Origin: Pontibacillus sp. HMF3514
GTDB lineage: Bacteria; Bacillota; Bacilli; Bacillales; BH030062
DNA: 64,000 nt
Direction of reading: 5' to 3'
Assembly (NCBI RefSeq): GCF_009858175.1
Contig: NZ_CP047393.1
Coordinates: forward strand, 682,001-746,000
The position numbers were made by a program, and so were the translations under genes. Under the pieces are notes generated by a model, which searched no databases, had not been told where the DNA came from, and was given only the letters and a program-made list of their open reading frames with translations. Shown in pieces: positions 1-64,000 of this stretch. Every line of letters begins with the position of its first letter. Position 1 is the first letter of the stretch.

Positions 1-614
1 AGAAACCTCATCGAGCTACTTTTAAAAATGGAACTCTTATTTCAGATGCACCTATAGAATCAAGTGTACATGATGAGCCAAGGCAAAACGGTAGTTTGGA
101 ATGGGAGGATGTCTCTTCTTTAGAAACTAGGTTTACTTATGATCGTCAAAAAGCTGTGCAATATGCCAATCGTTGGTGGAATGATTACAATCCAGCTTTC
201 CGCACATTTGAAAATGATTGCACAAATTTCATTTCACAATGTTTGCGTGCAGGCGGTGCACCCATGTGGGGATCACCCAGTCGTTCCAAGGGTTGGTGGT
301 ACACGGCTAAGACTTGGAGTTATAGTTGGACCGTTGCCAATGCTATGAGGTGGTACTTAAGTGGTGCTAAACAAGGTGTGAAAGGAAAGTCTGTAGAGAG
401 GGCTTCTGACCTTTTATTAGGTGATATCATCTGTTACGATTTCGAGGGAGATGGGCGATGGAATCACACAACGATTGTGGTGGCTAAGGATGCAAATGAT
501 GAGCCATTAGTAAATGCTCATACATCGAATAGCTACCATCGTTTCTGGAATTATGAGGACTCCACTGCATATACGCCTCAAATTCAATATAAATTTTTCC
601 GAATTGGTGAATGA
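1..614 (+). CDS. Amidase-domain protein, 5' truncated by window edge
   Basis: The frame is open from base 3 to the TGA at 612-614, so this is the C-terminal ~203 residues of a gene that starts upstream of the window; the TTG at 96 is merely an internal codon. The visible part matches the Amidase_6 fold found in Bacillaceae (established family): an aromatic-rich region beginning YDRQKAVQYANRWWNDY, then NDCTNFISQ with the presumed catalytic Cys, and a later WNHTTIVV block supplying the presumed catalytic His. Such proteins are thought to act on cell-wall peptides or polyamides. The N-terminus and any signal peptide are not visible. No terminator separates it from trmL, whose promoter lies immediately after its stop. 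Confidence 0.8.
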   Translation, partial: KPHRATFKNGTLISDAPIESSVHDEPRQNGSLEWEDVSSLETRFTYDRQKAVQYANRWWNDYNPAFRTFENDCTNFISQCLRAGGAPMWGSPSRSKGWWYTAKTWSYSWTVANAMRWYLSGAKQGVKGKSVERASDLLLGDIICYDFEGDGRWNHTTIVVAKDANDEPLVNAHTSNSYHRFWNYEDSTAYTPQIQYKFFRIGE

Positions 615-619
615 AAATA

Positions 620-628
620 TGATATAAT
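620..628 (+). promoter_or_regulatory. Extended -10 promoter for trmL
   Basis: TG at 620-621 followed by one base and TATAAT at 623-628 forms an extended -10 element. No convincing -35 is present 16-18 bases upstream, which is typical of extended -10 promoters. It sits about 30 bases before the trmL start. Confidence 0.5.
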
Positions 629-660
629 ACTCAGGTTAGTACAAGGAAGAGGTGAACGTG

Positions 661-1134
661 ATGCCACTCCATATTGTGTTGTATCAACCTGAGATTCCCG
701 CAAACACGGGAAATATTGCAAGAACATGCCTAGCAACGAATACCGTGCTCCATTTAATTCGTCCACTCGGTTTTTCTACAGATGATAAAATGCTTCGTCG
801 AGCTGGGTTGGATTATTGGCATGATGTTGATATTCGTTATTATGACGGTATAGAGGAATTATACGAGTCCTTTCCTGAGGGAAGCTTTTACTATATTGAA
901 AACTTTGGAACAGGCTATTGGACAGATTTTGATTACAGTGATCCAGAAGAAGATATTTTGTTTGTCTTTGGAAGGGAAACAGATGGAATCCCGACGTCCT
1001 TACTTGAAGGAAAGGAAGAACGTTGCCTGCGTATTCATATGAATGATAAAGTGCGTTCATTGAATTTATCCAATACAGCAGCTGTTATTGTGTATGAAGT
1101 GATGAGGCAACAAGGGTTCCCTGGGTTAGAGTAA
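661..1134 (+). CDS. trmL: tRNA (cytidine(34)-2'-O)-methyltransferase TrmL (SPOUT)
   Basis: SAM-dependent 2'-O-methylation of the wobble nucleotide of tRNA-Leu isoacceptors (established for TrmL/CspR). At 157 aa it is a minimal SPOUT domain of the usual length. Motif 1 is PEIPANTGNIARTC near the N-terminus, motif 2 is FGRETDGIP, and motif 3 is the trefoil-knot segment LNLSNTAAVIVYE. I place the start at ATG 661 because family members begin MxLHIVLYQPEIP and AGGAAGAGG (644-652) is 8 bases upstream; GTG 652 and GTG 658 are in frame but overlap or crowd this site. Monocistronic, ending in a strong terminator. Confidence 0.93.
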   Translation: MPLHIVLYQPEIPANTGNIARTCLATNTVLHLIRPLGFSTDDKMLRRAGLDYWHDVDIRYYDGIEELYESFPEGSFYYIENFGTGYWTDFDYSDPEEDILFVFGRETDGIPTSLLEGKEERCLRIHMNDKVRSLNLSNTAAVIVYEVMRQQGFPGLE

Positions 1135-1165
1135 TTCTTAGGGTGTCAAAAAGAATTTTAAGGGG

Positions 1166-1200
1166 AAGGACTAATCTTAAAGGGTTAGTCCTTTTTTTAT
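1166..1200 (+). terminator. Rho-independent terminator of trmL
   Basis: Nine-bp stem AAGGACTAA/TTAGTCCTT (1166-1174 with 1185-1193) followed by a run of seven T. Confidence 0.85.
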
Positions 1201-1326
1201 TTCGATTTATTTTCTATAAAGAGTTGTTAAGTTTATAATTAAAGTTCTAGTTAGTTTATTGTTTGTATTACATAAAATCAACATCGACTTTTCATAAAAC
1301 CATAATATCTAGGAGGACGTATCCTT

Positions 1327-2547
1327 GTGATTATTGCCATAATACTCTTATTATTTGTCTCGCTCTTTTTCTCAGGAAGTGAGACAGCTTTGACAGCGAC
1401 CAATAAGATGAAACTTCAATCAAAAGTAAACCAAAATGATAAAAAAGCAGAAAAGCTTTTAAATCTAATATCTCGCCCCAGTGAGTTTATTACAACGATA
1501 CTGATTGGAAATAATATAGCGAATATTTTGCTTCCAACACTTGTTACTACTCTCGCTATTCAATATGGGTATAATGTAGGTGTAGCATCAGCTATTTTAA
1601 CAGTTACCATTATTATCTTTTCTGAAGTTATTCCAAAATCCGTAGCAGCAGCATATCCCGATCGCATTGCTTTAACGGTGTCTCCAGTTATTCGGTTTTT
1701 TGTCTTAGTATTTAAGCCAGTTACAATTGTCTTAAATTGGCTGACTGGATTTGTTACCAATGCTATAGCTAAAGGGAAAACAAGTGATGTAACTGTATCC
1801 AAAGAAGAGTTACGAACAATGGTGGATGTAGCTGATTCAGAAGGGACGTTTAATAAAGCTGAATATCAACGAATTAAAGGTGTTTTAGACTTCTATAAAT
1901 TAAATGTAAAAGATGTACTACAAACACCAAGAGTAGAGATTACTGCACTACCAAGTACTGCATCCTTTGAAGAAGTACGAGATGTAGTTATTCAAAACCC
2001 ATATACACGATATCCTGTTTATGGAAAAGATATGGATGATATCATAGCCATTTTTCATTCTAAATATTTAGTTTCTTGGTCCATGGATATCGAAAAGCCG
2101 TTAGAAGACTTTTGTTATAAGGATCCATTGATTGTGTATGAGTTTCACAATGTTGAGTGGGTTTTTCGAAAAATGACCAAGGAGAAGAATCATATGGCCA
2201 TTGTATTAGATGAATATGGTGGTACGGAGGGAATTCTCACCCATGAAGATACCATTGAAGCCATGATAGGATTAGAAATTGAAGACGAAATGGATGCTGA
2301 AGAGGATTCTATTGTAGAAAAAATAACGGCAACCGAGATAATCTGCCATGGGAAAATCACGCTGCATAAATTAAATTCATTATTTGAAACAGAAATACCC
2401 GAGGATAAAGATGTTTTAGCAGGTTATTTATTAGAAGAGTTCAGTGAATTCCCTGAGGAAGGCTCGATATTAGAGAAGAATAATCTAACATTCAAAATAT
2501 TAGAGATCGAAGGAAGAAAAATTAAAAAGGTTAAAATTATAAAATAA
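1327..2547 (+). CDS. CNNM/DUF21-CBS-CorC transporter-associated membrane protein (hemolysin C-like family)
   Basis: 406 aa. Residues 1-190 form the DUF21/CNNM membrane domain with about four hydrophobic helices and the family signature SGSETALTA at the end of helix 1. A CBS pair spans roughly 205-330, with the DEYGGTEGILTHEDTIEAM segment typical of the second CBS, and a CorC_HlyC C-terminal domain follows at 335-405. Relatives are implicated in Mg2+ homeostasis (established for CNNM/CorC-type proteins); haemolysis is a historical misnomer. GTG start at 1327 with AGGAGG at 1311-1316. Single gene, ending at a hairpin shared with the small gene on the opposite strand. Confidence 0.88.
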   Translation: MIIAIILLLFVSLFFSGSETALTATNKMKLQSKVNQNDKKAEKLLNLISRPSEFITTILIGNNIANILLPTLVTTLAIQYGYNVGVASAILTVTIIIFSEVIPKSVAAAYPDRIALTVSPVIRFFVLVFKPVTIVLNWLTGFVTNAIAKGKTSDVTVSKEELRTMVDVADSEGTFNKAEYQRIKGVLDFYKLNVKDVLQTPRVEITALPSTASFEEVRDVVIQNPYTRYPVYGKDMDDIIAIFHSKYLVSWSMDIEKPLEDFCYKDPLIVYEFHNVEWVFRKMTKEKNHMAIVLDEYGGTEGILTHEDTIEAMIGLEIEDEMDAEEDSIVEKITATEIICHGKITLHKLNSLFETEIPEDKDVLAGYLLEEFSEFPEEGSILEKNNLTFKILEIEGRKIKKVKIIK

Positions 2548-2572
2548 ATTTGAGATTGAGTTCTCATATAGA

Positions 2573-2602
2573 AAACGCTCAGAGCATGAACTCTGAGCGT
2601 TT
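2573..2602. terminator. Bidirectional terminator
   Basis: Perfect 12-bp stem AAACGCTCAGAG/CTCTGAGCGTTT with a 6-base loop, between convergent genes. U-tracts are short on both sides. Confidence 0.7.
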
Positions 2603-2617
2603 AATGATTTATTTAAG

Positions 2618-2698
2618 TTATCTTTTCGTGTCATAGCCAGCAGTGAAGATCGATACAATAAACGTCACGATGACACCCATTAGTAAAGTTAATTTCAT
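2618..2698 (-). CDS. Putative 26-aa single-span membrane peptide
   Basis: Reads MKLTLLMGVIVTFIVSIF then TAGYDTKR and stop: one hydrophobic helix with a short polar tail. AAGGAGG (2706-2712) precedes the ATG by 7 bases, a TTCACA-17 bp-TATAAT promoter lies upstream, and a terminator follows, so the signals of a real gene are all present. I do not recognise a named family. Its conservation as a peptide cannot be judged from this window alone. Confidence 0.6.
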   Translation of the reverse strand: MKLTLLMGVIVTFIVSIFTAGYDTKR

Positions 2699-2745
2699 GT
2701 ATTGGCCTCCTTATGTAATCCATACGTCTAAAGTCGCTATTATTT

Positions 2746-2774
2746 ATTATACCCAAATTATACAAAAGTGTGAA
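2746..2774 (-). promoter_or_regulatory. SigA-type promoter for the 26-aa peptide gene
   Basis: On the minus strand TTCACA (2774-2769), a 17-bp spacer and TATAAT (2751-2746); -35 is 5/6 and -10 is 6/6. Confidence 0.6.
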
Positions 2775-2880
2775 TGAAAAAGTAAAATAATGATGTATTT
2801 TTCATGTTGTTGTCACATTTATCCGTTCAAATGTAATTATCTTAATAAAATGAAAAACGGTCGAATGTTCCAACTCAAAC

Positions 2881-2909
2881 TCATTTTTCTCTCCCCCTTG
2901 TCATAGACT
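2881..2909 (+). promoter_or_regulatory. SigE/SigK-like sporulation promoter of prkA
   Basis: TCATTTT (2881-2887), a 14-bp spacer, CATAGACT (2902-2909). This is close to the mother-cell SigE pattern KMATATT-N14-CATACANT. prkA is a known mother-cell sporulation gene in Bacillus, which supports the match. Confidence 0.5.
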
Positions 2910-2954
2910 GTACTAATTAGCAAATGCCCAACATCGACAGGGGAGGTCTTTTAC

Positions 2955-4850
2955 GTGGACATTTTAAAAAAGATTCAAGACTACCGGGAAGAAGAGGAAA
3001 AATTGAAGTGGGAAGGGACGTTTGCAGAGTATTTAGAGATGTTGAAAGAACGACCATATCTTGCACAGTCGGCTCATTCACGGGTTTATAATATGATTAA
3101 GCATTCGGGCATTGAAGAAGAAAATGGGAAGTTCAACTACAAGTTCTTTGATAATGAAATCTTTGGTTTAGAAGAAGCAATGGAACGATTAGTGGAAGAA
3201 TATTTTCACCCAGCAGCTATGCGGTTAGATGTTCGTAAACGAATTTTACTTTTAATGGGGCCTGTAAGTGGTGGTAAATCTACCTTAGTTACCTTATTGA
3301 AAAGAGGATTAGAGCGTTTCTCTCATACAGATGAAGGAGCGGTTTATGCCATTAAAGGATGCCCTATGCATGAGGATCCTCTACACTTAGTGCCGCATCA
3401 CTTACGTGAGGATTTTGCAGAAGAGTACGGTGTACGGATTGAAGGTAACCTGTCACCTCTGAATTTGATGCGTCTGGAAGAAGAATATGGAGGGCGTATT
3501 GAGGATGTGAAAGTTGAGCGAATCTTTTTATCGGAGGATAAGCGAACAGGAATTGGCACCTTTAGCCCATCTGATCCGAAATCACAGGACATTGCAGACT
3601 TAACTGGGTCGATCGATTTTTCAACGATTGCAGAGTACGGATCAGAATCTGACCCACGTGCTTATCGCTTTGATGGAGAGTTGAATAAAGCAAACCGAGG
3701 AATCATGGAATTCCAAGAAATGCTGAAGTGTGACGAGAAATTTTTGTGGCACTTGCTATCTCTTACGCAAGAAGGAAACTTTAAAGCGGGAAGATTTGCT
3801 TTGATTAGCGCGGATGAAATGATTATCGCTCATACAAACGAATCGGAATATCGTTCGTTTATTGCTAATAAGAAAAACGAAGCATTACACTCACGTATGA
3901 TTGTCATGCCTGTACCTTACAACTTGAAAGTCACTCAGGAAGAACGTATTTATGAAAAAATGATTGGCCAAAGTGATATTAAAGATGTGCACATTGCCCC
4001 TCATACCTTAAAAGTAGCAGCGATGTTTACGATTTTGACACGTCTGAAAGATTCTACGAATAACCAGGTAGACCTGCTTAAGAAAATGCGTCTTTATGAC
4101 GGGGAAGCGGTAGAAGGCTTTAGTGATGTTGATGTAGAAGAGTTGAAGAATGAGCATCATGATGAGGGTATGAGTGGAATTGACCCTCGTTATGTGATCA
4201 ACCGTATCTCTTCAACGATTATTAAAAAAGAAATGACTTCTATTAATGCACTCGATGTTTTACGTTCCTTAAAAGATGGATTATCTAATCATGCCTCAAT
4301 TTCTAAAGAAGATAAGGAACGCTATTTAAACTTTATCTCGATAGCACGAAAAGAATACGATGAGATTGCGAAGAAAGAAGTACAAAAAGCATTCGTGTAC
4401 TCTTATGATGAATCGGCTAAAACACTCATGGATAACTATCTTGATAATGTTGAGGCGTACTGTAATAAAACGAAACTTCGCGATCCACTTACAGGCGAAG
4501 AATTAAATCCAGATGAAAAGCTTATGCGTTCCATAGAGGAGCAAATCGGAATCTCAGAAAATGCCAAAAAAGCATTCCGAGAGGAGATCCTTATTCGAAT
4601 TTCAGCCTATGCTCGTAAGGGTAAGAAATTCGATTATTCTTCACATGAACGACTACGAGAAGCGATCCAAAAGAAACTATTTACTGATCTGAAAGACGTT
4701 GTTAAGATCACAACTTCTACGAAGACTCCAGATGAGCAACAGTTGAAGAAGGTGAATGAGGTTATAGCTACCCTTGTTGATAGCTACGGGTATAACTCTT
4801 CATCAGCGAATGAATTGTTACGTTATGTTGGGAGTTTGTTGAATCGATAA
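2955..4850 (+). CDS. prkA: PrkA family AAA+ serine protein kinase/protease
   Basis: 631 aa, the normal PrkA length. The N-terminal two thirds is the PrkA AAA domain: Walker A GPVSGGKST (K108), Walker B-like region around LISADEMI, and YVINRISSTIIKKE downstream. The C-terminal ~200 residues are the charged PrkA domain with kinase-like similarity. PrkA affects sporulation and early-log gene expression through ScoC in B. subtilis (established); protease activity has also been reported. GTG start at 2955 follows GGGGAGGT (2940-2947). Its usual functional partner yhbH lies 11 kb downstream (15863), also behind a SigE-like -10. Confidence 0.95.
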   Translation: MDILKKIQDYREEEEKLKWEGTFAEYLEMLKERPYLAQSAHSRVYNMIKHSGIEEENGKFNYKFFDNEIFGLEEAMERLVEEYFHPAAMRLDVRKRILLLMGPVSGGKSTLVTLLKRGLERFSHTDEGAVYAIKGCPMHEDPLHLVPHHLREDFAEEYGVRIEGNLSPLNLMRLEEEYGGRIEDVKVERIFLSEDKRTGIGTFSPSDPKSQDIADLTGSIDFSTIAEYGSESDPRAYRFDGELNKANRGIMEFQEMLKCDEKFLWHLLSLTQEGNFKAGRFALISADEMIIAHTNESEYRSFIANKKNEALHSRMIVMPVPYNLKVTQEERIYEKMIGQSDIKDVHIAPHTLKVAAMFTILTRLKDSTNNQVDLLKKMRLYDGEAVEGFSDVDVEELKNEHHDEGMSGIDPRYVINRISSTIIKKEMTSINALDVLRSLKDGLSNHASISKEDKERYLNFISIARKEYDEIAKKEVQKAFVYSYDESAKTLMDNYLDNVEAYCNKTKLRDPLTGEELNPDEKLMRSIEEQIGISENAKKAFREEILIRISAYARKGKKFDYSSHERLREAIQKKLFTDLKDVVKITTSTKTPDEQQLKKVNEVIATLVDSYGYNSSSANELLRYVGSLLNR

Positions 4851-4865
4851 ATAAAATTAAATCTG

Positions 4866-4907
4866 ATACCAGTCTACATGAGAACCATATGTGGGCTGGT
4901 ATATTTT
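4866..4907 (+). terminator. Terminator of prkA
   Basis: ATACCAG/CTGGTAT outer stem (4866-4872 with 4896-4902) continued inward by wobble-tolerant pairing, followed by a T-rich tract. Confidence 0.75.
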
Positions 4908-5068
4908 TGTGCGATAAGTATATAGTGGTTCCAAGTCATTCTTTTAAGAGGCTAGAATAAAGGTCAAAAAATTTCTAACAGAATATATTAAAAAAATTCA
5001 CACATTAAGTAGTACATTTGGCTTACTTTCTGGTAGGATTTAGTTATCGAGTATATGGAGGCGTATGA

Positions 5069-7033
5069 ATGATTTTAGATTTAACCATGAACGTTGCGGT
5101 GATCATAGCTTATTTGTTTATCATAGGGTTGTTATCTAAGGAAGTACACAAGGGGGATATCTATCAATCTATATTCCATCGTTTAGATACCCAACTTGTT
5201 GCTGGTGGATTGTTTGGGGTGCTTGGCATTATCTTAATGTTATTTAGCATTCAGGTGAATGCTGAGGTAATCGTTGATTTAAGGCATATTGCTACTGTTA
5301 TCGCAGCTGTGTTTTTTGGGATTCCGGCTGCTTTGGGATCGGCATTCATCATTGGTATAGCACGTGTGATTTTAGTTGGAGGTTTTTCAGAAGTCTCTAT
5401 AACTGCCATGTTACTCATGTTTTCTATCGGTATTGTGTGTGCGATTATGACAAAATTACCGTTTAAACCTGCTATGAAATCAATTGTTATGAATGTGGTC
5501 AGTATAGTTATTGTATATATAGCACTTTACATCACGCTAGTTGTCTTTAACGATAACAAAGAAGCTTTAATTAGTATTTATAAAATAGATTGGATTATAG
5601 CTTTATTTGGAGGAATTGTAGCCTTCTATGTTGCAAATTACATATTTCAATCGAATCAAAACTTTTATAAATTACAGCAAACCAATCAAAAGTTGGAAGA
5701 GTCAAACTACTACTTGGAAAAGATGAAGAATCAACTTTTACATAGAGAACAACAATATAAATCTCTATTTGAATATAATCAAAGTGCAACCTTTACACTT
5801 GATTTACAAGGGCATTTTCAGCAAGTAAATAGATCCGCTGAACTCATTACTGGGTATTCCAAAGAAGATTTACAAGGGTCATCTTTTGTTCCTCTTATCG
5901 ATAAAGAATGCATTGAGGATACACTTTGGAATTTTAAAAAGGTTAAAGAGGGCGAGTCTGTAACGTTCCAGACTGAACTTGTTCATAAGAATGGGACGAT
6001 TGTGTATCTTACTGTTAATACGGCTCCTATTATTATTGAGGAAGAAATTATTGGTGTAATTGGAGTTGCACATGATATATCTGTACAAAAACAAACAGAG
6101 AAGAAGATTCAGGAAAGTGAAGAGCAATATCGCAGCTTAATTCACCTTTCGCCAGAAGTGATCTTTGTATTAAAGGATACAAAAATTGAGTTTATAAATG
6201 ATAAAGCTTTAAGTTTCATAGGAGTAGATCAAATTGAAGATCTTCTAGGAGAATCAATATTTGAGTTTATCCATCCAGAAGATCGTGAATTAGTAGCATA
6301 TCGAATCACTAGAGCAATGGAAACAAATGAGGTAAGCAAGCGATTGAATGATGTTCGATTCCTTCATAGAGCAGGAAACATCGTTCAAGCTAATGTTGGG
6401 ACAAAGCTGATTGAATACAATGGTCAAAAAGCTATAATGGGAATAATCCATGACGTAACAGAACAAAAAGAGATTGAACAGCAATTGAAAGATGCCAATC
6501 AAATGTTACGAGAACTATCACAATTAGATGGGCTTACAGGAATTCCGAATCGACGCTATTATGATGAAACCTTAGCCACAGAGTGGGATGATGCGTTGGC
6601 TAATAGAAGAGCTCTATCCTTGGTCATGCTCGATATTGACCATTTTAAGTTCTACAATGACACTTATGGACATCTTCAAGGAGATACATGTCTTAAGCAG
6701 GTAGCTCGTTCGATAAAAGCTTCTGTTAATCGACCGCGTGATTTCGTAGCAAGGTACGGTGGTGAAGAGTTCTCTGTTATTTTACCAGAGACTAACCTGG
6801 ATGGAGCACGAGCTGTAGCAGAAAAGATACGTTCAGATATAGAGCAACTATCCATTCCACATAAATCATCCAAAGTGAAACCAGTGGTCACAGTAAGTGT
6901 AGGGGTTGCTTCAGTTATCCCTCAAGAGCACATAAATAAAGAAGATTTGATACAAGCTGCAGACAGTGGATTGTATGTAGCAAAAGAAAACGGCAGGAAC
7001 CAGGTTAAAGCGGATACGATTGATAACATTTAA
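5069..7033 (+). CDS. Membrane diguanylate cyclase: 5TM-LYT sensor, two PAS, GGDEF
   Basis: 654 aa. Residues 1-190 hold five or six hydrophobic helices of the 5TMR-LYT type, then a coiled-coil linker (~190-225), PAS at ~225-345, second PAS at ~350-465, and GGDEF at ~490-645. The active site reads RYGGEEF (GGEEF at 564-568), competent for c-di-GMP synthesis from two GTP. RPRD at 555-558, exactly five residues before GGEEF, is an intact allosteric I-site, so product inhibition is expected. B. subtilis DgcK has the 5TM and GGDEF parts without the PAS pair. ATG 5069 follows GGAGGCG. Stand-alone gene; no EAL protein is nearby. Confidence 0.92.
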   Translation: MILDLTMNVAVIIAYLFIIGLLSKEVHKGDIYQSIFHRLDTQLVAGGLFGVLGIILMLFSIQVNAEVIVDLRHIATVIAAVFFGIPAALGSAFIIGIARVILVGGFSEVSITAMLLMFSIGIVCAIMTKLPFKPAMKSIVMNVVSIVIVYIALYITLVVFNDNKEALISIYKIDWIIALFGGIVAFYVANYIFQSNQNFYKLQQTNQKLEESNYYLEKMKNQLLHREQQYKSLFEYNQSATFTLDLQGHFQQVNRSAELITGYSKEDLQGSSFVPLIDKECIEDTLWNFKKVKEGESVTFQTELVHKNGTIVYLTVNTAPIIIEEEIIGVIGVAHDISVQKQTEKKIQESEEQYRSLIHLSPEVIFVLKDTKIEFINDKALSFIGVDQIEDLLGESIFEFIHPEDRELVAYRITRAMETNEVSKRLNDVRFLHRAGNIVQANVGTKLIEYNGQKAIMGIIHDVTEQKEIEQQLKDANQMLRELSQLDGLTGIPNRRYYDETLATEWDDALANRRALSLVMLDIDHFKFYNDTYGHLQGDTCLKQVARSIKASVNRPRDFVARYGGEEFSVILPETNLDGARAVAEKIRSDIEQLSIPHKSSKVKPVVTVSVGVASVIPQEHINKEDLIQAADSGLYVAKENGRNQVKADTIDNI

Positions 7034-7123
7034 TATAAAATTGCTCTAAAGAATTTATTCTGATTTTATGTCGAATCCTTTAGAATCATGAGCTTACGAT
7101 TAAGGCATAAAGGGGTATAAATA

Positions 7124-7132
7124 TGCTATACT
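7124..7132 (+). promoter_or_regulatory. Extended -10 promoter for ppx
   Basis: TG at 7124-7125, one base, then TATACT (7127-7132), about 40 bases before the ppx start; no good -35. Confidence 0.45.
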
Positions 7133-7172
7133 GAAACCATTCTAGTACTGCATTAATAAAGGTGGGTAACTT

Positions 7173-8714
7173 TTGAGCAGACATCATTATGCCATTATTG
7201 ATATAGGGTCGAATACGGTTCGACTTGTAATCTATCTTCGGAATAAGAGTGGAAGGTTTAAAGAAGTAGAAAATGTTAAGGCTGTGGCTCGCTTACGTAA
7301 TTATTTAGAAGATAGTGGTGAGTTGAGTGAAGACGGTATCCAAAGCCTTTTAAAGATATTGAAGAGCTTTAAAGAAGTAACGGATTCTTATGAATTAGAC
7401 CAGCTTGTTTGTGTTGCAACCGCAACCATTCGTCAATCTACGAACCAAGACGAGATTATCTCGAGAGTGGAAGCTCAGATAGGTTACAATATGTTAATTT
7501 TATCTGAACAAGAAGAGGCGTATTATGGTTACTTAGCTGTGGTAAATTCCACTTCAATATCAGAGGGGGTTACCATTGATATTGGTGGAGGAAGTACGGA
7601 GGTAACCTATTTTGAAAACCGCAAAATTCAATATTCCCATAGTTTTCCTTTCGGTGCGTTGACGCTGAAAAACATGTTTGTCAAAGGTGACGTTCCAACC
7701 GAACAGGAAATGAGGAAACTAAGCAGTTATCTAAAAGATCAGTTCGAATCACTACCTTGGTTAAAAGGTCGCAATGTCCCATTAATCGGAATAGGGGGAA
7801 GTGCTCGCAACCTTGCTCAAGTAGATCAATCCTTAAAAGAGTACCCACTTGCAGGTCTGCATCAATACAGTATAAAAGACCATGATATCCAATTTATAAA
7901 GCAATATTTAATGACTTTAAACTTTAAAAAACTACAAAAGGTAGAGGGTCTGACAAAAGATAGAGCAGATATTATCTTGCCTGCTATTGAGGTTTTTGAA
8001 TCTTTATATGATGTTGTGGGTGCAAAATCTTTTGTATTGAGTAGAAAAGGCTTGCGTGATGGTGTGTTTAATGAGCAACTTACAACAGATTTTGGCATTT
8101 CAATCTTTCCAAATGTAATTGAAGAAAGCTTTAATGAACTAGCTTCTGATTTTGATATCAACTATAAGCATGTGCTAAAAACGACCGATATAGCTATGAA
8201 AATTATTAATGAGCTTCAAGAGCATGGAGATGGTGATTTTTCTTTCACAGAAGAGGATGTAAGTCTTCTAAAAAGAGGAGCTTTTGTGTATAACTTAGGA
8301 GGTTATATTGATTCAGAATCTAGCTCCCAGCACACCTTCTATTTACTAGCTAATCGAACAATTGATGGACTCTTTCATAAAGATCGATTGAAGGTTGCTT
8401 TAATTGCTTCATTCAAAAGTAAATCAATTTTTAAACAATTTTTTCACCCATACAAGCATTGGTTCTTAAAAGAGGAGAAGAAAAAGCTTCGCTTATTAGG
8501 AGCTATTACGAAGTTTTCATTTAGTTTAGATTCTACTAGAAGAGGCATTGTAGAAGACATTCGAGTTGATATCCAAAAAGAAAGTTTGCATATGCAGGTG
8601 TATTGTAATCAGGAGTCTTTACCAGAAGAATATCAAGTAGAAAAACAGAAAAAACATCTTGAAAAAGCCATTAAACGAAATGTACACGTTTGTTTCCAAC
8701 CATATGAGGGGTAG
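7173..8714 (+). CDS. ppx: Exopolyphosphatase, Ppx/GppA family
   Basis: Hydrolyses terminal phosphates of polyphosphate (or pppGpp in GppA members). 513 aa with the ASKHA-fold signatures: phosphate-1 loop AIIDIGSNTVRLVIY at the N-terminus, a second glycine-rich loop TIDIGGGSTEVTYF near residue 133, and the LIGIGGSARNLA adenosine-side motif near 210; an HD-like C-terminal part follows. The start is TTG 7173 behind AAAGGTGGG. It is followed by ppk, as in many Bacillaceae, but a terminator overlapping its own stop codon suggests the two are only partly co-transcribed. Confidence 0.92.
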   Translation: MSRHHYAIIDIGSNTVRLVIYLRNKSGRFKEVENVKAVARLRNYLEDSGELSEDGIQSLLKILKSFKEVTDSYELDQLVCVATATIRQSTNQDEIISRVEAQIGYNMLILSEQEEAYYGYLAVVNSTSISEGVTIDIGGGSTEVTYFENRKIQYSHSFPFGALTLKNMFVKGDVPTEQEMRKLSSYLKDQFESLPWLKGRNVPLIGIGGSARNLAQVDQSLKEYPLAGLHQYSIKDHDIQFIKQYLMTLNFKKLQKVEGLTKDRADIILPAIEVFESLYDVVGAKSFVLSRKGLRDGVFNEQLTTDFGISIFPNVIEESFNELASDFDINYKHVLKTTDIAMKIINELQEHGDGDFSFTEEDVSLLKRGAFVYNLGGYIDSESSSQHTFYLLANRTIDGLFHKDRLKVALIASFKSKSIFKQFFHPYKHWFLKEEKKKLRLLGAITKFSFSLDSTRRGIVEDIRVDIQKESLHMQVYCNQESLPEEYQVEKQKKHLEKAIKRNVHVCFQPYEG

Positions 8715-8738
8715 CATATTAAAGCTACCTCTTTTTTC
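8706..8738 (+). terminator. Terminator overlapping the ppx stop codon
   Basis: GAGGGGTAGC (8706-8715) pairs with GCTACCTC (8724-8731), followed by six T. The TAG stop of ppx lies inside the 5' arm, so translation to the end could loosen the hairpin. Confidence 0.7.
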
Positions 8739-8884
8739 TATAAAAGTTATGACATCAAGCCTAATATCGGATCATCACTTGGTTAACAATAACTTTATAT
8801 CAAATCTATATTTCGCTTATAAACACTTGGTAAAATTCGTATAAACACATATGTCTTAATACAGAGGAAGGGTGATGGAGACGA

Positions 8885-10987
8885 ATGGAACAAACAAATG
8901 AATTAGGGAATCCTCTTTACTACAATAATAGAGAATTGAGTTGGCTCGCTTTTAATGAGCGTGTATTGCAAGAATCCTTAGATAAACATAACCCTTTATT
9001 GGAACGCTTGAAATTTTTAGCGATATTTAGCTCGAACTTAGATGAATTTTTTATGGTTCGAGTAGCTGGACTAAAGGATCAGGTGAAAGCGGGTTTTAAT
9101 AAACCGGAAAATAAAGCGGGATTAACACCTAAAGAACAACTCTCCAAGATCTCAGATAAAAACCATAAGCTAGTTGATATGCAGTATTCTACATATCAAA
9201 ATGTGCTCCTTCCCATGTTAAAAGAAGAAAACATCTCATTTGTCTCGGTGGATGACCTTACTCGAGAACAGTATCGGGTAATGGAAGATTACTTTGATGA
9301 ACAAATTTTCCCTGTCTTAACGCCTATGGCTGTCGATGCATATCGTCCCTTTCCTATGCTCCTAAATAAGAGTATCAATTTAACTGTTGTACTTGAAGAT
9401 GAAGTTGATGTGGAAGAAGAAGGGCATAAAACGGCTATTGTACAAGTTCCTTCAGTGTTAAATCGATATGTAGAATTGGATGCTTCTAACGAAAAAGATC
9501 GTAAGTTTATAATGTTAGAGGATATCATTAGTCACTTCCTATATAAAATGTTTTCGGGTTATATAGTAAAATCCGTAACAGAGTTCCGAATCACACGAAA
9601 TGCAGATATGACGATCCATGAAGAAGGGGCTCGTGATCTTCTAAAAGAGATTGAGAAAGAATTAAAAAAGCGAAAATGGGGTGCGGCAGTACGTCTTGAA
9701 ATTAAAAGAGACCAGTATGACCCCCAAGTACTTCAGTTTCTTTTAAATGTTCTGGAAATCCATCGAAAAGATGTATATGAAGTTGATGGCCCTCTAGATT
9801 TAACCTATCTTTTTAAATTCTATAGTGATTTGGAAGAAGACAAAGACCATCTTGTGTTCGGAGGGCTGATTCCACAACCTCCAAAAGACATTGGATCTGA
9901 GGAAGATTTATTCGAACTTGTAAATGAACGAGATATATTCCTGCATCATCCTTATGAATCTTTTCAGCCAGTCGTTGATTTTGTTGAAGATGCTGCAGAT
10001 AATCCAGATGTTTTAGCGATCAAACAAACCCTGTATCGGGTAAGTGGTGATTCGCCAATTATAGAAGGGCTGAAACGTGCAGCGGAAAAAGGTAAGCAGG
10101 TTACGGTACTGGTTGAGCTTAAGGCACGGTTTGACGAGGAAAATAACGTTCAATGGGCAAAAGAGCTTGAGAAATCTGGTTGCCATGTTATTTACGGAAT
10201 GAACTATTTAAAAACACATAGTAAAATCACACTTGTAGTACGTAAGCAAAAAAATAGAATTGAGCGCTTTGTTCACCTTGGAACAGGTAACTATAATGAC
10301 CAAACAGCCAAATTATATACAGACATGGGGATTATTACATCTAATCGTAAATTTGGTATCGATGCAACGAACTTCTTTAATTATCTAAGTGGATACACCG
10401 AAAAACCGAATTACCACCATATATCGATGGCTCCTTTTGATATTCGAAGAGATTTCTTAGCTTTAACAGATCAAGAAATTCAAAGTCATAAAAAGTATGG
10501 CAATGGTCGTATTATTGCAAAAATGAACTCCCTTACAGACAAAAAAATAATTATGAAACTTTATGAAGCATCGCGTACAGGAGTGAAAATTGATTTAATC
10601 GTCCGTGGAATTTGCTGTTTACGACCTGGTATTAAGGGGGTAAGTGAGAACATACGTGTCACAAGTATTGTTGGAAGGTTCTTAGAGCATAGCCGAATCT
10701 ATTACTTCCATAAAAATGGTGAAGGGAAGATGTATCTATCTTCAGCCGATATGATGACAAGGAATATGGAAAAACGAGTTGAATTGTTATTCCCGATCTA
10801 TGATGGAGGCATTAAAAAACGGCTACAGAAAATCTTGAAGATCATGCTTGAAGATAACATGAAAGCACGAGTCCAAGATTCAAATGGGAATTACCACTAT
10901 GTAAAAAGGGACAAAGGTAAAAAATCACTTGATAGCCAACTAGAGCTTTTCTCAATGGCTTACACAGTCGGTGAAGATGAAGAATAA
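8885..10987 (+). CDS. ppk: Polyphosphate kinase 1
   Basis: Reversible transfer of the ATP gamma-phosphate to polyphosphate through a phospho-histidine. 700 aa, standard PPK1 length, with N domain opening YYNNRELSWLAFNERVLQE, a head domain, and two phospholipase-D-like C domains. The autophosphorylated His is H445 in LKTHSKITLVVRK and the second conserved His is H602 in LEHSRIYYF. Family basic motifs are present (RVSGDSPI, ELKARFDEENN). ATG 8885 follows GAGGAAGGGTG. Paired with ppx, so synthesis and degradation of polyP are encoded together. Confidence 0.96.
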   Translation: MEQTNELGNPLYYNNRELSWLAFNERVLQESLDKHNPLLERLKFLAIFSSNLDEFFMVRVAGLKDQVKAGFNKPENKAGLTPKEQLSKISDKNHKLVDMQYSTYQNVLLPMLKEENISFVSVDDLTREQYRVMEDYFDEQIFPVLTPMAVDAYRPFPMLLNKSINLTVVLEDEVDVEEEGHKTAIVQVPSVLNRYVELDASNEKDRKFIMLEDIISHFLYKMFSGYIVKSVTEFRITRNADMTIHEEGARDLLKEIEKELKKRKWGAAVRLEIKRDQYDPQVLQFLLNVLEIHRKDVYEVDGPLDLTYLFKFYSDLEEDKDHLVFGGLIPQPPKDIGSEEDLFELVNERDIFLHHPYESFQPVVDFVEDAADNPDVLAIKQTLYRVSGDSPIIEGLKRAAEKGKQVTVLVELKARFDEENNVQWAKELEKSGCHVIYGMNYLKTHSKITLVVRKQKNRIERFVHLGTGNYNDQTAKLYTDMGIITSNRKFGIDATNFFNYLSGYTEKPNYHHISMAPFDIRRDFLALTDQEIQSHKKYGNGRIIAKMNSLTDKKIIMKLYEASRTGVKIDLIVRGICCLRPGIKGVSENIRVTSIVGRFLEHSRIYYFHKNGEGKMYLSSADMMTRNMEKRVELLFPIYDGGIKKRLQKILKIMLEDNMKARVQDSNGNYHYVKRDKGKKSLDSQLELFSMAYTVGEDEE

Positions 10988-10998
10988 ATGATGTTTTT

Positions 10999-11036
10999 AG
11001 CACCATTGTGGTCATTTTTCAATGGTGCTTTTTGTT
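10999..11036 (+). terminator. Terminator of ppk
   Basis: Ten-bp perfect stem AGCACCATTG/CAATGGTGCT (10999-11008 with 11020-11029) followed by T-rich sequence. Confidence 0.85.
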
Positions 11037-11106
11037 GTTTTTACTCTTTTTTTCAACATATTTCGAATTTTTTTTTGTTTTCATGAAAAAAACTAGGGTA
11101 AAGTAG

Positions 11107-11136
11107 TTGAAGAAGAAAACGGAAAATCATTATAAT
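11107..11136 (+). promoter_or_regulatory. SigA promoter of odhAB
   Basis: TTGAAG (11107-11112), 18-bp spacer, TATAAT (11131-11136). Transcription would start near 11143, inside or just before the cre site. Confidence 0.6.
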
Positions 11137-11147
11137 AGAAGATGAGT

Positions 11148-11162
11148 TTGCAAACGTTTACG
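11148..11162 (+). promoter_or_regulatory. Candidate cre (CcpA) site at odhA
   Basis: TTGCAAACGTTTACG matches the cre pattern WTGNAAACGNWNNCA except for the last base. Being just downstream of the predicted start point, it would act as a roadblock, consistent with the known glucose repression of odhAB in B. subtilis. Confidence 0.5.
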
Positions 11163-11198
11163 TCAGAGAAAGCGAACTTCTATTGGAGGTAGTAAATC

Positions 11199-14057
11199 GT
11201 GTCGAATAATGGGTCTAATGAAAACATTTGGGAACAATTTCATGGCCCCAACATGGGGTACATTGAAGAACAGTACGATCTTTACTTAGATGACCCTGCA
11301 AAAGTTGACCCGTCCTTAAAAGATGTATTTGATCAATACGGAGCACCTGATTGGATGGATGCTCAAGGCGGCGGAACTTCTGTACAAGGGCCATCAGCTG
11401 GAGATATTCAAAAGGTAACCTCAGCAATGAAATTGGTTGAGGCTATTCGTCGTTATGGACATATGGAAGCGGATATTTATCCAGTTGGACAAAAAGATGA
11501 GCGTTATTCACCTACACTTGATCTGAAAACATATGGTTTATCAGAAAAGGATTTGGAATCAATTCCAGCTAAATGGATTTGGAGTAAGGCTCCTAATCAT
11601 ATATCCAATGGTCTACAAGTTGTAGAAACGCTGAAGAAACGTTATTCAGGTAAGGTTTCGTTCGAAGTAGATCATGTAAATAATGATCAAGAGCGTGAAT
11701 GGCTTCAAAATACAATTGAGAACGGAAATTATGTAAAAGAGTTTTCGGCAGATCAGAAGAAACAAGTGTTAAAACGATTAGCCCAGGTAGAAGGATTTGA
11801 ACACTTCCTAGGCAAAACGTTTGTAGCACAAAAACGTTTCTCTATTGAAGGTTTAGATGTCATGGTACCTATGCTTGATCATATGGTTAAAGCAGCATCA
11901 GAAGATGATGTCGATCATATTATGATGGGCATGGCACACCGTGGTCGTTTAAACGTGTTAGCTCACGTGTTAGGGAAACCATACGATATGATTTTCTCCG
12001 AGTTTCATCATGCACCAAACAAAGAGTTAGTTCCTTCAGAAGGTTCAATCGGGATTAACTATGGTTGGACAGGAGACGTAAAGTATCACTTTGGAGCAAG
12101 TCGTGATGTTGAGAAGGATGAAGAACGAACGACTCGAGTGACACTTGCACATAACCCTTCTCACTTAGAGTTTGTTGATCCTGTTGTACAAGGCTTTGCA
12201 CGTGCAGCACAGGATGACCGGAGTAATCGTGGTTGGGCTGAACAGGACACAGGAAAAGCATTTCCTATTATGATTCATGGTGATGCGGCATTCCCTGGTG
12301 AAGGTGTAGTCGCAGAAACTTTAAACATGAGTGATTTACCAGGATATCGTGCTGGAGGATCTCTGCACATTATTGCGAACAACCTTGTAGGATTTACAAC
12401 AATTGAGAAGGATGGGCGCTCTACTCGTTATGCTAGTGACCTGGCTAAAGGGTATGAGATTCCAATTGTTCACGTAAATGCAGATGACCCAGTGGCTTGC
12501 TTATCCGCGATAAACCTTGCATATGAGTATCGCAAGAAGTTCCATAAAGATTTCTTAATTGATCTTGTGGGATATCGTCGTTATGGCCACAACGAAATGG
12601 ATGAACCACGTGGAACACAGCCACAGTTGTATCAAAGTATTGACCAACATCCTACAGCTGCTACAGTTTATGCAGAACAACTTCAAAATGAAGGGGTTAT
12701 TACTGAAGAAGAGTACAATAATATGCAAGAAGAAGTTCACCAAAACCTTCGTGATATTTATGAGAACATGAAGGAAAATGAAACAGGTGAAATGGATGAA
12801 CCAAATGTACCTGAAGAAATGGTGAATGGTCTGGAATCCATTGAAACGGCTGTACCATTAGAAGACTTGAAAGCCCTAAATAAAGGGTTACTCAACCGTC
12901 CAGAAGGCTTTAATGGATTGAAAAAACTAGAAAAAATTCTTCAACGTCGTGAAAATGTGCTTGAAGAAGGTAATAAAGTTGATTGGGCTACAGGTGAATC
13001 ATTAGCATTCGCATCAATCCTTAAAGATGGAATGCCAATTCGTTTAACTGGACAAGACAGTCAACGTGGTACATTTGCTCACCGTCATCTAGTGCTGCAT
13101 GATGTAGAAGATGGCTCTACGTACTGCCCAATGCATGGATTAGAAGAAGCAAATGCATCGTTTGAAGTGTATAATAGTCCATTATCTGAAGCAGGTGTAC
13201 TAGGCTTCGAATACGGATATAGTGTACATGCTCCTGAGACCCTCGTTCTTTGGGAAGCACAGTACGGTGACTTTACGAATGCTGGTCAAGTTATTATTGA
13301 TCAATTCATTTCTGCTGGGCGTGCAAAATGGGGTGAAAAATCTAGCCTTGCACTTCTTTTACCACATGGATATGAGGGACAAGGACCTGAACACTCCAGT
13401 GCTCGTTTAGAGCGTTTCTTAACATTAAGTGCCGAGTATAACTGGACGGTAGCGAACGTTACGTCCTCAGCACAATACTTCCATTTGCTGCGTCGTCAAG
13501 CGGCGATTGGAAATAAAGATGCTGCACGTCCTCTTGTACTAATGACGCCGAAGAGTCTAATTCGTAACCAACGCGTTGCTTCAGAAGGAAAAGCCTTCAG
13601 TGAAGAGTCCTTTAAACCTCTAATGGAGCAACCAGGTCTTGGGAAGAAGAAGACGAAGGTGAAGCGACTTGTTATCGGAAGCGGTAAAATTATGATTGAT
13701 CTAGAAGAACAAATTGATAATGAAAAAGACCGCGATTGGGATTGGCTGCATATCGTTCGTGCAGAACAAATTTATCCATTCCCTGAAAAACAATTAGAAG
13801 AGATCTTAGACTATTATTCCAATATTGAAGAAGTGGTTTGGGTTCAAGAAGAACCACGTAATATGGGAAGCTGGGATTTCGTGAAAGAAACCCTTTATCG
13901 TCTTGTGAAGCAAAACCAAGAGATCAGCTATATTGGACGTCCAAAACGTTCATCACCAGCTGTTGGGGAACCAAATATACACAAAACCGAACAGAACAGA
14001 ATCATCCAAGAAGCACTAAAGCTATCTAAAGGAGGAGATTCCAATGAAGGAAATTAA
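11199..14057 (+). CDS. odhA: 2-oxoglutarate dehydrogenase E1 component
   Basis: Thiamine-diphosphate-dependent decarboxylation of 2-oxoglutarate and transfer to the E2 lipoyl group, TCA cycle. 952 aa, normal length. Seen: N-terminal E2-binding segment [20 protein letters not shown], the [19 protein letters not shown] block, the [20 protein letters not shown] block with the ThDP-binding GDA...N pattern, and the transketolase-like C-terminal half with [25 protein letters not shown] 11199 follows GGAGGTAG. Overlaps odhB by 14 bases, implying translational coupling. Confidence 0.97.
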
Positions 14058-15339
14058 AGTACCAGAGCTCGCAGAATCCATTACAGAAGGTACCGTAGCC
14101 GAATGGCTAGTTAGCGAAGGAGACCAAGTCGAGAAAGGCGATGCCATTCTTGAGCTTGAAACAGATAAAGTAAACGTTGAAGTGAATTCAGACTATAGTG
14201 GTGTCCTCGCTGAAGTTCTCGTTCAAGAGGGTGATGATGTAGAAGTAGGCGACACAATTGCCAAAGTAGACGAGAGCGGCGAAGGTGGCGGCTCCTCCGA
14301 TAGCGAAGAAAAAGAAGAACCAAAAGAAGCGTCTCAGGACGATTCTAAGCAAGAGCAACAAGAAGAAAAGAAACAAGAAGCTAAAGAAGAACAAGGTGGA
14401 GAAGAGCAGGATCCAAACAAAGAATCCATTGCATCTCCAGCTGCACGTAAAAAAGCACGTGAGCTAGGCATTGACCTTAGCAAAGTATATCCTAAGGATC
14501 CACTAGGCCGTATCCGCCCAGAGGATGTTGAGGAAGCAGCGAAAAAAGGTAAAGAAGAACCTTCAAGTTCTAAAGGCGGAAGTGGCAAAAAAGAGAAGAA
14601 GAAAGAGGACAAGTCCTCTGAAAAAACAGAATTCTCTAAGCCAGTTGAGCGCGAGAAAATGTCTCGTCGACGTCAAACAATCTCCAAGCGTCTTGTAGAA
14701 GCGCAACAGAGTGCAGCAATGCTTACAACATTTAACGAGGTTGATATGACAGCTGTTATGAACCTTCGTAAAGAGCGTAAGGACCAGTTCCAAGATAAGC
14801 ATGATGTAAAACTTGGTTTTATGTCCTTCTTCACGAAAGCTGTAGTAGGAGCACTTAAAGAGTTCCCACTTCTGAACGCTGAAATCCAAGGTGATGAAAT
14901 TGTGAAGAAACAATTCTATGATATCGGTATGGCTGTTTCTACAGATGACGGACTAGTTGTCCCAGTTGTACGTGACGCAGACCGTCTAGGCTTCGCTGGT
15001 ATCGAAAAAGAAATCGGCCGTCTTGGTAAAATGGCTCGTGATAAAGAGCTTGGCCTTGATGACCTACAAGGTGGTTCCTTCACGATTACAAACGGAGGAA
15101 TCTTCGGATCATTACTATCTACACCAATCTTGAATACGCCACAGGTTGGTATTCTTGGAATGCACAGCATCCAAAAACGCCCTATGGTAATGCCGGACGA
15201 CTCAATCGAAGTTCGCCCAATGATGTACATCGCTCTTTCCTACGACCACCGTATCGTAGATGGAAAAGAAGCCGTACAATTCCTAGTGCGCATTAAAGAA
15301 ATGATTGAAGATCCTTATAACCTACTATTAGAAGGTTAA
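14044..15339 (+). CDS. odhB: 2-oxoglutarate dehydrogenase E2, dihydrolipoyl succinyltransferase
   Basis: 431 aa. Lipoyl domain at 1-77 with the lipoylated Lys in [11 protein letters not shown] (K42); a highly charged Glu/Lys linker at ~80-135; peripheral-subunit-binding domain at ~140-175 ([15 protein letters not shown]); a second charged linker; catalytic CAT domain from ~205 to the end with [15 protein letters not shown] carrying the active His and Asp. ATG 14044 lies inside the 3' end of odhA, with GGAGGAG at 14033-14039. E3 is not encoded here and is normally shared with pyruvate dehydrogenase. The charged linkers are longer than in B. subtilis, in keeping with a halotolerant proteome (inference). 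Confidence 0.97.
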
Positions 15340-15350
15340 GGAATATGATT

Positions 15351-15381
15351 AAAGCCCATTGGCCAGTGCCAATGGGCTTTT
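15351..15381 (+). terminator. odhAB terminator, overlapping the yidC fragment
   Basis: Thirteen-bp perfect stem (15351-15363 with 15368-15380) with loop CAGT and four T. The 3' arm runs directly into codons that match YidC. Confidence 0.75.
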
Positions 15382-15692
15382 ACTATGCAATTAGAGGTTC
15401 TCAAGAGATAGCTAGCCATTCCTTCTTATGGTTTCCACTCGGTGAAATGGATATCTTAATGGCCCTTATTGCAGCAGTGATCTATTATGTTCAATATCGT
15501 GTTTCGATGAATAACATGCCTATTGAACAACAAGGACAGATGAAGATCATGGGTCTTTTATCGCCAGGGATCATCCTATTTAATTCTTTATCAGCTCCAG
15601 CAGCTTTACCACTTTACTGGGCTGTTAGTGGCTTGTTTCTTATTTTACAAACGTGGATAGGGCAAAAATTATATAAACCCGTAGAAGAATAG
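15372..15692 (+). pseudogene. 3' fragment of a yidC/oxaA membrane insertase gene
   Basis: The frame from ATG 15372 reads [20 protein letters not shown] and continues through [20 protein letters not shown] to [20 protein letters not shown] and TWIGQKLY: the last ~105 residues of a Gram-positive YidC/OxaA2, covering its last three transmembrane segments. The signal peptide, lipobox, first helices and the conserved membrane Arg region (normally another ~150 residues) are absent. An in-frame ATG at 15345 sits before the odhB terminator stem and lacks a good ribosome site. The fragment keeps its stop and its own terminator and has no internal stops, so loss of the 5' end may be recent. B. subtilis has no yidC at this place. 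Confidence 0.75.
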
Positions 15693-15697
15693 ATACA

Positions 15698-15732
15698 AAA
15701 AGGCAGCTTTTTCACGAAAGCTGTCTTTTTTT
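15698..15732 (+). terminator. Terminator after the yidC fragment
   Basis: Stem AAGGCAGCTTT with AAAGCTGTCTTT (one G-U pair) and a T7 run. Confidence 0.75.
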
Positions 15733-15824
15733 AGTGAAAAAATTAAAAATACCTCCATGACAGTCTTGAAACGGATAAATTCCGCACAAGTTTTCTGAAT
15801 TTTTAATCAAAATGACAATCTCTG

Positions 15825-15832
15825 CATACAAT
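15825..15832 (+). promoter_or_regulatory. SigE-type -10 element of yhbH
   Basis: CATACAAT at 15825-15832 is the exact SigE -10 consensus. The -35 region 14 bases upstream (TAATCAA, 15804-15810) matches KMATATT only partly. yhbH is a known SigE-dependent gene in B. subtilis. Confidence 0.5.
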
Positions 15833-15862
15833 AATGTAAATACAAATGAAGGAGGGGTAAGG

Positions 15863-17020
15863 ATGAGTGAGAAAAACTTTGTTGTTTCTGAAGAGAACTG
15901 GTCCCTCCATAGAAAAGGGTACGATGATCAACAGCGCCACCAAGAAAAAGTGCAAGATGCACTAAAAAATCAATTACCGGACCTGATTTCTGAAGAAAAT
16001 ATCGTTATGTCGAATGGAAAAGATGTTGTGAAGATTCCGATCCGATCCTTGGATGAATATAAGATACGTTACAATCATGATAAAAATAAACACGTAGGCC
16101 AAGGCGAGGGAGAAAGTCAAGTTGGCGATGTTGTAGCCCGTGATGGTTCGAAGCAAAAGGCACAAGGAAAAGGTGAAAAAGCCGGGGACCAGCCAGGTGA
16201 AGATTTTTATGAAGCGGAAGTATCGATTGCTGAGTTGGAAGAAGCTTTATTTAAAGAGTTAGAACTCCCGAACTTGCAAGAAAAAGAGAAAGATAACATT
16301 GTTACGACAGACATTGACTTTAATGATATCCGTAAAAATGGCTTACAAGGAAACATTGATAAAAAACGCACGATGCTTGCTGCCTATAAGCGAAATGCCA
16401 TGGGTGGAGAGGCTACGTTTAACCCCATTTATCCAGAAGATATCCGTTATAAAACATGGAACGAAGTCGTGAAGCCAGAATCTAAAGCTGTTGTGTTAGC
16501 TATGATGGATACCTCGGGTTCAATGGGCGTATGGGAAAAGTATATGTCGCGAAGCTTCTTCTTTTGGATGACACGTTTCCTTCGAACAAAATATGAAACG
16601 GTAGATATTGAATTTATAGCCCATCATACTGAAGCTAAAGTAGTTTCAGAAGAAAATTTCTTCTCAAAAGGTGAGAGCGGCGGAACGATTTGTTCTTCAG
16701 CCTATAAAAAAGCCTTAGAACTTATCGACACAAAGTATAATCCGGAGAGTTATAACATTTACCCATTCCACTTTTCTGATGGGGATAATTTAACCTCAGA
16801 TAATAAACGTTGCTTAAAGCTTGTGGATGAATTAATGGATTTATCAAGCATGTTTGGTTACGGCGAAGTAAACCAGTATAATAGGCATTCGACTCTCATG
16901 TCAGCCTATAAAAAGATTGAAGATCCTCGTTTCAGACACTTTGTTTTACGACGTAAGGCCGATGTATTCTATGCGATGAAACACTTCTTCCAAGAGGATG
17001 AAGAAAAAGCATATGTTTAA
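15863..17020 (+). CDS. yhbH: Sporulation protein YhbH (UPF0229/DUF444)
   Basis: 385 aa from ATG 15863, against ~392 in B. subtilis. Begins [20 protein letters not shown]; a Gly/Lys/Gln-rich segment at ~85-115 precedes the von Willebrand A-like core with the MIDAS-type motif MMDTSGSMG near residue 220 and [11 protein letters not shown] near 305. YhbH is mother-cell expressed and works with PrkA and SpoVR in spore formation (established association; molecular role unsettled). GGAGGGG (15851-15857) fixes this start; the in-frame ATG at 15812 lies upstream of the SigE -10 and is unlikely to be used. Confidence 0.92.
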
Positions 17021-17037
17021 AACTATAAGTAACAGAA

Positions 17038-17066
17038 AAAGCCCTCTCATTTTTGAGGGCTTTTTT
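17038..17066 (+). terminator. Terminator of yhbH
   Basis: AAAGCCCTC/GAGGGCTTTTTT stem-loop. Confidence 0.85.
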
Positions 17067-17097
17067 ACATGTTACGAAAGTGTTTAATGTTAGCAAT

Positions 17098-17117
17098 CAA
17101 TCGGCAAGTTTTCTTTA
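17098..17117 (+). repeat. 20-nt dispersed repeat, short copy
   Basis: The 20 bases at 17098-17117 are identical to 31254-31273; the core is AATCGGCAAGTTTTC. In this copy the left half of the stem seen at 31246-31259 is missing. Confidence 0.5.
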
Positions 17118-17180
17118 GATAAAGAATAATAACATTAGATTTGAAGAACCTAAGGAAAAACAAAAAGGATTCTTTTACCT

Positions 17181-18260
17181 ATGAGAAATGAGCCGATTTC
17201 TTTTTTACAACTATTTTTATTAATCATGATGAGTACAGGTTTCTATAATCATGTTATTCTAATGCCTATTGTGAATGAAGGGGGACGTGGGGCGTGGGTC
17301 GGGACGCTTCTTAATATAGTTCCGCTAGTAATTGTCATTTCTATAATTTACTTCGTATATAAAAAAACGAATATGGAACCATTAGTTAAGTATTTACAAA
17401 GAAAGATTGGACGAATTAAAACGATTCTTATTACGGTTCCTTTTATACTTTATAGTTTGCTTCAAATTTATATTACGACATTTGATACAGTAATGTGGAC
17501 TAAAGTGAATTATCTAAATAACACACCGATTTTTGTATTAGTGATTAGTGCCATTTTTGTCATTTCTATATTAATTAGAGGAGACATAACGTCTCTGGCG
17601 ATAGTTAGTGGAGTTTTACTACCAATTGTTGTGTTACTCGGGATCTTTGTATCTTTAGCTAATATGTCTAATAAAGATTATTCTTTACTTTTTCCAGCCC
17701 TTGTTAATGGGTGGGGGCCTATTTGGGAGAGTTTATTTTATAGTTTATCAGGGGCTTTTGACCTTGTGATCCTTTTGTTTTTACAAGGTAAGCTGAAGGG
17801 AGAAGTTAATTACTGGAAATACTTGTTGATTCCATTAATTCTTACAAACCTTTTAATTTCACCAACAACTGGAGGGATTGCACTGTTTGGACCTGAAGTA
17901 AATGCTGATTTAAGATACCCAGCTTATGAGCAATGGAGAGTAGTGACCATTGGAAGTTACATTAGTCATGTAGACTATTTTACAATATATCAATGGTTAT
18001 CTGGGGCTATAATTCGTATTGCCTTATTCACTGTTATCATTCCAGATTTGTTAGTGATCAATAAGGAGAAAATAAGAAAGTGGGTGCAATACTCTGTTCT
18101 CATTATGTTGTTACTTAGTCTGTATATTCCCATGACAGATTACATGTTTTTCAACCTTTTAAAACATGTATTTCTTCCAAGTATGACGATAACCATGAGC
18201 CTTTATCTTTTATTCATTGTACTTACGGTTATATGGACATCCAGGAGGCTTAGAAAATGA
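17181..18260 (+). CDS. Germinant-receptor permease subunit (GerB type)
   Basis: 359 aa, about ten hydrophobic segments, spore-permease family of the APC superfamily; forms the membrane-embedded ligand-sensing B subunit of a spore germinant receptor in the inner spore membrane (established). Opens MRNEPISFLQLFLLIMMSTGF, typical of the family. ATG 17181 follows AAGGA. It is first in a B-A-C operon and overlaps the next gene by 4 bases (ATGA). No clear SigG promoter (CATnnTA with a proper -35) is seen upstream. Confidence 0.9.
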   Translation: MRNEPISFLQLFLLIMMSTGFYNHVILMPIVNEGGRGAWVGTLLNIVPLVIVISIIYFVYKKTNMEPLVKYLQRKIGRIKTILITVPFILYSLLQIYITTFDTVMWTKVNYLNNTPIFVLVISAIFVISILIRGDITSLAIVSGVLLPIVVLLGIFVSLANMSNKDYSLLFPALVNGWGPIWESLFYSLSGAFDLVILLFLQGKLKGEVNYWKYLLIPLILTNLLISPTTGGIALFGPEVNADLRYPAYEQWRVVTIGSYISHVDYFTIYQWLSGAIIRIALFTVIIPDLLVINKEKIRKWVQYSVLIMLLLSLYIPMTDYMFFNLLKHVFLPSMTITMSLYLLFIVLTVIWTSRRLRK

Positions 18261-19750
18261 GTCCGATTTTCAAACGAAATAAAAAAAGAAATCAACTAAA
18301 TATGAGCTGTAAATCTGCTGAACTTACTGTGGATTTTATGAAAGAATTGTTCGATGGATGTAACGATGTACAATTTTATAATATAGAAAACCAAACAGGA
18401 GTCTATACAGCTATAATGTGTGAAGGGTTGTATGATCGCGAGCAATTATTTAATAAAATTCTTTATCCATTGGAAGAAAGAATGGATGGAAATGATGTAA
18501 ATGCTAAGTTACAAAAGTTATCCGCAGCAAAGTCCGTTCAACTACAAGAAGATGTTTCTGCTGAACACATTGTAGCTTCTGTGTTTACAGGGAAAGTAAT
18601 TGTGCTACATGAGCAAAGCCAATCTTTTTGGGAAATTGATATTATAAAACATCCCAAAAGGCAGGTTGAAGAACCAAGCACAGAAGTCTCGATTCGAGGT
18701 TCGAAGGAAGGGTTCATTGAAGAAGCCAGTATGAATATGGCTCTTATTCGAAAACGTCTTAGAACTACTACGCTGAAAGTCATTACTTATGAGATTGGTG
18801 AACGTACGAAAACTAGAGTCATGTTAATGTACATAGAAGATATTACCAACTTAGAGGTGATAGAAGAAGCTAAGTCTAGGCTTGAAAAATTAAAAGTAGA
18901 TGGGATCGTAAGTAATGTAAGACTAGAGGAGCTAATTGGTGATCGAAAGAGACCACTGTTTCCTTTATTTTCTTACACAGGTCGTCCTGACTTTGTAGTG
19001 GACAGTTTATTGCATGGCCGGTTCGCAATTTTAGTAGATGGTACACCAACAGCCTTAATAGCCCCAGTTAATTTACTATTTGTTCTAAAAACAGCTGAGG
19101 ATGCAAATATGACCTCAATTTTTGTAGGATTTGAACGGTTGATTAGATATGTAGGGTTTTACCTAGCTTTATTTTTACCATCGTTCTGGATAGCTATAAT
19201 TAGTTATCATCCTGATCAACTACCTTTTACTCTCTTAGCCACAGTAACATTATCGAGGGAAGGCGTCCCATTACCTGCCGCACTTGAATGCTTTTTAATG
19301 CTTGCTTTGTTTGAGTTATTTCGAGAAGCTGGGGTACGTTTGCCAATGGTAATTGGACAAATTCTCTCCGTTGTAGGGGGGATTATTATAGGTCAAGCAG
19401 CTATTGCAGCTGGTTTTACTGCTCCGGGTATATTGGTAGTGAATGCCATTGCTTTAGTATCAACATTTACGTTAATTAATCAATCCTTAACAGGTTTAGT
19501 AGGGATTCTACGCCTTGTCATATTACTCTTTACATCATTCTTAGGAATGTATGGCTTCTTCTTAAGTCTCTTTGCTGTAATAGGCTATTTAGCTAATTTA
19601 CGCTCTTTTGGTGTTCCGTATTTAGCTCCTATATCTCCTATGCGTCCTAGAGAAATATCAAAAGCCATTTGGAATCCTGGAGATAGTACAGAAAAGCGTC
19701 CAAGTATGTTAAAGACTAGTGACTCGTCTCGAAAGGAGAGAAATGAGTGA
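18257..19750 (+). CDS. Germinant-receptor subunit A (GerA type)
   Basis: 497 aa. Residues 1-270 form the soluble N-terminal GerA domain; a membrane domain of four to six helices follows (~295-460), with LPLAALECFLMLAL-like segment AALECFLMLALFELFREAGV and the conserved REAGVRLPMVIGQILSVVGG. Works with the B and C subunits as a nutrient receptor/ion channel of dormant spores. Coupled to both neighbours by 4-base overlaps. C-terminal 30 residues are hydrophilic and basic. Confidence 0.93.
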   Translation: MSPIFKRNKKRNQLNMSCKSAELTVDFMKELFDGCNDVQFYNIENQTGVYTAIMCEGLYDREQLFNKILYPLEERMDGNDVNAKLQKLSAAKSVQLQEDVSAEHIVASVFTGKVIVLHEQSQSFWEIDIIKHPKRQVEEPSTEVSIRGSKEGFIEEASMNMALIRKRLRTTTLKVITYEIGERTKTRVMLMYIEDITNLEVIEEAKSRLEKLKVDGIVSNVRLEELIGDRKRPLFPLFSYTGRPDFVVDSLLHGRFAILVDGTPTALIAPVNLLFVLKTAEDANMTSIFVGFERLIRYVGFYLALFLPSFWIAIISYHPDQLPFTLLATVTLSREGVPLPAALECFLMLALFELFREAGVRLPMVIGQILSVVGGIIIGQAAIAAGFTAPGILVVNAIALVSTFTLINQSLTGLVGILRLVILLFTSFLGMYGFFLSLFAVIGYLANLRSFGVPYLAPISPMRPREISKAIWNPGDSTEKRPSMLKTSDSSRKERNE

Positions 19751-20901
19751 GACGTTTTATGTTAATGATATTGATGGTAAGTGTACTTTCAGGATGTTGG
19801 GACTTAAAACAATTGGAGCATGCTATCTATGTAACGGGGTTAGGGATCGATTATAAAGATGACAAAATGCATATTTATATTAGGAGTTTACCTCTCGAAA
19901 ATGTTGGTAAATCAGAAGGGGGGAGCGGGAAAAAACAAGATGCTCCAGTATGGATTGGTCATGGCGTAGGAGACTCTTTTGATAGTGCTACAGACAACAT
20001 TTACTTTACCTCACAACAGAGAATATCATGGTCTCATATCGGACACATTGTTTTTACGGAAGATGCGTTAAAGAGAGATCGGGTTATTGATGATGTAGTT
20101 GATGTATTAAATCGTTTTGCCGAGACACGCAGTGCTATTTGGTTATATGGAACTCAATCTGAAGTAGATGAGTTATTTAATAGTAAGCCTATCTTAGATT
20201 TATCCCCTTACTATGCAAAAGAAAATAATCCGAATAATGTGTACAAGCAATTTTCAATAGCAAAGCCTAAATCATTAAGACAATATTTAATTGAGAGATA
20301 TGAGCCCGGAAAAATGGCTGAATTCCCTGTATTAAATACTAATCAGAATCAATGGAGTAAACGTGAAGAAAATCATCCTATCCAGGAGTGGGGTGGTTTA
20401 ATGATTATGGACAAAGCAAGATTTAAAGGTGCTTATTCAATCAAGGATATTAAAGGTCTTAGGTGGATAGAAAAGAGTACAAAACGAGCCCCACTATACT
20501 TATATAAAGACGAGTCTGTATATGCATCAATTGTAGCTGATAGTCCTAAAGTAAACATAAAGCCTGTTGTTAAAGGAAGTAATGTTCAATTTAATATTGA
20601 GGTAGAAGTTTCAGGAACCATTATTGAAAACCCTCAAAAAGCTAAGGTTAAAGAACTTGAACAATTATCAACTGAAAAAATTAAGAAGCAGATCAGGAAC
20701 ACTTATTTAAAAGGATTAGAAAACCAAGCTGATATTTATGATTTAGGATATCGATTATATAAAAAAAAGCCTAAGGAATTTAAGAGGCTAAAGCTGAGTC
20801 AAGGAGACTGGTTAAAAGAAGATACGATAAAAGACATTAAAGTAGGTGTGACCTTGGAATCCGGAGGAAAGCTTAAGGTAGATAGGATGAAAAAAAAATA
20901 A
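19747..20901 (+). CDS. Germinant-receptor lipoprotein subunit C (Ger(x)C)
   Basis: 384 aa, Ger(x)C family. Signal sequence MRRFMLMILMVSVLSGCW with lipobox LSGC and lipidated Cys17; WDLKQLEHAIYVTGLGIDY directly after is family-typical. GTG 19747 overlaps the gerA-type stop by 4 bases (GTGA); ATG 19759 is a possible alternative. Membrane-anchored on the outer face of the inner spore membrane. Confidence 0.92.
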   Translation: MRRFMLMILMVSVLSGCWDLKQLEHAIYVTGLGIDYKDDKMHIYIRSLPLENVGKSEGGSGKKQDAPVWIGHGVGDSFDSATDNIYFTSQQRISWSHIGHIVFTEDALKRDRVIDDVVDVLNRFAETRSAIWLYGTQSEVDELFNSKPILDLSPYYAKENNPNNVYKQFSIAKPKSLRQYLIERYEPGKMAEFPVLNTNQNQWSKREENHPIQEWGGLMIMDKARFKGAYSIKDIKGLRWIEKSTKRAPLYLYKDESVYASIVADSPKVNIKPVVKGSNVQFNIEVEVSGTIIENPQKAKVKELEQLSTEKIKKQIRNTYLKGLENQADIYDLGYRLYKKKPKEFKRLKLSQGDWLKEDTIKDIKVGVTLESGGKLKVDRMKKK

Positions 20902-20924
20902 AGGCCGGAGAGGAACCGGCCTTT
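20900..20924. terminator. Bidirectional terminator between ger operon and ldh
   Basis: AAAGGCCGG/CCGGCCTTT stem (20900-20908 with 20916-20924) placed between convergent genes. Confidence 0.85.
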
Positions 20925-20931
20925 TGATTAT

Positions 20932-21882
<951 letters not shown>

Positions 21883-21908
21883 TCAACCTTTCTATCATGT
21901 AAATCTTA

Positions 21909-21926
21909 TTGTGAAATGATTCACAA
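21909..21926 (-). promoter_or_regulatory. Rex operator 1 of ldh
   Basis: TTGTGAAATGATTCACAA, a perfect dyad matching the Rex consensus TTGTGAA-N4-TTCACAA. Rex releases DNA at high NADH, derepressing ldh (established). Confidence 0.88.
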
Positions 21927-21964
21927 TAAATATAACATACATAAAAACCTTAAGCACCATTGTT

Positions 21965-21982
21965 TTGTGAAATGATTCACAA
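21965..21982 (-). promoter_or_regulatory. Rex operator 2 of ldh
   Basis: Second identical 18-bp dyad, 56 bases from the first (start to start), so the two sites lie on nearly the same helical face and could flank the promoter. Confidence 0.88.
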
Positions 21983-22044
21983 TATTAATCATCTTTCATA
22001 AGTTTGACACATTTGGGTTAAGTAAGAGTAGGGATTGTTTTATA

Positions 22045-22500
22045 TTATATAGTCCTCAATTCCCCTAAAACTACATTGCGGTCTGCATCTTTAGCAACTT
22101 TATCACAAGCTTCATAAGCAAACTGTATATACTTCTCCATTTGTTCAAGATCCTGTTTTATTTTATATGCTCTTGCCATAGCTTCATAGGCAAAAGCTAA
22201 ATCAAAATCTTTTATATGATGCTCCAAGCAAAGAGCTAAACAACTTTCAGCATGAAAAAGAGCTGGTTCAGCTCTTTCTACAACACTATAGACACGAGAT
22301 ACTTGCCATTCACCACGAACCAGATTTATGGGTTCACCAACTTCTCCCCAATGATAACGAGATGCGTGTGCCATATGAATCATAGACATATTATCTTCTT
22401 CAGTACGTTGTTCTTGATCAAGATAATCCCAAACACGATTAAATAATTGAGCGGCAATTTTTTTATGGTCATGATCTTTTACCGATGAATTCTGTGTCAT
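22045..22500 (-). CDS. Conserved hypothetical protein, TPR-like helical repeats
   Basis: 151 aa from ATG 22500; AGGGG at 22510-22514 is nine bases upstream, better than GTG 22509 or ATG 22506. All-helical by composition: HKKIAAQLFNRVWDYLDQ, then ARASRYHWGEVG-like block MAHASRYHWGEVGEPINLVR, then paired helices with Ala/Tyr spacing (FDLAFAYEAMARAYKI) that resemble tetratricopeptide repeats. No enzyme motif, signal peptide or membrane helix. I do not recognise a named function. It stands alone between ldh and the peptide transporter, on the ldh strand. Confidence 0.75.
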   Translation of the reverse strand: MTQNSSVKDHDHKKIAAQLFNRVWDYLDQEQRTEEDNMSMIHMAHASRYHWGEVGEPINLVRGEWQVSRVYSVVERAEPALFHAESCLALCLEHHIKDFDLAFAYEAMARAYKIKQDLEQMEKYIQFAYEACDKVAKDADRNVVLGELRTI

Positions 22501-22684
22501 ATACATCACCCCTAATAACCTCTTATATAATAATTACTCTATCTATTTAAAAAATCCTCCTCAATACAATGTTCTTCTAGTGAATCTACTACTAGATTCT
22601 TTTCAAAAAGATATCAAATATTACGAAAAGGTTACATATATTTTAAAAAAAGAGGTTTTTTTACAAAAAAATGTTAAGAAAGGA

Positions 22685-22714
22685 TTGACTTAATTCAAAA
22701 AAATGGTTTAACAT
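22685..22714 (+). promoter_or_regulatory. Probable SigA promoter of the app-type operon
   Basis: TTGACT (22685-22690), 18-bp spacer, TAACAT (22709-22714), 77 bases before the first gene. The surroundings are very AT-rich. Confidence 0.45.
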
Positions 22715-22790
22715 AATAAAAAATATAAAGTTTTTTGAAAATTACCAAGATTACTAAGATTAACAATAATAAACGATTCAGAGGTGTTCT

Positions 22791-23816
22791 ATGAGTAAAT
22801 CAGAGCAATCAAAGGCAAAGGCACCTTTGCTAGAGGTAAAGGGATTAGAGACATCTTTTAATATCGAAGGCAAAGACTATAATGCCGTTGATGGAGTATC
22901 TTTTACTGTAGATCGTGGGAAAGTAGTTGGAATTGTTGGAGAGTCAGGCTGTGGAAAGAGTGTAATGTCTTTATCAGTCATGCAGCTTCTTCCAAAAGGA
23001 ATAGGAAAGATCCGGAATGGTGAGGTTCTTTTTGATGGAGAAGAAATTCAATCATTTAATGAAAAGCAAATGAATCAGATACGTGGAAAAGATATGGCAA
23101 TGATTTTCCAAGAGCCTATGACTTCTTTAAATCCAGTATTTACGATTGGATACCAGATTGAAGAAGTGCTCCACAATCACTTTAAACTAAGTAAGAAAGA
23201 AGCAAGAAATAAATCAGTTCAACTTTTATCAGCTGTCGGTATTCCAAGAGCAGCTAAAATTGTAGATGAGTATCCACACCAACTGTCAGGTGGTATGAGA
23301 CAACGAGTTATGATTGCCATGGCTATTGCTTGTCAGCCTAAGTTGTTAATCGCTGACGAGCCAACTACAGCTTTGGATGTAACCGTCCAAGCTCAAATTC
23401 TTGAATTATTAAAAGATATTCAGACGAAAAATGATATGGGTATTGTACTTATTACGCATGATTTAGGTGTTGTAGCTGAGTCATGTGATGAAGTCATTGT
23501 GATGTATGCTGGGAAAATTGTTGAAAAAACAGATGTAGAGAGTCTTTTTACAAAGCCAAAGCATCCATATACGAAGCTAATGATGGGGTCGATTCCTAAA
23601 TTAGAAGAAGATACAGAGAAGCTTGAAACCATTAAAGGGATCGTACCTTCTCTAACAAAAATGCCACAAGTAGGATGTCGTTTCGCTAATCGCTGTCCAA
23701 AAGCGATGCCAGAATGTACGGAAATCACACCGCAATTAGAAGAAAATGAACAGGGACATGAAGTTGCTTGTTTACTTTACGAAACAAGCCACCCTAAAGA
23801 AGGGGTGTTAGGATGA
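22791..23816 (+). CDS. appD: Oligopeptide ABC transporter ATP-binding protein (AppD/OppD-like)
   Basis: 341 aa. Walker A GESGCGKSVMS, signature LSGGMRQRVMIAMAIA, Walker B LLIADEPTTALDVT, H-loop THDLGVVAESC, and the C-terminal oligopeptide-transporter extension with CRFANRCPKAMPEC. That four-Cys C-terminal region is typical of Opp/Dpp ATPases and can bind an iron-sulfur cluster in some relatives. First gene of a five-gene operon in the order D-F-A-B-C, as in the B. subtilis app operon rather than opp (A-B-C-D-F). ATG follows AGAGGTG. Substrate range (app, opp or dpp) cannot be fixed from sequence. Confidence 0.9.
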   Translation: MSKSEQSKAKAPLLEVKGLETSFNIEGKDYNAVDGVSFTVDRGKVVGIVGESGCGKSVMSLSVMQLLPKGIGKIRNGEVLFDGEEIQSFNEKQMNQIRGKDMAMIFQEPMTSLNPVFTIGYQIEEVLHNHFKLSKKEARNKSVQLLSAVGIPRAAKIVDEYPHQLSGGMRQRVMIAMAIACQPKLLIADEPTTALDVTVQAQILELLKDIQTKNDMGIVLITHDLGVVAESCDEVIVMYAGKIVEKTDVESLFTKPKHPYTKLMMGSIPKLEEDTEKLETIKGIVPSLTKMPQVGCRFANRCPKAMPECTEITPQLEENEQGHEVACLLYETSHPKEGVLG

Positions 23817-24814
23817 GTGTAACCGAAAATAAGAGTGTTAAAACTGAAAATTTATTAGAAGTTAAAGATTTAAAAATGCACTTTCCTGTTAAAGGTGGAT
23901 TCTTTAGAAGAACCATTGGAAATGTAAAAGCTGTAGACGGTGTCACTTTTGATATTAAAAAAGGAGAAACACTCGGTCTAGTAGGAGAATCAGGCTGTGG
24001 GAAGTCTACCACAGGACGTTCCATCCTACGTTTGTTAAACCCATCAGGGGGTTCTGTCATATTTGATGATCAAGACATTACAAATGTGAATGGAAAAAAA
24101 CTTAGAGATATTCGAAAAGATATCCAGATGGTGTTTCAGGACCCTTATGCTTCACTAAATCCAATGCAAATGGTAGGAAACATCGTAAGCGAGCCAATTA
24201 AAAACTATTACAAAAATAAAAAAGAAGAAGAAATGAAAGAAGAAGTAATGGAGCTCCTAAATAAAGTTGGTTTACCTGAGGATGCCTACTTTAAATACGC
24301 GCATGAGTTTTCTGGGGGTCAACGTCAACGGATCGGAATTGCGCGAGCATTAGCTTTAAGGCCGAAACTGATCATAGCTGATGAACCTGTTTCTGCATTA
24401 GATGTATCTGTACAGTCTCAGGTCTTAAATCTATTAAATGAATTGCAAGATGAATTCGATTTAACCTATTTATTTATTGCTCACGACCTTAGTGTTGTTA
24501 AACACATGAGTGATCGAATTGGAGTTATGTACTTAGGAAATGTCGTTGAGGTAGCGGATAAACACTCTATTTATAAAGATCCATTACATCCATATACACA
24601 AGCACTAATCTCAGCAGTTCCAGATCCTTCGAACTTCGGCCAAAAACAAGAGCGTATCGTTCTCCAGGGGGATGTACCTAGTCCAGAGAATCCACCTTCA
24701 GGGTGTCCATTCCATACAAGGTGTCCTAAGGCGATGGATAAATGCTCAAGCATTAAACCTCAATTAAAGGAGGTGAAACCGGGTCAGCACGTCGCATGTA
24801 TTCTTTACGATTAA
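23813..24814 (+). CDS. appF: Oligopeptide ABC transporter ATP-binding protein (AppF/OppF-like)
   Basis: 333 aa, the second nucleotide-binding subunit. Walker A GESGCGKSTTGRS, signature FSGGQRQRIGIARALA, Walker B LIIADEPVSALDVS, H-loop AHDLSVVKHM, and the C-terminal Cys cluster CPFHTRCPKAMDKC. It overlaps appD by 4 bases (ATGA), so the two ATPases are translationally coupled. It pairs with AppD to drive import through AppB/AppC. Confidence 0.91.
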   Translation: MSVTENKSVKTENLLEVKDLKMHFPVKGGFFRRTIGNVKAVDGVTFDIKKGETLGLVGESGCGKSTTGRSILRLLNPSGGSVIFDDQDITNVNGKKLRDIRKDIQMVFQDPYASLNPMQMVGNIVSEPIKNYYKNKKEEEMKEEVMELLNKVGLPEDAYFKYAHEFSGGQRQRIGIARALALRPKLIIADEPVSALDVSVQSQVLNLLNELQDEFDLTYLFIAHDLSVVKHMSDRIGVMYLGNVVEVADKHSIYKDPLHPYTQALISAVPDPSNFGQKQERIVLQGDVPSPENPPSGCPFHTRCPKAMDKCSSIKPQLKEVKPGQHVACILYD

Positions 24815-24850
24815 TCATTACTTTAAAAATGAACAGGGGGAAATTATTTC

Positions 24851-26629
24851 ATGAAGAACAAAAGTTTTTTATGGCTAATGGCCATGGTGTTAATGTTGTC
24901 TTTGTTTCTAGCAGCTTGTAACTCAGAGAAAACTGAAGGTGAAACACCAGATGATGGTGAAAAGACATCAGACGATGGTGGTTCGGATTCAGATGATTCA
25001 AGTGATTCAGGTAGTGACGGGTCAGATGACCAAGCAAGTGATGAACCAGCACAAGGCGGTACTCTAACTTACGCTATTGATTCAGAGCCAGAAGGAATCT
25101 TAAACATGGCTTTCTATGGTACAGCTACAGACGCTGATATCATGGGCTTTATGGTAGATGGTTTGTATACTTTTAACGAAAACCTTAAAGCTGAACCTAA
25201 CCTAGCTAGTTGGGAAACTGAAGATAACAAAACCTTCACATTCAAATTTGAAGAAGGCGTTAAATGGCATAATGGTGATGAGCTAACAGTAGATGACTGG
25301 ATCTTTGCACTAGAAACACTAGCACATGCAGACTACGAAGGTCCACGTTATGCGAACGTAAAAACTATTGAGGGTGCTCAAGCTTTCCACGATGGTGAGG
25401 CAGACTCTATCTCTGGTATTGAAAAGGTTAATGATTATGAAGTAAAGGTTACATTTGATAAGGCTCGTGTTAACAACCTTGTAAATGTATGGAGCTACCC
25501 AATGAACAAGAAGCGTTGGGAAGGTATTCCTGTTAAAGATATGATGGGTCATGAATTCACACGTACGAAGCCAATTGGTACTGGACCTTTCAAAATGGGT
25601 AAAGTTGTACCTGGTGAGAGCTATGAATTTATCGCAAACGAAGATTATTGGAAAGGTGCTCCAAATCTGGACAAAATCATCGTTAAGGTTATTGATAACA
25701 AAACCGTTGTAGGTGCTTTACAAAATGGTGATGTTGATATGGTACCTGTTCACCCTACACTGGGCAAACAAGTTGAAGAAATGGATAATGTAGATCTTGT
25801 AACGTATCCTGGTCTTTCTTACTACTATGTTGGTTTCAAGCTAGGAGTATTTGATAACGAACAGAAAAAAGTTGTTGAAGAAAAAGAAAAATATGCGAAC
25901 TTAAAACTTCGTCAGGCAATGTATCACGCAATTAACCGTGAAGAGTGGATTGAAGCATTCTTCCAAGGTTATGGTTCTAAAGTTAATGGTCCAGTTCCAT
26001 CTTCACACTGGATTTCTGCTGACGAGAGTGAATTAAAAGATTACCCATATGATCCTGAAAAAGCGAAAAATCTTCTTGATGAAGCTGGATACGTTGATAC
26101 AAATGGTGATGGTTTCCGTGAAGATCCAAATGGTGAGGAGTTCGTAGTTAAATTCTCTCACTATGCAACTAGTAACCCAACCTTTGAATCTCGTGCAAAA
26201 GCCCTTACACAGTACTGGAACCAAGTAGGACTGCAAACAGAATTGCAAATGGTTGAAGCTTCTCTTTACTATGACAAGATCGAAAAAGACAGTGATGACA
26301 TTGAAGTATTCTATGGTGGCTGGAGTACAGGTGCTGATCCAGATCCATCCGCTCTATGGAAATCTGATATGATGTGGAACTTCCCTCGTTGGGTAAATGA
26401 AGAAAGCGATAAGCTTCTGGAAGATGCTATTGACATTGAAGTTGTAGGTACTGATGCTGCTAAGCGTAAAAAGCTTTACTCTGAATGGCAACAAATTGTT
26501 AACAAAGAACTTCCTATGTTATTCATCGCGGAGCTTCAAGAGACTCAAGGTGTAAATAAGCGCGTAGGTGGCGTAGAGTATGATGTTTCTGGAAGCAACA
26601 ACCCGAACGAATGGTTTATCAAACAATAA
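24851..26629 (+). CDS. appA: Oligopeptide-binding lipoprotein (AppA/OppA-like, SBP family 5)
   Basis: 592 aa. Lipoprotein signal with lipobox LAAC (Cys23), then a striking ~45-residue Asp/Ser/Gly/Glu linker before the SBP_bac_5 domain, which begins GGTLTYAIDSEPEGIL. The family landmark FKFEEGVKWHNGDELTVDDW is near residue 140, and the C-terminal half contains the usual GWSTGADPDPSALW. Extracellular peptide capture for AppB/C. The acidic linker is longer than in freshwater relatives, compatible with a halophilic surface (inference). Preceded by GGGGGAAA. Confidence 0.93.
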   Translation: MKNKSFLWLMAMVLMLSLFLAACNSEKTEGETPDDGEKTSDDGGSDSDDSSDSGSDGSDDQASDEPAQGGTLTYAIDSEPEGILNMAFYGTATDADIMGFMVDGLYTFNENLKAEPNLASWETEDNKTFTFKFEEGVKWHNGDELTVDDWIFALETLAHADYEGPRYANVKTIEGAQAFHDGEADSISGIEKVNDYEVKVTFDKARVNNLVNVWSYPMNKKRWEGIPVKDMMGHEFTRTKPIGTGPFKMGKVVPGESYEFIANEDYWKGAPNLDKIIVKVIDNKTVVGALQNGDVDMVPVHPTLGKQVEEMDNVDLVTYPGLSYYYVGFKLGVFDNEQKKVVEEKEKYANLKLRQAMYHAINREEWIEAFFQGYGSKVNGPVPSSHWISADESELKDYPYDPEKAKNLLDEAGYVDTNGDGFREDPNGEEFVVKFSHYATSNPTFESRAKALTQYWNQVGLQTELQMVEASLYYDKIEKDSDDIEVFYGGWSTGADPDPSALWKSDMMWNFPRWVNEESDKLLEDAIDIEVVGTDAAKRKKLYSEWQQIVNKELPMLFIAELQETQGVNKRVGGVEYDVSGSNNPNEWFIKQ

Positions 26630-26664
26630 CACTTAGAAATGCTTACAGATAAGGGGAATGTTTC

Positions 26665-27630
26665 ATGTTAAAGTATGCACTTCGTAGAATATTAGGCATG
26701 ATTCCGATGTTACTCCTTATTTCCATTGTTGCGTTTTTCCTGGCATTAGCTATGCCAGGAGATTCCTTCAGTGGGGAAATCGATCCGAATAATACTGACC
26801 CTGAATATATTGAGGAAATGCGAGAAAAACTCGGCTACAATGACCCAATTCATGTGCAGTATTTCCGATGGGTTTCTAATTTTGTCCAAGGAGACTTTGG
26901 AAAGTCTACTAAATATAAAATCCCGGTTAAGGATCTAATATTACAACGATTACCGAATACGGTGATGTTAGGTGTCATGGCAATGGTTTTCACCTACATA
27001 TTTGCCTTTACTATGGGGATCTATGCAGGTAGACACCCACATACCAGAATGGACCATCTTATTGGAGGATTTAATTACTTTCTATTAGCACTCCCTTCCT
27101 ACATAGCTGGTGTTTTCGCCATTTATTTCTTCTCGTTTAAGTTAGGATGGGTGCCGTTCAGTGGATCAGTTGATATTTCTGTAGATGAGGGTACATTAGA
27201 TTTTTGGCTTAGTCGTTTTTACCATGCATTAATGCCTTCATTAATTCTTGGTGCTTTAGGAACAGCGACATATACACAATTTTTACGGAATGACATCATT
27301 GACAATAGTCAAAAAGATTATGTTCGAACAGCACGTGCAAAAGGAACTGCTGAATCTAAGATCTATAATAGTCACATTTTAAGAAACTCAATTATTCCGA
27401 TTGTGACATTCTTAGGTTTTGACATTGTACAAATTGTAAACGGTGCTTTAATCACAGAAGCAATATTTACGTACCCTGGGCTTGGACAATTATTCTTAAC
27501 GTCGGTTAGCTCACAGGATTATCCAACCTTGATGACATTATTTGTAATGTTCTCTTTCTTAGTTTTGGTTGGTAATCTTTTAGCCGATCTGTTGTATGGA
27601 ATTGTTGATCCTAGAATACGAGTAGATTAG
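26665..27630 (+). CDS. appB: Oligopeptide ABC transporter permease (AppB/OppB-like)
   Basis: 321 aa, BPD_transp_1 permease with six helices. N-terminal MLKYALRRILGMIPMLLLIS is the hallmark of OppB/DppB proteins. EAA-type cytoplasmic loop DYVRTARAKGTAESKIYNSH near residue 213 contacts the ATPases. Follows appA by 35 bases with GGGG before ATG. Confidence 0.93.
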   Translation: MLKYALRRILGMIPMLLLISIVAFFLALAMPGDSFSGEIDPNNTDPEYIEEMREKLGYNDPIHVQYFRWVSNFVQGDFGKSTKYKIPVKDLILQRLPNTVMLGVMAMVFTYIFAFTMGIYAGRHPHTRMDHLIGGFNYFLLALPSYIAGVFAIYFFSFKLGWVPFSGSVDISVDEGTLDFWLSRFYHALMPSLILGALGTATYTQFLRNDIIDNSQKDYVRTARAKGTAESKIYNSHILRNSIIPIVTFLGFDIVQIVNGALITEAIFTYPGLGQLFLTSVSSQDYPTLMTLFVMFSFLVLVGNLLADLLYGIVDPRIRVD

Positions 27631-27635
27631 GAGGA

Positions 27636-28559
27636 GTGGCTATGGAGGTCGTTCATAAAAAAGACACACAAACCCAGTCACCGACAACTAAGCCACCCAA
27701 GAGCTTATCTCCTTGGGCAATGGCCCGTCGTAAATTCATGCGAAATAAACTGGCGATGATAAGTTTAGTTTACTTGATAATAGTAAGCATATTATCTTTT
27801 CTAGCCCCTTTCATAACAACTGCTGATGTCACTTTGGTGAATATTGGGCAAATGTCCTTAGCTCCTTCCACTGAACATTGGTTAGGAACGGATACTAGTG
27901 GACGAGATGTATTTACAAGGTTGCTCTATGGCGGACGTGTTTCGTTATTTGTTGGAATTTCTTGTACAACCATTATATTGTTTATAGGAACTTTAGTTGG
28001 TTCCATTGCAGGGTATTTTGGTGGTACAGTAGATAATCTACTCATGCGTTTTACTGATTTCATGCTAAACTTCCCTTTTCTAGTATTCGTAATTGTACTG
28101 AATGCTATCTTGTTTGGAATCGTTTCGGGCTTATGGGTTTTAATTGGTGTCTTAAGTATTCTTGGTTGGGGCGGTGTTGCTCGTCTGGTAAGAAGTAAGA
28201 TTTTAGCTGAGAAGGAAAATGAGTATATCCTGGCAGCCATTTCGATTGGATGTAAACCATCTAAAATTATTATGAAACACCTTCTTCCAAACGTGTTAAC
28301 AACCGTCATTGTGCAGGCTACTATTTTATTCGCAGGAATGATCGTAGCTGAATCTGGATTAAGTTACTTAGGGTTTGGTGTTCCACAAGAAGTACCAAGT
28401 TGGGGGAATATGCTGTCAGCTTCCCAACAACCTAACGTTCTACAAAACATGCCATGGGTATGGGTGCCACCAGCACTCATTCTCATCATGACAATATTGT
28501 CCATTAACTTTATTGGAGAGGGAATTAAGGAAGCCTTAAATCCTAAATCATTCCGATAA
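27636..28559 (+). CDS. appC: Oligopeptide ABC transporter permease (AppC/OppC-like)
   Basis: 307 aa. Cytoplasmic N-terminus with SPWAMARRKFMRNKLAMISL, then six helices; HWLGTDTSGRDVFTRLLYGG is the conserved OppC/DppC signature and EYILAAISIGCKPSKIIMKH is the EAA loop. Last gene of the operon, five bases after appB, followed by a terminator. An ATG at 27642 is an alternative start closer to the family norm. Confidence 0.93.
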   Translation: MAMEVVHKKDTQTQSPTTKPPKSLSPWAMARRKFMRNKLAMISLVYLIIVSILSFLAPFITTADVTLVNIGQMSLAPSTEHWLGTDTSGRDVFTRLLYGGRVSLFVGISCTTIILFIGTLVGSIAGYFGGTVDNLLMRFTDFMLNFPFLVFVIVLNAILFGIVSGLWVLIGVLSILGWGGVARLVRSKILAEKENEYILAAISIGCKPSKIIMKHLLPNVLTTVIVQATILFAGMIVAESGLSYLGFGVPQEVPSWGNMLSASQQPNVLQNMPWVWVPPALILIMTILSINFIGEGIKEALNPKSFR

Positions 28560-28569
28560 AAAGATATGA

Positions 28570-28602
28570 AAAAGCAGTGGATTACATATCCGCTGCTTTT
28601 TT
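28570..28602 (+). terminator. Terminator of the app-type operon
   Basis: AAAGCAGTGGA pairs with TCCGCTGCTTT (one G-U), then a T-run. Confidence 0.8.
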
Positions 28603-28699
28603 CTGTTGAGTTATAAGACTAAGGAATCCACATATCAAAATGATTGAAAGTGAATATCCCGAATCATGGGATCAACCGCTCTTTTTTCAGTGGATGATA

Positions 28700-28837
28700 T
28701 TAAAAAATGACTAAATGATGATCGCGTATGTATGCCTCAATTTCTTCCATGATTGAAACTTGTTCCACTGTTGTTGTCTGATGTTTAAATTCTTCTAACT
28801 TCCTATCAATGAAGGCAAGGTGTTCATCCGCTTTCAT
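28700..28837 (-). CDS. Uncertain 45-aa ORF, possibly a gene remnant
   Basis: Reads MKADEHLAFIDRKLEEF, then KHQTTTVEQVSIMEEIEAY and IRDHHLVIF: plausible amphipathic helices with coding-like composition. There is no ribosome site, and the bases just upstream in another frame give KFEELFISYFSSF before a stop, as if one reading frame had been broken by a frameshift at the start. Unrecognised; either a decayed small gene or chance. The rest of the 28603-28944 gap shows nothing else. Confidence 0.3.
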   Translation of the reverse strand: MKADEHLAFIDRKLEEFKHQTTTVEQVSIMEEIEAYIRDHHLVIF

Positions 28838-28944
28838 CAGAAACTGCTAAAATAGGAAATGAACAGTTCTTCAAACTTTTATGAGTAATACAAGAAAAAT
28901 TAGGCAAACTACTCTTGATTACTTATAAGAAGGAGCGATTTTAC

Positions 28945-29565
28945 ATGAAGAAGCTGTTAGTGCCTTTATTTTTGGTAGGCTTGTTTTTCGTGTTCATGTT
29001 GCCAAATGTTACACATGCACAATCAGATACGTACACAGTCAAAAGTGGGGATACGCTTTGGAAGATCTCTAAGAAGTATCAAATCGGACTTTCCGAGATT
29101 ATTAATGCTAACCCTCAATTTGAAAATCCTGACTTAATTTATCCTGGTGATCAAGTTACCATTCCACTAAAGCCAAATATTAAGTCGATTGAACAACAAG
29201 TTATTGAGTTAACAAACCAAGAACGTGCTAAACAAGGTCTTCCTGCTCTAAAAGCAGATTGGCAACTTTCTCGTGTGGCTAGATATAAATCTGCTGATAT
29301 GAGAGATAAAGGATATTTCTCTCACAACTCACCGACATATGGTTCACCATTTCAAATGATGAAGTCGTTCAATGTGCAATACACGAAAGCTGCTGAGAAT
29401 ATCGCTGCTGGCCAAACATCTGCAAGAGCAGTTGTTAATGCATGGATGAACAGTTCAGGTCATCGTAAGAACATTCTAGATCGTGAACTTACTTATATTG
29501 GAGTAGGCTATGCAAAAGGTGGAAGTTACGGTCACTATTGGACACAAATGTTTATAAGAAAATAA
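28945..29565 (+). CDS. Secreted LysM-CAP domain protein (YkwD-like)
   Basis: 206 aa from ATG 28945 (AGAAGGAG at 28928-28935; the in-frame codon at 28915 has no ribosome site). Signal peptide 1-26 ending VTHAQ; one LysM domain (~30-74, YTVKSGDTLWKISKKYQIG) for peptidoglycan binding; CAP/SCP domain (~85-205) with the landmarks HNSPTYGSPFQMM, ENIAAGQ, WMNSSGHRKNIL and GHYWTQMF. Bacillus relatives include cell-wall and spore-coat proteins; the biochemical role of CAP in these is unknown. Single gene with terminator. Confidence 0.92.
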   Translation: MKKLLVPLFLVGLFFVFMLPNVTHAQSDTYTVKSGDTLWKISKKYQIGLSEIINANPQFENPDLIYPGDQVTIPLKPNIKSIEQQVIELTNQERAKQGLPALKADWQLSRVARYKSADMRDKGYFSHNSPTYGSPFQMMKSFNVQYTKAAENIAAGQTSARAVVNAWMNSSGHRKNILDRELTYIGVGYAKGGSYGHYWTQMFIRK

Positions 29566-29576
29566 AAGTAATATGA

Positions 29577-29607
29577 AAAGTCAGCTTAGAATGAGCTGGC
29601 TTTTTTT
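29577..29607 (+). terminator. Terminator of the LysM-CAP gene
   Basis: AAAGTCAGCT pairs with AGCTGGCTTT, then T7. Confidence 0.8.
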
Positions 29608-29750
29608 AATTATATAAACTTTCTAAAACACACATGAAAATCACTGATGTGGATAGTCTAAGAAGAGGCAAAAATAATTTGAAAAACCTCAAATTCCCCG
29701 ACAGCAAAGGGGTTAAACATGTTTTTTAAGGTTTCTGGAAATGTTTGCAT

Positions 29751-29779
29751 TTGCTAGACGTCCGACAACTTGATACAAT
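29751..29779 (+). promoter_or_regulatory. Probable SigA promoter of nupC
   Basis: TTGCTA (29751-29756), 17-bp spacer, TACAAT (29774-29779), 93 bases before the start. Nothing else is evident in the 29608-29871 gap. Confidence 0.5.
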
Positions 29780-29871
29780 CTTCTTCGGAAGGTAGGAATG
29801 AAAGCATTTTCATAACTCCTTAATTACACACTTTTAAAATATACATTAACGAAAGGGGAGGCTGGCTCATC

Positions 29872-31083
29872 ATGGGAATTCTTCTTGGTTTGCTTGCTAT
29901 TGCAGTTGTTCTTGGTATTGCATTTTTAATGTCCAACGATAGAAAAAACATTAATTATGTAGCAATTGGAATCATGATTGCTCTGCAACTTGTGACAACA
30001 TGGTTCATGTTTAATACTAAAATCGGAAATATTATCGTAACATTTATTTCTGGTATTTTTGATGCTCTAATTAAATACGGTAAAGAGGGTGTTAACTTTA
30101 TTCTTGGGGGCGTTGCTCGTGTTCCAATGGATAATGGTGAACCATCAAACATTTTCTTTTTCGATGTGCTTTTATTAATTATTTTCTTTGCTACGATTTT
30201 ATCTGTTCTAACTTATTTAAAGATTCTTCCTACAATTATTAAATATATTGGTGCCTTTCTTTCTTGGATTACAGGTTTACCAAAGGTTGAATCCTTTAAC
30301 GCGGTTAACAGTATTTTCTTTGGACAATCCGAAGCATTATTAGCTATTAAATCTCAGTTCCACCACTTAAGTGAGAACCGTCTTTACATTGTAAGCGCTT
30401 CTGCAATGGGTTCTGTTTCGGCTTCGATTGTAGGGGCTTACATGCAGATGATTCCTGAACAATTTGTATTAGTGGCATTACCGCTAAACATGTTCTCTGC
30501 ATTAATCTTGGCTTCCATTATTGCTCCGGTTAAAGTTCCTAAGGAAGAAGATGTTGTAGATATTAAAGAAGTATCGAATGCAAAAAGCTTTTTCGAAGCT
30601 ATGGGTAATGGTGCCCTAGATGGTGGTAAAATTGCTCTTATTGTAGCTGCTATGCTTGTTGCATTCATCGCATCACTAGAGCTTGTTAACTCAGTGATTT
30701 CAATGATTTTTGCAGGTGTAACATTACAACAGATTCTGGGTTATATCCTAGCACCAATTGCGTTCCTAATGGGTATTCCTTCTGGAGAGCTAATTCAAGC
30801 AGGAAGTCTAATGGGTACAAAGATTGTTACGAACGAATTCGTTGCAATGCTACAGCTTTCACCAATGATTGCAGATGGTGCTCTATCTGATAAAACAGTT
30901 GGTATTGTATCCGTATTCTTAACAAGCTTTGCAAACTTCTCTTCCATCGGTATTATTGCTGGTACAGTTCAAGGTATCGACAGTAAAAAAGGTGCAACAG
31001 TTTCGAAGTTTGGTCTTAAGTTGCTTATCGGTGCAACACTTGGGTCAATTCTTTCAGCCACTATTGCTGGCTTATTCCTATAA
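29872..31083 (+). CDS. nupC: Concentrative nucleoside transporter (CNT/NupC family)
   Basis: 403 aa, about ten hydrophobic segments. The N-terminal Nucleos_tra2_N, gate domain and C-terminal domain are recognisable: FVFGGVA-like region VNFILGGVARVPM, the core KVESFNAVNSIFFGQSEALLAIK, and MGIPSGELIQAGSLMGTKIV with NEFVAML. These contain the family's nucleoside- and cation-contacting E/N residues. Imports nucleosides by H+ or Na+ symport; in a halophile Na+ coupling is plausible but not decidable here. ATG 29872 follows AAAGGGGAGG. Stand-alone gene. Confidence 0.93.
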   Translation: MGILLGLLAIAVVLGIAFLMSNDRKNINYVAIGIMIALQLVTTWFMFNTKIGNIIVTFISGIFDALIKYGKEGVNFILGGVARVPMDNGEPSNIFFFDVLLLIIFFATILSVLTYLKILPTIIKYIGAFLSWITGLPKVESFNAVNSIFFGQSEALLAIKSQFHHLSENRLYIVSASAMGSVSASIVGAYMQMIPEQFVLVALPLNMFSALILASIIAPVKVPKEEDVVDIKEVSNAKSFFEAMGNGALDGGKIALIVAAMLVAFIASLELVNSVISMIFAGVTLQQILGYILAPIAFLMGIPSGELIQAGSLMGTKIVTNEFVAMLQLSPMIADGALSDKTVGIVSVFLTSFANFSSIGIIAGTVQGIDSKKGATVSKFGLKLLIGATLGSILSATIAGLFL

Positions 31084-31098
31084 AATATTGGATAATAG

Positions 31099-31137
31099 AA
31101 CTGGAATAAACATATACTTGTTTATTCCAGTTTTTTT
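31099..31137 (+). terminator. Terminator of nupC
   Basis: AACTGGAATAAAC / TTTATTCCAGTT long stem followed by T7. Confidence 0.88.
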
Positions 31138-31209
31138 ATTTCACCTTAAGAAAGCTTGAAATTTTAGCACAGAAGTGAATCGGCGTAGTGAAAATTTTGA
31201 AAGAATGAA

Positions 31210-31276
31210 GTATAAGTGCAACTAAGCCTCTGTCTACGCCTTTAAAGGCTTGCCAATCGGCAAGTTTTCTTTATCT
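31210..31276 (+). repeat. Dispersed intergenic repeat with CTTGCC-AATC-GGCAAG hairpin
   Basis: This non-coding stretch has a short perfect stem CTTGCC/GGCAAG (31249-31254 with 31259-31264) and shares an exact 20-mer (31254-31273) with 17098-17117. No gene is seen in the 31138-31365 gap. Confidence 0.45.
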
Positions 31277-31365
31277 GACCTCTAAGATTATTGCATCAGG
31301 TTTAATCAAACATTTATTTGGAAATTTAACCTAAGAGATCAATACAAAAAAGGGGTGGAGGAACA

Positions 31366-32793
31366 ATGCCAGATCAATATGGCTTATTCATTAATGGAAA
31401 ATGGGTAGAAACCCAGGATAAAGCAGACGTGAAAAACAAATATACAGGGGAAGTATATGCTGAAGTATCTAAAGCAGGTGAACAAGATGTAGAGGAAGCG
31501 ATCCACAGTGCTCATCATGCTTATAAACACACAGAATTATCACCATATGAACGCTACAAGATTTTAAATAAAGTAAGTGAGCTACTTCAGGTAAGAAAAG
31601 AAGAGCTTGCTCAAAATATTACAAGTGAAGCGGGTAAACCAATTAAACAAGCAAGAACAGAGATTGATCGTGCTACACAAACGTTTGAATTAGCAGCTGA
31701 AGAAGCAAAGCGCATTCATGGGGAAGGTGTTCCTGTAGAGGCAGCTCCTGGATCTGAAAACCGTATGGCTTTCACATTAAAGGTTCCTGTTGGAGTTGTA
31801 GGAGCGATAAGTCCTTTTAATTTCCCAGTAAACCTTGTTGCGCACAAAATTGCTCCAGCCATCGCTGCAGGAAATACGGTTGTACTTAAACCTGCAAGTG
31901 CAACGCCAATTTCTTCATTAAAGTTAGCAGAATTGTTTGAAGAAGCGGGTCTCCCAGCTGGGTTCTTAAATGTTGTTGTAGGTTCTGGTTCAACAGTGGG
32001 TAATCAAATGATGAAAGATAAACGAATCAACTTATACACTTTTACAGGTAGTGCCGAAGTAGGACTGAAGTTAAAACAAAATACCGGCTTAAATAAGTTG
32101 ATTTTAGAACTAGGAAATAACTCTCCTGTCATTGTAGATGAAGAAGCAGACATAGACTTGGCTGCCAAGACACTAGCACAAAAGAGCTTTGCATATGCTG
32201 GCCAGGTGTGTATTTCAGTGCAACGCATCTATGTGCACGATAAAGTTATGAAAGAATTTAGAGAAAAACTTCTTGATGCAATTAATGACTTGCATGTTGG
32301 TGATCCATTTGATGATAAAACGGATGTAGGGCCAATGATTAGTGAAGATGAGGCAGAACGTGTTGAAGAATGGATCCAAGAAGCCAAAGGTCAAGGTGCT
32401 GAAGTACTTCTTGGGGGACAGAGAGATGGAGCATTGTTTGAACCAACTGTTTTAGCAAACACAGACCATAATATGAAGGTAGTTTGTGAAGAGCTCTTTG
32501 CTCCGGTTGTGACACTAATGTCCTTCTCTGATTTCGATGAATGCTTAAATGAAGTTAATAACTCTGAGTATGGATTACAAGGCGGTATTTTTACTAAGAA
32601 TGTGGATAAAGCCTTTAAAGCAGCACGAAAAGTTGAAGTAGGAGGCTTCATGATTAATGATGCTTCTCAATACCGTGTTGACCTTATGCCATATGGTGGC
32701 GTGAAAAACAGCGGTTGGGGCAAAGAAGGTCCAAAGTATTCCATTGATGAAATGACTGAAGAGCGATTGATCGTTATGAATCTACAAAACTAA
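31366..32793 (+). CDS. NAD(P)-dependent aldehyde dehydrogenase
   Basis: 475 aa, standard ALDH length. Begins QYGLFINGKWVET; nucleotide-binding loop FTGSAEVGLKLKQ; general-base Glu248 in LILELGNNSP; catalytic Cys282 in YAGQVCISVQR. The CISVQR context is seen in lactaldehyde- and phosphonoacetaldehyde-type ALDHs and differs from GQ-CTC (the other ALDH in this window), so the substrate class is different; the exact substrate is not decidable. ATG follows GGGGTGGAGG. No neighbouring pathway genes. Confidence 0.92.
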   Translation: MPDQYGLFINGKWVETQDKADVKNKYTGEVYAEVSKAGEQDVEEAIHSAHHAYKHTELSPYERYKILNKVSELLQVRKEELAQNITSEAGKPIKQARTEIDRATQTFELAAEEAKRIHGEGVPVEAAPGSENRMAFTLKVPVGVVGAISPFNFPVNLVAHKIAPAIAAGNTVVLKPASATPISSLKLAELFEEAGLPAGFLNVVVGSGSTVGNQMMKDKRINLYTFTGSAEVGLKLKQNTGLNKLILELGNNSPVIVDEEADIDLAAKTLAQKSFAYAGQVCISVQRIYVHDKVMKEFREKLLDAINDLHVGDPFDDKTDVGPMISEDEAERVEEWIQEAKGQGAEVLLGGQRDGALFEPTVLANTDHNMKVVCEELFAPVVTLMSFSDFDECLNEVNNSEYGLQGGIFTKNVDKAFKAARKVEVGGFMINDASQYRVDLMPYGGVKNSGWGKEGPKYSIDEMTEERLIVMNLQN

Positions 32794-32797
32794 AAAT

Positions 32798-32825
32798 AAA
32801 AGGTCAGCCTTTGGCTGACCTTTTA
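32798..32825. terminator. Bidirectional terminator between ALDH and MATE genes
   Basis: AAAAGGTCAGCC-TTTG-GCTGACCTTTT near-perfect stem-loop with A and T tracts on both sides. Confidence 0.88.
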
Positions 32826-32884
32826 ATATTTCAATTTTCTACAATATTTCCAAGGAAATAGCGAGAGAATAAACGTTGCGACAA

Positions 32885-34225
32885 TTATTTTTGTTTTTGA
32901 ATCGAGAGCAGTCGAAATAACAATGTTATGGCTCCGGCACTTAGTCCGATTATGAGCCCCATCCAATATCCAGCAGGACCAAAAGAGGTAAAGTTCGCAA
33001 ACAAATACCCACTTGGTAAACCGATGATCCAATAAGAAATAAACGCCATAACCAAGGTAATGTTTACGTCTTTATATCCACGTAAAGCTCCTTGTAGTGG
33101 AGCGCCGAAAGCGTCCGCTAACTGGAAGAAAATTGCATAAAATAAGAAGTGCTTTGTCATTTCAATCACGAAAGTTTGATCACTATACATACGGGCTACA
33201 GGGTCATCAAAAGCATAGATGGCAATTCCGCTTAATATAGCCATCCCAACGGCTATGATGATTCCCATAAAACTGTATTGCCGTGAATCTTTTTCACGAT
33301 TACCACCAGCTTCAAAACCCACTGCGATTGTCAGGGCCATTGATATACTTAATGGAATCATATATAGAAACGAAGCAAAATTTATAGCTGCTTGGTGGGC
33401 TGCAATGGTAGCTGTGTCATAAGCACTCATAAATAAAGTAACAGCTGCAAAGATACTTACTTCAAAAAATATAGCAAAACCAATCGGGACACCAATTTTC
33501 AGTTGATCCCACCAGGTTTTGAAAGAGGGTTTATTCATTTGAGTGAAGATGGAGTAACTTGAAAATGGGCGTACTCTCCATGTAACCCAAACGATGATCA
33601 AACAGGATATCCAATACGTAATTGAAGAAGCAACACCTGCTCCAACTCCACCTAAAGCGGGCATGCCTAATTTTCCAAATATAAATGCATAATTGGACAC
33701 AATATTAATAGGTAGAGACAACAAAATAATAATCATCGTCATCCTTGTATGGCCCAATGCATCAATGAAACATCGCAGTAAGTTAAAGATGAATAATGGA
33801 ATAATTCCTGTACTCAAAGCGACTAAGTAAAATTTGGAAATAGATCGTACGTCTTGTTCCAGGTCCATCATGGCTAAAACTGGATCTAGCAAGAAGTACC
33901 CAATAATTATAACGACAATAGCCATGGCAATGGAGAGATACAAGCCTTGTTGAACAGCATGGGGAACATCTTCTTTTTTATCTGCACCGGTTAATTGTGC
34001 TACGATAGGAGAAAGAGCCATCAGAATGCCGTTCACTCCTGTGAAAATGGGAACCCAAAGACTTGAGCCAATAGCAACTCCAGCTAGGTCTTTGGCGCCG
34101 GCTTTACCAGACATAACCGTATCAAAAAAGTTCATGGCATACATACCTAATTGAGTAATTAGAATAGGAAATAGGATGAGGAGAAACAATTTCATTTTTT
34201 GTTGTAGTGAATCTGTTTTGTACAT
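32885..34225 (-). CDS. MATE family multidrug/cation efflux protein
   Basis: 446 aa with twelve hydrophobic helices in two homologous halves, each starting with the family's dimer-like arrangement: FPILITQLGMYAMNFFDTVM near the N-terminus and KIGVPIGFAIFFEVSIFAAV at the second half. The acidic residues usual for NorM-type cation coupling are present, including the FDT motif. Expected to exchange H+ or Na+ for organic cations. ATG 34225 follows GGGAG on the minus strand. Single gene convergent with the ALDH gene. Confidence 0.92.
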   Translation of the reverse strand: MYKTDSLQQKMKLFLLILFPILITQLGMYAMNFFDTVMSGKAGAKDLAGVAIGSSLWVPIFTGVNGILMALSPIVAQLTGADKKEDVPHAVQQGLYLSIAMAIVVIIIGYFLLDPVLAMMDLEQDVRSISKFYLVALSTGIIPLFIFNLLRCFIDALGHTRMTMIIILLSLPINIVSNYAFIFGKLGMPALGGVGAGVASSITYWISCLIIVWVTWRVRPFSSYSIFTQMNKPSFKTWWDQLKIGVPIGFAIFFEVSIFAAVTLFMSAYDTATIAAHQAAINFASFLYMIPLSISMALTIAVGFEAGGNREKDSRQYSFMGIIIAVGMAILSGIAIYAFDDPVARMYSDQTFVIEMTKHFLFYAIFFQLADAFGAPLQGALRGYKDVNITLVMAFISYWIIGLPSGYLFANFTSFGPAGYWMGLIIGLSAGAITLLFRLLSIQKQK

Positions 34226-34342
34226 ATTTCTCCCTTCCTTTTCTGTGTGTTTTCTAATACGATAAGAGGGATTATAGCATATATTGTAGAAAAGCGCTTA
34301 AAATAACTGACTTCCTACTTGCTGAAGAAAGGACGACTGAAT

Positions 34343-35407
34343 ATGACATCGAAACGTATTTTATTTACAGGAGGCGGCACTGCAGGGCATGTGATCGTTA
34401 ACCTAGCGCTCATCCCGATGTTTCAAAAAGAGGGATGGGAAGTGGACTATATAGGATCTTATGATGGCATTGAACGTAAGCTGATTGAACCTTTGGAAGG
34501 TGTCACATATTATTCTATCTCCACAGGAAAGCTACGACGCTATTTTTCAAAGGAAAACTTTAAGGATCCATTTAAAGTGTTAAAGGGAACGGGTCAAGCT
34601 TTATCCATTTTAAGAAAACGAAAGCCTCAAGTTGTATTTTCGAAAGGTGGATTCGTCTCTGTTCCTGTTGTAACAGCCGCTAAGCTAAACGGTATTCCAG
34701 CAGTGATTCATGAATCAGATTACACACCAGGTCTCGCCAATAAATTAGCCATCCCATTTGCGAAAAAGGTATTAGCTACATTTCCGGAAACCATGGAGCA
34801 TTTACCTGAACAGAAGGCTGAATGGGTTGGTGCTGTAGTCCGTGATGAATTATTTGAGGGTGATCCTCAAAAAGGCTATTCACTATGTGGATTTACAAAG
34901 GAAAAGCCCGTTATGCTTGTTATGGGGGGAAGCTCTGGTTCGAAAAAGATAAATGAATCAATTCGAGGGAACCTTGATCAACTATTAGAGAAGTTTCAGA
35001 TTGTACATCTGTGTGGTCATGGGAATAAAGATGAAGATATTCAGAGACAGGGCTATGCTCAGTTTGAATATGTAAATGAAGAACTGACCGACTTATTTGC
35101 GATAACAGATTTTGTTGTTTCTCGTGCAGGATCTAATGCAATATTTGAATTTCTTGCATTAAAGAAACCAATGCTTTTAATTCCGCTATCTCGCTATGCT
35201 AGTAGAGGAGATCAGATTGTGAACGCCCAATCATTTGTTAAACAAGGGTTTGCGCGTATGGTTGAGGAAGAAGAGCTAGAGGAGGATCGTTTCTTACAAG
35301 AAGTTGAACAGCTTCAAGAAGAACAAGATCAAATCCTGGAAAACATGGAACAGTATCAAAATGAGAGAGCTAAAGAAAAAGTGATGGAAATTATTAAAAA
35401 TGCCTGA
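34343..35407 (+). CDS. MurG-like UDP-GlcNAc transferase paralogue
   Basis: 354 aa from ATG 34343 (AAAGGA upstream; the TTG at 34319 is in frame but lacks a ribosome site). GT28 architecture: [10 protein letters not shown] glycine-rich loop in place of the canonical [34 protein letters not shown], and [20 protein letters not shown] with the nucleotide-sugar contacts. Canonical MurG makes lipid II from lipid I. This gene stands alone, not in a dcw cluster, and resembles the second MurG found in some Bacillus; it probably has a specialised role, such as in spore cortex (inference). Confidence 0.88.
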
Positions 35408-35425
35408 GAATACATCTTGATATGA

Positions 35426-35460
35426 ATAAAACGAGCTTGGCTGCCAAGCTCGTTTTATTT
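35426..35460 (+). terminator. Terminator of the murG-like gene
   Basis: Nearly perfect 15-bp stem ATAAAACGAGCTTGG / CCAAGCTCGTTTTAT with a 3-base loop. Confidence 0.9.
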
Positions 35461-35540
35461 TAACTCTATTTAAAGGAAAGCCTATTCGACGCTTATGAAA
35501 AAATTTTATATAATAAAGTGAGACAATAAGGGGGAGTTAT

Positions 35541-35885
35541 ATGAGTTCTGTATTTTGTCGTTATTGCTATAAAGATATAAATAAACGGGACGAACTTGTT
35601 ACAGCAACTAATTATCTACGCATTAGACCGTATCACTATCTCTGTTTTGGAGAAGTGGAACAGGAGACAATCGCAACCGTTCGATCTTGGAAACCAATGA
35701 ATGGCCCTATGGGGAATATTACGTTTGCCATTCTGCTGATATTTGTCGGTGTGATGGCTTTAACTGACGTATTTGAAGAGATCGGAAATTTACTTGGTGC
35801 TCTAGCATTATATCCACTTATTTTACGAATTTTATCGTTTTTCATGTATGAATTAAGGGTTCCCGTACACAAAGATGGAAGATAG
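35541..35885 (+). CDS. Small membrane protein with N-terminal CxxC
   Basis: 114 aa. N-terminal FCRYCYKDINKRDEL gives one CxxC (Cys6, Cys9) and a third Cys near residue 35, possibly a metal site. Two hydrophobic segments follow (~58-78 and ~83-103). GGGGGAG precedes ATG 35541. I do not recognise the family; the CxxC plus two-helix layout suggests a cytoplasmic zinc-ribbon tethered to the membrane. Confidence 0.7.
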   Translation: MSSVFCRYCYKDINKRDELVTATNYLRIRPYHYLCFGEVEQETIATVRSWKPMNGPMGNITFAILLIFVGVMALTDVFEEIGNLLGALALYPLILRILSFFMYELRVPVHKDGR

Positions 35886-35901
35886 AAGAAGTTTTGTTAG
35901 G

Positions 35902-35933
35902 GAGCTCCGCACGAAAGTGGCAGAGCTCCGCAC
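35902..35933 (+). repeat. Short direct repeat GAGCTCCGCAC x2
   Basis: Two 11-bp copies at 35902-35912 and 35923-35933, 21 bases apart start to start, in an otherwise featureless 35886-36096 gap. Confidence 0.5.
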
Positions 35934-36096
35934 AACATTGTCCCCCACACATCCTCATAAACATCCAGAATATTTTTCCTTTAATTTGAAATCCTATTAT
36001 GGTAATGTATTAATGTTGCTTTGAAAAACCTCATGCTTACGAGCGCGGTGAATCACTCGTCATTCAATCACAGAGTAGTGAAAGGAGAATGACTCG

Positions 36097-38367
36097 ATGA
36101 AAAACCATCCCGATTATTTAGAAGAAGAGGAACGTTTACGTTTTACAAAAGCGTATATGGATTCTGTCATCGCAGCTCAGGAAACCGACCAAGAGACGTT
36201 GAAGAAACGTCAGGAAAGCACTGTTGCTTCACTCGATTTTAAAGATAGTAGTTTGAAGTATCAGGATATGCTGAACCATGCAAATTTTATGCAGATGTCA
36301 CGAGAGCAACTCAAGAACCTCAAAAGACTCCGGAAGAAACCGTATTTTGCCCGCATTAATTATCAACGTAAAGAAAAAGCAGAAGAAGAGATTTTTTACA
36401 TAGGAAAGGTATCGTTATTTGATCGTGAAACCCAGCAGCCGATCATTTTGGATTGGCGTTCTCCGTTAGCGAATGTATATTATGAAGGTCGTTTGGGAGA
36501 TGTCAGCTATGAAGCTCATGGGGAAACATATGAGGGAACCGTATCTCTTAAACGCCAATACTCCATAGAAGATGGAGAACTTTTGGACTTTCAGGATATC
36601 GATATCACCACGAAAGATGACTTACTTCAAAGTTCATTATCCCAAAACGCAGATCATCGTTTAACTGAAATTGTTTCAACGATTCAAGAAGAACAAAACC
36701 GTGTCATACGTGCTGATCTCCGTAAGCCAATCATTGTACAAGGTGCAGCAGGAAGCGGGAAAACAACGATTGCTTTACACCGAGTATCTTATTTTTTGTA
36801 CACCTTAAAAGACATTTTCCACCCATATGAAATGCTGATTTTAGCACCCAATCGCTTGTTTATTGATTATATGAAAGAAATTCTACCAGAGTTAGGTGTT
36901 GATCAATCGCGTTCAACGACTTTTGTAGACTTTGTTCAGCTTGTTACGGAACATGGGTTTGAAGTACAGACTCAGCATGAAACCTTGATGAATGCGCTTG
37001 AAACACAAGAAAATCAAGAAGTGCTAAACATAGCTGAGTTAAAAGGATCCCCTCAATTTGAAAGGATTTTAGATAGGTATATCTATGAGATTAAGAAAGA
37101 GTTTATTGTTGAGGATGACTTTATGGTAGCTGGCTTTCGTATTGTAAATGGGAAAAGGGTTAAACAAATGTTTTTAGAGGACTATGCCTATCTTCCTTTT
37201 TACAAGCGAAAAGAAAAAATACGCCAAATCCTCATGAGTGATATACGCCGCAAGAAAAAAGTCATGTTAGATAAAATTCAAAAGCGATATGATGATGAAT
37301 TGGACAAAGCGATGTATAGCATAAAAGATCCTGATAAACGAAAAAGGCGAGTTAGTTTCTTACTTGATCAAAAAGAATATAAGTTGAATGAGATTGAGAC
37401 GGAATCCAAAAAAGGTGTCCGAACTTTTATGAAAAAGTTTCCGAATCGTTCTCTTAATTACTATTTTAAGCGGTTATATCAGGAAGATGATACGTTTCAT
37501 TATGCTTTTGAAGAAGTTAGCGAAAGTAAGAGGGAGTTCATTCGCAAGCACTCCTTGCACCAAATTCGTAAGAAGAAAGTAGATGCTGAAGATTTAGCCA
37601 CCTTCCTATACTTGCAGGCTGTGTTATATGGAGTGGAGAAGGATTACAAGGCGAAAAAGGTCGTCATTGATGAAGCACAGGATTATTCTTATATGGAGTT
37701 TGTCAGTCTAAAGAGAAGTTTAAATACCGAACTATTTACGATCGTGGGTGACTTGGCACAAGGGATTTATCGATACCGAGGTTTGAAGCATTGGCAATCT
37801 CTTATAGATCATGTGTTTAAAGCACCAAACTATTTAACGCTCCAAAAAACGTACCGAACAACGATCGATATTATGAGTGTGGCTAATCAAATTTTATCCT
37901 ATATGGATGATGATCTTCCTCAAGCAGAGCCGGTTGTAAGGCGTGGAGAAAAGCCTTCGTTTCATACATTAAAAGATGATACAAATTGGGGAGAACGCCT
38001 CCATCATCAGTACACGCAACTTAAAGAGGAAGGATTTAAATCATTTGTTATCATAGGAAAAACGTTAAATGAATGTCATACCATATACAACGAGCTAGAG
38101 CCTCATTTCTCACAAGACATTCAAGTGATAGATGACCACGAGGATATGGAAAAGGACAAAGCCGTTATTTTACCAGTTTATCTATCAAAAGGATTAGAAT
38201 TTGATTGTGTATTTTTAGTGGGGCTTGATGATGGTTATAATCAAAATGAACTTGACATGAAGTTGCTATATGTCGCTATGACACGACCCCTACACCGATT
38301 ATTCTTTTGGGGAGAGTCTCCTTCAACATTTTTGTTGAATTTAGTTGAACCAGAAACTGTAGAGTGA
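36097..38367 (+). CDS. helD: HelD-like RNA polymerase-recycling helicase (UvrD-like SF1)
   Basis: 756 aa. N-terminal coiled-coil arm (~1-85), then SF1A core with Walker A QGAAGSGKTTIALHRVSYFL (K222), an inserted HelD-specific charged domain (~325-500), motif II VVIDEAQDYSYMEF, and C-terminal LPVYLSKGLEFDCVFLVGLD with YVAMTRPLHRLFF. HelD binds stalled RNA polymerase, penetrates its channels and releases nucleic acid in an ATP-dependent way (established for Bacillus/Mycobacterium HelD). ATG follows AAAGGAG. Single gene. B. subtilis helD is of the same length class. Confidence 0.93.
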   Translation: MKNHPDYLEEEERLRFTKAYMDSVIAAQETDQETLKKRQESTVASLDFKDSSLKYQDMLNHANFMQMSREQLKNLKRLRKKPYFARINYQRKEKAEEEIFYIGKVSLFDRETQQPIILDWRSPLANVYYEGRLGDVSYEAHGETYEGTVSLKRQYSIEDGELLDFQDIDITTKDDLLQSSLSQNADHRLTEIVSTIQEEQNRVIRADLRKPIIVQGAAGSGKTTIALHRVSYFLYTLKDIFHPYEMLILAPNRLFIDYMKEILPELGVDQSRSTTFVDFVQLVTEHGFEVQTQHETLMNALETQENQEVLNIAELKGSPQFERILDRYIYEIKKEFIVEDDFMVAGFRIVNGKRVKQMFLEDYAYLPFYKRKEKIRQILMSDIRRKKKVMLDKIQKRYDDELDKAMYSIKDPDKRKRRVSFLLDQKEYKLNEIETESKKGVRTFMKKFPNRSLNYYFKRLYQEDDTFHYAFEEVSESKREFIRKHSLHQIRKKKVDAEDLATFLYLQAVLYGVEKDYKAKKVVIDEAQDYSYMEFVSLKRSLNTELFTIVGDLAQGIYRYRGLKHWQSLIDHVFKAPNYLTLQKTYRTTIDIMSVANQILSYMDDDLPQAEPVVRRGEKPSFHTLKDDTNWGERLHHQYTQLKEEGFKSFVIIGKTLNECHTIYNELEPHFSQDIQVIDDHEDMEKDKAVILPVYLSKGLEFDCVFLVGLDDGYNQNELDMKLLYVAMTRPLHRLFFWGESPSTFLLNLVEPETVE

Positions 38368-38396
38368 AAGATAAAGCTTTAGAATCTATAAAATAA

Positions 38397-38442
38397 GAAA
38401 AGTTGTAAGTGTGGATATATCATCCGTGCTTACAACTTTTTA
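38397..38442 (+). terminator. Terminator of helD
   Basis: AAAAGTTGTAAG (38398-38409) pairs with CTTACAACTTTT (38429-38440), with a loose inner stem. Confidence 0.8.
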
Positions 38443-38881
38443 GTGAAATCGTATGCCTTAAGAAGAAATAATTTAAGTGTCCCCCTTGAGACGGGTAAAG
38501 GTGATATTGTTGATGTACTACCAATGATATAAAAGTAGGTACGTATAGATATAGTATTGAACTACGGAGACAAGTCAGTAAAGAGAAGGCTTAAGCCCAT
38601 CTCAATTTTATTCTTTAATATATAAAAATAACTTATCCATTTCCATGAATATGAATGATTACTAGTTTATATGAATAACTGATTTGGGAATAGTGTATAT
38701 AATCCCAAGTATGCAAAAATATAATGAACCAAATACTGACTATTAAAGAGTAATATAGAGGAAAACCGTCAATTTCAATATGAAAGCGATTTATATAACT
38801 TCTAGCTATACTTATTATAAAAAATGACGAAATGCGACACATTATGCGTTTTGAGTTTAAGAGACATTTTTCTGTAAAATA

Positions 38882-39125
38882 TTAATTGTTGTCAAGAAAG
38901 GACAACGACATTTTGGAGGCGATAGAAAAAGTCGTATTTCCTGTTAAACGTTTTTTAGCATGATCTATTAAAACATCCTCATATACCGATTCAACGTATT
39001 TTTTACTACAGAAGTTCCTCTCCATCACGTACCTCATAAACGTGATGATCAATTTGACATAATGAATCTTCGTAACTTAAATAATGTTTTCCTTTCCTTA
39101 TAGTCTGTGTTCTACATATTGTCTT
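38882..39125 (-). pseudogene. Remnant of an unrecognised gene, frameshifted
   Basis: On the minus strand one frame reads YLSYEDSLCQIDHHVYEV-RDGEELL, meets TAG near 39007, and the frame shifted by one base then continues SKKYVESVYEDVLIDHAKKR-LTGNTTFSIASKMSLSFLDNN to a TAA at 38882-38884. The continuity of protein-like sequence across a single-base shift points to a decayed coding region. No start or ribosome site is seen. Function unknown. The surrounding 38443-39198 stretch holds no intact gene; a 29-codon open frame at 38443-38532 is a weak further remnant. Confidence 0.5.
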
Positions 39126-39198
39126 TCCTGATTAGAACCTGACGTGTGCATAAATTTGAGAATGTATGTGCTAAAAAGCTTTAACTAATACGTAAAAA

Positions 39199-39216
39199 AT
39201 GTGAAACTATTCACAA
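39199..39216 (+). promoter_or_regulatory. Rex-like operator before opuAC
   Basis: ATGTGAAACTATTCACAA differs from the Rex dyad TTGTGAA-N4-TTCACAA at its first base only and has the same N4 spacing as the two ldh sites. It ends 20 bases before the opuAC start, just ahead of the ribosome site AAAAGGGAGAG. Rex control of an osmoprotectant importer is not established, so this is a candidate only. Confidence 0.5.
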
Positions 39217-39236
39217 ATTAAAAGGGAGAGTATTTT

Positions 39237-40238
39237 ATGAAAAAGCAAGTTGTATTACTAATATCAGCTTTAATGCTTGTTGTACTAGCTGCTTGTGGAA
39301 GCAGTGAAGATGCAAGCGGTGAAGGATCTGCGACAATCACATTTGGTGACGCTGGTTGGGATAGTATTCGCGTACACAACTTCATTGCAGGAACAATTAT
39401 TAAAGAAGGCTACGGACATGAAATGGAAGTCACTTCAGGTTCTACACCTGCTACAACACAAGGTTTACGTGAGGGTGACATCGACATCATGATGGAGATG
39501 TGGACAGATAACATTATTGAAGTCTATAACGAAGCTATTGAAAAAGAGGAAATTATGGAGCTTTCCGTTAACTTCGATGATAATGCTCAAGGATTCTGGG
39601 TACCTACTTACGTTATTGAAGGTGACGAAGAACGTGGCATTGAACCAATGGCTCCAGATTTAAAAACAGTAAAAGACCTAGGAAAATATCCTGAGTTATT
39701 TGAAGACCCAGAAGATCCAGGAAAAGGTCGTGTTATTGGTGCGCCGTCAGGTTGGGCTGTTGATGAAATCTTAGCTACCAAGATGAAAACATATGGTATT
39801 GATGACAAGATAAATTATTTCCGTCCAGGTTCTGATGCTGCAATTGTTACATCTCTATCAGATGCTTATGAGTCAGGTGAACCATGGGTTGGTTATTACT
39901 GGTCTCCAACTTGGGTTACAGGAATGTATGATCTTACTCTACTTGATGAACCAGACTACGATAAAGAAACATTTGAGGAGAACCGTGGGACAGAAATTCC
40001 GCCAAACCGAGTAACTGTTGCTGTTAATAGTGGCATGAAAGATAAAGCACCAAAAGTACTTGAATTCTTACGTAACTATGAGACAAGCAGTGAACTTACA
40101 GCAGAAGCACTTACGTATATGAAAGAAAATGATGCATCTGAAGAAGAAGCAGCAAAATGGTGGTTAAAACAACATGAAGACCTTTGGACAGAGTGGGTTC
40201 CAGAGGACGTAGCTAAAAAAGTTAAAGACTCACTATAA
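39237..40238 (+). CDS. opuAC: Glycine betaine ABC transporter substrate-binding lipoprotein
   Basis: 333 aa. Lipobox LAAC with Cys20; OpuAC domain (~30-325) with Trp-rich ligand pockets: FGDAGWDSIRVHN, GDIDIMMEMWTDN, APSGWAVDEIL and VGYYWSPTWV, compatible with an aromatic cage for the trimethylammonium group. Captures glycine betaine (and perhaps proline betaine) outside the membrane. Here it is the first gene of the operon, whereas in B. subtilis the order is opuAA-AB-AC. ATG 39237 follows AAAAGGGAGAG. Confidence 0.92.
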   Translation: MKKQVVLLISALMLVVLAACGSSEDASGEGSATITFGDAGWDSIRVHNFIAGTIIKEGYGHEMEVTSGSTPATTQGLREGDIDIMMEMWTDNIIEVYNEAIEKEEIMELSVNFDDNAQGFWVPTYVIEGDEERGIEPMAPDLKTVKDLGKYPELFEDPEDPGKGRVIGAPSGWAVDEILATKMKTYGIDDKINYFRPGSDAAIVTSLSDAYESGEPWVGYYWSPTWVTGMYDLTLLDEPDYDKETFEENRGTEIPPNRVTVAVNSGMKDKAPKVLEFLRNYETSSELTAEALTYMKENDASEEEAAKWWLKQHEDLWTEWVPEDVAKKVKDSL

Positions 40239-40304
40239 GAGGAAGTTCTTAGATGAAGAGGCGATACGAAGTGCCTCCACCTTTTGAACACGTCCTATAA
40301 GAAT

Positions 40305-40344
40305 AAAAGTAGTTGGCCCACTTCTACTGGTCAACTACTTTTTT
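40305..40344 (+). terminator. Intra-operon terminator after opuAC
   Basis: AAAGTAGTTGGCC (40306-40318) pairs with GGTCAACTACTTT (40329-40341, one G-U), followed by T's. Located between the binding-protein and permease genes, it would give excess binding protein over permease. Confidence 0.8.
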
Positions 40345-40381
40345 CAATTCCATAGAAAGATTACTTAAAAAAGAGAGGTGA

Positions 40382-41272
40382 ATGAATTGTCTGAGGACAG
40401 ACAATTCTCCTATGAATAGTTCATTTCCGGATATAAGGTTTAACATTGGGAAGTATGTAGATGCCTTTGTAAGTTGGTTGGATGAAACATTTGAACCGTT
40501 ATTTCAATTTATACGTGACATTGCTTCACAGACGATTTTAGGTATTCAAGATTTCTTACTGTTTATGCCTTGGTGGGCATTCCTTTTAATTGTGTTTCTT
40601 TTAGGTTGGCGCTTTAAATCATTAGGTTCAGGTATTATGTATGCATTCTTTATGTTTCTTGTAGGGACATTTGGTTTATGGGGCGTTCTAATGACGACGA
40701 TCGCGATAGTCATGACATCGGTTGTCATATCGTTACTACTAGGAATACCTTTAGGTGTGTTGATGGCATTTAGTAAAGGATTTTCAATTACGATGAGACC
40801 TCTCCTTGATGGTATGCAGACGATGCCTAGTTTCGTTTACTTAATTCCAGCGATTTTCTTCTTTGGATTAGGTAACGTATCAGCTGTATTTGCGACATTA
40901 ATTTATGCTTTACCTCCAGTTATTCGACTAACGGAATTAGCGATTCGAAATGTAGATTCTGATGTGATTGAATCAGCTGAATCATTTGGTTCTTCTCGCT
41001 GGCAGATGCTTAAGAAAGTTCAACTACCACAAGCCCTTCCAACGATTATGGCGGGGGTTAACCAAACAACAATGATGGCTTTAGCTATGGTTGTTATTGC
41101 ATCAATGGTTGGTGCGAAAGGTCTTGGTGAAAAAGTTCTAATCGCTATTAATCGTATCGACATCGGACTTGGTTTTGAAGCCGGAATTAGTATCGTATTC
41201 CTAGCGATTTTAATTGACCGTATTACAGGTGGTATTGCTAGCCGCTTCCAACGCCAAAAGGAGGCTAAATAA
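40382..41272 (+). CDS. opuAB: Glycine betaine ABC transporter permease
   Basis: 296 aa from ATG 40382 or 286 aa from ATG 40412. BPD_transp_1 permease with six to seven helices; [20 protein letters not shown] is the EAA loop. The start is ambiguous: AGAGAGGTG ends only one base before ATG 40382, while ATG 40412 lies just after a 10-bp hairpin whose loop is AGGA. Residues between the two starts are polar and not conserved-looking. Ends in TAATG, sharing one base with opuAA. Confidence 0.9.
40384..40407 (+). other. Perfect hairpin at the opuAB translation start
   Basis: GAATTGTCTG-AGGA-CAGACAATTC: ten perfect base pairs with a 4-base loop that contains the ribosome-site core AGGA. It begins inside the first start codon and ends five bases before ATG 40412, so it could gate initiation. 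Confidence 0.6.
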
Positions 41273-42492
41273 TGAGTGAAAATATTAAAATGAAAGTACA
41301 AAACATCTCGAAGATATTTGGTCCTAAGCCAAAATCCATTATTCCAATGGTGCAGGAAGGTAAAGAGAAGGATCAAATCCTAGCTGAGACAGGTCATACA
41401 GTTGGTGTGTACAATGCATCAATGGATATTAAGCAGGGTGAGATTTTCGTTATCATGGGACTGTCGGGTAGTGGTAAATCCACACTCATTCGTTGTTTAA
41501 ATCTCTTAAATAAGCCAACAGATGGCGGAATTTATGTAGATGGGGAAAATGTTGTTGAATATAATAATGCTAAACTAAAACAATACCGCCAAAATAAAAT
41601 TGCGATGGTATTCCAGCACTTCGGTTTGTTTAGTCACCGTACGATCTTAGGTAACGTTGAGTATGGGCTTGAGATCCGTGAAGTTCCAAAATCTGAACGT
41701 CGTGATATTGCGATGAAAAATATCGAAATTGTCGGATTGAAGGGTTATGAAAATAAGTATCCTGATGAACTATCAGGTGGTATGCAGCAGCGTGTAGGTC
41801 TTGCGCGTGCATTAGCGAATGATCCAGATATTTTGCTTATGGATGAACCTTTTAGTGCATTGGATCCTCTTATTCGTCGTGAGATGCAATTGGAGCTTTT
41901 AGATATTCAAGAGCGCTTGCAAAAAACGATCGTATTCATCACACACGATGTGAACGAAGCATTTAAGATTGGGGACCGTGTAGCCGTTATGAAGGACGGT
42001 AAAGTTGAACAGATCGGAACGCCTGAAGATATTCTTGAGCACCCGGCAAACGACTATATTGAAGACTTTATCGCAGACATTGATCGTTCAAAAGTCCTTC
42101 AAGCTGAGCATATTATGATTAAGCCAAATGCTCTTGTTTCATTGAAAGATGGCTTAAAAGTAGCTGTTAAGGAAATGAAAGATAACGGTATATCAAGTGT
42201 GTTTGTTGTTGATCGCCAACGACACTTGCAAGGCATTGTTACAATTGATGATGCGATTGAAGGCATTCGAGAGAAGAAGACTCTTGAAGATATTCTCATT
42301 TCAGATGTGAACACAGTAAAACGAGATGAATATGTGAATGACCTTATTCCAAAAGCTTTAGATTCTAAGTTCCCACTTGCTGTAGTAAGTGATGATCATC
42401 GAGTAGAAGGATTTATTCTACGTGTTCACGTGCTTTCAGGATTAATTGGTGACGAATCAGAACAAGATGAACCTGTACAAGCTGGAGTATAG
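41272..42492 (+). CDS. opuAA: Glycine betaine ABC transporter ATP-binding protein with CBS pair
   Basis: 406 aa, OpuAA/ProV class. Walker [19 protein letters not shown], signature [16 protein letters not shown], Walker [16 protein letters not shown]-loop FITHDVNEA. Two CBS domains occupy ~280-400 ([16 protein letters not shown]), which sense ionic strength in OpuA of lactococci (established there). The first 60 residues carry the ProV/OpuAA-type extension. One-base overlap with opuAB (TAATG). Confidence 0.94.
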
Positions 42493-42534
42493 TTTTTCTA
42501 TAAAAATACGCCAAACGGCATGTATCTTTATAAG

Positions 42535-42578
42535 AAGGAAGTCTCTTTTTTTCCCATTAAGAGGCTTCCTTTTTTTAT
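42535..42578 (+). terminator. Terminator of the opu operon
   Basis: AAGGAAGTCTCTT pairs with AAGAGGCTTCCTT, then a T-run. Confidence 0.85.
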
Positions 42579-42636
42579 ATCCTTGAATGGTTGTGTTATT
42601 CTTTGAGGTAGCAATAATAATTTGGAGGCGGTTGAT

Positions 42637-43470
42637 TTGAGTTTGAATTCTACGACAAAGCTTCACAACGGTGTGAAAATGCCTTGGATGGGGTTAGGTG
42701 TTTATAAAATGGATGTCGAAAATGGTGAAGCGAGGGATGCTGTGTTATCCGCTATAGAAGTGGGCTATCGTAGTATTGATACAGCTTCGTTCTATAATAA
42801 TGAGGAAGGGGTAGGAGAAGCTCTACAGAAAACCAATGTGCGACGAGAGGATCTCTTTATTACAACAAAAGTATGGAATGATGAACAGGGATATGAAGAG
42901 ACGCTTGAAGCATTTGAGCGTAGTCGAAAGAAACTAGGTTTAGAATATCTAGACTTATATCTTGTACATTGGCCTGTACCAGGGAAGTATAAGGATACGT
43001 GGAGAGCACTTGAAAAGCTTTATAATGACGGAAAAGTTAAAGCGATTGGTGTCAGTAACTTTCTTCCTCACCATTTAGATGAATTACTAAAAGATGCTAC
43101 GATTAAACCAATGGTGAACCAGGTTGAACTTCATCCTCAATTAAATCAGCCAGAATTACGAGCGTATTGTGATGAACATGATATTCAATTAGAGGCTTGG
43201 TCTCCGTTAGCACGAGGTAAGTTTTTTGATGATCCGCTCATCCAAGAGCTATCTGAAAAATACGGAAAGACTCCTGCTCAAATCATTTTACGTTGGGATT
43301 ATCAACATGGGATTGTAACGATTCCAAAATCATCGAGTAAGGAACGTCAGACGGAAAATGCTGATATCTTTGATTTTGAATTATCCGCACATGAAATGAA
43401 TCGTCTTGAGTCATTAAACAAGGACGAGCGTATCGGCCCTCATCCTGATGAGTTTGATTATTCGAAATAA
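42637..43470 (+). CDS. Aldo/keto reductase (YvgN/YtbE-like, AKR5G type)
   Basis: 277 aa from TTG 42637; GGAGGCGG (42624-42631) is the ribosome site, so the TTG at 42622 cannot be the start. NADPH-dependent (methyl)glyoxal/aldehyde reductase. Catalytic tetrad residues are visible: Asp in YRSIDTASFYNNEEGVG with Tyr in the same block, Lys in FITTKVWNDE, His in YLVHWPVPGKY. C-terminal coenzyme motif TIPKSSSKERQTENADIFDF. Single gene with its own terminator. Confidence 0.93.
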   Translation: MSLNSTTKLHNGVKMPWMGLGVYKMDVENGEARDAVLSAIEVGYRSIDTASFYNNEEGVGEALQKTNVRREDLFITTKVWNDEQGYEETLEAFERSRKKLGLEYLDLYLVHWPVPGKYKDTWRALEKLYNDGKVKAIGVSNFLPHHLDELLKDATIKPMVNQVELHPQLNQPELRAYCDEHDIQLEAWSPLARGKFFDDPLIQELSEKYGKTPAQIILRWDYQHGIVTIPKSSSKERQTENADIFDFELSAHEMNRLESLNKDERIGPHPDEFDYSK

Positions 43471-43482
43471 AAAATTTTCCAT

Positions 43483-43520
43483 AAAACACATGTGATTATG
43501 AAAATCACATGTGTTTTTTT
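43483..43520 (+). terminator. Terminator of the aldo/keto reductase gene
   Basis: AAAACACATGTGATT pairs with AATCACATGTGTTTT, then T's. Confidence 0.9.
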
Positions 43521-43538
43521 AAGGGGGGAGTTCCTCTG

Positions 43539-44150
43539 TTAAATGGCAGTAATATGGAATAACTGTTTTAGTGAGATAGGCGGTTCCGTTGCTATTGTGG
43601 AGTGCGGTGGGCTTGGGAACGGGTTGCTTTCCCCGGACGAACGATCGAGCCTCCTCATCCGCTACGCTTCTTGCGGGGTCTCGCTCGCCCGTTTTTCCGG
43701 AGGAGTCAACCCGTTCCCAAGCCCACCTTAGCCGAATGGTGATTAACGGAACCGCAGAGAGAATGTGAGGAAATGCTTACGGACATTTATTCCGTTATTT
43801 GCATCTAATCACCTTGAAAAACCCCAATTTGTCCCAAATAAGGTACCATATGTCCGTAACGACTCTCGAAATGCCTTAAAAGTTCAAAATAACGGAATAA
43901 ATGTCCGTAAGGTTTAGAACTCACACACTAGGGTCCGTTATTCTTCATAAACGCAAAGGGGGGAAGGAAACGGCAAACTCCAGTGGTAGAAAGGGCAGAT
44001 GAGACCCCACAGAGAACGGAGTGAACGAGGAGGCTCAGCTGGTCTTCCACAGGAGTATTGCCGTTTCACTGACCCCCTTACTCTCATACAAGCAACGGAC
44101 TCCTCCGAACCTATATCTCGAATCCAAGTCTTCCAGATAAGGGGGCTTTA
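43539..44150. repeat. Composite palindromic repeat element, copy 1
   Basis: About 610 bp, GC-rich, non-coding. From the left: end A (43539-43562), core 1 (43581-43754) closed by the perfect dyad CGGTTCCGTT/AACGGAACCG and containing a further long inverted arm around GGGCTTGGGAACGGGTTG, a spacer with a 136-bp nested element, core 2 (43967-44067) closed by GAAACGGCAA/TTGCCGTTTC, and end B (44126-44150). Core 2, reverse-complemented, is homologous to core 1 (shared block around CCCCAC/CCCCGC-AGAGA and TCATCCGCTACGC in copy 2). Ends A and B recur, inverted, at copy 2 (52030-52598). Chance open frames inside (43543-43731) are not genes. Confidence 0.8.
43776..43911. mobile_element. 136-bp MITE-like element nested in copy 1
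   Basis: Terminal inverted repeats of ~26 bp: 43776-43802 (starts CTTACGGACATTTATTCC) and 43885-43911 (ends GGAATAAATGTCCGTAAG), differing by one indel. No coding capacity. The TIR sequence is absent from the matching spacer of copy 2, so it is a later insertion or was lost there. Confidence 0.65.
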
Positions 44151-44175
44151 ATGGAAGAAGAGCACTTTTCAAAGA

Positions 44176-44222
44176 AAAAGAGCTATCGATTTGAGTTTAA
44201 CCTCATTTCGATAGCTCTTTGT
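44176..44222 (-). terminator. Terminator of the ALDH-DUF779 unit
   Basis: AAAGAGCTATCGA/TCGATAGCTCTTT stem with inner pairing; the T-run is on the minus-strand side. Confidence 0.85.
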
Positions 44223-44225
44223 TTA

Positions 44226-44558
44226 TTATTCTTTTGGTAAAACCTTAGAACGAGTCAGAAAGCGTACTCCTTCTGGACCTTCGAGAGAAAACATTCCACC
44301 ACGGCCTTCAACGACATCAATAATGAGCTGGGTGTGTTTCCAATACTCATATTGCTTTTTGTTCATATAAAAGGGACAACCGCCTATTTCTCCTAAATAA
44401 ACATCCGATTTCCCGATCATCATCTCGTCTTCAGGGTAGCACATTGGTGAACTACCATCGCAGCAACCTCCAGATTGATGAAAGAGAAGAGGTCCGTGTT
44501 TCTTCTTCAGCTTTTCAATTAAATCAAGAGTAGCTTGCGTTGCCGTGACTCTTTCCAT
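44226..44558 (-). CDS. DUF779 protein associated with aldehyde dehydrogenase
   Basis: 110 aa. QSGGCCDGSSPMCYP holds three Cys and an acidic residue, then GEIGGCPFYMN with a fourth Cys: the DUF779 signature and probably a metal or thiol site. This domain is nearly always encoded beside acetaldehyde-type dehydrogenases (established co-occurrence); its function is unknown. Its ATG lies one base after the ALDH stop (TAATATG), so it depends on translation of the upstream gene, which is frameshifted here. No good independent ribosome site. Confidence 0.85.
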   Translation of the reverse strand: MERVTATQATLDLIEKLKKKHGPLLFHQSGGCCDGSSPMCYPEDEMMIGKSDVYLGEIGGCPFYMNKKQYEYWKHTQLIIDVVEGRGGMFSLEGPEGVRFLTRSKVLPKE

Positions 44559-44559
44559 A

Positions 44560-46079
44560 TTAATAAAATCCTAACTTTTGAGCGCTGTAGCTTACAAGCA
44601 TATTTTTCGTTTGCTGGTAGTGGCCAAGCATCATTTTGTGTGTTTCACGTCCGATACCAGACATCTTGTATCCGCCGAATGCCGCGTGTGCAGGGTATGC
44701 GTGGTAGCAATTCGTCCATACACGGCCAGCTTCAATACCACGACCGAAATGATAAGCTGTATTTACATTACGCGTCCACACACCAGCACCTAAGCCGTAA
44801 AGTGTATCGTTCGCAATAGAGAGAGCTTCTTCATCATCTTTGAATGTTGTAACAGAGACAACTGGACCGAAGATCTCTTCTTGGAAGACTCTCATGTCAT
44901 TTGTTCCTTTAAAGATCGTTGGGTTCACATAATAACCTTCACTTAGGTCACCTTCAAGTTTGTTTTGTGTTCCGCCAACAAGACATTCTGCGCCTTCTTC
45001 CTTTCCAATTTCAAGGTAAGAAAGGATCTTGTCTAATTGTTCACTTGATGCCTGTGCACCCATCATCGTTTCAGTATCGAGTGGGTTACCTTGTTTGATT
45101 TGTTTTACTCGCTCAATAGCACGTTCCATGAACTCATCATAAATGTCTTCATGAATAAGTGCACGAGATGGGCAAGTACAAACCTCACCTTGGTTTAGAG
45201 CGAACATAACAAACCCTTCAATCGCTTTATCAAGAAAATCATCATCTTGGTCCATAACATCCTTGAAGAAGATGTTTGGTGACTTACCACCAAGTTCAAG
45301 TGTTACAGGGATGATGTTTTGAGATGCATATTGCATGATTAGACGTCCTGTTGTTGTTTCACCAGTGAAAGCAATCTTAGAAATACGGTCGCTTTGGGCA
45401 AGTGGTTTACCTGCTTCAACGCCAAAACCATTCACTACGTTAATAACGCCTTCAGGCAGAAGGTCACCAACAAGCTCCATAAGAACCATAATAGAAGCTG
45501 GGGTTTGTTCAGCTGGCTTCAACACAACACAGTTTCCAGCAGCTAGGGCAGGTGCAAGCTTCCATGTAGCCATTAAAATTGGGAAGTTCCAAGGGATGAT
45601 TTGTCCAACTACACCTAGTGGCTCATGGAAATGGTAGGCAATCGTGTCGCCGTCGACTTCACCGATTGTACCTTCCTGTGCGCGAATAGCTCCAGCAAAA
45701 TAGCGGAAGTGGTCGATTGCAAGGGGAAGGTCAGCCATTAGAGTTTCACGTACAGCCTTTCCGTTATCCCATGTCTCAGCAACTGCTAGCATTTCAAGGT
45801 TTTCTTCCATACGATCCGCAATTTTAAGTAATATATTTGCTCTTTCAGTAGTAGAAGTTTTTCCCATGATGCTTTTGCCTTTTCAGCTGCATCGATTGCT
45901 AAATTAATATCATCCTCTGTTGAGCGAGCAACCTTACAAAATGCTTTGCCTGTAACAGGACTTACATTATCGAAATACTCGCCTTGTGATGGGGCTGTCC
46001 ATTTACCACCAATATAGTTATCGTAACGTTCTTTAAACGTTACCTTCGAATTTTGCTCTCCTGGATTTGCATAAATCAT
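44560..46079 (-). pseudogene. Acetaldehyde-type aldehyde dehydrogenase with a -1 frameshift
   Basis: Together the two frames give a ~506-residue ALDH of normal length. Part 1 (46079 down to ~45865) starts MIYANPGEQNSKVTFKERYD and reaches AEKAKASW; part 2 resumes [19 protein letters not shown] and runs to the end with Glu in [13 protein letters not shown] and catalytic Cys in [14 protein letters not shown]. The shift falls at a minus-strand GGG-AAAAA run (45858-45865): one extra G would restore TGG-GGA-AAA-ACT. Everything else, including the ribosome site GGAGG before ATG 46079, is intact, so this may be a very recent mutation, a phase-variable site or a sequence error. Family: ExaC/AldA/AcoD-like, broad aliphatic aldehydes. 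Confidence 0.8.
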
Positions 46080-46117
46080 GATATTTATCCTCCTTCAATA
46101 AATGGATATTCCACACA

Positions 46118-46133
46118 CTGTAAACGTTTTCAT
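46118..46133 (-). promoter_or_regulatory. Candidate cre (CcpA) site of the ALDH gene
   Basis: Minus strand ATGAAAACGTTTACAG fits the pattern WTGNAAACGNWNNCA fully. It lies 39 bases upstream of the start, implying glucose repression of aldehyde use. Confidence 0.6.
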
Positions 46134-46234
46134 TTTGGCCAAAAAAATTCTTCGCTTTTATATGTAAAAGGAAGTGTGTATTATCATTTTAAATATTCTG
46201 ACTAGTTTATGCAAGAGATTTATTCTCAAAAAGA

Positions 46235-46270
46235 AAAAGGGCTGCCCTGAAATAGACAGGACAGCCCTTA
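46235..46270 (-). terminator. Terminator of the gerA-B-C operon
   Basis: AAGGGCTG-C-CCTG with CAGG-A-CAGCCCTT; T-run on the minus-strand side. Confidence 0.85.
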
Positions 46271-46278
46271 GTATTAAC

Positions 46279-47409
46279 TTATTGTATAATCCCATGTCTT
46301 AGGATTTTTGCATTAACGTTAAATTCGACTTCAATATCTTTAATCTTTTCTCGCCATTCTTCTTTTGTGAGTTTCTTTTTGCGACTTGCTCCATTATATT
46401 TTTTCCCAAAGCCAACTGGGTCGACCTGGGCTTCTTTTATGACCTCTACTAGCTCTTCCATCTTATTTTCAATATTTTTGGAAAGTTCTTCTTCCATAAG
46501 CTTTAATACTTTTGGGTTTTGTATCTGAATATCCTCGGAAATTTCTAATATTCTTGTCTTAATGTTAACATCTACTTTAAATTTTAATGCTTTTGGATCT
46601 ACGAGTTTGATTTTTGTTTTGCTACTAATTTCATCCATCGCAATTTGAATTCCTTCTACATTTTTATGATTACGGTCACTTTGTAAGTATGGCTTGAATG
46701 GTTCTTCAGGCAGTGTTGTTTCTAAATGACCTGCGCGGAAGCGACTTTCGAGAAGTTTTAAATAAAACCCTTGTTTTACAGGTACCTTTTTTACAAAACG
46801 ATCACCTTGGAATAAAGCAAGGTGGTAGATAACAGGTTTACCATCAGCCAGACCAACCATAGGTAATATCGGATCTAATCCTACGTCATGATAATCATGC
46901 ATAAAACGATGAAGGGTACTTGATGGGAGTACTTCTTTACGTATGTTTTTTTCAATTAGGCTCTTAAGGTAGTTCCCGATATCAGCTGCATCTTCCATTT
47001 TGTTGGATTGTAAAATATCTTTCGCGTTTTCCTCTGCAACTGTTAAATAAAGTAGGTCTGAAATAGAAGCATCTCGGTTTAATGTGTCAAGTAACCTTGC
47101 TGTCCCGCTTTCGGCAGCCTTTTTTCCAAACACAACCAGTCTTAACTGACCCGATACAAGCTCCTTACTGGATTTAAGGTTACCGTCTTGGCGGATTCCT
47201 TTTGATGTTTTAGCAATACTCGTAATAATTTGTGATACGTTCTGTGCACTTGGATCAAATTGAAAAAATACCATTGTCCCTTGAACCAATCCTTCCTCTA
47301 AAACATCGTAGCCAATAACGGTTATGACCCCTAACTTTTCAATATATTTTTTTTCAACACACCCTGTTAGCAACAAACACACGACGAGTAAAGAGATCAG
47401 CTTTTTCAT
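46279..47409 (-). CDS. Germinant-receptor lipoprotein subunit C (Ger(x)C), second operon
   Basis: 376 aa. Signal MKKLISLLVVCLLLTGCVEK with lipobox LTGC, lipidated Cys17, then a Ger(x)C body (KLGVITVIGYDVLEEG near the N-terminus). Diverged from the first-operon C subunit, as expected for a different germinant specificity. Starts 3 bases after the B-subunit stop; ribosome site GAGGCG. Confidence 0.92.
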   Translation of the reverse strand: MKKLISLLVVCLLLTGCVEKKYIEKLGVITVIGYDVLEEGLVQGTMVFFQFDPSAQNVSQIITSIAKTSKGIRQDGNLKSSKELVSGQLRLVVFGKKAAESGTARLLDTLNRDASISDLLYLTVAEENAKDILQSNKMEDAADIGNYLKSLIEKNIRKEVLPSSTLHRFMHDYHDVGLDPILPMVGLADGKPVIYHLALFQGDRFVKKVPVKQGFYLKLLESRFRAGHLETTLPEEPFKPYLQSDRNHKNVEGIQIAMDEISSKTKIKLVDPKALKFKVDVNIKTRILEISEDIQIQNPKVLKLMEEELSKNIENKMEELVEVIKEAQVDPVGFGKKYNGASRKKKLTKEEWREKIKDIEVEFNVNAKILRHGIIQ

Positions 47410-47412
47410 GTG

Positions 47413-48519
47413 TTATCGCCTCGCTTTTTTCTGGATTCTCTTCTTGATTAAAACGATAGGTAATAAAACAAAAGGATAAACAAATGCAATATAAAAACCA
47501 ACCTTCCCAGTCCAATCTGTCAATGTATTAATATTAAGTCTGTATTGAAAAAAAATGGAGACTAGAAACAAAGTTCCTGAAACAATATAAACACTTGTCC
47601 TTTGGCGAATGTTATATAATCGTTTAACACAAAAACTCAGCAACCATGTGAAAATAATGATGTTTGGGAGTATGACCATCATCCAAAATGCAACAGCAAT
47701 TAGGTCAAAACGTTCCATGAAAGGGAACCGAATAATTTTGAAAAAGGAAAGAGTTGCCCATATCAAGCGTTCTAATTGGTCACCACTAAAATATCCAATT
47801 GATACAAAGACAACCAAAAACGTAAGGGTTACAGTCAATAAAGTACCCAGTTGAGCACTAAGATGGACTTTATTTTTGTTTTTAATATAGGGATAGGCAA
47901 ATAGTAAAATCTCTAACCCAATAAAGGAGAACGATGTTTTATAGGCCCCATACAATATCTCCTTGTAAGAGGCATCCATAATTGGTGAAAAGTGATTCAT
48001 CTCCATTAATGAAATAGGTTTGTATAGAAAGCCCGTCAACCATATTGTTGCAAAGAAGAAAAGAAATGCAGATCCTGCAACAATACGAATGCCTCCCAAA
48101 ACTGCGTAAACACCGAGACTGATCAAAAATAAACTGATCAACCACGTAGGCATCGTCGGAAAAATAAATACCTGCACAACTTCTACATAATTTAGTAGCA
48201 CACTTAACAAGACGGCGAATACATAGATTGAAAAAGCTGTACCGAGTATTATATTGATCCATTTACCAAAGAGGTCTCTTTGTATACCAAATAGATCAGC
48301 GTTTTGATATTGTCTAAGGATTGTGATCATGACAAATACTGTAATATGCAACCAAATTCCAGCAATAATAATCGAAATCCAGGCATCATGCTTAGCAAAC
48401 GTATATATGTGTGTTGACACTCCCATAAGCCCTGCACCGATTTGCATAGTATGGATTAAGAAGAACATATAAAAGGCTTCTATTTTAACTCCTGCTGGGA
48501 TGTCCAGGTTTATTTTCAT
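47413..48519 (-). CDS. Germinant-receptor permease subunit B, second operon
   Basis: 368 aa, about ten hydrophobic segments, spore-permease family. N-terminal IEAFYMFFLIHTMQIGAGLM is family-typical, with the conserved Gly-rich first helix. C-terminus is basic (KKRIQKKARR). Follows gerA by 8 bases; AGGG ahead of ATG. Confidence 0.91.
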   Translation of the reverse strand: MKINLDIPAGVKIEAFYMFFLIHTMQIGAGLMGVSTHIYTFAKHDAWISIIIAGIWLHITVFVMITILRQYQNADLFGIQRDLFGKWINIILGTAFSIYVFAVLLSVLLNYVEVVQVFIFPTMPTWLISLFLISLGVYAVLGGIRIVAGSAFLFFFATIWLTGFLYKPISLMEMNHFSPIMDASYKEILYGAYKTSFSFIGLEILLFAYPYIKNKNKVHLSAQLGTLLTVTLTFLVVFVSIGYFSGDQLERLIWATLSFFKIIRFPFMERFDLIAVAFWMMVILPNIIIFTWLLSFCVKRLYNIRQRTSVYIVSGTLFLVSIFFQYRLNINTLTDWTGKVGFYIAFVYPFVLLPIVLIKKRIQKKARR

Positions 48520-48527
48520 CGATATCC

Positions 48528-50093
48528 CTACTCGTCAATATCTTTTTTCTTCTTGGCTTTTTTCTCTGAATACATTTTGACTTTCTTTGGTTGGTTTCCT
48601 AAAGGTCTGTGAGTGCTTTGTGACCAAGGAAGTCTCATTAATGAGTTATCGAAATCCTTAAGGTGAAATGGATAAACAGGTGTTAGATATGGTCTTCCAA
48701 GAGATGTTAATTTCATTAAGTGAATAATGAGGAATGATAACCCTAAGATGATTCCGACCAATCCCCATAAACCTGACAATATAATCATTGGAAACCTTAC
48801 CACTCGAATCGCTGTACCCATCATATAACTTGGAGCTGTAAAAGATGCTAAGGCACTTAAAGCAATAATAATAATTAAGATGTTACTCGTGAAACCGGCT
48901 TTAACAGCGGCTTGACCTAATACGATACCACCTACAATACCCATCGTCTGACCAACCTTCGTAGGCAGTCGTGCTCCTGCTTCTCGGAGTAACTCGATTA
49001 AGAGTTCGAGCAACAAAGCCTCAAAGACCGGAGGGAATGGTACATTGGCCCTTGATTTTCCAAGAGAAACCAATAATGAGGATGGAATAATCTCAACGTG
49101 AAAGGTGAGGGCAGCAACGTATGCTGGTGTAAGTAAAATAGAAATGAGCATCGCTAACATTCGTAATACACGAATGAAAGTCCCCATGTTCCAACGCATA
49201 TATAAGTCCTCTGTTGATTCAAAGAAACTAAACAGAGAAGCAGGAGCTACAATAGCATGGGGACTCTTATCCACCAGAATCCCAACTTTCCCTTTAGTTA
49301 ATGAATTACAGACCCGATCTGGCAGTTCTGTAGTAAGTAACTGTGGAAAGACACTGGATGACTTGTCTTCAATCATCTGAGCCAAAATGTTGCTGTCCGG
49401 TAAGTCATCAACTTTTAACTCTTTAATGCGTTGTCGTATTGTATTCACGTTTTCTTCATTTGCAAGATCTTTTAAGTAGACAATCCTTACTTCTGTAGGG
49501 ACGTCCTCACCTACTATAATTTTTTCTGTTTGAAAGTCAGTCGTATCCAACCGCCATCGTAAGATATTCATATTTGTAATCAAAGATTCGGTGAATGCAA
49601 TTTGTGGACCTAACACGAGAGATTCATTCTCAGCTCTTGCAACTGCGCGTCGTGCTAATTCTGGTGCTAAAAACATTATGGCTTCACTGTCCTGTTCAAC
49701 ATAAACACCTATCGAGCCTTGGATGATTGCTTTAGCAATAGGATCCATCTCATCTTTTGTTGCTCCTGTGCCAAGAGGGACTTTATTTAAAATAGATTGA
49801 GAATCCCATTGTTGATTTCCTGATAAGATTGTATCTAAAATACTTTTGTTTAGTTGGTCTTTATTAATTTGATACTGTAGGTAAAATACAGCAATTTTTT
49901 GTTGTTGAACGGTGAATGTTTGAAATGATAGATCAGGACTTTGGTTGAATGTCTCTTGTAGTTTCTGTTTAAGTTGATCTATAGTACAAGGGAACAACTG
50001 TGACGAGCTAGTTGTTTTTTGTGAACTGTTTGAGTTATTAGAGCTATTTGAACTTTTGTTACGAGAGCTCCTGTTATTCCTCGACCTACGCAT
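48528..50093 (-). CDS. Germinant-receptor subunit A, second operon
   Basis: 521 aa. The first 32 residues are a Ser/Asn/Arg low-complexity stretch that is unusual in length, then the soluble GerA domain, then a membrane region with LREAGARLPTKVGQTMGIVG and GQAAVKAGFTSNILI. GAGGGGG precedes ATG 50093. Together with B and C it forms a complete A-B-C receptor different in gene order from that at 17-21 kb. Confidence 0.93.
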   Translation of the reverse strand: MRRSRNNRSSRNKSSNSSNNSNSSQKTTSSSQLFPCTIDQLKQKLQETFNQSPDLSFQTFTVQQQKIAVFYLQYQINKDQLNKSILDTILSGNQQWDSQSILNKVPLGTGATKDEMDPIAKAIIQGSIGVYVEQDSEAIMFLAPELARRAVARAENESLVLGPQIAFTESLITNMNILRWRLDTTDFQTEKIIVGEDVPTEVRIVYLKDLANEENVNTIRQRIKELKVDDLPDSNILAQMIEDKSSSVFPQLLTTELPDRVCNSLTKGKVGILVDKSPHAIVAPASLFSFFESTEDLYMRWNMGTFIRVLRMLAMLISILLTPAYVAALTFHVEIIPSSLLVSLGKSRANVPFPPVFEALLLELLIELLREAGARLPTKVGQTMGIVGGIVLGQAAVKAGFTSNILIIIIALSALASFTAPSYMMGTAIRVVRFPMIILSGLWGLVGIILGLSFLIIHLMKLTSLGRPYLTPVYPFHLKDFDNSLMRLPWSQSTHRPLGNQPKKVKMYSEKKAKKKKDIDE

Positions 50094-50127
50094 GATTATC
50101 CCCCTCTACTCGTATGATAATTATCCA

Positions 50128-50157
50128 TAGTATGAGGAAAATGGCGATTTTTATTAG
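50128..50157 (-). promoter_or_regulatory. SigG-like forespore promoter of the A-B-C ger operon
   Basis: Minus strand CTAATA (50157-50152), 17-bp spacer, CATACTA (50134-50128). The -10 is the exact SigG/SigF consensus, the -35 (consensus TGMATA) is 4/6. Germinant receptors are SigG-dependent in Bacillus. Confidence 0.6.
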
Positions 50158-50211
50158 AAATAGATAAAAGATTACAATAAAGTTTATGATTGCGATATTT
50201 GGAGGTAAGGT

Positions 50212-50613
50212 ATGAGTTATGTCTTGTTGTGGATAGCGGGATTCGTTGCAGCGGTTCTATTCTTCATAAATTCCGCTATGTTTCCGCGACTTTTATACAT
50301 ACGAAAAGGAAAAAATCGAATACTAAAAAGAAATTTAACTCTTCTTTTACGTAAAGAGATGAAAATGCATGCGACTCTCGGTTGGATAGGTTTGGGGTTG
50401 GTTTTCATACACATTTCGATGCAATTACAAAGTTTTGCCTATCTATTCTGGGATTACAAAAGAATCCTAGGTGTAATAGCATTTCTTTTCTTAATTTTCG
50501 TCTTATGGAGCGGATGGTTGCGAAGTCAAAAGGCGAATGGGATGAGGAGAAGGTTCCATGCTTGGAGCTCAATCTTCTTTACGCTTATTTTATTGCTGCA
50601 TCTTATATGGTAA
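50212..50613 (+). CDS. Four-helix membrane protein with conserved histidines (b-type cytochrome-like)
   Basis: 133 aa, four hydrophobic helices. His residues lie at the second helix (MKMHATLGWIGLG), end of the same or next helix (LVFIHISMQLQ) and in the last helix (RRFHAWSSIFF and LLLLHLIW), an arrangement like cytochrome-b561/ferric-reductase-type heme domains. Heme binding is inference. GGAGG precedes ATG 50212. Followed closely by the DUF389 gene, so possibly one operon. Confidence 0.65.
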   Translation: MSYVLLWIAGFVAAVLFFINSAMFPRLLYIRKGKNRILKRNLTLLLRKEMKMHATLGWIGLGLVFIHISMQLQSFAYLFWDYKRILGVIAFLFLIFVLWSGWLRSQKANGMRRRFHAWSSIFFTLILLLHLIW

Positions 50614-50650
50614 GTCAGTTGAAAATTGATATTCGAAAAGGAAGATGATG

Positions 50651-51685
50651 ATGAGTTTACAATTAATTGAGTCCTATATCCCAAATAAGCATTTTGAATC
50701 TGTTGATGAAAAGCTACGTGATCATCCTCATACTTCCTATTGGGTATCGAGTGAATCTAAGGAACGGATGCTTGTGAGGATTTTAGTTGATTCGGATGAG
50801 GTTGAAGATATATTAAATTATCTAGAAAGTGTAGCTAATGTAGCAGAAGGGTTTGAAACGCTGTTAATTCCAGTGCGAACCTACCTTTCTAGAGCAACTT
50901 TAAACGAAGAAGCTGAAGAGAAGAAAGAAGAGGAAGAAAAAGGAGAAGAAGGTGATGATCAGGCTTTACTTATGCGAGCGAGTCGTCATGAGTTAATAAC
51001 ATATGTAGAAAAAAACAGTTTAACTACCTTGAATTATACGCTTTTGATTTTTTTGTCAGCTGTAGTAGGGGCAATGGGATTTATTAAAGATAGTGAGGCG
51101 GTGGTCATTGGATCTATGGTTATCGCCCCTTTAATTGGTCCTGTTATCGCCACAGCTTTCGCAGCTATTTTGGGGGACTATCGATTATTAGGCAAAGCCG
51201 CTCTTACCTCCCTTTTAGGTGTGGGGATCGTTGTTGTTATTGCAATTGTTGTTAATTTCATTTTTGATATTGGCGTCGATACCGATCAATATTGGGCAAG
51301 AACAGAGGTTACGGCTTCTGACTTTCTACTTGCTCTTGCAGCAGGTGGGGCAGGGTCTATTGCTACATTAAATAGGAAAGCTGGTAATCTTGTTGGGGTA
51401 ATGGTAGCGGTTGCTTTACTACCTCCAAACATTGCATTAGGTATGTCAATTGGAAAAGGATTATGGGGCCAAGCATATGGGTCTTTCTTGCTTGTAACTG
51501 TAAATATTATGTGTATCTTATTGTCTGCTGTAATTGTGTTTTCTTTAACAGGCATTCGTCCTGTACGTTGGAGAGAAGTGCAGCGAGCCAATGTGTCTCG
51601 ATCCCTTTCTATTGTGTTCGTTCTGCTTATTGTAGCGTCCTTGATTTCGGTTATTTATTTTGGGCAGGATATAAAATTCGAATAA
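50651..51685 (+). CDS. DUF389 (TIGR00341) family membrane protein
   Basis: 344 aa from ATG 50651; AAAAGGAAG at 50636-50644 fits this ATG, not those at 50645 or 50648. Cytosolic N-terminal ~115 residues with an acidic Glu/Lys-rich end, then about six to seven helices with the family core DSEAVVIGSMVIAPLIGPVI and ATLNRKAGNLVGVMVAVALL. Function unknown (hydrophobic domain family in bacteria and archaea). Confidence 0.88.
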   Translation: MSLQLIESYIPNKHFESVDEKLRDHPHTSYWVSSESKERMLVRILVDSDEVEDILNYLESVANVAEGFETLLIPVRTYLSRATLNEEAEEKKEEEEKGEEGDDQALLMRASRHELITYVEKNSLTTLNYTLLIFLSAVVGAMGFIKDSEAVVIGSMVIAPLIGPVIATAFAAILGDYRLLGKAALTSLLGVGIVVVIAIVVNFIFDIGVDTDQYWARTEVTASDFLLALAAGGAGSIATLNRKAGNLVGVMVAVALLPPNIALGMSIGKGLWGQAYGSFLLVTVNIMCILLSAVIVFSLTGIRPVRWREVQRANVSRSLSIVFVLLIVASLISVIYFGQDIKFE

Positions 51686-51763
51686 TTTTCCATTCGACCC
51701 TAAGAAAAAATTTTCCTATCACGTATGTTATAAAAACATTAAAGTGAAGGAGAGGCGAAACCT

Positions 51764-51979
51764 ATGTCATCATTACAACGAATTTGCAAGTGCTGTGGCT
51801 CACTTACACCAGTAACTCCTTTTATGTTTTGTGATGAATGCTTAGAAGAGCGTGAAACGGTTCGTCATTATCTTCGAGAACATCCAAAAGCGTCACCAAT
51901 AGAAATTGCTCAACATACACATGTACAAATTGAAAAAGTAACAAACCTTGTTCAACAAGGAAGTTTAGTTTTACGATAA
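51764..51979 (+). CDS. Small zinc-ribbon plus helix-turn-helix protein
   Basis: 71 aa. ICKCCGSL and MFCDECLEE give two Cys pairs spaced for a zinc ribbon, then a helical region (REHPKASPIEIAQHTHVQIE-KVTNLVQQG) that looks like a winged helix. The layout resembles YvyF of the flagellar regulon in B. subtilis but the match is by eye. Preceded by AAGGAGAGG. Confidence 0.65.
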   Translation: MSSLQRICKCCGSLTPVTPFMFCDECLEERETVRHYLREHPKASPIEIAQHTHVQIEKVTNLVQQGSLVLR

Positions 51980-52010
51980 AAGCCGCTCTTTTCTTAGAGC
52001 GGCTTTTATT
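51976..52010 (+). terminator. Terminator of the zinc-ribbon gene
   Basis: AAAAGCCGCTCT-TTTCTT-AGAGCGGCTTTT, perfect 12-bp stem. Confidence 0.9.
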
Positions 52011-52029
52011 TATAGAAGGTTTATTCAAC

Positions 52030-52598
52030 TTAAGCCCCCTTATGTGGAAGACTGGGTATAGAGATAAGGTGCGTATGGTTCCGTTGCTTTTATGGAGTGC
52101 GGCGGGCTGGGAAACGGGCTGCTTTCCCCGGACGAACGATCGAGCCTCCTCATACGCTACGCTTCTTGCGGGGTCTCGCTCGCCCGTTTTTCCGGAGGAG
52201 TCAGCCCGTTTTCCCAGCCCACCTTAGCCGTAATGAGATTAACGGAACCGCAGCGTAATAAGTGTTTCTGTTTGGTTGCACCTTAACAAGATAGAAGAGG
52301 GTTAGAATCCTGGATAAAGCGTTTTTATGGCATTTCTGATCTACATATAATACTTTTGATGCGCTAGAAGATCAACTAATTAGAGCTGGGGTCGTTAACC
52401 TACATTCCAATGGGGGGGAAGGAAACGGCAAACTCCCGCGGTAGAAAGGGCGGCCGAGACCCCGCAAGGAGCGTAGCGGATGAGAAGGCTTGGACGGTCT
52501 TCCGCAGGAGTATTGCCGTTTCAATGACCCCCACGCCTCACAAACGCAACGAACCCACCATCTCACTCAGAAGCTTATTCCAGATTACTGCCATTTAA
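52030..52598. repeat. Composite palindromic repeat element, copy 2 (inverted)
   Basis: About 570 bp. From the left: end B (52030-52053), core homologous to core 1 (52076-52249, GGTTCCGTT...AACGGAACC), a spacer, core homologous to core 2 (52422-52522, exactly 101 bp as in copy 1), then end A inverted (52575-52598, 23/24 identical to 43539-43562). Because the two cores are inverted relatives of each other, the whole element reads as copy 1 in reverse orientation. No terminal target duplication was recognised. Open frames at 52042-52598 are chance. Confidence 0.8.
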
Positions 52599-52718
52599 TT
52601 GAATATAAAAGAGATTTTGCACACATATCTCAAACAAAAGAACATATATATCAGATTGTGAGTTAATATTCACGAAATTAGATGAATATAATATTTTTCA
52701 ATTTTTTCCTAAATTTTG

Positions 52719-52747
52719 TTGACGTAAGATTTTGAAAATTATATAAT
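52719..52747 (+). promoter_or_regulatory. Strong SigA promoter of the bmr leader
   Basis: TTGACG (52719-52724), exactly 17-bp spacer, TATAAT (52742-52747): 11 of 12 consensus bases, the best promoter in the window. Confidence 0.85.
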
Positions 52748-52782
52748 CGAATCATTCACTATTGAGAGGAGGTCACGTTAAA

Positions 52783-52866
52783 ATGAAAAACTTTGTAGAG
52801 AACCGTTTGATTGCCATGAACTCTATATCGGTCGTGATCTCCAATCGTTTTCCTTTCTCTGTCTAG
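52783..52866 (+). CDS. Leader peptide of the bmrCD operon (BmrB-like)
   Basis: Twenty-seven codons: MKNFVENRLIAMNSI, then SVVISNRFPFSV and TAG. GAGGAGG lies 10 bases before ATG 52783, so it should be translated well. It sits between a strong promoter and two terminators, upstream of bmrC. In B. subtilis the yheJ (bmrB) leader controls bmrCD by ribosome-mediated attenuation (established); the same role is inferred here. Codons 17-19 (GTCGTGA, 52831-52837) can pair with the 5' arm of terminator 1. No peptide identity to B. subtilis BmrB is claimed. Confidence 0.7.
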   Translation: MKNFVENRLIAMNSISVVISNRFPFSV

Positions 52867-52898
52867 AAATATCTATGACATGTTCATAAGGGATTAGT

Positions 52899-52926
52899 GT
52901 CACGACATTCGTTCGTGACCTTTTTT
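52899..52926 (+). terminator. Attenuator terminator 1 of bmrCD
   Basis: GTCACGA (52899-52905) pairs with TCGTGAC (52913-52919), then a T-run to 52926. The 5' arm is alternatively complementary to leader codons 17-19. Confidence 0.75.
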
Positions 52927-52937
52927 GTGTGTACACA

Positions 52938-52968
52938 ACACATACGTCTCGGGCGTATGTGTTTTTTT
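52938..52968 (+). terminator. Attenuator terminator 2 of bmrCD
   Basis: ACACATACG (52938-52946) pairs with CGTATGTGT (52954-52962), then T7: a second, stronger terminator 39 bases after the first. A dyad GTGTGTACACAAC just upstream may extend the structure. Confidence 0.8.
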
Positions 52969-53043
52969 ATGCCTTTTATTAGGTTGTTCTAGCTTCTTTT
53001 GGAGCTATTGCAATAAATTAATATTTTTAAGGAGGAGAATGGT

Positions 53044-53100
53044 GTGAGTTACTTAGCAGAAATGAAGATTTTAAATGATTGGAAGGCAGAAGGCGGATAG
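53044..53100 (+). CDS. Second small ORF upstream of bmrC (18 aa)
   Basis: GTG 53044, MSYLAEMKILNDWKAEGG, TAG at 53098-53100, behind AAGGAGGAG (53029-53037). The ribosome site is near perfect, which is unusual for chance. An ATG at 53039 gives only MV. It lies after both terminators, 46 bases before bmrC, and could be a second regulatory peptide or a shortened relict. Confidence 0.45.
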   Translation: MSYLAEMKILNDWKAEGG

Positions 53101-53146
53101 TTAAATCAAACTAAACAATTTTATAGTGAAGAGCAGGTGAACGATT

Positions 53147-54895
53147 ATGTTTTCAGTTTTAGGTAAATTACAGTGGTTTTTTAGAGATTATTGGCTTCGA
53201 TATTCAGTAGCGATTTTTCTGCTAATTATTGTAGCCGGGATAGATATCATTCCTCCGAAGCTTATTGGATCGGCGATTGATGCTATCCAGTTTGAAACGT
53301 TAACGAGAGCTAAGTTAACAGAGTTATTACTATGGTATGGATTAATTATTGTATCGAGTTACGCTATTTCTTACGTGTGGGCTTACTTATTATTCGGAGG
53401 GGCCTTTACACTTGAACGTAAAATGCGCTCAAGATTAATGCAGCATTTTCTATCGATGACATCTTCATTTTTCGGGAAGTATCGTACAGGTGACTTAATG
53501 GCTCGCGCGACGAATGATTTAAAAGCGATCTCCATGACAACAGGGTTCGGGATCTTAACACTTGTGGATGCTACTTTTTTCATGTTGATGATTATAGGCG
53601 TTATGATCGTAACAATCAGCTGGAAGCTAACATTAGCAGCGCTTATCCCTTTACCTGTTATGGCGCTTATCATGAACCGGTACGGTAAAACGATACATGA
53701 GCGGTTTACAAAGGCTCAGGATGCTTTTGGCGATATGAATGATGATGTACTGGAATCCATCCGAGGGGTTCGCGTACTGCGAGCTTTTGTTCAAGAAAAG
53801 CAAGATGAAAATCGTTTTGGCGATATGACACAAGACGTATATGAAAAGAACGTCGAAGTAGCCAAAATTGATGCCATGTTTGAGCCGACTATCAAAGTGC
53901 TTGTTGGTCTTTCCTACACGATTGGATTAGGATATGGTGCCCATCTTGTATTCCAAAATACGATCACGCTAGGTCAGCTCGTTTCCTTTAACGTGTACTT
54001 AGGGATGCTCATTTGGCCGATGTTTGCCGTAGGTGAGTTGATTAACGTGATGCAACGTGGTAACGCTTCTCTTGATCGTGTGAATGAAACATTGAGCTAT
54101 GAAGCGGAAGTGAAGGATCCGTTACAACCGAAATCTGTTCCTTTACCAAAAACCATTGTGTTTGATGATGTGACATTCCAATATCCTGATACGGAACGTC
54201 CACAGTTACAAGGTATAAAACTGGATGTGGAACGTGGCCACACGATTGGAGTTGTTGGAAAAACGGGAGCAGGTAAGACGACTTTATTTAAGCAGTTGCT
54301 CCGAGAATACGCTGGCATGAAAGGAAACCTTACGATATCTGGTGCATCCATTCATGACCTAACACTAGAAGACACAAGAGGGTGGATTGGATACGTACCT
54401 CAGGATCAAATTTTATTTTCTAAGACGGTACGTGAAAACATTCAGTTTGGCCATGATGACGCTTCTGATAAAGAAATTGGCCGAATTCTAGAATTAGCTC
54501 ATTTAAAAGATGATATCGATAATCTTCCGAATGGATTAGATACCAAGGTTGGAGAGAGTGGAGTCACCCTTTCAGGAGGTCAGAAGCAACGTGTTTCTTT
54601 AGCTCGAGCGCTTATTATGGATCCGGAAATTTTAATTTTGGATGATTCAATGTCTGCTGTTGATGGCAAAACGGAAGCGAACATTATTAAGCACTTAAAA
54701 GCTGAGCGACAGGATAAAACCACACTTATTTCAGCCCATCGCTTATCAGCCGTCCAACATGCTGATCAAATTATCGTTTTAGAGGACGGTGAAATTGTAG
54801 AGCGTGGAACACATGATCAACTGATGAAAAAAGGTGCTTGGTACGCCGAGCAATTTACCAAACAGCAAATGGAATCTGAAAGGGGGAATGCGTAA
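53147..54895 (+). CDS. bmrC: Heterodimeric multidrug ABC exporter subunit BmrC (degenerate NBD)
   Basis: 582 aa against ~585 for B. subtilis BmrC/YheI. Six helices in the N-terminal ~320 residues, then NBD with Walker A VVGKTGAGKTTLFK (K377), signature TLSGGQKQRVSLARAL and Walker B ILILDDSMSAVD, where Asp500 replaces the catalytic Glu: the degenerate ATP site known in this heterodimer class. Exports drugs together with BmrD. AGGTGA precedes ATG 53147. Overlaps bmrD by one base (TAATG). Confidence 0.92.
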   Translation: MFSVLGKLQWFFRDYWLRYSVAIFLLIIVAGIDIIPPKLIGSAIDAIQFETLTRAKLTELLLWYGLIIVSSYAISYVWAYLLFGGAFTLERKMRSRLMQHFLSMTSSFFGKYRTGDLMARATNDLKAISMTTGFGILTLVDATFFMLMIIGVMIVTISWKLTLAALIPLPVMALIMNRYGKTIHERFTKAQDAFGDMNDDVLESIRGVRVLRAFVQEKQDENRFGDMTQDVYEKNVEVAKIDAMFEPTIKVLVGLSYTIGLGYGAHLVFQNTITLGQLVSFNVYLGMLIWPMFAVGELINVMQRGNASLDRVNETLSYEAEVKDPLQPKSVPLPKTIVFDDVTFQYPDTERPQLQGIKLDVERGHTIGVVGKTGAGKTTLFKQLLREYAGMKGNLTISGASIHDLTLEDTRGWIGYVPQDQILFSKTVRENIQFGHDDASDKEIGRILELAHLKDDIDNLPNGLDTKVGESGVTLSGGQKQRVSLARALIMDPEILILDDSMSAVDGKTEANIIKHLKAERQDKTTLISAHRLSAVQHADQIIVLEDGEIVERGTHDQLMKKGAWYAEQFTKQQMESERGNA

Positions 54896-56931
54896 TGAGT
54901 AAGCCGTCAACGGAAAAACGCCTCCTTCAGTATGCTTTATCTTTTAAGAAGACGATAATTATTGGGTTAATCTGCTTAACCATAGCCGTGGCGCTAGAGT
55001 TAACAGGTCCATTTATTGCGAAACGACTCATTGATGAACACATTTTGGGAATTGAAACGACTTGGTATCAGGTCCAGCAAAATGATGATGAGCACACAGT
55101 TGCTTATAACGATGGATTTTATAAGCGCAGCGATAGGATTGAGCCAGATGATACGACTTCTAGTAAGGCTACGATTTTGCAATCTGGTAAATCGTATTAC
55201 TTTATAGCAGAAGAGGTTCCGACCACTGGAAAGAAATCATTTGAAGGCGGGACTTTTACCATTGAATCTCCAGATGGGACGATCACAGCTCCTGCAGAGA
55301 AATTAGAGTTAAATGAGCTTTATGGTTTTTTTAAGCCGGAAACGAGCTCGATTATATGGTTACTGGTCTTGTATGTAGTCTTACTTTTGATTGCCGCAGT
55401 CTTTCAATATAACCAAACCTATCTTTTACAGATGTCTTCAAATAAGATTATTAAAAAGATGCGTACAGATGTCTTCGCGCATATTCAACGAGTGCCAGTT
55501 GATTATTTTATCAATCGACCGGCAGGGAAAATTGTAGCCCGTGTGACGAATGATACGGAAGCCATTCGTGAGTTGTATGAACGTGTGCTTGCGACATTTA
55601 TGACAAGTGCGATTTATATGACAGGGATTTATGTAGCGCTATTCTTGCTGAATCCGAAACTGGCAGCGATCTGTTTATTACTCATCCCGATCATGGCTGT
55701 CTGGATGAAGCTATATAAGATTTACGCAGGAAAATATAATGAAGTAATTCGTTCAACCATAAGTGATTTAAACGGGAATATTAATGAAGCCATTCAAGGC
55801 ATGCCGATTATTCAAGCTTTCCGCAGACAAAAACAAACAACGGAGGAGTTTGAAGAGATGAATGAGCGCCACTTTACCTACCAAAGCAAGTTGTTAAAGC
55901 TAAACTCATTAACTTCTTTTAACCTAGTTAATGTCGTACGGAACTTAGCATTTGTTGCTTTCATTTGGTACTTTGGCGGTGCATCTCTTGGTGTAGGTAC
56001 GATTGTTACAGTGGGTGTGCTTTATGCATTTGTTGACTATTTGAACCGATTGTTCCAGCCTGTCATTGACGTAGTAAACCAGCTCGCTCAGCTAGAGCAA
56101 GCTAGGGTTGCAGCAGGCCGAGTGTTTGAGCTCATGGATCATGAAGGGGAAGAAGTAAACAATACCTCGATCAATCGTTATAAAGGGAACATTCAGTTTG
56201 ATGATGTATCTTTTGCCTACGAGGAAGATGAATATGTTTTGAAAAACATTTCTTTTAAGGCAAATGAAGGGGAGACCGTAGCCTTTGTTGGCCATACCGG
56301 GTCTGGTAAAAGCTCGATCATGAACCTGTTGTTCCGGTTCTATGACCCACAAAAAGGGAAGATTACGATTGATGGTATGGATACGACATCCTTATCGCGT
56401 CAACAAGTGAGAAGTCATATGGGGATTGTACTGCAGGATCCATTTATTTTTACTGGGACGATCATCTCGAATGTGACGATGGGAGATCCGAATATTTCCC
56501 GTGAACGAGCGATCAAAGCGCTTAAAGAAGTAGGAGCGGATCGTTTTATTGAGAAGCTTCCTTATCAGTACGATGAACCTGTAAAAGAGAAAGGGAGTAC
56601 CTTTTCTGCAGGTGAGCGTCAGTTAATCTCCTTTGCAAGAGCACTTGCTTTCGATCCAGCGATTTTGATTTTGGATGAAGCAACTGCGAATATTGATACG
56701 GAAACAGAAGCGATCATCCAGAATGCTTTACAAGTGTTGAAAAAAGGAAGAACAACGCTTGTGATTGCGCACCGACTATCTACTATTCAGCAGGCAGATC
56801 AAATTTTTGTCTTGGATCACGGTCGCATTCTAGAACAAGGAAAACACGAAGAATTGCTTGCTGTGGAAGGGATCTATTACCAAATGTATCTCATGCAGCA
56901 GGGAGGACTGGAAGAAGTCGCGATTTCGTAG
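54895..56931 (+). CDS. bmrD: Heterodimeric multidrug ABC exporter subunit BmrD (catalytic NBD)
   Basis: 678 aa against ~673 for B. subtilis BmrD/YheH. A ~100-residue extracytoplasmic domain (~50-150) is inserted between TM1 and TM2, a BmrD hallmark. NBD: Walker A HTGSGKSSIMNLLFRFYDP, signature FSAGERQLISFARAL (degenerate LSGGQ), Walker B ILILDEATANID with catalytic Glu595. The complementary degeneracy with BmrC fits one consensus and one degenerate ATP site. Terminator follows. Confidence 0.92.
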   Translation: MSKPSTEKRLLQYALSFKKTIIIGLICLTIAVALELTGPFIAKRLIDEHILGIETTWYQVQQNDDEHTVAYNDGFYKRSDRIEPDDTTSSKATILQSGKSYYFIAEEVPTTGKKSFEGGTFTIESPDGTITAPAEKLELNELYGFFKPETSSIIWLLVLYVVLLLIAAVFQYNQTYLLQMSSNKIIKKMRTDVFAHIQRVPVDYFINRPAGKIVARVTNDTEAIRELYERVLATFMTSAIYMTGIYVALFLLNPKLAAICLLLIPIMAVWMKLYKIYAGKYNEVIRSTISDLNGNINEAIQGMPIIQAFRRQKQTTEEFEEMNERHFTYQSKLLKLNSLTSFNLVNVVRNLAFVAFIWYFGGASLGVGTIVTVGVLYAFVDYLNRLFQPVIDVVNQLAQLEQARVAAGRVFELMDHEGEEVNNTSINRYKGNIQFDDVSFAYEEDEYVLKNISFKANEGETVAFVGHTGSGKSSIMNLLFRFYDPQKGKITIDGMDTTSLSRQQVRSHMGIVLQDPFIFTGTIISNVTMGDPNISRERAIKALKEVGADRFIEKLPYQYDEPVKEKGSTFSAGERQLISFARALAFDPAILILDEATANIDTETEAIIQNALQVLKKGRTTLVIAHRLSTIQQADQIFVLDHGRILEQGKHEELLAVEGIYYQMYLMQQGGLEEVAIS

Positions 56932-56934
56932 CAT

Positions 56935-56974
56935 AATAGGAAGTGAGTGCTCTATGCATTCGCTTCCTATTTAT
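56935..56974 (+). terminator. Terminator of bmrCD
   Basis: AATAGGAAGTGAGTG pairs with CATTCGCTTCCTATT (two wobble pairs), then T-rich. Explains why the in-frame start at 56943 of the next gene is not used. Confidence 0.8.
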
Positions 56975-56996
56975 TTTGCTTATAAGGAGACTTTAT

Positions 56997-57860
56997 ATGT
57001 CTAGGGAACATGAGCATGAACAACCTGATATTATAGATGATGATTTATATGAAGAGATTGATGAAGAAGAACTGATAGAACTAGTAGAGGATGAGAAACA
57101 AAAAGCATTGGAACGTGAGAAGAAAGAAAAGGAAGAAGATCGAAAAGGTCCTCCTGCTTTTCCAAAGTGGGCATTTTATTTAATTGCTTTTATGATGGCT
57201 TTAAACGTCATGGCTTTCCTACCTAAAACGTTCTCCATTCCAGCAATTGATTTTTTAATAAAATCTGCTGAGCTGTCTACTAAACAGGAGATCGATACGT
57301 ACCAGGAATCGGTCGTGGTCATTGAGTCTGGGAATTCAAAAGGTACAGGTTTTTCTATATCGTCTGATGGATATATAGTGACCAATCATCATGTTGTCGA
57401 TAATGAACAGCCTATTACGGTTGCTTTTCCTGAACAAGGATTGTTTAAAGGAGAAATTGTAGCTGGTTTTGAAGAGGTCGACTTAGCTTTATTGAAAGTA
57501 GAGAATAAGGAGAATGTTTCACTTCCCCATCTTCCTTTGGCAGAAAAGACACAGTTTGAAAAAAGGGAGCATGTTTATTTTATTGGAAACCCACTCCGAT
57601 TTAATGGCATTGCCAATGAGGGAGAAGTGATTGACTATACAAGATTAAGTGATTGGGACCAAGATGTTCTTATGTTGGATGCACCGATCTATCACGGTAA
57701 TAGCGGGAGTCCTGTAATCAATGAAGAAGGTGAAGTAATAGCAGTGGTTTTTGCTACTATCCGTAAAGAACAGTACGGCAAAGTCGGTTTAGCTGTCCCC
57801 ATTACGTATTATCATGAAAAAGTTAGAGAACTTCCTGAAGCTTCAACCTATCCTCACTAA
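56997..57860 (+). CDS. Membrane-anchored trypsin-like serine protease (YyxA/HtrA-like, no PDZ)
   Basis: 287 aa from ATG 56997 behind AAGGAGA. An acidic/charged cytoplasmic N-terminus (~1-55) precedes one transmembrane helix (~60-80), then the trypsin domain with His in IVTNHHVVD, Asp in EEVDLALLKV and Ser in HGNSGSPVINEEG. It lacks the C-terminal PDZ of canonical HtrA. Probably acts in envelope protein quality control (inference). Confidence 0.88.
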   Translation: MSREHEHEQPDIIDDDLYEEIDEEELIELVEDEKQKALEREKKEKEEDRKGPPAFPKWAFYLIAFMMALNVMAFLPKTFSIPAIDFLIKSAELSTKQEIDTYQESVVVIESGNSKGTGFSISSDGYIVTNHHVVDNEQPITVAFPEQGLFKGEIVAGFEEVDLALLKVENKENVSLPHLPLAEKTQFEKREHVYFIGNPLRFNGIANEGEVIDYTRLSDWDQDVLMLDAPIYHGNSGSPVINEEGEVIAVVFATIRKEQYGKVGLAVPITYYHEKVRELPEASTYPH

Positions 57861-57932
57861 TTTTAGGGTAGTTTGCTAATCTCCATAAAGTGGAATAAGA
57901 CATATAGACATTTCACAAAAGGAGATGGTCTG

Positions 57933-58721
57933 ATGTTATTTCCAACAAGTAAATTAGAAGGATTAAGAATTGATGCAACCGACGGTGAATTAGGTAAGAT
58001 TAAAGATATTTATTTTGACGATAAAAAATGGACGATTCGGTATGTTGTAGCAGATACAAGAAAGTGGTTGCCAGGTAAAAAGGTTTTATTATCACCTGCA
58101 TCGTTAAAGGATATTCCATTCGATTCTGACAAAATTGAAGTGAATTTGGATAAGGAGACGATACGTAACGCACCTCCAATAGAGGATCATGAGCCTGTTT
58201 CTGTGCGTAATGAAATGGAGTTGAGTCGTTATTATGGTTGGTCCCCTTATTGGGAAGGCGAATATCTGTGGGGAACCATGGGATATCCGCAGATCATGGA
58301 ACCTGGTGCAACCCCTACGATGGTGGCAGATGACAAAATGAAACAGGAAAAGAGAGAAGAAGATAACCCAGATCACCCAGATCATAATCTTCGGAGTGTC
58401 CGAGAGGTGGCAGGCGAAAAATCCGGTTATCGTGTGTTTGCTCAAAACCAAGAAATTGGCCATTTAGAAGACTTCAGCATTCAACAAGAAACGTATAAAC
58501 TACAGTATATGGTGATTAATACAGGAAGTTGGTTGAATGAAAAGCTTCGAATGCTATCAACGGACTGGATTGAGTCAATCGATTGGGAAAACCATATCGT
58601 GAAAGTAGACATCGATCCAGGCCAATTAAAACAAGCACCAGACTATGATTATGAACATGAAGTTACTAGAGATGTAGAAGAACGTATGCATCAGCTATAT
58701 GCAAAACCATTTCAAATTTAA
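57933..58721 (+). CDS. Double PRC-barrel domain protein
   Basis: 262 aa from ATG 57933 (AAAAGGAG at 57917-57924). First PRC-barrel (~1-80) with LEGLRIDATDGELGKIKDIY and IRYVVADTRKWLPGKKVLLS; second (~160-240) with IGHLEDFSIQQETYKLQYMV. PRC-barrels occur in RimM and photosynthetic reaction centres; the role of these stand-alone Bacillaceae proteins is unknown. No membrane segment. Confidence 0.88.
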   Translation: MLFPTSKLEGLRIDATDGELGKIKDIYFDDKKWTIRYVVADTRKWLPGKKVLLSPASLKDIPFDSDKIEVNLDKETIRNAPPIEDHEPVSVRNEMELSRYYGWSPYWEGEYLWGTMGYPQIMEPGATPTMVADDKMKQEKREEDNPDHPDHNLRSVREVAGEKSGYRVFAQNQEIGHLEDFSIQQETYKLQYMVINTGSWLNEKLRMLSTDWIESIDWENHIVKVDIDPGQLKQAPDYDYEHEVTRDVEERMHQLYAKPFQI

Positions 58722-58734
58722 TAGAGACAGCCAT

Positions 58735-58770
58735 GAGCTCGCATCACGACTTAGTGGTGCGAGCTTTTTT
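58735..58770 (+). terminator. Terminator of the PRC-barrel gene
   Basis: GAGCTCGCA-T-CAC with TGGTGCGAGC, then T6. Confidence 0.8.
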
Positions 58771-58815
58771 GATGATCAGGAAATTATAAAATTTGTGACT
58801 TGTGTATAACTTTTC

Positions 58816-58888
58816 ACTAAAGCGGGGCCCAGTCTTGTCCCTTCGTTGCTAAACGGGCGCTTGCGCTTTTGTTCTTCATCTATGAAGT
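58816..58888. repeat. GC-rich non-coding segment, possible dispersed repeat
   Basis: A GC-rich island containing CGGGCGCTTGCGC in an AT-rich gap. I recall similar GCGCAAGCGCC segments in other Bacillaceae genomes (memory, not checked). No second copy was noticed in this window. The rest of the 58771-59132 gap shows nothing. Confidence 0.35.
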
Positions 58889-59132
58889 AACAATTCTGTG
58901 ACATATAAATGTAAAGTTCTTTCCATAACCCCCATATCACAACGTTCATTTATATTTTTAGCACATTATGTAAAAATAAGGGAAGGGAAAAGGCTAGATT
59001 CATAAAGAAATATAGTGTATCATACCGTTATTGAATAAGGTCTCAACCCCCGTCAAATTAGGAAAAACATGTCTGGATTATGACAAGCAGTGAAATGATT
59101 TTGTAACAAAACTGCAAAAAAATCTACAAAAA

Positions 59133-59163
59133 CCACCCAAAAAATGATCAATCATAGCGAAAT
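59133..59163 (+). promoter_or_regulatory. SigI-like autoregulatory promoter
   Basis: CCACCC (59133-59138) and CGAAAT (59158-59163) with a 19-bp gap, just before sigI. C-rich -35 and CGAA-type -10 elements are reported for SigI promoters; match judged from memory. Confidence 0.4.
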
Positions 59164-59188
59164 CTATAATAGCTGGAGGTGAAAAGGG

Positions 59189-59929
59189 TTGATCAGACGT
59201 CTGCTAAAAAAAGAACAAGAGGGTTCCCTCGAAGAGCAGGTTAACCTCGTCCAAAATGGTGACGAAGAACTCCAGAACCAGCTCTTAAAACAATATCAAC
59301 CTTTTATCGCCAAAAGTGTCTCAGAAGTTTGCAAACGATATATAGACCCTTCAAAGGATGATGAGTTTAGCATAGGATTAGTTGCTTTTAATGACGCAAT
59401 GAAATCTTATTCCAGTGATAAAGGAAGCTCTTTTCTATCCTTTGCCAAACTTGTGGTAAAGCGAAAAGTTATTGATTATATCCGAAATGATCAAAACAAT
59501 CCAGTTGTGGCTTCTCTCGATCAAGAGTATGAAGAGGAAGACCAGATGGAAAACCCACAAGAAGTGAGAGCAGCGAAGGAGCAATATCAGCAAGAGACCG
59601 AAAGTTGGCATAGGCGAATCGAAATTCAAGATTTCTCAGAGAAACTGAAGCTGTATAAGCTCTCATTTCAGGAATTAACAGAAGTATCACCCAAACATCG
59701 AGACGCTAGAGAATCGGCAATAAAAGTAGCCCGTACAATAAATGAAGATGATGAACTAAGAGCGTTCGTAATGGAAAAACGCAAACTTCCTATGAAGCTT
59801 CTGACGGATAAAGTCGAAGTGAGTAAAAAAACACTTGAGCGAAATCGAAAGTTTATTTTGGCCATTTTCATTATATTAAATGAGGATTACGTGTTTTTAA
59901 AAGATTATATAAAGGGGGTGGGCCTGTGA
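59189..59929 (+). CDS. sigI: RNA polymerase sigma factor SigI
   Basis: 246 aa, TTG start at 59189 behind GGAGGTG. Region 2-like block EFSIGLVAFNDAMKSYSSDK and KRKVIDYIRNDQNNP; C-terminal SigI-C half with a predicted helix-turn-helix at MKLLTDKVEVSKKTLERNRK. In B. subtilis SigI is heat-inducible and controls cell-wall genes (lytE, mreBH). GTGA overlap (4 bases) with rsgI, its anti-sigma factor. Confidence 0.92.
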   Translation: MIRRLLKKEQEGSLEEQVNLVQNGDEELQNQLLKQYQPFIAKSVSEVCKRYIDPSKDDEFSIGLVAFNDAMKSYSSDKGSSFLSFAKLVVKRKVIDYIRNDQNNPVVASLDQEYEEEDQMENPQEVRAAKEQYQQETESWHRRIEIQDFSEKLKLYKLSFQELTEVSPKHRDARESAIKVARTINEDDELRAFVMEKRKLPMKLLTDKVEVSKKTLERNRKFILAIFIILNEDYVFLKDYIKGVGL

Positions 59930-61323
59930 GACAAGGAATTGTCATGGAAAAACACCGGAGATATTCTATCGTCATGACTCATGATGGATCTTTTCAAAAA
60001 GCTAAACCAATCCCGTATTCCATGCCAGGAGATGAAGTAGAATTCGAACCCTTTGAGGAAAAGCAGTGGTCATTTGCTGTTTTTCCCAAGAAATTAAAAC
60101 CAAATTATCGCTTGGTTGCCATGGTTGCGGCTTTTCTAATCGCGATCCTTCCACTCTATTCATGGTTTGACTCCAACCGAGCTTATGCTTATGTCAATAT
60201 TGATATGAATCCAAGCATTGAAATGAAGGTCAATAACAAGATGAAAGTTATTGAGATGATTCCTTTAAATGATGACGCAAGCTTACTCGTAGAGAAGATA
60301 ACTGATTGGAAAAACAAATCTGTAGAAAAAGTGACCGTAACCGTTATTGAAAAAGGTGAAGAAATAGGTCTGATTAATAACAGTAAAAGCGTCATGGTTG
60401 GAGTTAGCTATAAGAAGCGTATGGACCAAGATAAACAAATCACCAAATTGATTGACCAGTACTTACAATCCAATTCCCTCAACTTAACTGTAGCTACCTT
60501 TGAAGTCCCTGACGAGATACGGAAGCAAGCCCAAAAAGAGAAGAAATCGATGAATGAGCTGTTTGCTAAACAATATGGCAATAATGTTATGAAAACTTCA
60601 CAGAATGAGCAAAAGGGCAATGACATCGATGCTGAAGAAGAAAAGGCTATAAAAACCTTTTACAACCAAGGAAATAACGATGATAAGAAAGCCCCTGGTT
60701 CAAACAACAATAAAGATAATGAATCGAATAATGGTCAAACACCTCCAGGACAAGTGAATAAAGAGAAGCAAAAAGATAAGAAAAAAGAGGAAGACCAAAA
60801 AGACAAAGGCAAATCCAAATCATCTGAAAATCCTGTTGGGAAAGAAAAAGGCTGGGCCAAAAATAAAGAAAAGCAAAAGGAAGATCAAGATGACGAGAAC
60901 CATCAGGAAAATGATCTTCCTTCTGGTCTGAATAAACAGAAAGAAGAACTAGAAAACCTTCTACAGTCTCTGCCTCCTGGAATCCAAAAGAAATTGGAGC
61001 AAGAAGGTTATGAAGACATAGAGGAAATTCTAGATTCTTTACCACCTGGCATTTTAAAAAAGATAGATCAATCCAATCTAGAGGATCTGCGAGAAAGTCT
61101 TCGTCGTATTGATTCTGATTCATTCTCAGACTTCAATCTAGACCAAGAAAATGAAGATGACGAAGGTGAGCGGGGAAAAGGTAAACGTCATCACGATAAA
61201 GATTCTAAAGAAGAACCTCCAGGGCAAGCAAAAAAAAAGCATGATTCTAAACGCGGAGGGAAAGATCACGGTAAAGACAAAGAAGAAAACGGTCACAAAG
61301 ATCATAAACAAAACCGTGATTAG
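59926..61323 (+). CDS. rsgI: Membrane anti-sigma-I factor RsgI
   Basis: 465 aa. N-terminal RsgI domain begins MRQGIVMEKHRRYSIVMTHD (~1-50), one transmembrane helix at ~62-80, then the conserved extracellular part AYAYVNIDMNPSIEMKVNNK (~85-110). From ~220 on it is a long Lys/Glu/Asp/Gln/Pro low-complexity tail with PPGQ motifs and a semi-repeat LPPGIQKKLEQEGYEDIEEI / LPPGILKKIDQSNLEDL. GTG 59926 follows AAAGGGGGTGG. The acidic tail is longer than in B. subtilis; extracellular sensing function is inferred. Confidence 0.92.
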   Translation: MRQGIVMEKHRRYSIVMTHDGSFQKAKPIPYSMPGDEVEFEPFEEKQWSFAVFPKKLKPNYRLVAMVAAFLIAILPLYSWFDSNRAYAYVNIDMNPSIEMKVNNKMKVIEMIPLNDDASLLVEKITDWKNKSVEKVTVTVIEKGEEIGLINNSKSVMVGVSYKKRMDQDKQITKLIDQYLQSNSLNLTVATFEVPDEIRKQAQKEKKSMNELFAKQYGNNVMKTSQNEQKGNDIDAEEEKAIKTFYNQGNNDDKKAPGSNNNKDNESNNGQTPPGQVNKEKQKDKKKEEDQKDKGKSKSSENPVGKEKGWAKNKEKQKEDQDDENHQENDLPSGLNKQKEELENLLQSLPPGIQKKLEQEGYEDIEEILDSLPPGILKKIDQSNLEDLRESLRRIDSDSFSDFNLDQENEDDEGERGKGKRHHDKDSKEEPPGQAKKKHDSKRGGKDHGKDKEENGHKDHKQNRD

Positions 61324-61370
61324 ATCGTGATGACGAAAATGACAACCATTAAGTCTATGAGATACGGAGG

Positions 61371-61410
61371 AAAAGCCCATTGCAGTTGGAGAGCTGCAAT
61401 GGGCTTTTTG
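61371..61410 (+). terminator. Terminator of sigI-rsgI
   Basis: AAAGCCCATTGCAG with CTGCAATGGGCTTT, near-perfect 14-bp stem and T5. Confidence 0.9.
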
Positions 61411-61509
61411 TGTATGCGCATATTTTTTGTTTCTGATACTCTTCCATAGACGAAGAGACCATGAAGGCATTATTATAGAAGAATAGAAGTTCGGAAAAGG
61501 GGAATCATC

Positions 61510-62427
61510 ATGAATTTCGTGGCGCTTGACTTTGAAACAGCGAACTCTTCCAGAGGGAGCGTCTGCTCTATTGGTCTGGTTGAATATGAAAATGGAAAAC
61601 TGAAAAATGAATATTATCGTCTAGTGAAACCGAAGAGGAACTACTTTTCATCATTTAATATAAGCATACATGGTATAACGAAGCAGGATGTAGAAGATGC
61701 ATACGAATTTGATGAACTATGGGAGAAAGAGATTCATGGTCTGCTAGAAGGGAAATTAGTTGTGGCGCACAATGCTCAGTTTGATATGAGTGTATTGCGT
61801 GCTGTTTTAGATCAGTACAACCTTCCGTACCCAATGTTAGCGTATAATTGTACGGTTAATATCTCAAAGAAGATTTGGCACCTGCCTCAATACAAACTCA
61901 ATCATGTATCAGATTATTTAGGGATATCGTTGAATCACCACCAAGCGCTGGATGATGCCAGAGCTTCAGCTCAAATTCTGCTTAAAGCAGGTGAGCAACT
62001 TGAGGCAATAGATGAAAAAGATCTGATCGATAAAACAGGAACAACGAATGGGATGATGTATGGCACTGGCTATGAACCAGCACGTATTAATAAAAAGAAA
62101 CCAGCCAAAAAGCCAGAAGCAAAAACCTTCGTTTCAGCAACAACTGAATTTAATACTTCGCATCCATTTTATCGTTCCTCATTTGTATTTACAGGTAAAA
62201 TGGATGAAATGCAACGAGATGATGCTATACAGCAAATCGTAGATCTAGGGGGAGAGTGGCATTCTTCTGTAGAGCGATCTACAGACTTTGTTGTAGTAGG
62301 GAATAAATCATATGAGAAGTATCGTAATGGAGAAAAAAGTAGTAAGTTGGAACGTGTGGAGACGCTATTAAGTCAAGGGTTTCCGATTGAGATTATATCT
62401 GAAGCGGAATTTTTAAAGCGGTTATAA
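61510..62427 (+). CDS. DEDDh exonuclease with C-terminal BRCT domain
   Basis: 305 aa. Exonuclease domain (~1-165): ExoI LDFETANS (Asp7, Glu9), ExoII VVAHNAQFDMSVL, ExoIII NHHQALDDARASAQIL (His, Asp): the DnaQ/epsilon-type 3'-5' exonuclease quartet. BRCT domain (~215-300) with SFVFTGKMDEMQRDDAIQQI and GNKSYEKYRNGEKSSKLERV, like the C-terminus of NAD-dependent ligase. Such fusions are common Firmicute proteins of unknown precise role in DNA maintenance. AAAAGGGG ahead of ATG 61510. Confidence 0.93.
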   Translation: MNFVALDFETANSSRGSVCSIGLVEYENGKLKNEYYRLVKPKRNYFSSFNISIHGITKQDVEDAYEFDELWEKEIHGLLEGKLVVAHNAQFDMSVLRAVLDQYNLPYPMLAYNCTVNISKKIWHLPQYKLNHVSDYLGISLNHHQALDDARASAQILLKAGEQLEAIDEKDLIDKTGTTNGMMYGTGYEPARINKKKPAKKPEAKTFVSATTEFNTSHPFYRSSFVFTGKMDEMQRDDAIQQIVDLGGEWHSSVERSTDFVVVGNKSYEKYRNGEKSSKLERVETLLSQGFPIEIISEAEFLKRL

Positions 62428-62432
62428 TAAGT

Positions 62433-62463
62433 AAAGCTCACCTATACCGGTGAGCTTTTTTTA
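62433..62463 (+). terminator. Terminator of the exonuclease gene
   Basis: AAAGCTCACC-TATAC-CGGTGAGCTTT, with T-run; faces the next, convergent gene. Confidence 0.85.
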
Positions 62464-62479
62464 TAAAGAGCATGATCAC

Positions 62480-63037
62480 TCATAGATTCTTTGCTTTACG
62501 TTCCAAATGACGATCATCCTTCAAAAACTCAGGGTGGATCCCCTTTGCCTGTCCTCCAAAGTTCCCAAGGTTGATCCCTGCACCATAATAGTATGATTGC
62601 CAAACGATTTTTGTGCAATATTGTTCATGGTGCTCCTCATCAAGTGGTGTGAAAATACGATATTGGGCTGTTGGATGTTTCTTTACTAGAGCCTCTAAAT
62701 AATGGGCAGCATCTACCCCAGCAAATTTATCTATTGGTGAATACACTGATATCAATCGGAATTTTTGAAAGTACTCCTTTAAGGGATCTGTTACAAGTCC
62801 GCTTGGAATGGAATGAACAACTTCTTGGTTGTGGTTCACCATTCCTACATGCCCCACAAATTTAGATTCGCTTTTCCCTATGGGAGTAAACAAAAGATCT
62901 CCTGGCTGAGCCTCAAGATCTGTTCCTGGATATACGGTTATGGATCCAGATGGTAATGGAGGTCGTTTCTTATTGGGACGTGCTAGAAATGTAGTGATTG
63001 TTGTAACTAACCCAAGTAATAGGAGTTCTTTTCTCAT
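62480..63037 (-). CDS. YiiX/YebB-like permuted NlpC/P60 (papain-like) hydrolase
   Basis: 185 aa with an N-terminal hydrophobic anchor or signal (1-20). Core: QPGDLLFTPIG then KFVGHVGMVNHNQEVVHSIP carrying the His, and a later QYCTKIVWQSYYYGAG carrying the Cys, the circularly permuted order of NlpC/P60. Probably amidase/peptidase activity at the envelope; substrate unknown. AAAGGAGAATG precedes ATG 63037. Confidence 0.82.
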   Translation of the reverse strand: MRKELLLLGLVTTITTFLARPNKKRPPLPSGSITVYPGTDLEAQPGDLLFTPIGKSESKFVGHVGMVNHNQEVVHSIPSGLVTDPLKEYFQKFRLISVYSPIDKFAGVDAAHYLEALVKKHPTAQYRIFTPLDEEHHEQYCTKIVWQSYYYGAGINLGNFGGQAKGIHPEFLKDDRHLERKAKNL

Positions 63038-63159
63038 CGTTCATTCTCCTTTAATGAAACCTTGAATACATATCATCGTAAGTTAGTTAGAGAAAAAACG
63101 CAAAAACAAGGTAGTAGGAAAATAGGCCCTTTTTTATTGATGATGATCTTTTATCCATA

Positions 63160-63188
63160 AAAAAAGCTGATGATTCATACATCAGCTA
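63160..63188 (-). terminator. Terminator of lepB overlapping its stop codon
   Basis: AGCTGATG/CATCAGCT stem, T7 on the minus-strand side; the TAG stop lies at the stem edge. Confidence 0.8.
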
Positions 63189-63803
63189 AAAGAAACTAAT
63201 TTTATTAAATGGATAGTATCGAAGAAAGACTTTTCCTACAATGTGATCAATAGGTACAGGGCCAATTGCGCGACTGTCATGACTGATATTACGGTTATCT
63301 CCCATTACATATACATGGCCTTCTGGTACGGTTACTTTTTCGAATGGAACGGCCATTTTTTCTTTGATGTAATCTTCTTCAAGCTTTTCACCGTTTCGAT
63401 ACACCGATCCGTCCTTGTAGGAAAGTGTATCGCCTGGTTCACCTATCACTCTTTTAATCAAGAAATTATGATGTTTGTCGCTACCTACAATAGTGTTTAC
63501 GATAGCACTTTCGATAAAATCATCTTTAACTGTTCTTTCTCGGTTGATCCGTCTGTCAACAATAACGATATCAGCAAAACTAGGGTTATTCCCAAATATG
63601 TATGCACTTTTGAAAGCTAAAACATGATCGCCTTTCTCATCATTCTGTTGAAGATGAACTCCATCAAATGTTGGATCCATCGAACTTCCGCTTACTTTAT
63701 AAGGCTGAAAAATAAATGTAGTAAGAAAAATGGCGATGAAGAAAGTGACGATAAACGCTTTTCCCCAAGATAGTACTTCATTTAATACTTTAGATTGTGT
63801 CAT
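63186..63803 (-). CDS. lepB: Signal peptidase I
   Basis: 205 aa from ATG 63803 (AAGGAAG upstream; the 63836 codon in frame has no such site). One N-terminal transmembrane helix (~15-32), catalytic Ser41 in VSGSSMDPTF and catalytic Lys117 in FLIKRVIGEPGD, with box E region VMGDNRNISHDSRAIG. Type I signal peptidase of the Gram-positive SipS class; cleaves Sec signal peptides on the outer face of the membrane. Single gene. Confidence 0.95.
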   Translation of the reverse strand: MTQSKVLNEVLSWGKAFIVTFFIAIFLTTFIFQPYKVSGSSMDPTFDGVHLQQNDEKGDHVLAFKSAYIFGNNPSFADIVIVDRRINRERTVKDDFIESAIVNTIVGSDKHHNFLIKRVIGEPGDTLSYKDGSVYRNGEKLEEDYIKEKMAVPFEKVTVPEGHVYVMGDNRNISHDSRAIGPVPIDHIVGKVFLRYYPFNKISFF

Positions 63804-63918
63804 GTTGCACTTCCTTTCTTTGGTATATTCTATCATTTAAGACAAGGTGAAAACATTATAAAGTTGGGATTTAGTTCATTTAGGGTACAATAAGAACAAA
63901 GAGAAAGGAGCGATGGAT

Positions 63919-64000
63919 TTGTCTAATCAGTCTTTAGGTGTACAAAACGGGAAACTAGCACCATGCCCGTCATCTCCAAACTGTGTATCTACACAGAGTG
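63919..64000 (+). CDS. DUF1499 family protein, 3' truncated by window edge
   Basis: TTG 63919 has AGAAAGGAG (63902-63910) 8 bases upstream; ATG 63913 is too close. The first codons read MSNQSLGVQNGKLAPCPSSP then NCVSTQS. The PCPSSPNCVS motif is the DUF1499 signature. Function unknown; the rest lies outside the window. Confidence 0.75.
   Translation, partial: MSNQSLGVQNGKLAPCPSSPNCVSTQS

Follow-up and report, generated by a model that had tools for sequence, protein, structure and literature searches.

The window analysed here, meaning the whole stretch of 64,000 nucleotides from Pontibacillus sp. HMF3514, carries on its forward strand, to which all coordinates below refer, two adjoining genes for ABC half-transporters. 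The first, bmrC (53147-54895), is the orthologue of B. subtilis YheI/BmrC: its product matches the YheI chains of B. subtilis with an E-value of about 1e-228 and is 98% identical to BmrC on a P. marinus contig. The second, bmrD (54895-56931), overlaps it by 1 base and encodes the putative partner half-transporter, named from its position and ABC family. The 428 bases in front of this pair (52719-53146) occupy the place, ahead of bmrC and bmrD orthologues, that an attenuator of the bmrB type would take. No match to any of 4227 Rfam models was found, either for the window at the gathering score or for 52600-53200 at E-values up to 1. Directly upstream of the operon lies a G+C-rich element of 126 bases (52405-52530), an interspersed repeat with at least 40 copies in the genome at 83-100% identity (40 candidates were scored).

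A sequence-only reading of this DNA had placed a promoter with 11 of 12 consensus bases at the head of the region, and it is indeed found at 52719-52747 by consensus match and alignment, with TTGACG at -35, a 17-nt spacer and TATAAT at -10. Sites with at least 9 of 12 matches are no rarer in the region than chance would have it (three were found and 3.5 expected). The -10 box and the spacer are kept in the alignment of relatives, and TTGAC stands at -35 in four of the five other relatives that reach that far, locus L008 being the exception.

Behind the promoter comes a leader ORF of 27 codons (MKNFVENRLIAMNSISVVISNRFPFSV, 52783-52866; leader ORF 1), led by a Shine-Dalgarno (SD) sequence and standing in the position of B. 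subtilis bmrB, and behind this an intrinsic terminator with a T-run (terminator 1, 52899-52919), recognised by a terminator scan and by folding. Four segments can pair here in alternative ways. Segment 1 (GGAGGTCACG, 52768-52777) overlaps the SD of leader ORF 1 and has two possible partners, 52833-52842 (over 10 bp) and the 3' arm of terminator 1; segment 2 (GTCGTGATCTCC, 52831-52842) lies in codons 17-20 and can pair with segment 1 or with segment 3; segments 3 and 4 together form terminator 1. The sequence-only reading had described the 27-codon ORF, the motif GTCGTGA within it (52831-52837), the matching TCACGAC in the 5' arm of the terminator (52900-52906) and an antiterminator helix between the two, and every one of its coordinates is right. 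The helix, GTCGTGAT/GTCACGAC, is made of 8 pairs, one of them G-U, and beats shuffled leaders at p=0.025; antitermination and termination do exclude each other, since segment 3 is common to helices 2:3 and 3:4. What that description omits is a second leader ORF, to which we return below, and the 10-bp helix between the SD and the leader, formed by 52768-52777 with CGTGATCTCC (52833-52842; p=0.01 against shuffled leaders). Duplex energies in the window are -15.7 kcal/mol for 1:2, -10.5 for 2:3, -10.4 for 3:4 and -16.5 for 1:4. Modelled in this way, leader ORF 1 is a four-segment, trp-like attenuator whose segment 1 overlaps the SD. Two short peptide motifs were also seen in leader ORF 1: IAMN in codons 10-13 (52810-52821), kept in several Pontibacillus relatives, and NFI just before segment 2 in related genera.

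Conservation was assessed in 149 regions upstream of bmrC orthologues, which represent 33 families and 60 genera. A bmrC match was obtained in 202 of 299 genomes, and the 149 loci come from the best places among the matches listed; two loci with doubtful bmrC starts (L092 and L196) are kept in the counts, and 20 further loci (L031-L050), partly of the same species, stand outside them. A leader ORF and terminator 1 were assigned by rule in 145 of the 149 loci. Among these, the 1:2 helix was significant at p<0.05 against shuffled leaders in 71, the 2:3 helix in 83, and both in 42; the helix between leader and 5' arm is thus conserved. Combining family-median p values over 32 families gave 2e-11 for 1:2 and 2e-13 for 2:3, with 15 and 13 families, respectively, below 0.05 singly, and 17 and 19 at or above it. 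The arms differ from genus to genus, there being 26 distinct 1:2 arm pairs among 27 genera and 29 distinct 2:3 arm pairs among 30 genera, in both cases genera that had been selected for pairing. The principle of the attenuator is therefore widespread, although 17 and 19 of the 32 families fail singly.

The closest known system is the bmrB (yheJ) attenuator of B. subtilis (Reilman et al. 2014, PMC4191407), which controls the orthologous operon through a translated leader ORF, as here, and which is described as an arrangement of terminator, antiterminator and anti-antiterminator like that of the window. There, lincomycin-induced read-through requires both the terminator and translation of the leader, and read-through is reported with lincomycin, chloramphenicol and erythromycin (PMC4191407). 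The two differ in layout: the 53-codon leader of B. subtilis contains the terminator, whereas the 27-codon leader of Pontibacillus ends before terminator 1, and a second leader ORF or a second terminator is absent from the published description of bmrB with which we compared it (PMC4191407). The B. subtilis vmlR leader offers a second likeness, in that a ribosome stalled at the start prevents the anti-antiterminator and the terminator is avoided (PMC9226507). It differs in its three-codon uORF, in a hairpin that hides the SD of vmlR itself and in its dependence on (p)ppGpp, and the account given there describes no second leader (PMC9226507).

Three states of leader 1 can be envisaged. Without a ribosome, helix 1:2 would form and leave segment 3 free for terminator 1; a ribosome translating through would cover segment 2, so that terminator 1 would again form; and a ribosome that a 50S drug keeps on the first codons would cover segment 1, permit 2:3 and let RNA polymerase read through. 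This scheme was modelled by folding the nascent RNA as it stands before the 3' arm of terminator 1 has been made, and moving a ribosome footprint of 30 nt along it codon by codon. In the window, the probability of 2:3 was 0.00 without a ribosome, 0.94, 0.97, 0.83 and 0.29 with a ribosome on codons 1, 2, 3 and 4, and no higher than 0.06 once the ribosome stood on codon 5 or later. Over the 83 loci whose 2:3 helix is significant it averaged 0.30 without a ribosome, 0.93 for the best early position (0.53 for the mean early position) and 0.07 with the ribosome on or after segment 2, figures that answer a narrower question in loci selected for having the helix.

Equilibrium folding through terminator 1 gave a different picture. 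In the window the probability of terminator 1 was 0.75 without a ribosome; early stalls mostly left it near 0.8 (0.44 for a stall on codon 2), and ribosomes on codons 14-25 brought it down to 0.00-0.09, apparently because they leave segment 1 free to pair with segment 4. Over 145 loci it was 0.95 without a ribosome, 0.90 with an early stall and 0.94 with a ribosome near the end, a small shift that went in the expected direction in 74% of the loci (p=4e-9). Mutually exclusive antiterminator and anti-antiterminator helices are found by sequence and folding, with the equilibrium fold in the window unsupportive; as this fold contradicts the model of leader 1, the model rests on the order of folding during transcription.

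The early codons also bear on how the attenuator would be triggered. The sequence-only reading had held that any ribosome stalled upstream of codon 17 would cause read-through, and the conserved alternative helices and the homology to B. subtilis speak for the general idea; the fold confines it to codons 1-3 and weakly 4, so that read-through would be expected from a ribosome on the first codons only. A simple two-state attenuator, in which every stall before codon 17 frees segment 2 and the SD segment has no role, would account for the mutual exclusion of 2:3 and 3:4. It nevertheless strikes us as improbable, given that 1:2 is conserved and beats 2:3 in the window by the energies given above, and that with 1:2 in the fold stalls on codons 5-16 leave segment 2 unfreed. 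For the four-segment attenuator, the model predicts that read-through is set off, much as in vmlR, by ribosomes held on the start codon or immediately behind it, and the drug response of leader 1 is inferred from that of B. subtilis. Taken together, the published B. subtilis homology and the conserved alternative helices support the view that bmrCD is under antibiotic-responsive, ribosome-mediated attenuation.

The second terminator follows closely (terminator 2, 52937-52963), with a 12-bp stem and a T-run in the terminator scan. Two Rho-independent terminators ahead of bmrC had been claimed from the sequence, and both were recovered, two in the kilobase against 0.4 expected from shuffles. Their serial arrangement, which the same reading had singled out, is real but not peculiar to this genome: a second terminator lies within 150 nt after terminator 1 in 110 of 145 loci, with a median gap of 19 nt, which makes tandem terminators the usual layout of the family. 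Terminator 2 would act as a second barrier. We found no switch acting on it in the window. Of the 110 loci with two terminators, 26 showed a pairing between the freed 3' arm of terminator 1 and the terminator 2 region at p<0.05, as did 5 of 29 families (Fisher 0.001), and the window's own pair lies outside the rows with p<0.1; a switch on terminator 2 through this arm is a weak lead. By way of observation, an extra copy of GTCACG is often seen on the loop side of terminator 2 (in L032, L085, L091, L099 and others, the window being without it), a possible partner for the 3' arm of terminator 1 once this is freed. At 52970-53030, and at the corresponding position in relatives, one can make out by eye a small hairpin with an ATAAAT-like A+T stretch behind it; lying between terminator 2 and the next SD, this is possibly a pause or processing site. 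In the P. marinus-like locus L002, some 90 extra bases separate terminator 2 from the second leader ORF, with both leaders undisturbed.

This second leader, leader ORF 2, is a more unusual element than the serial terminators, and it had gone unseen in the sequence-only reading. In the window it lies between terminator 2 and bmrC (53044-53100), begins with GTG behind the SD AAGGAGG (53029-53035) and consists of 18 codons, MSYLAEMKILNDWKAEGG, closed by TAG. In the other loci it was sought by a rule that, blind to the ending, picks the best short ORF with an SD in front and a stop codon 8-70 nt ahead of bmrC. This rule returned an ORF in 126 of the 149 bmrC loci, and the endings proved strikingly uniform: 113 of the 126 end in Gly and 104 in TAG, and the last three residues are EGG, ESG, DGG, DSG or DDG in 95. 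All four Gly codons are in use for the final residue, and Ser is drawn from both codon boxes (TCN twice). When the same rule was applied at six other upstream slots, including leader ORF 1, only 7 of 189 ORFs ended in Gly and 34 in TAG (Fisher 7e-61 and 6e-31 for Gly and TAG, nominal values given that the loci are related), and among the long ORFs of the window the counts were 3 and 7 of 45. The Gly-ended ORFs are mostly 17-20 codons long (101/113), the stop is followed by a pyrimidine (C or T) in 100 of the 111 loci examined, and pN/pS pooled within families falls from 0.45 in the body to 0.21 in the last three codons. The conserved ending and these pN/pS values indicate that ORF 2 is translated and that selection acts on its end both as protein and through the stop codon.

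A Gly-ended ORF 2 was seen in one locus or more of 28 of the 33 families and 46 of the 60 genera, and the strict ending [ED][GSD]G-TAG is present in 82 of the 149 loci, from 23 families and 36 genera. Among the 149 loci no Gly-ended ORF 2 was found in families f5, f24, f35, f40 and f41 (one f41 genome outside the sample, G192, has ESG-TAG before bmrC); f21 has it in 1 of 11 loci, and in f46 the ending is LFG-TAG. Outside the order, family f49 has an ORF 2 in 9 of 10 loci (6 with Gly, 3 with EGD), and one further f49 locus from the class sample shows, by eye, the whole layout before bmrC. A side observation in the same family is L278, in which bmrC starts about 200 nt behind ORF 2 and not 20-50. 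In the 26 loci of f48, f50, f53, f56, f62, f65 and f68, three of which (L335, L338 and L339) have an insecurely placed bmrC start, no [ED]-x-G-TAG form was found and the one Gly-ended candidate, L329, reads SNG-TAA behind a weak SD.

What might such an ORF do? Read-through RNA would carry ORF 2 as a separately translated peptide of about 18 residues, selected for its last residues [E/D]-[G/S/D]-G and its TAG stop. Release after a C-terminal Gly is described as inefficient (PMC7246954, citing Pierson et al. 2016), genes stalled by apidaecin are reported to be enriched in C-terminal Gly (PMC7544508), and the MsrDL leader exemplifies a peptide that can arrest at its own stop codon (PMC10314930). 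In keeping with these reports, ORF 2 may be a deliberately slow termination site. A ribosome footprint extends about 11 nt beyond the stop codon. The SD of bmrC begins a median of 21 nt behind the ORF 2 stop, so that a paused ribosome would end about 10 nt short of this SD and leave it free. The pause could then tune bmrC translation, or protect the read-through mRNA, when termination is impaired.

Two other modes of action were tried and rejected. The SD of bmrC is not hidden by RNA structure: with the sequence between the two SDs shuffled as a control, its accessibility was 0.572 against 0.577 for the shuffled sequences (Wilcoxon p=0.90) in 111 of the 113 Gly-ended loci, two loci without a recognisable SD being left out. 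As the SD is not hidden beyond chance, ORF 2 would be no classical translational attenuator. Read-through of the ORF 2 stop into bmrC fares no better, as the extended frame runs beyond the bmrC start in 43 of 113 loci and matches the frame of bmrC in only 3.

The absence of SD-hiding structure fits a plainer view, in which ORF 2 does no more than couple translation or stabilise the mRNA: ribosomes loaded behind terminator 2 by its strong SD would shield the RNA and supply bmrC, and its end would sense nothing. The strength of that SD and the proximity of bmrC, 19-56 nt away in 111 loci, agree with such a role. The ending does not, for Gly in 113 and TAG in 104 of the 126 ORFs, the use of four Gly codons and the lower pN/pS of the last three codons are all left unexplained. 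Plain coupling would not need this ending, some third role could, and we regard the coupler as a possible yet rather doubtful reading.

The conserved end recalls, on the other hand, a drug-dependent arrest peptide like ermCL or MsrDL, on which a drug would stall the ribosome at the Gly-stop and turn bmrC on. Conserved C-terminal residues at the stop codon are what such a termination-arrest leader would have, and in ORF 2 the end is the best conserved part and the length is fairly constant. MsrDL, the leader of msrD, likewise depends on its last residues and arrests at its stop codon with erythromycin (PMC10314930), and the enrichment of apidaecin arrests at C-terminal Gly (PMC7544508) points the same way. 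MsrDL is a likeness for ORF 2 only and no relative: the peptide is unrelated, its arrest prevents a terminator from forming, and it prefers UAA whereas ORF 2 has TAG (PMC10314930). Behind an arrest site one would look for a terminator, on which MsrDL acts, or a hidden SD, on which ermCL acts; neither was found behind ORF 2, the window scan showing no terminator between ORF 2 and bmrC. Moreover, we know of no drug that matches the ending of ORF 2, and we consider an arrest peptide unlikely. A small protein that acts in trans, perhaps on the pump, with the C-terminal Gly as its working end, is a very improbable reading of ORF 2: it would agree with a translated ORF under purifying selection, but the N-terminal part differs between most families (by eye), and the stop codon's identity is conserved, which a protein function would not need.

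Given these alternatives, a slow termination site is the most likely reading of ORF 2, its effect on output being our inference. As to the region as a whole, we judge it about evenly poised whether the 428 bases form a control region with two leaders for a drug-efflux operon, composed of a four-segment attenuator of the bmrB kind, terminator 2 as a barrier and ORF 2 as a leader with slow termination. A more far-reaching proposal, which we put forward only tentatively, is that of two ribosome sensors in series: leader 1 would respond to ribosomes held at initiation and license transcription, and leader 2, with its [E/D][G/S]G-UAG end, would respond to slowed termination and license bmrC output without an RNA switch. 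A second sensor of this sort is a kind of leader that we did not find described in the literature searched. The toiL uORF of topAI in E. coli comes near in that it senses several classes of ribosome-directed drugs, including those that stall at the start codon; it differs in exposing the topAI SD and in working with Rho, and a single uORF is described (PMC12121999).

The two-leader module is portable. In two genomes of one genus of family f32 (L216 in G039 and L223 in G081), the full module, with SD segment, leader 1, two terminators and a leader 2 ending in DGG-TAG, stands before a gene for an MFS transporter whose product shows likeness to multidrug and tetracycline efflux families, below their cut-offs. 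In G081 the frame of this gene is broken by TGA; the other two f32 genomes examined are without it, and the best BmrC match in G039 is only 48% identical. From a search of 249 genomes for the ORF 2 signature, with matches at known bmrC places set aside by eye, 37 other matches were translated. The downstream gene was tested for 15 of them, of which 14 lie before bmrC and one, in G185, showed no bmrC; two matches lie before the f32 MFS gene, and those in G002, G043, G090 and G237 (on C3) are in frame but short or ill-fitting. The idea that ORF 2 marks many other genes was rejected. The leader 1 pattern matched in 9 of the 249 genomes, namely at the two MFS loci, at six bmrC loci and in G233, and the class sample held two other in-frame ORF 2 matches, L274 and L280.

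Leader 1 adds a further member to the bmrB kind of attenuator known from B. subtilis, and the published account of bmrCD induction in that species rests on one leader peptide. What seems new here is leader ORF 2, of which we found no mention in the text of the open-access literature searched (including PMC4191407, PMC9226507, PMC10219788, PMC10898510, PMC12054373 and PMC8632094). A second leader with a fixed Gly-stop ending, present in many genera and also before an unrelated MFS pump, suggests that translation may be checked at two of its stages before the cell invests in the pump, and the Gly-TAG ending, kept across many genera, hints at just such a second checkpoint. The same ending provides a searchable signature by which further leaders of this kind may be recognised.
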